DNA of 33,257 nucleotides from Ruminococcus sp. GTDB lineage: Bacteria > Bacillota > Clostridia > Oscillospirales > Ruminococcaceae. Position numbers and translations under genes: made by a program. How positions within the stretch are numbered: position 1 is the first letter of the stretch; the number at the start of each line of letters is the position of its first letter. The stretch lies in NCBI GenBank assembly GCA_017463375.1, contig JAFTPG010000014.1, forward strand, positions 1 through 33,257, read 5' to 3'. This document shows, piece by piece, positions 1-33,257 of the stretch. The notes beneath the pieces are model-generated. The model saw only the letters and a program-made list of their open reading frames with translations. It made no database searches and was not told the DNA's origin.

Positions 1-139
1 CCCTATCTGGAAAATTTAAATAAAAGTTTTAGGGAGGGAGTTTGAGGGTGACTCCCCACAGTGTGGGGAGATGTCACGCAGTGACAGAGGGGACTCGCGC
101 CAGTAAGGCGGACCCTTTTTCAAAAGGGTCTCCCTCAAT
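1..139. repeat. Dispersed long repeat, copy A (cut by window edge)
   Basis: This stretch is the reverse complement of most of 8051-8195 and shares its outer parts with 2329-2405. It contains a GACCC...GGGTC-type hairpin at its inner end, a CTCCCCACA...TGTGGGGAG hairpin, and a small TGTCAC-GCA-GTGACA stem. The last is replaced by a different but still paired stem in the 8051 copy. There is no open reading frame. It behaves as a non-coding dispersed repeat; the left end is missing. Confidence 0.8.
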
Positions 140-165
140 AGACTGCGGAACCACACCCCGTTGAA

Positions 166-813
166 TTATACTTTATGGAGCAATTTATCACGTTTATTTC
201 CGAGCAGCTTCACGAAGAGGGCGTGGACGCTGCCGACGAGGAAAGCGGAAATAATAGTACCAGCCCCGACGCTGCCGGTACTGCGGAGAGCAACAAGGCA
301 CACAATAAGTGAAATGGAAACAAGAGTAACATCGAAGGCAATTTTCACTTTTGAGAACTCAATTTTTGTTATTTCCGAGATAGTTTTCATTGTACCGTCT
401 GCTGCGACAGGCATGATATCGGCTGGGACATACAAAAAGAGTCCGAATGCGATAAGAACGATGCTTATGAGAATCAGAATCAGCCGTATAAAGATATTAT
501 CAGTATTCGGAAGAAAGCTTGCGCAATAGTTGCAGAAGGTCGTGAAATAGCCAAAGACAACAGCGGTCACGATCTGGAGCAGATTTTTGATTTTAAAAGA
601 TTTTCGCAGAATAAGTACCTGAACAAGCACCAGAGAAACATGGAACATAATGGTAGCTTTGCCCATTTCGATTCCCCACACGCAGGTCAGCGTATACGGA
701 ACTGAGCTTACGGGAGCTGTTCCGAGATTTGACTTGACAGAGGCGGCGATTCCGATAGTCATGATGAATAGTCCTGCAATATACATGATAAGCCTTGTTT
801 TCAGATTTTTCAA
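166..813 (-). CDS. YczE/YyaS/YitT-type integral membrane protein (DUF6198-like)
   Basis: This is a predicted inner-membrane protein of 215 aa with about six hydrophobic segments: near residues 8-28, 50-70, 78-102, 108-135, 155-175 and 182-205. The N-terminal GIAASVKSNLGTAP stretch, in which a helix is followed by a polar LG-x-P turn, resembles the YczE/YitT group; substrate and function are unknown. I place the start at a TTG at 813 because an AAAGGA ribosome-binding site lies 9 bases upstream. A GTG at 822 is in frame but sits almost on the ribosome-binding site. The gene lies 88 bases downstream of the GNAT gene on the same strand, behind a leader sequence that is also duplicated at 1538-1592. 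Confidence 0.7.
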   Translation of the reverse strand: MKNLKTRLIMYIAGLFIMTIGIAASVKSNLGTAPVSSVPYTLTCVWGIEMGKATIMFHVSLVLVQVLILRKSFKIKNLLQIVTAVVFGYFTTFCNYCASFLPNTDNIFIRLILILISIVLIAFGLFLYVPADIMPVAADGTMKTISEITKIEFSKVKIAFDVTLVSISLIVCLVALRSTGSVGAGTIISAFLVGSVHALFVKLLGNKRDKLLHKV

Positions 814-817
814 ATGG

Positions 818-872
818 TTCACGTCCTTTCATAATATCGGGGTGTGTTCGGCTTAGTATCAACACGCCCTAA
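818..872 (-). repeat. Duplicated leader/RBS sequence, copy 1
   Basis: This 55-base sequence is repeated at 1538-1592 with only a few substitutions. On the minus strand it reads GTGTTGAT...AACAC, then ATTATGAAAGGACGTGAA. It supplies the ribosome-binding site of the YczE/YitT-type gene. It may include promoter elements (TTGATA and GATATTAT-like hexamers), but their spacing is not ideal. Confidence 0.7.
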
Positions 873-901
873 AACGTTAAGCTGATATTTGTACAAAGCC
901 G

Positions 902-1399
902 TCAGACGGTCTTTGCAAGGTGCTGCATTAAGTCACAAATCATTATGTATTCTTCATTGTTTTCATCAAAAATTTCAAAGCCGACTTTCTTGTACATTCT
1001 CACGGCGTAGTTCTCTTTCTGAACAGCTAGGGAAGCTCTCTTATAACCTCTGCTTTTAAGCTCCCGCAGCATTGTTTGCATGAGCTTAGTTCCGATTCCG
1101 GAATTGCGGTATTCCTTATAAAGCGAGATTGCAAAGGACGGTACGCCGTCGGCAATATGTCCGTAGTCCTGCATGTCACGCACCCATACCGCACCGATCA
1201 CCTTGTTGTCAGCTTGTGCAACAAAGCATATATCGTCCTTTTGCGTTCCAAAATCCTTGATATATACCTGCAAATCGGGTTGATTGATAATTGATTTCGG
1301 CGGCGGATCTACACCCTCGGGAATAAAGATTGCCTCGTATATAAAGTCATCTAAAAGATAGTATTCGTCCTCACGGATTTTTCTGATTATGTAATTCAT
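902..1399 (-). CDS. GNAT family N-acetyltransferase
   Basis: The 165 aa protein has the GNAT fold pattern. The strand around FVAQADNKVIGAVWVRDM is followed by the acetyl-CoA loop RNSGIGTKLMQTML (Q/RxxGxG/A type) near residues 95-110. The C-terminal VQKENYAVRMYKKVGFEIF segment is the usual N-x-x-A-x-x-x-Y-x-K-x-GF motif. It should transfer an acetyl group from acetyl-CoA to an unknown amine in the cytoplasm. The ATG start at 1399 has a GGAGGT ribosome-binding site. A seven-codon reading frame with its own strong ribosome-binding site lies just upstream (1424-1447). Confidence 0.85.
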   Translation of the reverse strand: MNYIIRKIREDEYYLLDDFIYEAIFIPEGVDPPPKSIINQPDLQVYIKDFGTQKDDICFVAQADNKVIGAVWVRDMQDYGHIADGVPSFAISLYKEYRNSGIGTKLMQTMLRELKSRGYKRASLAVQKENYAVRMYKKVGFEIFDENNEEYIMICDLMQHLAKTV

Positions 1400-1423
1400 T
1401 TTTTACCTCCAATTATTTTATTC

Positions 1424-1447
1424 TTAATTGGATAACATTCCACACAT
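1424..1447 (-). other. Possible leader micro-ORF (MCGMLSN)
   Basis: On the minus strand an AAGGAGG ribosome-binding site lies about 6 bases before an ATG that opens MCGMLSN and a TAA stop. The stop is about 25 bases before the GNAT start codon. The site is stronger than that of the GNAT gene itself. It could be a translated leader or the start of a gene otherwise deleted. There is no evidence that it is expressed. Confidence 0.3.
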
Positions 1448-1537
1448 AACGATACCTCCTTCTTTAATGACACGGAAATCAATTTTCAAAAAACAACACT
1501 TGATTCTGGATAGTTTTTGTGCGGTGTTGCCTTAAAA

Positions 1538-1592
1538 TTCACGTCCTTTCATAATATCAGGGTGTGTTCGGCTTAATATCAACACAGCCTAA
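1538..1592 (-). repeat. Duplicated leader/RBS sequence, copy 2 (orphan)
   Basis: This is the second copy of the 818-872 sequence. Here the GAAAGGACGTGAA ribosome-binding segment is followed by TTTTAAGG with no usable start codon, so the gene it once served is gone. It lies upstream of the GNAT gene in the same orientation. Confidence 0.7.
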
Positions 1593-1656
1593 TTTTACCT
1601 TAAAATGGCAGCTGTGTCAAATGCTTCATATCAAAGAAATTTCACGAAACTTTTTT

Positions 1657-1685
1657 GGATGAAAATCTGACGTATGTGCATATTA
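1657..1685 (+). promoter_or_regulatory. Candidate forespore-type promoter for spoVT
   Basis: GGATG (1657-1661), a 17-base gap and CATATTA (1679-1685) resemble a sigma-G/sigma-F promoter, whose -10 is CATnnTA. SpoVT is sigma-G controlled in Bacillus. The -35 is imperfect, so this is a weak call from the sequence alone. Confidence 0.3.
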
Positions 1686-1771
1686 CTGGATTTTCGACAA
1701 ACAATAGAAGCGCAGTCCGCTTGTAAAGATTTAAAGCGGCATTCTATGATAAAAACGGAGGAGCTATATAG

Positions 1772-2314
1772 ATGAAAGCTACAGGAATTGTTAGAAGAAT
1801 AGATGATCTGGGACGTGTTGTCATTCCTAAGGAAATCAGACGTACTATGCGTATTCGTGAGGGCGACCCTCTTGAAATCTATACAAACAGTGACGGAGAG
1901 GTAATATTCAAGAAATATTCGGCGATCAGCGAAATGAGCGAGAATGCCGTTCATGTAGCAGACATAATGTATAAAATCGCAGGCTGTCCGGTAGTGATAT
2001 TTGACAAAGACCATGTTGTGGCGTCTTCGGGAGTTTCACGCAAGGAGTTCGCAGAGCGCCGTGTCACAGGGCAGCTTGAGGAGCTTATGGAATCACGGAG
2101 TCAGTATTTCCGTACAGAGGATAACCGACAGAACTTCTACGGCGCAGAGGGAGTCGAAAAGCCGGCAATAGCAGCTGTACCGATTATTTCCGCCGGAGAT
2201 ATTACCGGAGCAGTGGTGTTTCTCGAGACAGACACTGTTAAAGAGGTGAGCGACCTCCAGAAAAGTCTGATAAATGCGTCTGCACAGTTTCTTGCAAGAC
2301 AAATTGAAGGGTGA
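1772..2314 (+). CDS. spoVT: Stage V sporulation protein T, AbrB-type regulator
   Basis: The 180 aa protein has the length and two-part layout of SpoVT. An N-terminal AbrB swapped-hairpin DNA-binding domain (residues 1-50, with GIVRRIDDLGRVVIPKEIRR) is followed by a GAF-like sensor domain (about 60-178). In Bacillus SpoVT adjusts sigma-G dependent genes in the forespore. The ATG has a good ribosome-binding site (CGGAGGAGC). It stands alone, with a repeat directly downstream. It suggests a spore-forming ancestry, but by itself does not prove that the organism sporulates. Confidence 0.9.
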   Translation: MKATGIVRRIDDLGRVVIPKEIRRTMRIREGDPLEIYTNSDGEVIFKKYSAISEMSENAVHVADIMYKIAGCPVVIFDKDHVVASSGVSRKEFAERRVTGQLEELMESRSQYFRTEDNRQNFYGAEGVEKPAIAAVPIISAGDITGAVVFLETDTVKEVSDLQKSLINASAQFLARQIEG

Positions 2315-2328
2315 GTATTTGCACGGTT

Positions 2329-2495
2329 TATTGAGGGAGACCCTTTTGAAAAAGGGTCCTCCCTCAAACTCCCTCCCTAAAACTTTTATTTAAATTTTCC
2401 AAATAGGGGCATGCCCCTATTTGGAAAATTTGAGTTGAAGTCTTTGGAAAGGGGGTTGGGGAAGAACCTTTCTTCAGAAAGGTTTTCCCCAATAA
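2329..2495. repeat. Dispersed long repeat, copy B
   Basis: This repeat is nearly identical to the outer parts of the 8051-8337 element but lacks its middle portions. It holds three hairpins: GACCCTTTTGAAAAAGGGTC, the perfect palindrome around AGGGGCATGCCCCT, and AACCTTTCTTCAGAAAGGTT. There is no ORF. The hairpins just after the spoVT stop could also terminate its transcript. Confidence 0.85.
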
Positions 2496-2537
2496 GCGGT
2501 GGAAATAACAATTTAGGTTTGATTGACAAAAAAACTG

Positions 2538-2566
2538 TTGACTAATTTGTGATTATGGTTTATTAT
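2538..2566 (+). promoter_or_regulatory. Sigma-A promoter of the Nudix-GH74-GH25-manA-glcK cluster
   Basis: TTGACT at 2538-2543 and TATTAT at 2561-2566 are separated by 17 bases. It is the only good promoter seen before the tightly packed cluster that follows. Confidence 0.6.
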
Positions 2567-2602
2567 AATAAGTGTATGCAAAGTTATAGGAGGTGTGCGG
2601 CA

Positions 2603-3094
2603 GTGGAGCTTTGGGACGGATACAATGAGGACAGGACACTTGCTGGAGTGGATATAGTGAGGGGTTCTGAGATTCCGGAAGGAATTTACCATGCAGTAGT
2701 ACATATAGTAGTAAGACATACGGACGGAAGCTTTCTTGTTACCCAGCGTGATTTCAGGAAAGAGGGTCATCCCGGTGAATGGGAGATCGGAGCAGGCGGT
2801 TCGGTACTCAAAGGCGAGAGCATTTACGATGGTGCGGTAAGGGAGCTTTTTGAGGAAACAGGAATTCGTGCGGAATCACTTGAGCAGCTTTATGAAGATT
2901 CAAAGATCCGTGAGAACGGTTCGGGCGCTCATTATACGGGATATCTCTGCGTAACGGATATTGATAAAAATGCTGTAACGCTTCAGGAGGGCGAAACGAT
3001 TGACTATAAGTGGCTGTCTGCCGGGGAGATAATAGGCGGAGAATATGTCCCGAGTCATGCAGTTGAAGCGGTTAAGCGTCTTACGGATAAATAG
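2603..3094 (+). CDS. Nudix hydrolase
   Basis: The 163 aa protein has a clear Nudix box at about residues 73-95: GGSVLKGE, then RELFEETGI, fitting G-x5-E-x7-REUxEExGU. This is the Mg-binding loop that hydrolyses nucleoside diphosphates linked to another moiety. The N-terminus (LWDGYNEDRTLAG) is typical of the IPP-isomerase-like branch of unknown substrate. I choose the GTG at 2603 because an AGGAGG ribosome-binding site lies 8 bases before it. An in-frame start at 2549 lies within the promoter. It is first in the cluster and 11 bases from the next gene. Confidence 0.85.
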   Translation: MELWDGYNEDRTLAGVDIVRGSEIPEGIYHAVVHIVVRHTDGSFLVTQRDFRKEGHPGEWEIGAGGSVLKGESIYDGAVRELFEETGIRAESLEQLYEDSKIRENGSGAHYTGYLCVTDIDKNAVTLQEGETIDYKWLSAGEIIGGEYVPSHAVEAVKRLTDK

Positions 3095-3105
3095 CGGAGG
3101 AGTTT

Positions 3106-5301
3106 ATGAATAAAAGGAAAAGTATTGCGGGAGTTCTTGCTGCGTCTATGCTGTTCACGGCTTTGACGGGCTGTGCGGATGAGAACAGCGGCAGCAGTGC
3201 GTCCGTGAATTATAAGTGGAGCAATGTTGCTATCGGCGGCGGAGGCTATATCACGGGCATCGTGTATAATCCGACCGAGGAGGGGCTTGCCTATGTCAGA
3301 ACTGATATCGGCGGAGCTTACCGCTTTGATAAAGAACAGAACAAGTGGATTCCGATTACAGACCATCTCGGCTCTGATGCATGGAATCTCATAGGTATCG
3401 AGAGTATCGCTACAGACCCTGTAGAGCCGAACAGAGTTTATGCAGCCTGCGGAACATATATGTCGGACGCGGCAGCGCTTCTTGCTTCCGATGATTACGG
3501 CGAGACATGGTATCAGTATGATGTGGAATTCAGCTGCGGCGGCAACCAGTCCGGACGAGGCACCGGCGAGCGAATGAAGGTTGACCCTGTGAATAATCAG
3601 AATATCTATCTCGGTACAAGAACAGCAGGACTGTGGAAATCCTCGGATTACGGCAAAAGCTGGAGTCAGGTGGAATCATTCCCTGTCAAGGGCGACTATA
3701 ATCAGGAGAATAATAACATCGGTATTATGTGGATCGAGTTCGACCCTGAAACAAATGATGTCTACGCAGGCGTGGCAATGAGCAGCGGAGAGTGTATTTA
3801 TAAATCCTCGGATGAGGGCGCTACATGGGAGGCGCTTCCCGTGAATCAGAAGGGAATGTATCCTCTTCAGGCAGATATATCAGAAAACGGCAAGATGTAT
3901 ATTGCATACTCCGACACGGCAGGACCTAACGTTGACCCGAAAAACGGTGCTGTTTATTCGCTCGACCTCAGGACTCAGGAATTCACTGATATTACTCCCG
4001 ATGTCAATGACGGACGCTACGGCGGCTTCGGAGGAATTTCAGTTGACGCTCAGGAGCCTGATACGGTAGTAGTAACCTCGCTCGGCTTCTGGCACGATAA
4101 CGGTGATAACATCTACCGCACGACCGACGGCGGCGAGACATGGAATGCTCTTTATACAAAGGATGAAAAGAATTATGTTATGGATACCTCCGACGCTCAG
4201 TGGCTTGACTGGGGCAGGGAAGAGGCTAAAACAGGCTGGTGGACAGCGGCTGTTGCAATAAATCCGTTCAATTCAGACGAGGTAACATACGGTACGGGAG
4301 CTACAGTCTACTCCACGGAAAATATGACCGACCTCGGCAGCGGAACTCCGGTAACTATCAAGCCCGATGTTGACGGAATTGAGGAGACTGCCGTATTCAA
4401 TATGATTTCTCCGCCGACAGACGGAACGACTCCGCAGCTCTATTCGATTATGGGCGACCTCACAGGCTTTGCTCATATGGATGTAACAGAAGCTCCGGAC
4501 GACGCTCATTTCATGAAGAACGGCAAGCCCGATTCGCTTGACTGTGCGTGGCTCAATCCGGATATAGCTGCATATACGAGCGATTCTAACAAGGCGCTCA
4601 ACTACACGACAGACGGCGGAGCAACATGGAATACCATCAAGGCGCTCCCCGAAAAGGCTAACGGCGGAAAGGTTGCTCTTGCAGCTGACGGAAGCGCTCT
4701 TATCTGGAGATCGTCAACGCTCAGTGCAAAGCCGTACATTACTCCCGACTTCGGCAAGACATGGTATTTCTGCCAGGGGCTCGGCTACGGAGCAAAGATC
4801 ATTGCCGACAGAGTGAATCCGAAGAAATTCTACGCTGTCTGCGAGGGAACGTTCTATGTTTCCACGGACGGAGGATATAATTTTACTTCCACCGGAGCTG
4901 TTGTTACCGATGCGGCTGTTCCTGTTGCGGTCGGCGACAGGGAGGGGCATGTATGGCTTTACAGCGGCGGAATGGTAATGTACACCGAGGACGAGGGTAA
5001 AAACTTCACGGTTCTCAAGAATATCAATGCAAATGCACTCGGCTTCGGAGCTCCCGAAAAGGAGGGCGGCTATATGACCATTTATGCTATGGGAAACGAT
5101 GAGGTTGACGGCAATGACGATCCTCAGGGCGACGGAATCTACCGCTCGACTGACAAGGGTAAGACATGGCAGAAAATTAATGATGACGAGCATCTTTTTG
5201 GAAATCTTACATACGCTATTACAGGCGACAGCGAAATATTCGGACGTGTTTATTTCGCAACAAACGGCAGAGGAATTGTGATGGGGGATATTGCGGAATA
5301 A
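3106..5301 (+). CDS. Secreted GH74-like xyloglucanase lipoprotein
   Basis: The 731 aa protein starts with a lipoprotein signal peptide whose lipobox is LTGC (Cys22), so it is probably anchored outside the membrane. From residue 38 it has the GH74 opening WSNVAIGGGGYITGIV and RTDIGGAYRF, and repeated Asp-box turns (S-x-D-x-G-x-T-W) across the chain, fitting two seven-bladed propellers. Asp67 in RTDIGG matches the family's general base. Asp451 in GDLTGF is my best candidate for the general acid. The expected activity is endo-cleavage of xyloglucan. There is no dockerin, unlike the GH43 enzyme further on. The ribosome-binding site is CGGAGGAG. It is co-transcribed with its neighbours by spacing. 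Confidence 0.85.
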   Translation: MNKRKSIAGVLAASMLFTALTGCADENSGSSASVNYKWSNVAIGGGGYITGIVYNPTEEGLAYVRTDIGGAYRFDKEQNKWIPITDHLGSDAWNLIGIESIATDPVEPNRVYAACGTYMSDAAALLASDDYGETWYQYDVEFSCGGNQSGRGTGERMKVDPVNNQNIYLGTRTAGLWKSSDYGKSWSQVESFPVKGDYNQENNNIGIMWIEFDPETNDVYAGVAMSSGECIYKSSDEGATWEALPVNQKGMYPLQADISENGKMYIAYSDTAGPNVDPKNGAVYSLDLRTQEFTDITPDVNDGRYGGFGGISVDAQEPDTVVVTSLGFWHDNGDNIYRTTDGGETWNALYTKDEKNYVMDTSDAQWLDWGREEAKTGWWTAAVAINPFNSDEVTYGTGATVYSTENMTDLGSGTPVTIKPDVDGIEETAVFNMISPPTDGTTPQLYSIMGDLTGFAHMDVTEAPDDAHFMKNGKPDSLDCAWLNPDIAAYTSDSNKALNYTTDGGATWNTIKALPEKANGGKVALAADGSALIWRSSTLSAKPYITPDFGKTWYFCQGLGYGAKIIADRVNPKKFYAVCEGTFYVSTDGGYNFTSTGAVVTDAAVPVAVGDREGHVWLYSGGMVMYTEDEGKNFTVLKNINANALGFGAPEKEGGYMTIYAMGNDEVDGNDDPQGDGIYRSTDKGKTWQKINDDEHLFGNLTYAITGDSEIFGRVYFATNGRGIVMGDIAE

Positions 5302-6024
5302 ATGCAGGGAATAAAGAGAATGATCGGAGCCGTTACGGGAATTGTCATGACGGGAACAGCCTGTCTGATTTCGGCGTATTTCTCAAGGGCGGTAGTGAAC
5401 AGAGAAAGGTTTCCTGTAATGGGCGTTGACGTTTCCCATTATCAGGGAGATATAGACTGGAAAAGCCTTGAAGAGCAGGATGTTTCCTTTGCTTTTATAA
5501 AGGCGACTGAGGGAAGCGGACATGTTGATGAGTTCGCTGAGGAAAATCTGAAAAATGCTTCCGGGACTGATATGAAGATTTCGGCATATCACTTTTTCAG
5601 CTTCGACAGTCCCGGTGAAACTCAGGCGGAGAATTATATCTCCGTTGTCGATGCAGAGGATATCAATATGCCTCCTGTGGTCGATGTGGAATACTACGGA
5701 GACAAGCACAGCAATAAACCCTCGCAGCAGGAGACTGAGGACATACTGCTTCCTCTTCTTGAAATTCTGGAGGAGCATTACGGCGAAAAGCCGATAATCT
5801 ATACGACTCTTACAGTTTATAACAGATACATCAGGGAAAGCTTCTCAGACTATCCGCTGTGGATCCGCAATGTCAACTTTGAGCCTGATTTCCTCGACTG
5901 GAAGTTCTGGCAGTACAGCGACAAGGGCGAGCTTTACGGCTTTGCCGGAGAAGAAAAATATATAGATTTAAACGTTTACTGCGGCTCTGAGGAGGAGTTC
6001 CTCGCAGAGTTCAGCGGTAATTGA
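5302..6024 (+). CDS. GH25 family lysozyme, membrane-anchored or secreted
   Basis: The 240 aa protein begins with a hydrophobic N-terminal segment (residues 7-27), a signal anchor or signal peptide. A complete GH25 domain follows: GVDVSHYQG with Asp43, IKATEG with Glu70, and the active-site VVDVEYYGD with Asp128 and Glu130. GH25 enzymes cut the MurNAc-GlcNAc bond of peptidoglycan. The start codon directly follows the stop of the GH74 gene with no gap, so translation is probably coupled; the nearest ribosome-binding site, GGGGGAT, lies inside the GH74 end. Cell-wall remodelling for export of the upstream enzyme is possible but is inference. Confidence 0.88.
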   Translation: MQGIKRMIGAVTGIVMTGTACLISAYFSRAVVNRERFPVMGVDVSHYQGDIDWKSLEEQDVSFAFIKATEGSGHVDEFAEENLKNASGTDMKISAYHFFSFDSPGETQAENYISVVDAEDINMPPVVDVEYYGDKHSNKPSQQETEDILLPLLEILEEHYGEKPIIYTTLTVYNRYIRESFSDYPLWIRNVNFEPDFLDWKFWQYSDKGELYGFAGEEKYIDLNVYCGSEEEFLAEFSGN

Positions 6025-6039
6025 TGGGAGGTGTCGGCA

Positions 6040-7017
6040 GTGAAGCCGTTTAAACTGATTCCCCCGATAAAGGACTATATCTGGGGAGGAACAAAGCTGC
6101 GTGATGAGTTCGGCAAGGAGAGCGGTCTCGAACGTCTTGCCGAAAGCTGGGAGCTGTCCTGCCATAAGGACGGTACAAGCATAATCGCAGACGGAGAATA
6201 TGCCGGAAAGGCTCTCACGGAATATCTTGCAGAGAATCCGGATGCTCTCGGGACAAACTGTGAAAGATTTGAGTTTTTTCCCGTGCTGATAAAGCTTATC
6301 GACGCCTGCGATAATCTGTCGGTTCAGGTTCATCCCGACAACGAGTACGCTCAGCGTGTCGAGGGCGAATACGGCAAAACCGAGATGTGGTATATCGTTG
6401 ACTGCGACGAGGGAGCGTCTCTTATCTACGGCTTTAAGGAGGAGATCTCAAAGGAGGACTTCCGCAGAGCTATTGAGGAAAATACGCTCCTTGACAAGGT
6501 GAACGCTGTTCCCGTGAAAAAGGGAGATGTTTTCTTTATAAATTCGGGAACGCTCCATGCAATCGGAAAGGGAATACTCATTGCTGAGATTCAGCAGAAC
6601 TCGAATACAACTTACCGCGTCTATGACTACGGCAGAGTCGGTGCGGACGGCAAGCCCAGAGAGCTTCACGTTGAAAAGGCTCTCGAGGTTACAGAGCTGA
6701 AGCCTGCGCCAGAGCAGAGACGCTTTATTCCGCTTGAGCTTGAGGGCAGATGTGCAGGAACTGTAGTTAAGCTTCTTGCCGACTGCGATTATTTCACCGT
6801 CTCAAAGGCGGAGCTTAATAATTCGCTTTATATTGCCGAGGCTGACGAGCGTTCGTTTATTCACGTTCTGGCAGTCGAGGGAAGCGCAGTTCTTTCTGAC
6901 GGCAGCGGGAAGATGTCCGTAAAAAAGGGCGAGAGCGTTTTTATCCCGGCAGACTCGGGAAAATATACAATCAAAGGAAATTGCAGTATTATTATTACTG
7001 AAATTAATAACATCTAA
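6040..7017 (+). CDS. manA: Class I mannose-6-phosphate isomerase
   Basis: The 325 aa protein has the short Firmicutes form of type I phosphomannose isomerase, which interconverts mannose-6-P and fructose-6-P. Zinc ligands are recognisable: QVHPDN (Gln96, His98), Glu115 in KTEMW and His173 in SGTLHAIG. A YDYGR motif follows at about residue 200. I choose the GTG at 6040 because a GGGAGG ribosome-binding site lies 8 bases upstream; an in-frame GTG at 6031 overlaps that site. It lies 15 bases downstream of the lysozyme and 15 upstream of glcK. It feeds sugar from extracellular polysaccharide into glycolysis. Confidence 0.9.
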   Translation: MKPFKLIPPIKDYIWGGTKLRDEFGKESGLERLAESWELSCHKDGTSIIADGEYAGKALTEYLAENPDALGTNCERFEFFPVLIKLIDACDNLSVQVHPDNEYAQRVEGEYGKTEMWYIVDCDEGASLIYGFKEEISKEDFRRAIEENTLLDKVNAVPVKKGDVFFINSGTLHAIGKGILIAEIQQNSNTTYRVYDYGRVGADGKPRELHVEKALEVTELKPAPEQRRFIPLELEGRCAGTVVKLLADCDYFTVSKAELNNSLYIAEADERSFIHVLAVEGSAVLSDGSGKMSVKKGESVFIPADSGKYTIKGNCSIIITEINNI

Positions 7018-7032
7018 ACGGAGGAAAAAATT

Positions 7033-7989
7033 ATGAAATACTATGTAGGAATTGATCTCGGCGGTACAAATATCGTTGCAGGAGTAGTTGACGAGAATTA
7101 CAACATCATCGCAAAGGCAAGCACAAAGACAAACTGTCCCCGTCCCGAAAAGGAAATCGCAGACGATATGGCTAAGATGGCTCTTCAGGCTGTAGCAAAT
7201 GCAAATCTCACCATTGATGATATCGAGTGGGTCGGCGTTGGAACTCCCGGAATCGCAAACAGCTCAACAGGTATTATCGAGTACTCAAACAACCTCGGCT
7301 TTAAGAATACTCCCATGGTTAAGTATATTCAGGAGACTATCGACAAGCCCGTTTTCATCGAGAACGACGCTAATGCTGCTGCTTACGGCGAGTACGTTGC
7401 AGGCGCTGCCAAGGGAGCTAAGAATGCGGTCTGCATTACTCTCGGAACAGGCGTAGGCGGCGGAATCGTCATCGACGGCAAGATTTATGCTGGCTCAAAC
7501 TTTGCAGGAGCTGAAATCGGTCATACTGTTATCGAGGTTGACGGTGCACAGTGCTCATGCGGAAGAAAGGGCTGCTTTGAAGCTTATTCCTCCGCAACAG
7601 GTCTTATCAGAATGTCCAAGGAGGCTATGGCTGCTCATCCTGAGAGCATCATGAACAAAATGGCTGAGGAAAAGGGCAAGGTTACAGCTCGTACTTCATT
7701 CGACGCAATGCGTGCAGGCGACGCAGTCGCAAAAGAAGTTGTTGACAAGTATATCAAGTATCTTGCGGCAGGTATCACAAACACAATCAATATCTTCCAG
7801 CCTGACGTACTCTGCATCGGCGGCGGCGTGTGCAATGAGGGCGATCCGCTTCTTCTCCCCGTTAAGGCTCTCGTAGCTCAGGAGGTTTATACAAGAAATT
7901 CCGAGAAGAATACTGAGATCGTTATCGCTAGTCTCGGAAATGACGCTGGTATCATCGGTGCGGCTTTCCTCGGAAGAGCTAATGCGTGA
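7033..7989 (+). CDS. glcK: ROK family glucokinase
   Basis: The 318 aa protein is a complete ROK sugar kinase. It has the ATP-binding DLGGTN at residues 8-13, the sugar-contacting ENDANAAA segment, the GTGVGGG loop and the zinc-binding CSCGRKGC (Cys174, 176 and 181). It most likely phosphorylates glucose released from polysaccharides. The ribosome-binding site is GGAGG. It is last in the five-gene cluster; a GGGGCGGATATC...CCGCCCC palindrome and the long repeat follow. Confidence 0.9.
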   Translation: MKYYVGIDLGGTNIVAGVVDENYNIIAKASTKTNCPRPEKEIADDMAKMALQAVANANLTIDDIEWVGVGTPGIANSSTGIIEYSNNLGFKNTPMVKYIQETIDKPVFIENDANAAAYGEYVAGAAKGAKNAVCITLGTGVGGGIVIDGKIYAGSNFAGAEIGHTVIEVDGAQCSCGRKGCFEAYSSATGLIRMSKEAMAAHPESIMNKMAEEKGKVTARTSFDAMRAGDAVAKEVVDKYIKYLAAGITNTINIFQPDVLCIGGGVCNEGDPLLLPVKALVAQEVYTRNSEKNTEIVIASLGNDAGIIGAAFLGRANA

Positions 7990-7993
7990 CTTC

Positions 7994-8021
7994 ATGGGGC
8001 GGATATCATCCGCCCCTACAA
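7994..8021. repeat. GGGGCG palindromic repeat module
   Basis: GGGGCGGATATCATCCGCCCC (7996-8016) with a CTAC tail is one of the short palindromes that recur at 16.2, 18.3, 19.7 and 20.7 kb. It lies 5 bases after the glcK stop and may act as its transcript end. Confidence 0.75.
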
Positions 8022-8050
8022 ATTGTAATTTATCGGGGGATTTTCGTAAT

Positions 8051-8337
8051 CTATTGAGGGAGACCCTTTTGAAAAAGGGTCCGCCTTACTGGCGCGAGTC
8101 CCCTCTGTCCTTCGGACATCTCCCCACACTGTGGGGAGTCACCCTCAAACTCCCTCCCTAAAACTTTTATTTAAATTTTCCAAATAGGGGCATGCCCCTA
8201 TTTGGAAAATTTGAGTTGAAGTCTTTGGAAAGGGGTCTGGGGTGACTCCCTGCGGGGCAGGGAGATGTCGAGCTTGCGAGACAGAGGGTACGGGTGCCGG
8301 TTAGGCAGAACCTTTCTTCAGAAAGGTTTTCCCCAGA
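8051..8337. repeat. Dispersed long repeat, copy C (fullest copy)
   Basis: This is the most complete copy of the element seen at 1-139 and 2329-2495. It holds a chain of hairpins: GACCCTTTT/AAAAGGGTC, CTGTCC-TTC-GGACA, CTCCCCACA/TGTGGGGAG, AGGGGCATGCCCCT, ACTCCCTGC/GCAGGGAG, a variable TGTCG...CGAGACA stem, and AACCTTTC/GAAAGGTT. It has no reading frame of note. The variable stems change in sequence but remain paired between copies. Confidence 0.85.
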
Positions 8338-8473
8338 AGGTTACGAAGATACCCTCGGTAAATTACGATTCTGAAGGCGGAGGATAGCTATTCGTGTGAA
8401 AATACAAGCGCTATTATGCTATTTGAAGTTTGTGGAGTATGTTTTATAAAAAATCAACATGGAGGATTAATAA

Positions 8474-9223
8474 GTGAAAGGGAAAGAGCAAGAAAACAGC
8501 AATTCTTTAAGGATGACGATATCAGATCCTGAACTGGTTCAGAAGATCCGTGAGAGCGGAATAGAGAGTCTTAGCCCGGATGATCTTAATTCGCTTGGTA
8601 TAGAAGTAAAAGACGGGCAGATGTTTTTGGGTGATGCAAGTCAGGCGAATTTGCAGGGAGCCAATAGAGTTAGATTAAAAACAGTTCAAGGCGGAAAATC
8701 AGAACCGTCGCCGCTTAAACGAGGAGTAGTAGGGTATATTGCGGTTTTGCTTGTCGTGTTAGTCGTGTTAAGCATTATAGGCATTATCAGCTGTAAAATG
8801 TTTCTGCCGTCTTTAACATATAAGGATATGATTTTTATATCCCTGTTTTTTGTAGTGGGCTTAGGAATCTGTTTGAATGAATTTCGCACCGCATCTGCTG
8901 CAAAGAAATATCTTACGGAACGTGTTCAGGGAAAATGCATTTCTCACGAATCTGCTTCCGGGACAGGGAATCTGCGTAAAAAGAGGTCAATATTTGAATA
9001 TACATACAGAGATAAGGTTTATCGAAGCTGTGAAAGTGTCTTTGCAAACAAAGGGTATGCGAAGTTGGGAGAAGTAAGAGAACTTATGATTTCACCAGAG
9101 AATCCGCGGTGTATATATGACCCTATAGCCGGAAAAGCGAGGAAAATCGGTGGAATCACGATTGGAATGATTTTTATTGTTATTACTGCAGTTGTGGTAG
9201 TTTGTGTATATATAAATGGTTAA
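8474..9223 (+). CDS. Membrane protein with DUF3592-like domain
   Basis: The 249 aa protein has a hydrophilic N-terminal 75 residues with no match I recognise. Two close membrane helices follow (about 80-105 and 115-135). A cytoplasmic or extracellular beta-rich domain comes next (140-215), and then a final helix (220-245). The middle stretch with FEYTYRDKVY and PENPRCIYDP resembles DUF3592, a domain of unknown function. The GTG start has a GGAGG ribosome-binding site. It appears to be a single-gene unit between the repeat and the sigma-factor region. Confidence 0.65.
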   Translation: MKGKEQENSNSLRMTISDPELVQKIRESGIESLSPDDLNSLGIEVKDGQMFLGDASQANLQGANRVRLKTVQGGKSEPSPLKRGVVGYIAVLLVVLVVLSIIGIISCKMFLPSLTYKDMIFISLFFVVGLGICLNEFRTASAAKKYLTERVQGKCISHESASGTGNLRKKRSIFEYTYRDKVYRSCESVFANKGYAKLGEVRELMISPENPRCIYDPIAGKARKIGGITIGMIFIVITAVVVVCVYING

Positions 9224-9244
9224 TTGCATTGTAAAGATGATATA

Positions 9245-9364
9245 ATGAGATTTGAATTTTTAATAGGTGATGATTATGAGCACGCTCTAAGAGAATGTGC
9301 TGCATTTTGGGAACTTGCAGATAACACAATAGATTCTATTATGCTATATGCACAAATTCTGTGA
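9245..9364 (+). CDS. Possible 39-residue protein overlapping a terminator
   Basis: A reading frame from ATG at 9245 to TGA at 9362 encodes MRFEFLIGDDYEHALRECAA and 19 further residues. The composition looks protein-like (amphipathic, with Trp and Cys). However, the ribosome-binding site is weak and the last 7 codons lie in the first arm of a terminator. It may be a small protein, or the surviving end of a lost gene. Confidence 0.3.
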   Translation: MRFEFLIGDDYEHALRECAAFWELADNTIDSIMLYAQIL

Positions 9365-9393
9365 AATGGATTTGTGCATATAGCTATTTTTTT
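9343..9393 (+). terminator. Strong intrinsic terminator
   Basis: A perfect 15-base-pair stem (9343-9357 with 9370-9384) encloses a 12-base loop and is followed by TATTTTTTT. Confidence 0.9.
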
Positions 9394-9464
9394 GAAGCAG
9401 GTGCAACAAAAACGGCAAAATCTGACACTGTATTTATGAATCGATTCAAAAGGGGGAATAAAAC

Positions 9465-9971
9465 ATGAAAGACTTCGCCAAGGACATCGGACTGGCGAGA
9501 AAGGGAGATACAGCGGCATTTGCGAGACTGTACTCAGAGGTTTACAAGGATTTGTATCACATAGCTCTGTACAGCCTCAGGGATTCCCATGATGCCTGCG
9601 ACGCAGTCAGCGATACGGTAATGGACGCATTCTGTACCATTGGAAAGCTGAAAGATGAAAAAGCGTTCAGAAACTGGATAATGCGTATTCTTTCGGCAAA
9701 GATCAAGCGCAGACAGAGGGAATACTATAATGCTCCGGCAGAGATAGAGGAAGCATTTCAGGAGGGCTTTAACTTTGACTTTGTCTCATTTGAGGTCAGG
9801 GAGGCGCTGGAGAATCTTGACAGTGAATCAAGACTGCTTCTGTCGATGTCGGTGCTGGGAGGCTATACCAGCGAGGAAATTGCAAAAATATGCGAAACAA
9901 AAGCGGCTACTGTGAGGTCGAAGCTTTCGAGAATAAAAAAACGTCTCGGAGCCGAGCTGAGCAGAGAATGA
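9465..9971 (+). CDS. ECF-type sigma-70 family RNA polymerase sigma factor
   Basis: The 168 aa protein has the two domains of an ECF sigma factor. Region 2 (about residues 8-75, with the Dxx-AFxxLYxxxYKDLY pattern) binds the -10 element and the core enzyme. Region 4 (about 110-165, ending SEEIAKICETKAATVRSKLS) is a helix-turn-helix for the -35. There is no region 3. The ribosome-binding site is AAGGGGG. It is followed 23 bases later by a single-pass protein with an extracellular propeller, the usual place for its anti-sigma partner. It most likely responds to an envelope or extracellular signal. Confidence 0.9.
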   Translation: MKDFAKDIGLARKGDTAAFARLYSEVYKDLYHIALYSLRDSHDACDAVSDTVMDAFCTIGKLKDEKAFRNWIMRILSAKIKRRQREYYNAPAEIEEAFQEGFNFDFVSFEVREALENLDSESRLLLSMSVLGGYTSEEIAKICETKAATVRSKLSRIKKRLGAELSRE

Positions 9972-9994
9972 CCGATTGCGAAAGGAGAATTGCC

Positions 9995-12268
9995 ATGAGC
10001 GGAAATTCAGGAAAGAATGACGATATGATTAAAAAAGCACTGGAAGCGGCGCCTGTTCCCGAGGAGCTTAGTCCCGGGAATATAGAGAAAATGCTCGACG
10101 AAAAGGCTCCTGTAAAAAAGAGAAAGAATATTAAATATACCGCACTGAAAATCACTGCCGGAGCTGCGGCTTGTGCAGTGATCGGAGGATTCGGTGTGCA
10201 CTATGCAGAACAAGGAAATTTATTCAATAAAGAAAATAAAAAGAGTCTCGTCGGAGCGTCGTACAGCTCTGTGCAGGAGACCGGCGGCAGTAAGGATAAA
10301 GAAAGCTCCCGTCAGCTCATCAGCGACGGCGGCATTGAGAGCTATGAACAGCTGTATCAGCTGCTCGGAGAGGCTTCGGAAAGCTACAATGAAACTATTG
10401 CATCCGGCTGGGGCGGTATGATATATGAGGAAACTGCTATGGAGGATGGTGCTGTTGAGGAAGAGGCTGTTGACAGCGAGGCACCTATGGAGAATGAAAA
10501 CGAATCTGCCCAAGGTATGCTTACCGACGACTCGACTGCTATAAACGGCGGAATGGGTGACGGTGGCGGCGGCGGAGAGGGTGACTCCGACTATTATAAC
10601 ACCTACAATCAGGAGCAGGGCGTTCTCGAAGCTGACATCGTCAAGACCGACGGCGAGCATATCTACTATCTCTACACCGAATACGACTGGGATACAGGCA
10701 ATGACCATAGCTATATCAATATTGCAGCGGCAGACAACGGCAGCTTTACAGAAGCAGTCAAGCTTGATATTTCAGATGATTTCCCTGTTCCTGACGGAGA
10801 TTATGATGAGAAATATACTTATCTTCAGGATATGTACCTTTACAACGATATGCTTATCGTTATTGCCGGAATGGATATGTATATCAGCCATGAGAAAATA
10901 ACTGTCAGCATGGAGGACTGTATCGGCTATAGCCGGAACACCTATTCTGCCGCAACCTGCGTCAATGTATACACAACAGGCACAGAGCCTCAGCTTATCG
11001 GTTCATACATGCAGGACGGCAGCTATAATGATGTAAGAATTGCCCCTGACGGATATATGTACCTGATTACAAACGATTTTTCGGAGAGCTATGAGGTGAT
11101 AGACGGTGCGGAGGACGTTGAGTCGTATGTTCCGACATATACCTTCGGCGAGGAGACCTGCCTTGTTGCTCCGGAAGATATCATTGTTCCCGAATGCGGA
11201 TTAGAGGAAAATCCAAGCATAAATTACACGATTGTCGGCAGTCTTGACTTCAATACCTCGGGAGCTTTTACAGAAACTGATATTCTTTCTTTTGCAGGCT
11301 TCTCAGGTGAGCTGTACTGCTCCGGAAGCAATATCTATATCGCAGACGGCTGGGATGAAACTGTGATTAACCGTATTTCACTTGAGAACGGAATTATAGC
11401 TCCGGCAGCCTCGGGAACGGTCAAGGGATATATCAAGGATCAGTTCTCAATGAGTGAGTATAACGGTTATTTCAGAGTTGCAACGACTGAGAATCTCGGC
11501 GAGGAGACTATTGAGGAATATGAGGGCGAGACCTTTGTTTCGTATCGGGATTTAGGTGAGACAAACCATGTATTCGTGCTCGATATGGATATGAATATTG
11601 TCGGAAGCATCAGCGATTTCGGTGTGGATGAGACAATTAAATCCGTGAATTTCAGTGGAGATACAGCGTATGTCGTTACCTATGAGCAGACAGATCCGCT
11701 GTTCTCGATCGACCTGAGCGACCCGACTGCTCCCGTGATACTTGACGAATTCAAGATTCTCGGCTACAGCACATATATGCAGCAGTGGAGCGACGGACTG
11801 CTTCTCGGCTTCGGCGCAAGTGCTGACGAAAATGGTGTCGAGGACGGCGTAAAGCTTGTGATGTTCGACAATTCAGATCCATACGATCTCCGTGAGGTCG
11901 GTATCGAGATGATGACCAGCGATCCGTTGGAGGACGATTACTGGATCTATTCTGACGCACTCTGGGAGCGCAAAATGCTTCTCATCGCACCGGAAAAAAA
12001 TATAATCGGTGTTCCTTATATGTACAGCTCCTATGATGAAGAAAACGGCGGAGTATATACTATAGAATCCAGATATGAGTTCTTCAGCTATGAGGACGGC
12101 GATTTTGTGGGCAAAGGCTCTATAGCAAAGGATATCACCAACAGTGAAAGGGCTTCCAGCTTTGAAAGAGCTGTCTATATCGGCGATTATGTCTATATTA
12201 TCTCGGGTGACAGCTTCATTGCTGCGGATATTGACACCATTACTGTGTCCGACAGCGTTGCTTTCTGA
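9995..12268 (+). CDS. Membrane-anchored beta-propeller protein (PF09826-like), likely anti-sigma/sensor partner
   Basis: The 757 aa protein has a short cytoplasmic N-terminus (1-48) and one membrane helix (about 49-70). A Ser/Glu/Gly-rich linker (75-205) and a large extracellular domain follow. That domain opens with the VLEADIVKTDGEHIYYLY signature of the secreted C-terminal beta-propeller family. Later LFSIDLSDPTAP is also typical of it. I choose ATG 9995 because an AAAGGAG ribosome-binding site precedes it; an in-frame ATG at 9968 overlaps the sigma gene. The layout resembles RsgI-type anti-sigma receptors, in which a short cytoplasmic part holds the sigma factor. No classical anti-sigma motif is evident in the 48 N-terminal residues, so the anti-sigma role is inference. 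Confidence 0.8.
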   Translation: MSGNSGKNDDMIKKALEAAPVPEELSPGNIEKMLDEKAPVKKRKNIKYTALKITAGAAACAVIGGFGVHYAEQGNLFNKENKKSLVGASYSSVQETGGSKDKESSRQLISDGGIESYEQLYQLLGEASESYNETIASGWGGMIYEETAMEDGAVEEEAVDSEAPMENENESAQGMLTDDSTAINGGMGDGGGGGEGDSDYYNTYNQEQGVLEADIVKTDGEHIYYLYTEYDWDTGNDHSYINIAAADNGSFTEAVKLDISDDFPVPDGDYDEKYTYLQDMYLYNDMLIVIAGMDMYISHEKITVSMEDCIGYSRNTYSAATCVNVYTTGTEPQLIGSYMQDGSYNDVRIAPDGYMYLITNDFSESYEVIDGAEDVESYVPTYTFGEETCLVAPEDIIVPECGLEENPSINYTIVGSLDFNTSGAFTETDILSFAGFSGELYCSGSNIYIADGWDETVINRISLENGIIAPAASGTVKGYIKDQFSMSEYNGYFRVATTENLGEETIEEYEGETFVSYRDLGETNHVFVLDMDMNIVGSISDFGVDETIKSVNFSGDTAYVVTYEQTDPLFSIDLSDPTAPVILDEFKILGYSTYMQQWSDGLLLGFGASADENGVEDGVKLVMFDNSDPYDLREVGIEMMTSDPLEDDYWIYSDALWERKMLLIAPEKNIIGVPYMYSSYDEENGGVYTIESRYEFFSYEDGDFVGKGSIAKDITNSERASSFERAVYIGDYVYIISGDSFIAADIDTITVSDSVAF

Positions 12269-12295
12269 TTCCTCCGAAATTTATCATAAACAAGT

Positions 12296-12335
12296 ATTAT
12301 GGGCGTACTTTTACGCCCATAATCAGTTTTATTTA
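12296..12335 (+). terminator. Intrinsic terminator after the sigma/propeller pair
   Basis: A perfect 12-base-pair stem, ATTATGGGCGTA with TACGCCCATAAT, and a CTTT loop are followed by CAGTTTTATTT. Confidence 0.85.
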
Positions 12336-12363
12336 GGTAAAAAATAAAATTTTCTGAAAAGTG

Positions 12364-12392
12364 TTGACATCTCCTTCTCTTTCTGATATAAT
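12364..12392 (+). promoter_or_regulatory. Promoter of tRNA-Trp
   Basis: TTGACA (12364-12369), a 17-base spacer and TATAAT (12387-12392) form a full consensus, 17 bases before the tRNA. Confidence 0.9.
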
Positions 12393-12408
12393 AATACTGT
12401 TCTCATTT

Positions 12409-12484
12409 AGGGGTATAGCTCAGTTGGTAGAGCAGCGGTCTCCAAAACCGCGTGCCGAGGGTTCAAGTCCTTCTGCCCCTGCCA
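12409..12484 (+). tRNA. tRNA-Trp (anticodon CCA)
   Basis: The 76-base cloverleaf has acceptor arm AGGGGTA pairing with TGCCCCT. The anticodon stem GCGGT/ACCGC encloses CTCCAAA, with CCA at 12442-12444. The T-arm is GGTTCAAGTCC. Discriminator G and an encoded CCA end follow. Confidence 0.97.
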
Positions 12485-12495
12485 GATTCAATAAG

Positions 12496-12533
12496 GAGAA
12501 AACATCGTAAAGTCGGTGTTTTCTCTTTTTTAT
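12496..12533 (+). terminator. Intrinsic terminator of tRNA-Trp
   Basis: GAGAAAACATCG pairs with CGGTGTTTTCTC (one G-T pair), followed by TTTTTATTTTATT. Confidence 0.85.
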
Positions 12534-12681
12534 TTTATTCAGAGATTTCGTCCGCAGAGTATTATAAATTATGCGCCCGGCGGATGAGATCTGCCCTGAC
12601 GCCGGAGACGCAAGCCGTCACACCGATGTCGGAAATGTGCTATAAAAAGTCGATTTTATTCTAATTATGTTGAGATAAATG

Positions 12682-12690
12682 TGCTATAAT
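12682..12690 (+). promoter_or_regulatory. Extended -10 promoter of the GH43 gene
   Basis: TGCTATAAT is an extended -10 element 45 bases before the GH43 start codon. No convincing -35 is seen, which fits a promoter needing an activator. The AraC-type gene downstream is a candidate activator. Confidence 0.45.
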
Positions 12691-12734
12691 TTCTACAGAA
12701 GTGAAAAATTACATTCTTCTGGGAGGTTTGAATT

Positions 12735-14993
12735 ATGCACAGTAAACATTCAAAATTATTGGCGGCAGCATTATCTGCTGTTATGCTTTTCGGAGCACAG
12801 GCAGCAGTGTTTCCGGCAGCGGCTGAGGAGAATACAGCCGGCATGATAACATCCGAAGCAGTTGAGACTCTGGAGGGGATTACTATAAGCAGCGATAAAA
12901 TCAGCACGGGAAATTACAAGGATACGGATTATAATAACCCTGTTTCTTCCGACTTCTTCTGCGCTGACCCTACGTCAGTCGAATATAACGGAAGACTGTA
13001 CCTCATCGGAACAAATGACCATGAGCAGTTTGAGGCAAAGGGACCCGATGTGGACAATACCTACGAATGCATTAAGTCTATGGTAGTTTTGTCTACCGAT
13101 GACATGGTAAACTGGACTTATCACGGCGAGATCAATATCGGGGAAATAGCTCCGTGGATAATCAATTCATGGGCTCCGTCAGTCGTTTCAAGAGTTGAAG
13201 ACGACGGCAAAACTCATTTTTATCTTTATTTCTCCAACAACGGTCTGGGCGTAGGCGTAATTCACGCTACCGATCCCACAGGTCCGTGGGACGACCCCCT
13301 TGGCGAGCCGCTCATTTCAACAAGCACTCCCGGACTTACAGACTGTCCCAATCCCTTTGACCCCGGCGCTGTTATTGATGATAACGGAGTAGGCTGGCTC
13401 TCCTTCGGCGCAGGCAAGGCGTCCGACGGAACAACCTATATGCCCGGTTCAAACAGAATCGTAAGACTCGGAGAGGACATGGTTTCCATCGACAGCGAAT
13501 TTGCTGAGATTCCTGCCCCCTATCATTTCGAGGCAAGCGAGCTGAACTATATTAACGGCACTTATGTTTACACATACAATACCGACTGGAGCGACCATAC
13601 AGAGCAGTGGGATTACGACTGTGAAGTTCCTTCTGCATGCAGCATGGTTTATATGACCACTAAAACTCCTCTCGACCCCGACAGCTGGGAGATGAAGGGC
13701 GAATACTTTAAGAATCCCGGTCTTTCAGGCTTTGACTATTCAAATAATCACACTCATCTTCATAAATTCAACGACAATTATTACATTTTCTACCATACTC
13801 TTATGCTCAAGCAAGGCATGGGTATTTCCGGGTCTTACAGAAGCCTTAATGTTGATACGATAAATGTTGACGAGGAAACGGTTACTATTGAAAAAACAGG
13901 CGGTACGAAAAAGGGCGTAAGCTCGATCGTATGCGTTGACCCGTTTGAGGTAAATCAGGCGGCAGAGCTTAATAATACTGCCGATATTTCCTTTGATACC
14001 TCGGACGCAAAAAATCCCGTTGTAATAAGCGACGGCGAGGGCTCATGGATAAGCGTAAGAGATGTTGAATTTACAGAATCAACAGATACGGGCGAGGAGG
14101 AAGCTCCTGTTGAGCTTGAGCTGACAGGCGTTGATACTATCCGCTATGATATAACTGTTACAAGCGTTGATAAGAATACCACTGTTTCAATGTATCCGTC
14201 AACCAAGGACGGAGGAGACTGCGCTGGCTCTGTTGACATTACCGGAACAGGCAAGTACTCGATCACCTGCGACATGGGCGGATCTGAGCAGCTTATGAAT
14301 CTGGGCTATTTCAAAGCGTCCGACGACGCACTCATTACCTTTGTTGTCAACAGCATTACGCTCAATGACAAGTATGAATTTGATATATCCACAGAGCTTA
14401 CTAATACAAGAGAGTGGGCAGACGGTCTGAAGAATATCTGGAACGGATTTTCCGACGGAGATACAGTCTATACCTCTGACTATGCAGAGCTGAGATATAT
14501 CGCTGCCGACGACGCTATTGAGCTGTTTGGCGCAGCTGAGATCCCGAATGGAAGCACCAACGGCAATGCACCTCTGCTTGAAGAGCCTGTTACCTTCTAC
14601 GGAAAGGTAAAGGGTACGGGCAGAGTTGAGGTAAGACTTGACAGTCCCACAGGCGAGGTTCTTACAAGCATAGACTTTGATACTCCCGACAGCTATCAGA
14701 CGGTTTATAACAGCGAGGTGGCTCAGACAGGCGGAACTCACGATCTGTACTTTGTATTTTCCGGCGCAGATATTTCACTTGCGTCATGGCAGTTTGCCGC
14801 TGAGAATGAAGAAACAGTGACCGGTGATGTCAATGCTGACGGAGTATTAAATGTTGCCGACCTTGTTTCATTGCAGAAATATGTTCTTGGCAAAGAAACT
14901 CCCGCAAATTATAAGGCATGCGATCTTTGTGAGGACGGCTGTATTGACTCGTTTGATATTATCATGATGAGAAAGGCTCTTCTTGCACAGTAG
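12735..14993 (+). CDS. Secreted GH43 glycosidase with CBM6-like module and type I dockerin
   Basis: This 752 aa cellulosomal enzyme has a signal peptide (1-30, cut near FPAAA) and a GH43 five-bladed propeller (about 60-400). The catalytic set is readable: Asp78 in ADPTS (base), Asp209 in PFDPGAVID (pKa modulator) and Glu266 in FEASEL (acid). A beta-sandwich region (about 425-540) and a CBM6-like module (about 545-690, ending in GGTHDLYFVFSG) follow. A dockerin (693-752) has two calcium loops, DVNADGVLNVAD and DLCEDGCIDSFD. It probably removes arabinose or xylose from hemicellulose while docked on a scaffoldin. Exact GH43 subfamily not assigned. The ribosome-binding site is GGGAGG. Confidence 0.9.
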   Translation: MHSKHSKLLAAALSAVMLFGAQAAVFPAAAEENTAGMITSEAVETLEGITISSDKISTGNYKDTDYNNPVSSDFFCADPTSVEYNGRLYLIGTNDHEQFEAKGPDVDNTYECIKSMVVLSTDDMVNWTYHGEINIGEIAPWIINSWAPSVVSRVEDDGKTHFYLYFSNNGLGVGVIHATDPTGPWDDPLGEPLISTSTPGLTDCPNPFDPGAVIDDNGVGWLSFGAGKASDGTTYMPGSNRIVRLGEDMVSIDSEFAEIPAPYHFEASELNYINGTYVYTYNTDWSDHTEQWDYDCEVPSACSMVYMTTKTPLDPDSWEMKGEYFKNPGLSGFDYSNNHTHLHKFNDNYYIFYHTLMLKQGMGISGSYRSLNVDTINVDEETVTIEKTGGTKKGVSSIVCVDPFEVNQAAELNNTADISFDTSDAKNPVVISDGEGSWISVRDVEFTESTDTGEEEAPVELELTGVDTIRYDITVTSVDKNTTVSMYPSTKDGGDCAGSVDITGTGKYSITCDMGGSEQLMNLGYFKASDDALITFVVNSITLNDKYEFDISTELTNTREWADGLKNIWNGFSDGDTVYTSDYAELRYIAADDAIELFGAAEIPNGSTNGNAPLLEEPVTFYGKVKGTGRVEVRLDSPTGEVLTSIDFDTPDSYQTVYNSEVAQTGGTHDLYFVFSGADISLASWQFAAENEETVTGDVNADGVLNVADLVSLQKYVLGKETPANYKACDLCEDGCIDSFDIIMMRKALLAQ

Positions 14994-15194
14994 TAGTATA
15001 CTTATCTGCAAAAAATAGAGCTGCGCTGAATTCTGCACAGGAAGCTCTGTAATAAGCACAGCTTCCATATCAGTACAGCTTTAACCTCTTTGCAGTTATG
15101 ATGTTCATTCGTTATCAGAGGATAGCGGATATCCGGATGAACGGAAAAATCACCTATAAGCTATCCTGTATTCCTATGTAAAGACAAATAAGAT

Positions 15195-15238
15195 GAAACA
15201 GCCGTATTCCCGGAAACAGGTGAATACGGCTGTTTTCA
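15195..15238. terminator. Bidirectional terminator between GH43 and AraC genes
   Basis: AACAGCCGTATTC (15197-15209) pairs with GAATACGGCTGTT (15222-15234). T-rich sequence follows on both strands. It sits between the convergent GH43 and AraC genes and touches the AraC stop. The rest of 14994-15194 holds only a weaker AGGATAGC/GCTATCCT stem. Confidence 0.8.
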
Positions 15239-16105
15239 TTTGCGGACAAGTCTGAGATACTCAGACGGAGTCATGCCTGTATGCTTTTTAAAAATTCTGC
15301 TGAAATAGTTGTGATCGTCATAGCCGCAGCTCCAGGCAATCTCGCCGATAGACATCTCCGTTGACCTTAAAAGCTGCTGAGCTTTTTTTATTCTCAGGCT
15401 TGCAATGTAAAGCTTAGGAGCTGCGGAAAATGCGGCTTTGAAAAGTCTGAGGAACTGCCTTTCCGAATAGCCCGTCATTCGTGCAAGTTCCTCCGTAGTA
15501 ATGCTGCTGCAATAATTATTTTCAATATATGCCGCAGCGTCGGCAAGCTTTAAAAGCTCGTTGCCGGGACTTATCCTGTCGGTGCGGTAGAGCTTTGAAA
15601 GCATGATACAGAGCAGACTGAACTCAGAGAAAACAAGATCCTTCCAGCCGGTATCCTTTTTGCTGTAGTGGTTCATCATTTCGGTTATCATATTTTCTAC
15701 CGCAGGAAATTCACCTGCCGAAAGCCTGAGCTGACTGCAAAAATAATAATTCTGGGAATAATGCGGCTCAAGCACGAAAAGAGCCTGAAATCCGGGAATT
15801 TTCTTCATATCGTATACATTTGCAAATACATCATCAGGTCTGAACATGATATTGCATATTTTCAGATGCTCTGCCTTCATAAAGCTGTGCTCGGTGAACT
15901 GGTTGATTACAAAAACGTCTCCCTTTGAAACCTCGTACTGCTGGCTGTTGACGATATGCTGAGCCGAGCCGTCAAGGATGATAACAAGCTCGGAAAAGTC
16001 CTCATGACCGTGAAGATAGCAGTCGTCTTTCTCATGAAAGCCGTATTGGAGGTGCACAGGAAATTCATCCGAGCCGGAAAACAGTTTAAATGGAAATTTT
16101 ATCAA
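15236..16105 (-). CDS. AraC family transcriptional regulator with cupin sensor domain
   Basis: The 289 aa protein has an N-terminal cupin-type sugar-sensing domain (about 10-130, with HGHEDFSELVIILDG) and a C-terminal pair of AraC helix-turn-helix motifs (about 185-289). The second shows the signature GYDDHNYFSRIFKKHTGMTP. The start is TTG at 16105 with a GGGAGG ribosome-binding site 8 bases before it. Two overlapping TATAAT hexamers lie upstream at 16145-16155. It is convergent with the GH43-dockerin gene and is the obvious candidate to activate it, but no binding site is proven. Confidence 0.9.
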   Translation of the reverse strand: MIKFPFKLFSGSDEFPVHLQYGFHEKDDCYLHGHEDFSELVIILDGSAQHIVNSQQYEVSKGDVFVINQFTEHSFMKAEHLKICNIMFRPDDVFANVYDMKKIPGFQALFVLEPHYSQNYYFCSQLRLSAGEFPAVENMITEMMNHYSKKDTGWKDLVFSEFSLLCIMLSKLYRTDRISPGNELLKLADAAAYIENNYCSSITTEELARMTGYSERQFLRLFKAAFSAAPKLYIASLRIKKAQQLLRSTEMSIGEIAWSCGYDDHNYFSRIFKKHTGMTPSEYLRLVRK

Positions 16106-16182
16106 GCCGTTCGCCTCCCGCCGTGTTATTCTGGAAATCTGCTGATTATATTATAGCTTAACCTCAGAAGAATTGCAACTGT

Positions 16183-16522
16183 GTAGGGGCGCATTCCGTG
16201 CGCCCATTTCGTTTTTTGAAATTTGGATTTAACATGTAGGGGACGGCGTCCCCGACGTCCCATTCATCCGTCCGTTTCGTTTCTCCGGATTTGGTTCACC
16301 ATGTAGGGGCGCATTCCGTGCGCCCACATAGAATATCCGAAAAAATCAAACGGGCGAGCGGAACTCGCCCCTACGGAATTGGGTCTGGTTGACCATGTAG
16401 GGGCGGATATCATCCGCCCGTTTTGTTGAAGATTCCCTGTGTGGGCTGCCACAGGCAGCCCCTACAATTTAAATCCATCACCGCAATATTATCAAACGGG
16501 CGCACGGAATGCGCCCCTACAA
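16183..16522. repeat. Block of seven GTAGGGGC-type palindromic modules
   Basis: Seven short imperfect palindromes stand here in mixed orientation: 16183-16205, 16236-16261, 16303-16325, 16352-16374, 16397-16419, 16443-16465 and 16498-16520. Each has a GTAGGGGCG or GGGCTGCC arm, a short core that differs by type (CATTCCGTG, GATATCATC, AGCGGAACT, CACAGG) and a returning CGCCC or CGCCCCTAC arm. Two composites recur elsewhere with their spacers: 16302-16374 again at 18509-18581 and 20730-20802, and 16475-16520 again at 18388-18431 and 19682-19723. No coding potential. Confidence 0.9.
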
Positions 16523-16555
16523 AGAAAAATCCGTCCGGCTTTGCCGGACACCTTC

Positions 16556-16587
16556 ATTGTCAATTATCCATTGTCAATTGTCAATTG
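16556..16587 (+). repeat. TTGTCAATT tandem repeat
   Basis: Four near-copies of an ATTGTCAATT-like unit stand in a row just before the asnS promoter. They are AT-rich and non-coding. Confidence 0.7.
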
Positions 16588-16614
16588 ATTTGTGCGAAAT
16601 TTTGCATAAATCCC

Positions 16615-16643
16615 TTGACACCGCCGGAGAAAGGTGATATAAT
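16615..16643 (+). promoter_or_regulatory. Promoter of the asnS T-box transcript
   Basis: TTGACA (16615-16620), a 17-base spacer and TATAAT (16638-16643) form a full consensus sigma-A promoter. Confidence 0.92.
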
Positions 16644-16649
16644 AAATGA

Positions 16650-16922
16650 CAATAAAAAACGAAATGCCATGACGGAGAGAAGTAACAGGGAGGCTCACTC
16701 AAAGTGAGTGCGGGAGAGTGAAAACCGCACAGCAGAGTCCCTGCGAATAACACTCCCGAGCAGCAAACCGAAAATCTGCGGATCAGTAGGAGCGCCGTGA
16801 CCGTGCGTTAAACGGAAATGCTTTGATTCAAGAAGCATGAGTGACCGCTTCTGCGGTAATTTAGGTGGCACCACGGATAACTCCGTCCTATTTTTTCAAT
16901 AGGGCAGGAGTTTTTTTATTGC
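16650..16922 (+). promoter_or_regulatory. T-box leader, specifier AAC (asparagine)
   Basis: The T-box sequence AGGTGGCACCACGG is at 16863-16876. The specifier loop reads GAA-T-AAC-A-CTCCC-GAGC, the same spacing as in known T-boxes, placing the AAC Asn codon at 16749-16751. The TGGC bulge is complementary to GCCA, matching the G discriminator of tRNA-Asn. An intrinsic terminator follows (AACTCC/GGAGTT plus CCTATT/AATAGG stems and TTTTTTT at 16911-16917). Uncharged tRNA-Asn should favour the antiterminator and allow transcription of asnS. Confidence 0.95.
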
Positions 16923-16959
16923 TCCGAAGCCCTGAATTTATTCTGAAAGGAAGATTATA

Positions 16960-18330
16960 ATGAAACATACTGATATCAAAAAAGTGTTCAGTAATCCCGA
17001 ATGTGTGGGAAAAACAGTGACAGTATGCGGTTGGGTAAGAACTGCAAGAAATTCCAAGAACGTGGCTTTTATTGAGCTTAACGACGGAACCTCACTCAAG
17101 CACCTCCAGATTGTAATTGACAAGGCTTCGGATATTGATTTCGAGCCTGCACTCCACCTCGGAACATCCCTCAAGGTTGAGGGCGAGGTCGTTGAAGCTC
17201 GTCAGGGAAGCGTTGAGATCAATGCAAGCGCAATCGAGGTTCTCGGAACCTGTCCTCCGGAGTATCCGCTCCAGAAGAAGAGACATACCCTCGAGTTCCT
17301 GCGTACAATGCCTCACCTCAGAGGAAGAACCAATACTTTCAACGCTGTTCAGAGAGTTCGTTCAGTTATGGCGGCTGCAATTCACGAATACTTCCAGAGC
17401 AATAATTATGTCTATATCAATACTCCGCTTATCACAGGAAGCGACTGTGAGGGCGCAGGTGAAATGTTTCAGGTAACGACCATCGGCTACTCCAACGACT
17501 ATAAGAACGAGCAGGACTACTATGCAGACGATTTCTTCGGCAAGAAGGCAGGTCTGAGTGTTTCAGGTCAGCTCGAGGGCGAGGTTGCCGCTATGGCAAT
17601 GGGTAAGATCTATACCTTCGGTCCCAGCTTCCGTGCGGAAAATTCAAACACTCCCAAGCACCTTGCTGAGTTCTGGCACGTTGAGCCGGAGATCGCTTTC
17701 GCTGAGCTTCCCGACATCATCGAGGTTGCCGAGGATATGATAAAGACTGTTATCCGCAAGGTTCTTGATACATGTCCGGATGAAATGAAGTTCTTTGACG
17801 CTCATTTCGAAAACGGCATCATTGCCCGTCTCGAGGAGCTTATCTCACACGATTTCGGTACAGTAACCTATACCGAGGCTATCAAGCTTCTTCAGGAATC
17901 AGGTGAGAAGTTCGTATATCCCGTAGAGTGGGGATGCGACCTCCAGACTGAGCATGAGAGATATATCTCAGAAAAGGTGTTCAAGAAGGCTGTTTTCGTT
18001 ACTGACTATCCTAAGGAGATCAAGTCCTTCTACATGAAGCAGAATCCCGACGGCAAGACTGTTGCGGCTGTTGACCTCCTCGTACCCGGCGTAGGCGAGA
18101 TCATCGGCGGAAGCGAGCGTGAGGCTGACTATGATAAGCTTGTTGCTGCTATGAACGACAGAGGAATGAACCTCGATCTCTACGGCGATTATCTCGACCT
18201 CAGAAAATACGGCTCCGTACCGCACGGCGGATTTGGTCTCGGCTTTGAGCGCCTTATCATGTACGTTACAGGCGTTTCAAATATCAGAGACGTTATCCTC
18301 TACCCCAGAACTGTGGGAAGCATAAGATAA
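16960..18330 (+). CDS. asnS: Asparaginyl-tRNA synthetase
   Basis: The 456 aa class IIb synthetase charges tRNA-Asn with asparagine. It has an N-terminal OB-fold anticodon-binding domain (about 15-105, with KTVTVCGWVRTARNSKNVAF) and the class II catalytic core. Motif 2 is FRAENSNTPKHLAEFWHVEPE-like with Arg225, and motif 3 is GFGLGFERL with Arg431. Length and the missing insertion fit AsnRS rather than AspRS, and the Asn T-box upstream confirms it. The ribosome-binding site is AAAGGAAG. Confidence 0.96.
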   Translation: MKHTDIKKVFSNPECVGKTVTVCGWVRTARNSKNVAFIELNDGTSLKHLQIVIDKASDIDFEPALHLGTSLKVEGEVVEARQGSVEINASAIEVLGTCPPEYPLQKKRHTLEFLRTMPHLRGRTNTFNAVQRVRSVMAAAIHEYFQSNNYVYINTPLITGSDCEGAGEMFQVTTIGYSNDYKNEQDYYADDFFGKKAGLSVSGQLEGEVAAMAMGKIYTFGPSFRAENSNTPKHLAEFWHVEPEIAFAELPDIIEVAEDMIKTVIRKVLDTCPDEMKFFDAHFENGIIARLEELISHDFGTVTYTEAIKLLQESGEKFVYPVEWGCDLQTEHERYISEKVFKKAVFVTDYPKEIKSFYMKQNPDGKTVAAVDLLVPGVGEIIGGSEREADYDKLVAAMNDRGMNLDLYGDYLDLRKYGSVPHGGFGLGFERLIMYVTGVSNIRDVILYPRTVGSIR

Positions 18331-18344
18331 AATATACCGTGACC

Positions 18345-18583
18345 ATGTAGGGACGGATATCATCCGCCCAAACCAGAATTTCTGAACATCACCGCAATAT
18401 TATCAAACGGGCGCACGGAATGCGCCCCTACGGCATCAGATACAAGTCGATTTGTAGGGGGTGGCGTACCCGACGTCCCGTTTCGTTTTTCGGGGATTTG
18501 CGTTACCATGTAGGGGCGCATTCCGTGCGCCCACATAGAATATCCGAAAAAATGAAACGGGCGAGAGGAACTCGCCCCTGCAA
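18345..18583. repeat. Block of five GTAGGGGC-type palindromic modules
   Basis: Modules lie at 18347-18369, 18409-18431, 18454-18479, 18510-18532 and 18559-18581, filling the gap between asnS and asnA. The pair 18509-18581 repeats 16302-16374 with three differences, and 18388-18431 repeats 16475-16520. Neither a promoter nor a clear terminator is seen in this gap, so asnA may be read through from the asnS promoter. Confidence 0.9.
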
Positions 18584-18638
18584 ATTACGAATTTATTTCG
18601 CATAAAATTAATAGAATGCAAGGAAAGGAATGATTATC

Positions 18639-19649
18639 ATGTCAAAATCACTGTGCATACCAGAGGGATACAAGTCCGCTCTGACGCTGAGAGAAACACA
18701 GCACGCAATCAAATACATCAAGGACATCTTCCAGCAGTCTCTGTCCTTTGAGCTGACGCTCGACAGAGTTACCGCTCCGCTTATCGTTCAGAAGGGCAGC
18801 GGTATAAACGATGACCTCAACGGCGTGGAACGCAAGGTCGAGTTCTCCACAAAAGAGATAGAAAGCGATGCAGAGGTTGTTCAGTCGCTCGCAAAGTGGA
18901 AGAGAATGGCTCTCTACCGCTACGGCTACAGACCCGGCGAGGGTATCTATACCGATATGAACGCTATCCGCCGTGATGACGACACCGACAACATCCACTC
19001 GATTTTCGTTGACCAGTGGGACTGGGAGAAGGTAATCACTCCTCAGCAGCGCAGCGTTGAGTATCTCATGGAAACTGTGAAATATATCGTAAAGGCAATA
19101 GCCTTCACAAAGAGAAAGGTCTGCTTGCGCTATCCTCAGCTTAAAGGGGAGATCTGCGGAACTCCGTACTTTATCACCTCTCAGGAGCTTGAGGATATGT
19201 ATCCCGATAAGACTCCGAAGGAGCGTGAGAATCTCATCGTTAAGGAGCATAAGACTGTATTCATTATGCAGATCGGAGAAAAGCTCGCAAGCGGTCAGAA
19301 GCATGACGGAAGAGCTCCTGACTATGACGACTGGTCACTCAACGGAGATCTGCTGTTCTGGAACGATGTACTCGGAAATGCACTCGAGATTTCATCAATG
19401 GGTATCCGTGTAGACGCTGCTTCTCTCGGCAAGCAGCTCGCAGAGTGCGGCGCTGAGGACAGAAAACAGTATGAGTATCATCAGATGATTCTCAATGACA
19501 CTCTTCCGCTCACGATCGGCGGAGGTATCGGTCAGTCAAGACTCTGTATGCTCCTCCTCGAAAAGGCTCATATCGGTGAGGTTCAGGTTTCTGTGTGGCC
19601 GTCCGCTATGATGAAGGAATGCGCCGATAACGGAATCGTTTTGCTGTAA
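18639..19649 (+). CDS. asnA: Aspartate-ammonia ligase (asparagine synthetase A)
   Basis: The 336 aa protein is AsnA, a class II synthetase-like enzyme that makes asparagine from aspartate, ammonia and ATP. Recognisable stretches are RETQHAIKYIKDIFQ near the N-terminus, VERKVEFS, VQSLAKWKRMAL, the SIFVDQWDWEK core and the C-terminal GGGIGQSRL. The start is ATG 18639, 9 bases after an AAAGGA site; the in-frame ATG at 18630 touches that site. It stands 308 bases behind asnS in the same direction. Its 3' end is partly duplicated downstream. Confidence 0.95.
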   Translation: MSKSLCIPEGYKSALTLRETQHAIKYIKDIFQQSLSFELTLDRVTAPLIVQKGSGINDDLNGVERKVEFSTKEIESDAEVVQSLAKWKRMALYRYGYRPGEGIYTDMNAIRRDDDTDNIHSIFVDQWDWEKVITPQQRSVEYLMETVKYIVKAIAFTKRKVCLRYPQLKGEICGTPYFITSQELEDMYPDKTPKERENLIVKEHKTVFIMQIGEKLASGQKHDGRAPDYDDWSLNGDLLFWNDVLGNALEISSMGIRVDAASLGKQLAECGAEDRKQYEYHQMILNDTLPLTIGGGIGQSRLCMLLLEKAHIGEVQVSVWPSAMMKECADNGIVLL

Positions 19650-19806
19650 GAACCTGAAATTTGCTGAAAATGACGGATACGCCACCGCAATATTATCAAC
19701 GGGCGCACGGAATGCGCCCCTACGGGATTGGGTTCGGTTCACCATGTAGGGGCGGATATCATCCGCCCGTTTCGTTTTTTTGGATAACGGAATTGTTTTG
19801 CTGTAA
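19626..19806 (+). repeat. Repeat insertion flanked by a duplication of the asnA 3' end
   Basis: The last 24 bases of asnA including its stop codon (19626-19649) recur at 19783-19806 with one mismatch. Between them lie 133 bases holding two palindromic modules (19701-19723 and 19746-19768) in the same arrangement used elsewhere. The asnA terminator stands just after the second copy. This is the picture expected of an insertion with a duplication of its target. Confidence 0.8.
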
Positions 19807-19816
19807 ATATATATTC

Positions 19817-19846
19817 AACGCCGCCTTGTATCAGGGCGGCGTTTTC
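19817..19846 (+). terminator. Intrinsic terminator of asnA
   Basis: AACGCCGCC pairs with GGCGGCGTT across an 8-9 base loop, followed by TTTTC. It now lies 170 bases beyond the asnA stop because of the repeat insertion. Confidence 0.85.
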
Positions 19847-19851
19847 ATCAG

Positions 19852-20331
19852 TTATGGCAAGCTGATCCATTTGACTGGAATATGGTTTATAGAGGAGAAT
19901 TCAGCGATGTACAAAGGGTTCTTTTTATCTCCGAAAATTATTATTTCATTGCTGCTTTGAGCCATGATTTCATCTGCGGTATTATAACAGTATTCAGAAT
20001 ATTGTTTTTCGGCAAATGTCACACTGTTGGCTTTTTCGTGAACAGCATAATATCTGTTACGCAAATCTTCACTCCAGTCACGGCATTGTTCCTCGAAAGG
20101 TATAACAATATGCAAGCTAATGTAATTGTATAGTTTTAGAGCACAGATTGCCTCGGCAGCCCATAGAGGTATGCCATATTCACAATTTACGCAGAAACTG
20201 TCTGCTCCGCTGCGATAGGCTGTCCATATTGTTCTAAGCAGTGTTTTCTTGATTGAGCGATAAGGTTCTTCGTGTTCGTTGCGGCAGTTGAGGTTTGTCT
20301 CAGATCCTGTTGAGGTTATTGTATAAGTCAT
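19852..20331 (-). CDS. YpsA/DUF1273-like SLOG family protein
   Basis: The 159 aa protein resembles the YpsA branch of the SLOG (Rossmann-like nucleotide-binding) fold. SGADSFCVNCEYGIPLWAAE is the usual G-x-D...A-E segment, then come IPFEEQCRDWSEDLRNRY and the C-terminal SNEIIIFGD strand. Such proteins are thought to bind a nucleotide-derived ligand; YpsA of Bacillus affects cell division. I start at ATG 20331 because an extended -10 (TGCTATAAT) with a TTGCGT -35 at 17 bases lies just upstream, so a longer in-frame start at 20382 would precede the promoter. It is divergent from an XRE regulator. Confidence 0.7.
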   Translation of the reverse strand: MTYTITSTGSETNLNCRNEHEEPYRSIKKTLLRTIWTAYRSGADSFCVNCEYGIPLWAAEAICALKLYNYISLHIVIPFEEQCRDWSEDLRNRYYAVHEKANSVTFAEKQYSEYCYNTADEIMAQSSNEIIIFGDKKNPLYIAEFSSINHIPVKWISLP

Positions 20332-20361
20332 AATTGATATCCTGTCCTTGTGTTTTTTATT

Positions 20362-20390
20362 ATTATAGCATAATTCTGCCATCTACGCAA
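20362..20390 (-). promoter_or_regulatory. Promoter of the SLOG gene with overlapping palindromes
   Basis: On the minus strand TTGCGT (20385-20390), 17 bases and TATAAT (20362-20367) form a promoter. The -35 lies inside the inverted repeat ACGCAAGTGCGT (20385-20396), which touches the perfect palindrome GCGTATACGC (20393-20402). Both are candidate operators. Confidence 0.55.
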
Positions 20391-20410
20391 GTGCGTATAC
20401 GCATAAACGT

Positions 20411-20445
20411 ACCCAAATGTATAATTATATTATTATAATTTGGGT
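20411..20445 (+). promoter_or_regulatory. Large inverted repeat at the XRE gene promoter
   Basis: ACCCAAAT (20411-20418) and ATTTGGGT (20438-20445) flank TATAAT/ATTATA arms. This gives a nearly perfect 35-base palindrome ending 9 bases before the XRE start codon. It contains a TATAAT hexamer. It could be the operator by which the XRE protein controls itself, or a hairpin over its ribosome-binding site. Confidence 0.5.
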
Positions 20446-20454
20446 GGTGGAACA

Positions 20455-20700
20455 ATGTCGGCAGTAAAGGACGCAGTAGTAAAACGGTTCAGAACCTTGT
20501 GCAAGGAACGTGATATCGCACCGAACGAGCTTGCGAATATTTCCGGAGTTACACCGTCTACAGTATACAGCTTGTTCAGTGATACCCGCAGAAATGTCTC
20601 AATTACAACAATAAAGATATTATGTGACGGGCTTGAAATTTCTTTGGGAGAATTTTTCAGTGCTCCTGAATTTGATGAACTTGAACAGGAAATAACGTGA
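20455..20700 (+). CDS. XRE-family helix-turn-helix regulator
   Basis: The 81 aa protein is a single Cro/CI-type helix-turn-helix domain. IAPNELANISGVTPSTVYSL spans the two recognition helices (about 25-45) and a C-terminal GLEISLGEFFS helix follows. It is typical of stand-alone XRE repressors. ATG 20455 follows a GGTGGTGG site. It is divergent from the SLOG gene, and palindromes lie between the two. Confidence 0.85.
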   Translation: MSAVKDAVVKRFRTLCKERDIAPNELANISGVTPSTVYSLFSDTRRNVSITTIKILCDGLEISLGEFFSAPEFDELEQEIT

Positions 20701-20728
20701 TGTACTGCTTTGTGAATTTCAAACTTTT

Positions 20729-20857
20729 CTGTAGGGGCGCATTCCGTGCGCCAACATAGAATATCCGAAAAAATGAAACGGGCGAGCGGAACTCGCCCCT
20801 ACAATAAAATAACATATTGAAGTCGATTTGTAGGGGGAGGCGGCGTACCCTACACCC
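20729..20857. repeat. Block of three GTAGGGG-type palindromic modules
   Basis: The modules at 20731-20752 and 20780-20802 form the third copy of the 73-base composite seen at 16302 and 18509. The third, at 20830-20853, follows the AGTCGATTTGTAGGGGG start also present at 18446. Their end lies 26 bases before the next gene. Confidence 0.85.
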
Positions 20858-20882
20858 ATGCAATTTCAATCGGAGGGATAAA

Positions 20883-21902
20883 ATGATACTAAGAATGCCG
20901 GAATATTGTGCGGATTTCCGATGTACCGCAGATAAATGCAGTGACAGCTGCTGTATTGGCTGGGAAATTGATATCGACAGCGAAACTGCTCGCCGTTACG
21001 ATGAAACAGGCGGCGAATTCGGAGAAAGGCTCAGGAAAAATATTACGTCGGGAGAGGTAAGAAGCTTTATTCTTGATAAGCAGGAGCGATGTCCGTTCCT
21101 GAATAAAAGCAATCTTTGCGAGATCATTATAAACCTCGGCGAGGAGAGCCTCTGTCAGATCTGCAGCGACCATCCCCGCTATTTTGAGTGGTTCGACGGC
21201 ATTAAGGAGGGCGGAATAGGGCTTTGCTGTGAGGAAGCGGCGAGAATTATTCTTACTCAGTCAGAGCCGATGACCTGCGCCGCTTACGAAATCCCGGATG
21301 AAACCTGCGATGAGTACGATGCGGAGCTTTATCATTTTCTCTTTGCCGCCAGAGAAAAAATACTGGAGCATATTCAGGACGCTTCAATTCCGATGAGAAA
21401 CAGGCTTGGCAGTATTCTCAGTTTCGCTGAGGAGCTTCAGCTGTGTGCGGATAATGCGTGTTATGAGCTTGCTGAAATTACGGCGGAGCAATCGGAGTTT
21501 GTGCCCGATTTGAAAGCAATACTGGAGTTTATGCGGACTCTTGAGCCGATTGATGAAAACTGGGTACCGTATATCAGAGACTGTATCAGTAATTTTTCCG
21601 GAACCTCAAAAGCACTGGCAGAGTTTGAAGAAGCTGCTCCCGAAACAGAGGTGTATCTGCAGAATATCGCTGTTTATTTCGTGTGGAGATATTTTCTCAA
21701 GGGAGTTTTCGACGGCGAGCTGCTTTCACGAATCAGAGTTATGGCGGTCAGTACGGAGCTGCTCAGATATATGTTCTGCTGTAAATGGTGCGGAAACAGG
21801 TCTGTTCTGCTCGCAGACTGCGTGGAGATCGCTAAGAATTACTCAAAGGAAATCGAATACTGCGAGGAGAATATGGCTGCTCTTGCGGATTTCTTGTGCT
21901 GA
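20883..21902 (+). CDS. FliB-like lysine N-methylase family protein
   Basis: The 339 aa protein has the cysteine pattern of the FliB (flagellin lysine-N-methylase) family: Cys9, 14, 19, 23 and 24 in MPEYCADFRC...CSDSCCIGWEID. The later ERCPFLN, SLCQICSDHPRYF and GIGLCCEEA blocks also match; the cysteines probably bind an iron-sulfur cluster. FliB methylates flagellin in Salmonella. No flagellar gene is in this window, so the substrate here is open. ATG 20883 has a CGGAGGG site; an in-frame start further upstream lies inside a repeat. Confidence 0.8.
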   Translation: MILRMPEYCADFRCTADKCSDSCCIGWEIDIDSETARRYDETGGEFGERLRKNITSGEVRSFILDKQERCPFLNKSNLCEIIINLGEESLCQICSDHPRYFEWFDGIKEGGIGLCCEEAARIILTQSEPMTCAAYEIPDETCDEYDAELYHFLFAAREKILEHIQDASIPMRNRLGSILSFAEELQLCADNACYELAEITAEQSEFVPDLKAILEFMRTLEPIDENWVPYIRDCISNFSGTSKALAEFEEAAPETEVYLQNIAVYFVWRYFLKGVFDGELLSRIRVMAVSTELLRYMFCCKWCGNRSVLLADCVEIAKNYSKEIEYCEENMAALADFLC

Positions 21903-21946
21903 TTTTTCGCTATATAAAATTAAAATAAAAACTTTTCTAAAACCTA

Positions 21947-21975
21947 TTGACTTTTCTGTTCACCCGTGGTATACT
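21947..21975 (+). promoter_or_regulatory. Promoter of initiator tRNA
   Basis: TTGACT (21947-21952), a 17-base spacer and TATACT (21970-21975), 33 bases before the tRNA. Confidence 0.85.
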
Positions 21976-22008
21976 ATATAAGTCGCATGAAGCTGTTGCG
22001 ACTTATAT

Positions 22009-22085
<77 letters not shown>

Positions 22086-22089
22086 AAAG

Positions 22090-22128
22090 AGTAAGGAGTG
22101 TATTGGAAAATACGCTCCTTACTTAATA
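22090..22128. terminator. Bidirectional terminator at tRNA-Met
   Basis: AGTAAGGAGTGTATT pairs with AATACGCTCCTTACT across a GGAA loop. On the minus strand it ends in CTTTTGG, so it could also stop a leftward transcript from the promoter at 22497-22525. Confidence 0.8.
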
Positions 22129-22490
22129 TAACGAAATATTTAACTTGAATATGTATTGTTTATCCCCACTACTTTGCGGCGGCTGGGCTCAGACCTAATC
22201 GTTACATTTGATAACGGTGGATGAAAACGATTGCATAGAAATCACCGCAGCAGGCTGGCGAATCTGCTGAATAAATATTTCGTTTTAGTGAGTACAAATA
22301 GCAAAGCCCATCAGAATATAATATTCCGACAGGCTTGCAAATCTATTCAAAACAGACAATGTCTACGTGGGGTAGAAAATTATCTGCTGAACAGCATTCC
22401 TACAAGTCAGTCGAAAACGTAGTGGTTTTCGCTGATGCATGGTATTTTTCTTGCGCCAACAAGAAAAATACCTGTGGGGGTGCTATTTGT
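22129..22490 (-). ncRNA. Candidate non-coding RNA in an ORF-free region
   Basis: No protein gene is seen here. A leftward consensus promoter (22497-22525) would start a transcript near 22490. It would first form a perfect 13-base-pair stem (22441-22453 with 22460-22472, six-base loop), then a CGAAAAC/GTTTTCG stem around 22414-22433. It would run on about 370-400 bases to the tRNA-Met terminator. ATCTGCTGAA occurs twice (22250 and 22382 regions). I found no RNase P, tmRNA or SRP RNA signature. On the plus strand a remnant reading TVDENDCIEITAAGWRIC sits at 22213-22272, so part of the region may instead be decayed coding sequence. Confidence 0.4.
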
Positions 22491-22496
22491 GTTGTC

Positions 22497-22525
22497 ATTA
22501 TAACATATTTAGAAATGATTGTCAA
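22497..22525 (-). promoter_or_regulatory. Consensus leftward promoter into the ORF-free region
   Basis: On the minus strand TTGACA (22520-22525), a 17-base spacer and TATAAT (22497-22502) form a full consensus. No gene on this strand follows before the tRNA. Confidence 0.75.
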
Positions 22526-22564
22526 GTAGATTTACTGGAAAATTTAACGAATGGGTGTGATTGA

Positions 22565-23683
22565 ATGGGAATTTTTAATCGAAAAGGAAATAATGAGCTT
22601 TTGAAGCTGCAGAATAAATACAACGCACTGAAACAGAGATATGAATCGAGTCAAGCTTCGATCAGCAAACTTGAAGCAGAGAGAAGCAATCTTCTTGAAT
22701 CCATCGAACTTCTTAATGAGAAAAAACAATCTGAAACTAAACAGAATGCAGTCTATCAGGAACAGATCAGAAGCTTACAGAGTAAATGTGATGAACTCAG
22801 AACATTGGTTGATGATGCAAAGAGTAATCATTCTCTTAGTCCTGCCGATTTTTTTATAGATGCAAACTTATTTTCACCGCTTCGCAGATATACATCCCTT
22901 GAAATGCAGATTGCACGTCTGGAACACTTTCAAGCGACATCCACTGCATGCAAAAAGAATGCTGATCTCTCTGCTGCAGTGAAGCAGAAAATCGACAATT
23001 GCAGAAAGGGCTTGATGAATGAAAATGCTGTTGCAGAGATACTGAACGATATGAAAGATATCAAGGTTCTGAGAGATGTAAACTTTACTCTTGATGGATA
23101 TTCCCGTCAGATTGACTTCATTGTAATCACACCGATGATGGTCTACATTCTTGATTCAAAATCAAGCTGTAAAGAGGGTGATGAGCAAACTGACAAAAAT
23201 TACTATTCTCTTGAAAAACAGCAAGAGAATCTTATGACAATTTTAGAGCAGTATGATTTAGGTGTCACTCATACTTCCTTGTTTACTCATATGCTTGTTT
23301 ATGATAAGAACCTGTCTCCTGAGACTGTAAAGAGCAATTATGACAGTTCCGTAAAAGATAAGCGAGTTCATCAGAGAGAGCTTGAAACAGCAATAAGAAC
23401 TCTTGACGAAGTAGCTGTTAAAAATGACATGCCTAAGTTAAACGCTTACGGCATATACACAATTGAAAATGCGATACTTATGTACTGTATGAATAATCCA
23501 CCAAGACGTAGATGCCCCTTGTGCGGAAATGGCTATCTTACGATTCGCAAATATGTGAAGAATAACGAGATTCATCATTTCTTCGGTTGTGAAAACTTCA
23601 ATTCATCCCGTGATGACTGCTGCTATTATACAGAGAACTTCGATATTGAAAAGGAACTTCTCCCTTACTTAGACAATATTTAG
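22565..23683 (+). CDS. NERD nuclease-related protein with coiled coil and topoisomerase-type zinc finger
   Basis: The 372 aa protein has an N-terminal coiled coil (about 8-95) and a linker with LFSPLRRYTSLEM. A NERD domain follows (about 145-260), with the PD-(D/E)XK-like set Glu153 (GLMNENAV), Asp184 (RQIDFIVI) and Asp197-x-Lys199 (DSKSSC). A C-terminal zinc ribbon begins with CPLC at Cys317 and closes with the GCENF and DDCC cysteines, like those at the end of topoisomerase I. It probably acts on DNA or RNA; a role in defence or element maintenance is possible but unproven. The ribosome-binding site is weak (GGGTGTGA). It lies at the left part of the accessory region with its own terminator. 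Confidence 0.75.
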   Translation: MGIFNRKGNNELLKLQNKYNALKQRYESSQASISKLEAERSNLLESIELLNEKKQSETKQNAVYQEQIRSLQSKCDELRTLVDDAKSNHSLSPADFFIDANLFSPLRRYTSLEMQIARLEHFQATSTACKKNADLSAAVKQKIDNCRKGLMNENAVAEILNDMKDIKVLRDVNFTLDGYSRQIDFIVITPMMVYILDSKSSCKEGDEQTDKNYYSLEKQQENLMTILEQYDLGVTHTSLFTHMLVYDKNLSPETVKSNYDSSVKDKRVHQRELETAIRTLDEVAVKNDMPKLNAYGIYTIENAILMYCMNNPPRRRCPLCGNGYLTIRKYVKNNEIHHFFGCENFNSSRDDCCYYTENFDIEKELLPYLDNI

Positions 23684-23694
23684 ATCATTTGTAA

Positions 23695-23727
23695 TTCCTG
23701 TCGGAAAAATCCGGCAGGAATTTTTTC
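23695..23727 (+). terminator. Intrinsic terminator of the NERD gene
   Basis: TTCCTGTCGG pairs with CCGGCAGGAA (one G-T pair), followed by TTTTTT. Confidence 0.88.
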
Positions 23728-23765
23728 ATATATATAAGAACCTGTCTTCGCAAAGAAACGTTCTA

Positions 23766-23810
23766 AGAGAGCAACTATTGGTTTTTGCCAATTGTTGCTC
23801 TCTTTTTTTG
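23766..23810 (+). terminator. Second intrinsic terminator before the mobilisation region
   Basis: AGAGAGCAAC pairs with GTTGCTCTCT, with an inner ATTGG/CCAAT stem, followed by TTTTTTT. It probably ends a gene lost between it and the NERD gene, or doubles the first terminator. Confidence 0.85.
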
Positions 23811-23945
23811 TGCATTCCTACAAAATACAAAAAAAGTCGTTATTTTTCATCGAACATTACGGTCAAATTTTGCCTTATATATACAGAAAGCAAAAAGCGG
23901 CATCAGCCGCATAATTTAAAACCGCCGTCAGGACGGTTTCAAAAC

Positions 23946-24040
23946 CAGCAAGCACTGTATAGTGTAGCCACACTATACCGATTTTCCAAAAAATCGTACT
24001 GCTTGTTAGAGGGGCAAATCCCCCTAAGACCCCCTGAATC
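23946..24040 (+). other. Candidate origin of transfer (oriT)
   Basis: About 90 bases before mobC stand the perfect hairpin GTATAGTGT/ACACTATAC (23957-23978), the CGATTTT/AAAATCG hairpin (23979-23996), and a GGGG-CAAAT-CCCC stem running into CCCCTAAGACCCCC (24011-24035). Location directly upstream of mobC and the relaxase gene, with inverted repeats next to a C-rich nick-like segment, is typical of oriT in Firmicutes elements. The nick site itself cannot be placed from sequence alone. The rest of 23811-23945 holds only GCGGC/GCCGC and AAACCG/CGGTTT stems. Confidence 0.55.
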
Positions 24041-24129
24041 GGCTGCGCCGAAAATACAAAATCGTTCAACAGCACAGGTGTAAAAAATAATTGCAAAAGC
24101 GTGAACGAACAAAACTGAAAGGAGCGTAT

Positions 24130-24474
24130 ATGGAGACAGAACAGAAACGAGAACGCATCATTCGCTTTCGGGTGAACGATGACGAATATAACGCCATTGC
24201 AGAAGCTTATGAAGAATCAGGCTTGGATTCCATGAGTGATTATATCCGTACAATTGCAATTGATCGCTGCATCTTCTCAATTGACAAAGACGAGCTTGCA
24301 AAGCTGCGCAGAGCAATTTCTGCAATCTCTAGTAATATCAACCAGATTGCAATTCGTGTGAATTCAACCGGAAAGATTTATGCAGAGGATCTTGCAGAAA
24401 TTAAAAAAGGAGTTGAGAAAGCATGGCAACAACAAGCCTGCATTCTGTTATTGCTACACAGGCAAGAGCGATAG
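24130..24474 (+). CDS. mobC: MobC-type relaxosome accessory protein
   Basis: The 114 aa protein has a ribbon-helix-helix N-terminus (RIIRFRVNDDEYNAIAEAYE, residues 8-30) and the MobC core, LRRAISAISSNINQIAIRVN (about 55-80). MobC binds oriT and helps the relaxase nick it. ATG 24130 has an AAGGAG site. The last 52 bases overlap the relaxase start, typical of this gene pair. Confidence 0.88.
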   Translation: METEQKRERIIRFRVNDDEYNAIAEAYEESGLDSMSDYIRTIAIDRCIFSIDKDELAKLRRAISAISSNINQIAIRVNSTGKIYAEDLAEIKKGVEKAWQQQACILLLLHRQER

Positions 24475-25376
24475 CCTACATAATCAATCCGGACAAAACG
24501 GAACAGGGTGCGCTGGTTCAAAGCTATATGTGTTCCGAAGATCCGGATGAAGCAGAAAAGGATTTTCTGAGAGTTCAGCAGAATCTTGGAACAGGCAGAA
24601 GTAAGATTCTGGCACAGCACCTTTATCAGAGTTTTCCTCATGGTGAAGTTACACTGGAACAAGCATTTGAACTTGGAAAACAGCTTGCCGACAGATTGCT
24701 GAAAGGACAGTATCAGTATGTTCTCGCCGTTCACACAGACAAGGAACATCTGCATTGTCACATCGTTTTCAATAACACGAATCTTGAAAATGGCAAGACC
24801 TTTGAAACGCTTGAAAATCAGAAAAGCATTGATTCGTATTCATGGGAAAAGCTCCGAAAACTGAGTGATGAAATATGCCGTGAAAATGGTCTATCAGTTA
24901 TTGAAAATCCGGAACAAGGTAAGGGTAAATCATGGTATGAATGGCAGCAGGACAGAGCCGGACTTTCATGGAAAACAAAGCTGAAATTTGAGCTTGATAA
25001 CTGCATTATGGCAAGCTCGGATTTTGAGGATTTCCTCAGACAGTGTGCTGAGAGAAATATTGAAGCCGTGTACAATCCGGATAATAAGATCAATCTCAAA
25101 TTCCGGATGCAGGGACAGGAGAAATTCACACGAGCCAGAACGCTTGGCTGGTACTATGAAGTTCCACAGATCAAGCGCAGAATTCAGAACTTCCAACTGC
25201 TGAAAACCGGACAGCTTGCGAAGCAGCCGAGAACGAAAATTATTGATACCTCTCAGGATAAGTTTCAGAATGCTAAAGGTCTGGAACGCTGGGCAGACAT
25301 TCAGAACATGAAAGAAGCTTCCAGAGTTCTGAATATACTTGCAGCGCATGCACACATGGGAGTACTACTACGATAA
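24423..25376 (+). pseudogene. MobP-type relaxase, C-terminally truncated
   Basis: The 317 aa frame carries the relaxase domain: a candidate catalytic Tyr19 (AIAYIINP) and the metal-binding HLHCH (His109, 111 and 113). The nicking domain looks whole. The family-like sequence continues to about residue 308 (ASRVLNILAAH) and then runs out of frame into the body of the next gene. The region beyond, expected to be about 100-200 residues longer, is missing. The join carries GCATGC at 25346-25351. The nicking domain could still work, but transfer would need other partners. Confidence 0.75.
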
Positions 25377-26031
25377 CTACTATGATTACCTTACGGAGCA
25401 TCTGGAATTCAATGACGATGACAACGGCAACTGGACGATAACCACTGATACTGGTGAATTCTACTACTTTGAATTTATTCAGGGACAGTGGAATCAGTTT
25501 GACGGAAACGGTAATGTAGTTGATATGTTCCCGCCGATCAGCACGCTGCTTGAAGGCGAAACCATGGAAGATGTGGATTTTAACTACGAGGACGATTATG
25601 AAGATGAGGAGTTTTACTACGAGGATGACGATTCAGCGTACATAGATAACTCCGATTCTTCCGCAGACAGCGATGATGCTGCTTCGTCAGACAGAGCTGC
25701 CGGATTCGAAGATGATGGTACTGTAGGAACTCAGGCAATCGAGGACGATGGAACAGTCAGCACTAAACCAGCTGGTTATGATGCATCAGCTGACAGAACT
25801 GCCGGAACACAAAATCCAAACAACAGCAGCAATAACTCACCAGCAGTTGTCAGCGGTACGATAAACCCGAACAATAATGCTGTTGCTGAAACAAGAGTAT
25901 CTTCCACAGCAAAATCTGAGGAGACAGACGATGAAAGCGATAATACTACGCTGCTTATCGTTTTTGGCTCACTTGTTGTGGTTGCCGGAGGACTGGGAAC
26001 TGCATATGTAATCAAAACAAAAAAGAAGTAA
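25348..26031 (+). pseudogene. C-terminal part of a membrane-anchored acidic surface protein
   Basis: The frame from about 25348 has no signal peptide. It starts in the middle of a Tyr/Asp-rich region (WEYYYDNYYDYLTEHLEF). A very acidic stretch (residues about 75-110), a Ser/Asn-rich linker and a C-terminal membrane helix with a KTKKK tail follow. Such an end fits element surface proteins of the CD1107/DUF4366 kind, but I do not recognise the N-terminal part with certainty. The 5' end was lost at the relaxase join; translation could at most begin at the fortuitous ATG in GCATGC. Confidence 0.55.
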
Positions 26032-26043
26032 GGAGAATGGATT

Positions 26044-26463
26044 ATGATTTTCAAGAGCGATAAGATGGCGTATGACAATACTGCAATGAAGTACGTTGCT
26101 CCGGTATGGGAGCTTGATACGGAGAAGCAGATAGTTAAGCACACGGATGAAACTACACTTGAAGTTTCCGAAGAATACTTCCATCAATTATTTGTAGGGT
26201 ATCATCTGAAATATGTTGCAGAGCATTGCCCGGAGAAGCTCCAGCAGCTTGTAAACTCCGGCGAGATCATCGACTATCTGGAGAAACTTATTGATGATGT
26301 CTACGACGCAGAAGAAGGACTGGTAGAAAAGTGGAAGGCAGCGGATAAGGACTATCAGGCAGCAGCTCTCAGCGGAGATATCCGTGAACAGGCAGCCATC
26401 CTGAACCGGATGGATATGCAGGCTCATGAAATCGTTTATCCGGAACTCGTCTACACCATTTAA
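26044..26463 (+). CDS. TnpV-like transposon-encoded protein
   Basis: The 139 aa protein resembles the TnpV family found in conjugative and mobilisable elements. It has a central YHLKYVAEHCPEKLQQLVNS helix and a C-terminal ILNRMDMQAHEIVYPELVYT, like the family's RMNxIRxxAxEIVxxELIY ending. The function of TnpV is unknown. The ribosome-binding site is AAGGAG. It lies 12 bases after the anchored protein fragment, with a terminator right after. Confidence 0.55.
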   Translation: MIFKSDKMAYDNTAMKYVAPVWELDTEKQIVKHTDETTLEVSEEYFHQLFVGYHLKYVAEHCPEKLQQLVNSGEIIDYLEKLIDDVYDAEEGLVEKWKAADKDYQAAALSGDIREQAAILNRMDMQAHEIVYPELVYTI

Positions 26464-26474
26464 GCAAAAAAAGA

Positions 26475-26520
26475 AAAGGCAGACAAGCCTACCGTGAAAA
26501 AGTAACCTGTCTGCCTTTAC
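26475..26520 (+). terminator. Probable intrinsic terminator
   Basis: AAAGGCAGACA (26475-26485) pairs with TGTCTGCCTTT (26508-26518). The T-run is short. Confidence 0.6.
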
Positions 26521-26598
26521 GCACCACTACCAAAATAAGCAAGGAGTGTGCTGTTTCATTATATCACACTCTTTGCAATAATGCAAGGAGAAATTTTT

Positions 26599-27078
26599 AT
26601 GAACGTTAAAGAAGCCTTTATTATACTTGTGATGGGATTTACAATGGGATGTTATATCATGTATAAACTTAAGCCATCACCGCCTGAGCCACAGCCCAAG
26701 CCAATGGACTTTGTACAGCTGCTGGAGATGATCGAACGCATGAACGCCAGCAAGAACCGATTATTTGATATTGAAGAAATGCTGACCAGCGTACAGTTAT
26801 GTGATGATGAGCATCCCCAGCACGTCCGCTGTTCATGGAATAACGCAGGAACAGAGTCGGACTGCGGATACACCTTCAATGTCAATAACAGCTCGAATCG
26901 GTTCGTGGAACTCGCAGAAGAAGAACGTATAGAACTGCGTAATTCTCTGCTGAATGATGTCGATGAGCTTGTTGCGCTGCGCCGTTACGGCGTAACGCAA
27001 TCAGTAACGCAAAGGGAAGCGAAAACGAAAAAAACAGCAGCAGGGGAGGGGTATGATGTACAAGCCAGAACAGTATGA
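26599..27078 (+). CDS. Small element-encoded membrane protein
   Basis: The 159 aa protein has one N-terminal membrane helix (about 5-23, AFIILVMGFTMGCYIMYKL), a Pro-rich joint and a soluble domain of no recognised family. Proteins like this are common in Firmicutes conjugative elements. ATG 26599 follows AAGGAG. It overlaps the next gene by 26 bases. Confidence 0.6.
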   Translation: MNVKEAFIILVMGFTMGCYIMYKLKPSPPEPQPKPMDFVQLLEMIERMNASKNRLFDIEEMLTSVQLCDDEHPQHVRCSWNNAGTESDCGYTFNVNNSSNRFVELAEEERIELRNSLLNDVDELVALRRYGVTQSVTQREAKTKKTAAGEGYDVQARTV

Positions 27079-27421
27079 CCCTTCGGTTGTAAAGATTAAT
27101 TATGAGTACAATAATCCTGCTTTGTGTAAGATAAACGGAGTCTTAACAGGTTACTGTGTTTTATGCGGTCAATATCTGGGAAATGAACATGATACCAATT
27201 GGTTTAGTTTGATTAAAAGGGAATATTGTCCGACTTGCAGAGTCAAAGTACGGACAGAGCAAAATACTCTTCGTCAGAAAAAGCACCGCCGAAGTAAAAA
27301 ACAGCTGAAAAAGGACTACGAGCAGCAGACAAATCTGCTGAAGCAGGAGAACAGCCTTCTGCGTGAAGCTGTCATGGCTCTCCGTGATGATGTGGAGCAG
27401 CTCAAGGCAGGAGTGCAGTAA
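27053..27421 (+). CDS. Small zinc-ribbon and coiled-coil protein
   Basis: The 122 aa protein carries two CxxC pairs (YCVLCGQ near residue 35 and YCPTCRV near 60), forming a zinc ribbon. A basic coiled coil follows (about 72-118). It could bind nucleic acid; no family is recognised. An AGGGGAGGGG site precedes two adjacent ATG codons (27053 and 27056). It is transcribed with the preceding gene. Confidence 0.6.
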   Translation: MMYKPEQYDPSVVKINYEYNNPALCKINGVLTGYCVLCGQYLGNEHDTNWFSLIKREYCPTCRVKVRTEQNTLRQKKHRRSKKQLKKDYEQQTNLLKQENSLLREAVMALRDDVEQLKAGVQ

Positions 27422-27426
27422 ACACG

Positions 27427-27471
27427 ATACCGCCTAACTTCTTCCCCAGTGGGGAGGAGGTCAGGCGGTAT
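27427..27471. terminator. Long near-perfect hairpin terminator
   Basis: A 21-base near-perfect stem with an AGT loop (27427-27447 with 27451-27471) stands between convergent genes and is followed by TTATTATT on the plus strand. Its core CTTCTTCCCC-AGT-GGGGAGGAGG is related to the hairpin at 32649-32673. Confidence 0.8.
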
Positions 27472-27474
27472 TTA

Positions 27475-28278
27475 TTATTCTAAGGATGTGTCACGTTTCT
27501 TCTTGGGTGCAGAATGTTCAGGAGATTTGCTGCGTTTCTCAGCCAGTTCCTTTGAAGATTTTTTTAGAGTTTCTCTGGATATGTAGCCAGTCATTCTTTT
27601 GACTGTTGATTGTTGAGATTGGTTTGGCACCGCTGCACATTGACGCAATACACCTAAGATATCAGCGGATAACATTGATTTGATTTCAGGAGACAATTCA
27701 GTTATAGTGTATCCCTTTTCACAATAAACCTCTTGATTATATTTTTTCTCATCGTTCTTCTTGGAAAAAATATGTGTTATTGTAAACGCATCACTGCTTT
27801 TAGAAAAACAGTCCTCATCACGTAAGGATTTTGCGATGAAACAAGTACCCTGTTCTGTTCCATTGTTATCATATTCTTTATTAAAACAAAGTGAGAATTT
27901 TAAATCGGTAGTGCCGAATTTATACGTTTCTGTTTGTGTTTTTATGTCCTTCAACATAAAACTTTCTCCCATCACGAGGGAAGAGATGGCGTGTAAATGC
28001 TTGAGCTTTTTCTGTGCAAGTTTATATGGATGTCGTGCTGAAAAGAATACCTGTGAAGATTGTAATTCTTTTTTTACTGCTTTCTTATAAAACTCTTGTG
28101 CTGATAATTTAGAATCAACTCCTGTCAGGTGCTTGAAATCTTTTGTTTTAAACATAACTTCTATATATTGCCCTTCAAAAACATATAGGAATGTTTTGCC
28201 GACAAGATTCTTTTTATATGCGTCTGCTGCTTTTTTTATCTCAGATACGATTTTTTGCTTATCAATTTGTGTATTCAT
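27475..28278 (-). CDS. PBECR4-like protein (predicted barnase/EndoU/colicin/RelE-type nuclease fold)
   Basis: The 267 aa protein shows the PBECR4 pattern. GKTFLYVFEGQYIEVMF and FKHLTGVDSKLSAQEFYKKA (about residues 30-70) are followed by the HPYKLAQKKLKHL helix, a long beta-rich middle and a Lys-rich tail. The family is predicted to be RNase-like but its activity is not established. ATG 28278 (GGAAG site) is preferred over an in-frame start at 28332, which lies before the terminator stem. The gene has its own promoter (28543-28571), and a structured leader of about 250 bases with a terminator separates the two. A toxin paired with an RNA antitoxin is one reading; see findings. Confidence 0.65.
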   Translation of the reverse strand: MNTQIDKQKIVSEIKKAADAYKKNLVGKTFLYVFEGQYIEVMFKTKDFKHLTGVDSKLSAQEFYKKAVKKELQSSQVFFSARHPYKLAQKKLKHLHAISSLVMGESFMLKDIKTQTETYKFGTTDLKFSLCFNKEYDNNGTEQGTCFIAKSLRDEDCFSKSSDAFTITHIFSKKNDEKKYNQEVYCEKGYTITELSPEIKSMLSADILGVLRQCAAVPNQSQQSTVKRMTGYISRETLKKSSKELAEKRSKSPEHSAPKKKRDTSLE

Positions 28279-28290
28279 AAAGTCACTTCC

Positions 28291-28325
28291 CAAGAAAAAG
28301 CGTCGGGTAAAGTTTGCCCGACGCT
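28291..28325 (-). terminator. Intrinsic terminator/attenuator before the PBECR4-like gene
   Basis: On the minus strand AGCGTCGGG (28317-28325) pairs with CCCGACGCT (28299-28307), followed by TTTTTCTT. It ends 13 bases before the start codon, so transcripts must read through it to express the gene. Confidence 0.88.
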
Positions 28326-28335
28326 TCAACATTCA

Positions 28336-28536
28336 ATATAAGCGGTTTTATGCTGGCTGTCAGCCGCAATACCCTTTCGAGTATCTAAAATGTCGCCGAA
28401 AATAAGTCCTCGGCGCAGACTAACCATATCTCCCAGGTCGGGGCACAATGCTCTTTCAAGCATCTAAGGTCTTGGTGTTTTTACCTGCCCAAGTACAGTA
28501 CAGCTTAATGTGCCGCTACACAGAGGATTTTTCCTC
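28336..28536 (-). ncRNA. Tandem structured leader RNA (two related domains)
   Basis: Two domains 79 bases apart share one plan. First comes a hairpin (28471-28493, CTTGG/CCAAG; 28394-28415, CGCCGA/TCGGCG). Then comes TTAGAT joined to a GAAA-capped hairpin (28448-28463, ATGCTTGAAAGAGCAT; 28369-28384, ATACTCGAAAGGGTAT). A small stem follows (CCC/GGG at 28432-28443; GGC/GCC at 28355-28365). The G-C to A-T change in the GAAA hairpin keeps pairing, which points to selection on RNA structure. It does not match a riboswitch class that I recognise. Confidence 0.75.
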
Positions 28537-28542
28537 ATTTAT

Positions 28543-28571
28543 ATTATATCCGATTTCACCTAATTTGTCAA
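28543..28571 (-). promoter_or_regulatory. Consensus promoter of the tandem RNA and PBECR4-like gene
   Basis: On the minus strand TTGACA (28566-28571), a 17-base spacer and TATAAT (28543-28548) form a full consensus. The start of transcription should be near 28536. Confidence 0.92.
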
Positions 28572-28651
28572 TAGTTTTCAAAAAAATTTTTCAATCACAA
28601 CTTTCTCCCCATCGAGGCAGAAATTAAAGATTACACATAGCTTCCTCCGGA

Positions 28652-31600
28652 TTATTCCAATGTCTGTTTCTTTTTCTTTTCTGGCTGTTTCTTTGTAGCA
28701 GCTCGGCTCTTAGCCGCTTCCTTTTTCAGCTTTGCCCTGTCAAAATAACAGGTACGCTGCTGAGGTTTATTTTTCTTAGCTTCGGCAGCTGCTTCGTTCA
28801 GCTCCGTTGTGAGCGTTGCCAGACGTTCCTCCTTTTGTGCAAGCTCTGAATCTCTTGGAAATGTCTGTACAGCAAGCTTTTCCGCTTCTGCATAGTCAAT
28901 ACGCAGCGCACTGAGTTTGCTGTGAGCGTTTCTTACCTTGTCATCAACAGAATACAAGGCACTTTCCAGACGTTTCAGATTATGCGGAAACGAGCCTATC
29001 AGCTCTGCTCTGTGCGTTACACTTCCGCTGAGCGTAGCCGTCACATTCTTGCTGAAGCTGTCCATCTGCACAGAAAGAGGAAATCCTTGAAATTCACCGA
29101 TTTTTACAGGCGTATCCATTACTTTTATCGCATCATAAGTCGCATCCTCAAAAGCCTGTGCAGCTTCTTTTCGGTCTGTGTAAACGGTATCACCAATCGT
29201 GAGCCGGAACTTCGGCTGCATTGTTTCAGGGTCTACAGGCAGCTTGTCTATATGCTTACGGTCTGTTTCCAGTCCATTCAGCAATCCTATGAGACGTTCC
29301 TCATTTGCCGGAAACGCTTTGACTTTATCCTGCATTTCATATACGGTATTTGTATGCTCCGCTTTCATCAGGCGCAGCTCCTTAACCTCATTGTCAAGCT
29401 GCATCTTTTCCTTGATACGCTCATCTCCGGTGCAGAGTGCCTTGATTTCAGAATATGTAAGTGCCTGCTGGTCAACATCCTCACACTTGCGTACAGGCGT
29501 TTTTGATGTCATTATCTGAGAGATAAACTTCTGCTTATTCTCCAAGGTCTGGTAAGAATACGCATCGAATGTTCCCTTTGTAACATAGCGGAAAATATGC
29601 ACGTTCTTATTCTCATTACCTTGTCTGATGATACGTCCGGCTCTCTGTTCAAGGTCAGCTGGTCTCCACGGAATATCAAGGTCATGTACAGCAATCAGAC
29701 GTTTCTGCACATTTGTACCAGTTCCCATTTTGCTTGTCGAGCCGAGCAGCACACGCACTTCGCCGGAGCGAACCTTATCGAATAGCTCAGATTTCTGCTT
29801 CTCAGTTTTTGCATTATGAATATATGCTATTTCATTTTCCGGAACGCCTTTATCCATAAGTTTCTGCTTAATATCATCATATACGCAGAAATCGCATTCT
29901 TCTTCCAGAGAATTTGCTTCCGCAGCGGATACTTCCTCTGCATCAGCACCGTCCTTTGCTGCACTTGCTGTCTTATGAGGTACACCAAGATCACAGAAAA
30001 CTATCTGAGTAAGCTTTTCTTCGGAAGTATGGTTAAACAGATTCTGGGAACCGTTTACATACATTTCAAGGCTGTTAGCTACTCTGAGAGCAATTTCGCC
30101 CTGCTGCATAAGTTCCGCATGAAGGTCAGAGAGTATCGGCATCTTTTCCTTTGATGGATTGTTTTTCAGGAATCTCATATAGATGTTTCTGACGCATTTA
30201 TCAATAATGGAACGTTCTTCGGCTGTCAGACCGTATTTACCGCCTACGATGATTTCGCAGAGGGAAATGATGAAGTCTGATTTCATGGAGACAGGGTTTT
30301 CATCCATATCAGCACCGAAATTGATGTCCATAGGATTGATGTACTGCTCAGAATTTGATGAGATTTTGATAAGCTGTCCGTTAAGTTCCTGTACAAGAGG
30401 GAAATATTCGCCTTCAGGGTCACAGATGATAATATCATCCGTTGTCTTTAAAAAGCTGTCCAGAATCTCACGCTTACCACTGAACGATTTACCAGAACCG
30501 GGAGTTCCCAGAATCAAGCCGTTAGGATTCTTCAGGTTTGAACGGTCAGCCATAATCATATTACCTGAAATCTTATTGACACCGTAATATGTACCATCCG
30601 GCTGAAACAGTTCTCTTGTTGTAAAAGGAACGAAAACAGCAATACCGGATGTATGCATTTCACGGCTGACAGGAATTTCATTAAGACCGAGGGGAAGTGT
30701 GGTAGCAAGAGCCTGTTCCTGAATATATCCGCATTGCATCATCATGCAGTTATTCTTCTGACAGATACGTTTCAGCAAATCAAGCTGTAATTTCAGGTCT
30801 TTCTTCGACTTTGCGTAGTTTCGCAGCGAGAGCGAAATGTGGAAAAGACGTTCATTCTTTGAGTTCAGATCATCCAGCAGCTTCTCAAGATCATCAATAT
30901 ACATCTTGATCGACGGAGGAAGGATATTAGGGTCATATCCGGCTGTAGACGCTTTTTTCTGTTCGTCGATCTTCATTTGCTCTACGTTCGTCAGCTTGCG
31001 CTTAATGAATTTTAAAGCTGCAATCTGATCGAACGGTTCAATGTGCATATTTACACAAAACAGATTCTGCGCCTTCATAAAGTCGGTCAGAACCGTATCC
31101 GGCAGTTCTCCGGCAAGAATATTGATGGTTGAGACTGCGCCGAATGCATCACCAATTTCAAAGTCGGATTTATTGAATTTCAGAGAAGCAGGAGCGATGA
31201 AATCCTTTGTATCCATTCCGGAACGAATCATTTTATTCCAGTCGAAAATAAATGGCGCATTTCTGTACGGATTCAACGAATAGTACAACGTTTCCAGACG
31301 TTCCTTTCCGCTTAGAACCTGAGCTTCAACGCCAATGGCTTTCATCATTTTTACAAGCTCCGTAGACAGTCCTATGAGCTTTGCTCTGGCTGATTTATAT
31401 GAGTCGGCGTCAACCGTAAATGTAAGGAACTTACGACATGATTGTCCATTTGTACCGTTTGTCAGTTTTGAAGTGAGCATTTCTGAATACTCACGTCTGA
31501 TATCATTGAAAGCATCTTCCTGATTCTGAATCTGAATGCTTCTTACGAGTGCTTCCTGACTTCTGTTCTGGTTTTCAAATGTAAGCTGAAATTTTACAGT

Positions 31601-31909
31601 GTTATCGAAGAAATTCAGCATATCGCAGTACTTTGAGAAAATCCTGTTCTGTTCGTCAAAGTCAGCTAGTTCGTAATTTATGTCAAAAAACTGTATTGTT
31701 TTGGAATAGCTGTTTTCAGAAATCTGACAGATACCATCCTTAAACATCTGAATGTACGGAATAGTATTCTGCACGGTTTTCTTATCATTTTTGTATTTCT
31801 TTATTTCACTCATTCTGGAAGCAATAATCTTCTTATCATTTTTTGTGAGCTGCTCAGGCTTCTTTTTCGCAGCAACAGCAGCTTCTGCTTTAAGGTTTTT
31901 CTTAGCCAC
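28652..31909 (-). CDS. Hybrid protein: VirB4 N-terminal part fused to SNF2-type helicase C-terminal part
   Basis: This is one frame of 1085 aa. Residues 1 to about 627 are the conjugative ATPase VirB4 (TraE/CagE type), with Walker A GTPGSGKS at 468-475 and the family stretch EIALRVANSLEMYVNGS. After FNHTS (about 627-630) the sequence switches. The rest is the C-terminal part of the large SNF2-like helicase of such elements: KLTQIVFCDL, VRVLLGSTSKMGTGTNVQ and DIPWRPADLEQRAGRIIRQGN (motifs V and VI). The VirB4 Walker B region and the helicase Walker A region are both absent. A large in-frame deletion is the simplest cause. GTG start with AAGGAGG site; it overlaps PrgI by 8 bases. Unlikely to work as either parent. 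Confidence 0.85.
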   Translation of the reverse strand: MAKKNLKAEAAVAAKKKPEQLTKNDKKIIASRMSEIKKYKNDKKTVQNTIPYIQMFKDGICQISENSYSKTIQFFDINYELADFDEQNRIFSKYCDMLNFFDNTVKFQLTFENQNRSQEALVRSIQIQNQEDAFNDIRREYSEMLTSKLTNGTNGQSCRKFLTFTVDADSYKSARAKLIGLSTELVKMMKAIGVEAQVLSGKERLETLYYSLNPYRNAPFIFDWNKMIRSGMDTKDFIAPASLKFNKSDFEIGDAFGAVSTINILAGELPDTVLTDFMKAQNLFCVNMHIEPFDQIAALKFIKRKLTNVEQMKIDEQKKASTAGYDPNILPPSIKMYIDDLEKLLDDLNSKNERLFHISLSLRNYAKSKKDLKLQLDLLKRICQKNNCMMMQCGYIQEQALATTLPLGLNEIPVSREMHTSGIAVFVPFTTRELFQPDGTYYGVNKISGNMIMADRSNLKNPNGLILGTPGSGKSFSGKREILDSFLKTTDDIIICDPEGEYFPLVQELNGQLIKISSNSEQYINPMDINFGADMDENPVSMKSDFIISLCEIIVGGKYGLTAEERSIIDKCVRNIYMRFLKNNPSKEKMPILSDLHAELMQQGEIALRVANSLEMYVNGSQNLFNHTSEEKLTQIVFCDLGVPHKTASAAKDGADAEEVSAAEANSLEEECDFCVYDDIKQKLMDKGVPENEIAYIHNAKTEKQKSELFDKVRSGEVRVLLGSTSKMGTGTNVQKRLIAVHDLDIPWRPADLEQRAGRIIRQGNENKNVHIFRYVTKGTFDAYSYQTLENKQKFISQIMTSKTPVRKCEDVDQQALTYSEIKALCTGDERIKEKMQLDNEVKELRLMKAEHTNTVYEMQDKVKAFPANEERLIGLLNGLETDRKHIDKLPVDPETMQPKFRLTIGDTVYTDRKEAAQAFEDATYDAIKVMDTPVKIGEFQGFPLSVQMDSFSKNVTATLSGSVTHRAELIGSFPHNLKRLESALYSVDDKVRNAHSKLSALRIDYAEAEKLAVQTFPRDSELAQKEERLATLTTELNEAAAEAKKNKPQQRTCYFDRAKLKKEAAKSRAATKKQPEKKKKQTLE

Positions 31910-32285
31910 GTTTACCTCCTTCTGCCCGATCCAGTGCTTTTTTCAATCTAAGGTATTCTATCTGCCTGTCCATGCACTCGTAAGCGTTTGTGGTGCGGTA
32001 TATTCTTTTCCTTGGTGATTTGAAGTAAGCGATCATCTGCTTAACCACCTGTTCAAAAAACATACCGTTTTTCTTGTAGACGCCGCATATAATAGCCGGA
32101 GCAGCACAGCATCCCATTGCAATAATTGCACCGGAAAGTCCAAGAAATCCTCTTGTCAGGAAAAATACCGGAATTCCGATTACAAAACCTATACCAAAGG
32201 AAATCACCTGACGTTTTGTCAAACCAAACATGAATTTTTCCTTGATATCGTTCAAGTCCTTCGGAATCTGAACGTAATGTGCCAT
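31902..32285 (-). CDS. PrgI family conjugation membrane protein
   Basis: The 127 aa protein has the PrgI pattern: MAHYVQIPKDLNDIKEKF, then two membrane helices (about 28-45 and 52-70), then a cytoplasmic tail with RKRIYRTTN. PrgI proteins belong to the membrane part of Gram-positive type IV secretion machines and lie just before VirB4, as here. ATG with an AAAGGAGG site. Confidence 0.85.
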   Translation of the reverse strand: MAHYVQIPKDLNDIKEKFMFGLTKRQVISFGIGFVIGIPVFFLTRGFLGLSGAIIAMGCCAAPAIICGVYKKNGMFFEQVVKQMIAYFKSPRKRIYRTTNAYECMDRQIEYLRLKKALDRAEGGKRG

Positions 32286-32296
32286 AAAGTCCTCCT

Positions 32297-32422
32297 TTAG
32301 TGTGCATTAAATACGGATTTTGAAATCGCTCCAGTACGCAGCATTGTAAACATCAGTGCTACGGTATAGCCAAGAAGCATTGCCATTTGCATTACAATAT
32401 CTGCACTTCCTGCACCAGCATG
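32297..32422 (-). pseudogene. C-terminal fragment of a TrbL/VirB6-like membrane protein
   Basis: In the frame of the CAT codon inside GCATGC (32418-32423), 41 codons read HAGAGSADIVMQMAMLLG, then a hydrophobic stretch, then FNAH and a stop. The stop is 12 bases before the PrgI start. A polytopic TrbL-like protein normally stands at this place, so this is its remaining end. Family assignment rests on position and hydrophobicity. It overlaps the hybrid ORF in another frame. Confidence 0.55.
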
Positions 32423-32621
32423 CTTTATCAAGCTCTTCTTCCGTTTCGAAGATTCCGAGCTGAATTTCTTCTTCCTGCTGGACTATCTTTGCCGAGAGAG
32501 TAAAAACCGGAACGGATTCCTTAGTTTCAATATCCTCAGCGTCCCATAACGCAGGAGCTATTGATACTACATTGTCATAATTTACCAGAACGCCTTCCTG
32601 TGTTATAATTGTCATTTTCAT
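32307..32621 (-). pseudogene. Hybrid small ORF: native N-terminus, out-of-frame tail
   Basis: The first 66 codons or so (MKMTIITQEGVLVNYDNVVS to EEELDKA) look like a small native element protein of unknown function. The next 38 read through the TrbL-like fragment in the wrong frame, giving a Cys/Trp-rich tail (CWCRKCRYCNANGNASWLYR) that is probably not meaningful. The join carries GCATGC. Good ribosome-binding site GGAGG. Confidence 0.6.
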
Positions 32622-32648
32622 TTGATTTCCTCCATTTTTGATTATTTC

Positions 32649-32673
32649 ACTTCGTCCCCACTGGGGAGGAAGT
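32649..32673. repeat. Palindrome related to the 27427-27471 hairpin
   Basis: ACTTCGTCCCC-ACT-GGGGAGGAAGT is an 11-base near-perfect stem whose core matches that of the long hairpin at 27427-27471. The two bracket the leftward block. Confidence 0.6.
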
Positions 32674-32676
32674 TAT

Positions 32677-33066
32677 TTACGGATGCTGCTTTGCGAATTC
32701 AGGCATGCTATGTCGGATAGATGCAGATACATAACTTGAAAAAGTCGAAGGTGCATTATACAAAGCTGTTATCAAATAGGCTTTTATATTTCTGATTCTG
32801 CTGGTATTTGCAGCAAGACTATCCAGCACATAGCAAATGTGTTCGCTATCGAGTTTGAGCAGACGATTCTTAACTGTCTCCTGTGGAATATCCTGATTTG
32901 CAACACGGATGGTTTCAGCAGAAGAACAGATACATTCCACAATAATTGATACAAGCTCATCTAATTCTTCCACGCTTCCAGCCGGACGATGCTTTTCATC
33001 CGGATTGCTATAATCAGCTGTGAGAGCAGCATAAGGGCAAGTTTCCGTTATCGCTGTATCTGCCAA
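32677..33066 (-). pseudogene. C-terminal DUF6017 part of a replication initiator protein
   Basis: The 129 aa frame reads like the DUF6017 domain that ends RepA_N-type replication initiators of such elements: ELDELVSIIVECICSSAETIRV, VKNRLLKLDSEHICYVLDSL and NIKAYLITALYNAPST. The DNA-binding N-terminal part, normally over 100 residues, is missing at the junction with host DNA. The apparent N-terminal 8-10 residues are read from the antisense of the ABC permease end. Confidence 0.65.
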
Positions 33067-33197
33067 TGATGGATTTGAGTAATGCGGAAATAATGTTGGC
33101 TGCGTCAGTTGTAACGCTTGTTCCTGCGGTATTTGTGTTTATCATCGGACAGGATTATCTTGAGCAGGGCATTATATCTTCTGCACTAAAGGAGTAG
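33042..33197 (+). pseudogene. 3' end of a carbohydrate ABC transporter permease gene
   Basis: A frame without start codon reads PLSLYLPMMDLSNAEIMLAA, VVTLVPAVFVFIIGQDYLEQ and GIISSALKE, then stops. That is the ending of MalG-type sugar ABC permeases, whose last helix is followed by a short G-x-VKG-like tail. The rest of the gene is not present to the left, where element DNA starts. It marks the right edge of the accessory region. Confidence 0.65.
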
Positions 33198-33201
33198 TAA
33201 T

Positions 33202-33257
33202 ATGGATGAGAAACAAATTACACTAAAGACAAAAGCTCTCAAATATTTTTTGAGATT
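33202..33257 (+). CDS. Start of a gene running off the window
   Basis: An AAAGGAG site lies before ATG 33202, four bases after the permease stop. The 18 visible residues (MDEKQITLKTKALKYFLR) are too few to identify. By position it was co-transcribed with the permease gene. Confidence 0.6.
   Translation, partial: MDEKQITLKTKALKYFLR

What the first reader, a model, noticed from the sequence alone, without database searches (positions are those of the whole stretch)
27475..28571. Tandem structured RNA, terminator and predicted nuclease gene: a possible type III-like toxin-antitoxin unit or new tandem riboswitch
Seen: a perfect promoter, two structured domains 79 bases apart with compensatory changes, a strong intrinsic terminator ending 13 bases before the start codon, and a PBECR4-like gene. 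Known: type III systems (ToxIN, CptIN, TenpIN) have the order promoter, tandem RNA antitoxin repeats, terminator, RNase toxin. Inference: the RNA may bind and silence the protein. Alternatively it is a tandem sensor controlling read-through. I do not recognise the RNA class.
Basis: partly seen in the sequence, partly recalled or inferred. Interest (0 to 1): 0.85.

Follow-up and report, generated by a model that had tools for sequence, protein, structure and literature searches.

The report
RNA-leashed nuclease toxin module
A bacterium's mobile element carries a predicted RNA-cutting toxin gene preceded by its own small, elaborately folded RNA, and comparison with many relatives suggests that the RNA keeps the toxin in check, which would make this part of a large, so far unrecognised branch of RNA-based toxin-antitoxin systems.

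Summary
On the minus strand a perfect promoter (28571-28543), a ~245-nt structured RNA, an intrinsic terminator (28327-28294) and a PBECR4 gene (28278-27475; Pfam E=5.7e-25) follow one another. The RNA matches no Rfam family but recurs widely: 108 of 116 pattern loci are real members, and 66 of the 116 have a PBECR4 frame close downstream on the same strand. Its structure (11 helices, four crossings) has strong covariation and shows two tandem domains that close a ring, tail to head. Other PBECR4 clades carry other leaders, one being Rfam's 'drum' RNA; leader class follows the protein tree with the minimum number of changes. Full RNAs often stand before broken or absent toxin (40 of 87), but no intact toxin was seen behind a damaged RNA (0 of 10). 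Toxin-less copies that keep their structure, one in a viral record, favour an RNA acting in trans over a riboswitch. Best reading: a type III-like toxin-antitoxin module with a BECR-type nuclease and a new RNA antitoxin class. Binding, toxicity and RNase activity are not shown; structure prediction was never accepted (21 busy replies).

The parts
28543..28571 (-). Promoter, TTGACA-17-TATAAT (perfect consensus)
28337..28553 (-). New structured RNA ('class V-a'), covariance-model match 210 bits (includes the -10 box)
   Evidence: the window sequence is one of the model's own 37 members
28342..28522 (-). RNA core: H1 28522-28519/28512-28509; H2 (pseudoknot) 28516-28513/28345-28342; H3 (ring closure) 28504-28501/28359-28356
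28447..28498 (-). Domain 1: H4 28498-28496/28487-28485 crossing H5 28493-28489/28475-28471; hairpin H6 28464-28459/28452-28447
28422..28443 (-). Link: H7 28443-28441/28434-28432 crossing H8 28439-28436/28425-28422 (tail of domain 1 with head of domain 2)
28368..28421 (-). Domain 2: H9 28421-28417/28409-28405 crossing H10 28415-28410/28399-28394; hairpin H11 28385-28380/28373-28368
28294..28327 (-). Intrinsic terminator between RNA and toxin gene
27475..28278 (-). PBECR4 protein gene, 267 aa (stop codon included in the range), predicted BECR-type RNase; His50 and Gly53 conserved in all label groups

Best explanation
A self-contained toxin-antitoxin module that works like a type III system. A strong promoter makes an RNA of about 245 nt that mostly stops at an intrinsic terminator; occasional read-through makes the mRNA of a PBECR4 nuclease. 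The RNA folds into two tandem pseudoknotted domains that close into a ring (tail of domain 1 pairs with head of domain 2, tail of domain 2 with head of domain 1), binds the nuclease and blocks it. If RNA synthesis falls (loss of the element, phage takeover), the RNA vanishes first and the nuclease cuts cellular RNA. Shown by sequence: anatomy, structure, recurrence, co-inheritance, one-sided loss. Inferred: binding, inhibition, RNase activity, target, trigger.
For: Anatomy. Covariation: 97.2% of cells paired in 37 V-a RNAs, 35 of 50 pairs with changes on both sides, slid controls 33.5-45.3%; 98.0% in 31 V-b RNAs, slid controls 33.0-48.4%. 66 of 116 pattern loci have a PBECR4 frame close downstream on the same strand, none on the opposite strand. 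Protein-first: strict terminator before 27 of 36 PBECR4 frames against 4 of 34 other frames. Other clades have other leaders, including drum RNA. Leader label on a tree of 94 proteins: 6 changes for 7 labels, the minimum; shuffled mean 51.7. Full RNA: 47 intact toxins, 40 broken or absent; damaged RNA: 0 and 10. RNAs without intact toxin keep 95.6% of pairs against 96.9%. Precedent: AbiF/RCd22, an RNA with two conserved motifs acting in cis and trans (PMC12373285, abstract and passages).
Against: No experiment. The PBECR4 fold could not be modelled (21 busy replies) and no PDB chain matches the family profile at E up to 10 (P0001 alone only one chance-level chain, E 0.13). Type III antitoxins described so far have repeats of 34-50 nt (passages of PMC5086642 and PMC12373285); here the units are ~79 nt and differ in sequence. 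In the model scan of 391 genomes one of three hits is an orphan. Orphans may partly be recent deletions, and they pair slightly less well (p 0.02). Relatedness weakens the counts, whose loci were found by the RNA's 3' end. Strong promoters (11 or more of 12) were seen in only 15 of 36 protein-first loci, against 6 of 34 controls.
Confidence: 0.77

Rival explanations
1. The RNA is a functional cofactor or sensor of a PBECR4 ribonucleoprotein: the nuclease works with the bound RNA (as guide, scaffold or phage-sensing bait) in defence or counter-defence, and is not merely silenced by it.
For: An elaborate conserved RNA of ~200 nt, more than simple inhibition would seem to need; modules on the window's conjugative element, in viral contigs and on plasmids.
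Against: A cofactor RNA would not be kept without the protein, yet RNAs without intact toxin keep most pairs; the terminator favours RNA excess, as expected for an antitoxin.
Confidence: 0.11
2. A tandem riboswitch or attenuator: the RNA senses a ligand and controls read-through of the terminator into the PBECR4 gene.
For: A terminator lies between RNA and gene in 46 of 47 class V loci with full RNA and intact toxin.
Against: Leader-terminator complementarity is no better in cis than with other leaders (-10.60 against -10.66 kcal/mol; one simple form of such coupling); 32 class V loci with at least 600 bases downstream show no trace of the gene and a viral record with the RNA has no PBECR4; several leader classes serve one protein family. 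I did not test systematically whether another gene family recurs behind the orphan RNAs.
Confidence: 0.06
3. Autogenous control only: PBECR4 cuts or binds its own leader to set its level, and the protein is not a toxin.
For: Leader and protein are co-inherited.
Against: One-sided loss: toxin broken or absent behind 40 of 87 full RNAs, never intact behind damaged RNA in 10; structure kept without the gene.
Confidence: 0.06

Closest known systems
CptIN / ToxIN / TenpIN type III toxin-antitoxin systems (PMC4627078, PMC5086642; passages seen)
   Same: Promoter, pseudoknotted tandem RNA, Rho-independent terminator, RNase-type toxin gene; antitoxin type follows toxin group. CptIN's protein-RNA complex is itself a self-closing ring of two RNAs and two proteins.
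   Different: Toxin is PBECR4, not ToxN/CptN/TenpN; two units of ~79 nt with several pseudoknots that pair with each other within one molecule, not near-identical 34-50-nt repeats that are cut apart.
AbiF-Cd/RCd22 of Clostridioides difficile (PMC12373285; abstract and passages)
   Same: SigA promoter, ncRNA with two copies of a conserved motif known from Rfam, terminator, toxin; RNA acts in cis and trans by binding the protein.
   Different: Toxin is an Abi_2/AbiD/F protein and the RNA (RF03085) another family; the window's leader has no match to it.
drum RNA, Rfam RF02958
   Same: Lies directly upstream of PBECR4 in 12 of 23 drum places in 391 genomes (my comparison) and in 4 of 4 plasmid loci read, two of them nearly identical.
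   Different: Another RNA class; the window's RNA does not match it.
PBECR proteins of phages and conjugative elements (PMC5512222; passages)
   Same: Same protein superfamily; solo forms in phages and in elements with type IV secretion-like systems; predicted His plus Ser/Thr RNase.
   Different: The passages seen describe no RNA partner and propose RNases that act on host or phage RNA after entry.

Membership tests
Type III toxin-antitoxin system | Single promoter, antitoxin RNA, Rho-independent terminator, toxin gene | tested here: met
   Window; 27 of 36 PBECR4 frames by strict script against 4 of 34 controls; 46 of 47 class V loci. Operon transcription itself not tested.
Type III toxin-antitoxin system | Antitoxin RNA of tandem repeats | tested here: inconclusive
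   Two structurally alike domains, hairpin motifs 79 bases apart; weak overall sequence repetition (48 of 1000 shuffles as high)
Type III toxin-antitoxin system | Pseudoknot fold of the antitoxin | tested here: met
   Crossing helices H1/H2, H4/H5, H7/H8, H9/H10, with changes on both sides in each of them in V-a; V-b
[quoted passage not shown]
   Only PBECR4 in Pfam at E 0.01; no NCBIfam match at E 1 and only Cas5_IIIh at E 0.054 in PADLOC. I did not check which type III toxin models those libraries hold.
[quoted passage not shown] toxin cuts RNA into units | not testable with these tools
   needs expression and binding assays
PBECR4 (PF18813) | Score above the curated cut-off and catalytic His | tested here: met
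   89.2 bits against 27; His50 in all seven label groups
PBECR4 (PF18813) | BECR three-dimensional fold | not tested
   Structure prediction busy at every try
drum RNA RF02958 | Covariance-model match | tested here: not met
   no match in the window at gathering threshold, nor in 28230-28660 at E up to 10
Metabolite riboswitch / attenuator | Mutually exclusive leader-terminator pairing | tested here: not met
   complementarity test on 46 loci; tests one simple form of coupling only

The most novel reading that the evidence does not exclude
PBECR4 is the toxin of a large, unrecognised superfamily of RNA-antitoxin modules in Bacillota with at least five leader RNA classes (two of them, III and IV, grouped only by eye); drum RNA, listed in Rfam as an sRNA, is one of them. 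Their antitoxins follow a new architectural rule, two tandem pseudoknot units closed head-to-tail into an intramolecular ring, and phages carry toxin-less copies as decoy antitoxins.
Probability: 0.6. Interest if true: 0.88.

Novelty: new variant of a known kind. Interest (0 to 1): 0.8.

Why it matters
It gives a likely function to a named RNA family (drum) and to a widespread predicted nuclease (PBECR4), and would extend RNA-antitoxin control to another toxin family. The ring-closed tandem pseudoknot suggests how one RNA molecule could hold two toxin molecules without being cut into units, an arrangement that CptIN reaches with two separate RNAs. Toxin-less copies, one of them in a viral record, make an arms race testable.

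Tried and rejected
Riboswitch/attenuator: tested by leader-terminator complementarity, not supported. Known RNA: Rfam at two thresholds gave only chance-level matches for this leader and none for L002-L005. Relatives by back-translated peptides of P0001 in genome and viral contigs: none. Phage records: none with P0001 or L011 protein or with L183 DNA. Plasmids by the window's DNA: none. The leader's DNA in 99 genomes (own and relatives): own genome only. A 5' RNA pattern in viral contigs: none. Sequence similarity of the two domains as proof of repetition: weak, so that claim rests on structure. My first V-b structure had helix H10 one column off (91.2%); corrected. My notebook calls the gene before the orphan drum copies in G576 a phage endolysin: family searches did not bear that out; only a minor-head-like gene near one copy was found. 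Model R1 matched the window, L002 and L018 and none of the eleven loci of other leader classes given to it, so the classes are not detectably related by it. Structure prediction of PBECR4: 21 busy replies. The paper that I recall as the source of the drum motif is not held.

Full report
What is there. On the minus strand of the window a perfect promoter (28571-28543), a structured leader, an intrinsic terminator (28327-28294) and a 267-residue protein gene (28278-27475) follow each other. The protein is PBECR4, PF18813, 89.2 bits against a cut-off of 27. Upstream on the same strand lie a large ATPase gene (DUF87/HerA and Helicase_C over their cut-offs, TraC_F_IV below its own), a PrgI gene and a DUF6017 gene, and a relaxase gene is elsewhere in the window; I infer a conjugative element. 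The leader folds better than shuffles (z -3.1). It matches no Rfam family at gathering threshold, and only chance-level ones at E up to 10.

The RNA is a new, widespread class. A 63%-identical PBECR4 in another genome of the family (L002) has the same leader, in a neighbourhood that by eye is unrelated, with compensated changes. A profile built from toxin-bearing members recognised 108 of the 116 as real and 8 as chance. 66 of the 116 have a PBECR4 frame, whole or partial, close downstream on the same strand, none on the other. Of the three viral contigs two carry PBECR4 behind the RNA and one, L007, has none in its 67-kb record. I call this class V, with subclasses V-a (GCTG/CAGC, the window's) and V-b (GTTG/CAAC).

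Structure. I wrote eleven helices from inspection of the alignments and counted them. In 37 V-a sequences (of 38 non-redundant ones; L076, shorter, was left out) 97.2% of cells pair, 35 of 50 pairs have changes on both sides, 204 such cells against 48.7 in shuffles; sliding the partner gives 33.5-45.3% paired. In 31 V-b sequences (of 33; L068 and L118, which align poorly, were left out) 98.0% pair and 19 of 49 pairs change on both sides. The structure was read off these same alignments, which favours it over the slid versions. H3 never varies within a subclass but is GCTG/CAGC in every V-a and GTTG/CAAC in every V-b row counted. A nested-only prediction by RNAalifold agrees on H1, H5, H6, H8, H10 and H11 but shifts the 3' partner of H3 by four bases, pairs H4's 5' strand with bases that I give to H3, and adds a three-pair helix 123-125/224-226. 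The change between V-a and V-b favours my register for H3; in V-b the alternative needs a G-U pair and loses the other helix. All 50 pairs hold in the window.

Ring closure. H8 joins the tail of domain 1 to the head of domain 2; H3 joins the tail of domain 2 to the head of domain 1. A second leader class (class II, before another PBECR4 clade) shows the same rule in a scripted test of 8 loci: loop 1 with head 2 and loop 2 with head 1 pair over 4-5 bases in 7 loci and over 3 and 4 in L183; in the four most informative loci (L012, L017, L019, L037) a loop and its own head reach only 2-3. L022, L023, L024 and L183 do not discriminate. L003, L004 and L005 were not scored because the script found fewer than two hairpins; L005 fits by eye.

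PBECR4 genes as a family. PF18813 occurs in 29 of 391 genomes of the class, at 31 places, and in 4 of 398 of the phylum; P0001 itself found 5 of 247 of the family, the window's included. For 36 loci found through the protein (one broken place was not fetched) a strict script saw a terminator before 27, against 4 of 34 other frames of the same loci; promoters of 11 or more of 12 in 15 of 36 against 6 of 34. By eye seven of the nine misses have a hairpin with a long loop; L020 is 5'-truncated and L033 frameshifted. Twenty of the thirty loci were scanned with Rfam: 8 have drum RNA directly upstream of PBECR4. In the same 391 genomes drum has 23 places; comparing coordinates, 12 lie directly upstream of PBECR4 on the same strand; two more precede what by eye are PBECR4 remnants (L050, L051), eight show no PBECR4 by eye and one (L062) is cut by the contig end. 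Four plasmid loci, read out of 21 records with a match (three Enterococcus, one Streptococcus suis; two nearly identical), all have drum directly upstream. A plasmid PBECR4 of Butyrivibrio proteoclasticus (L190) has, by eye, a promoter, RNA and terminator of yet another kind, not matched by my model. Literature: no paper in the library holds 'PBECR4'; two hold 'PBECR', one seen in passages that describe no RNA partner, the other in the listing only; five hold a drum term, four listed, one of these about boron clusters, none opened. Papers outside the library were not searchable.

Co-inheritance. On a quick maximum-likelihood tree of 94 PBECR4 proteins the leader label needs 6 changes, the least possible for 7 labels; shuffled mean 51.7, 0 of 200 as low. 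I assigned the labels, one of which ('other', four rows) only means unclassified; most class V rows were collected through the RNA; many inner branches are weak and several end branches long. Classes I (drum), II, III and IV come from protein-first loci; III and IV were grouped by eye.

Loss is one-sided. Among class V loci not cut by a contig end, a full RNA goes with 47 intact toxins, 14 broken and 26 absent or remnant; an RNA that has lost its middle or its 5' part goes with 0 intact, 6 broken and 4 absent (Fisher 0.0012; 0.012 for the seven middle deletions alone). Set aside: 6 full and 2 damaged RNAs with the toxin side cut by the contig end, and 3 intact toxins whose RNA is cut by it. 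A looser criterion gave 55 intact, 15 remnants, 32 without trace and 6 too short. Rows are related (L139 and L164 are near copies), and loci were found by the RNA's 3' end. The 38 full RNAs without an intact toxin that were aligned keep 95.6% of pairs against 96.9% in 50 with one (slightly lower, p 0.02); of 229 pair changes against the nearest toxin-bearing relative 41 break a pair, against 32 of 238 among toxin-bearing ones. So most toxin-less RNAs look maintained or recently orphaned. A covariance-model scan of the 391 genomes found 3 places: the window, G554 (L018, with PBECR4) and G518, an orphan.

How it probably works. The terminator gives RNA in excess over toxin mRNA, the RNA binds and silences the nuclease, and falling RNA levels release it. 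Binding, silencing and cutting are inferred, by analogy with type III systems (passages of PMC5086642, PMC4627078) and above all with AbiF of C. difficile, where an RNA with two copies of a conserved motif between promoter and terminator neutralises the downstream toxin in cis and in trans (PMC12373285, abstract and passages). His50 is invariant in all seven label groups, and a Ser or Thr stands at the position of Ser151 in the 18 rows printed, which fits the His plus Ser/Thr active site described for most PBECR families. Riboswitch control is disfavoured and by the orphans.

What it is and is not. It works like a type III system but fails one defining test, the toxin family, and meets the repeat criterion only structurally. 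I therefore file it as a new variant of a known kind. Not done: the fold of PBECR4, any experiment, a survey of genes behind the orphan RNAs, and a search of non-open literature.

Noticed in passing
16660-18330 +: T-box leader (104.4 bits) before a class II aminoacyl-tRNA synthetase gene.
   Followed up: no
12409-12484 and 22009-22085 +: tRNA-Trp and tRNA-Met genes; the second lies before the relaxase region and could be an insertion site (guess).
   Followed up: no
L058-L061, L056: Drum RNAs without PBECR4 by eye, four in genome G576 and one in G358; one lies in the same 3.1-kb stretch as a phage minor-head (MuF-like) gene, while G576 also has a drum-PBECR4 module: possible phage decoy antitoxins.
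   Followed up: partly
L189, L154, L081, L116: Closely similar orphan class V-b RNAs directly behind a 304-residue frame that I could not name.
   Followed up: partly
L007 9333-9535 +: Orphan class V-a RNA in a 67-kb viral record beside integrase genes and an IrrE-Fic protein; the record has no PBECR4.
   Followed up: yes
L120, L138, L104, L127, L139, L164, L080, L134: Class V RNAs that lack the middle, as if by deletion between the two domains; none has an intact toxin, one (L134) is cut by the contig end.
   Followed up: yes
L190 2250-2506 +: PBECR4 of plasmid pCY360 has a leader of a further, unclassified kind.
   Followed up: partly
L063 4805-5992 +: An AbiH-family gene follows drum-PBECR4 on an Enterococcus faecalis plasmid.
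   Followed up: no
L003-L005, L012, L029-L031, L035, L034, L036: Leaders of classes II, III, IV and two unclassified ones before PBECR4; those scanned with Rfam (all but L034 and L036) gave no match to a leader.
   Followed up: partly
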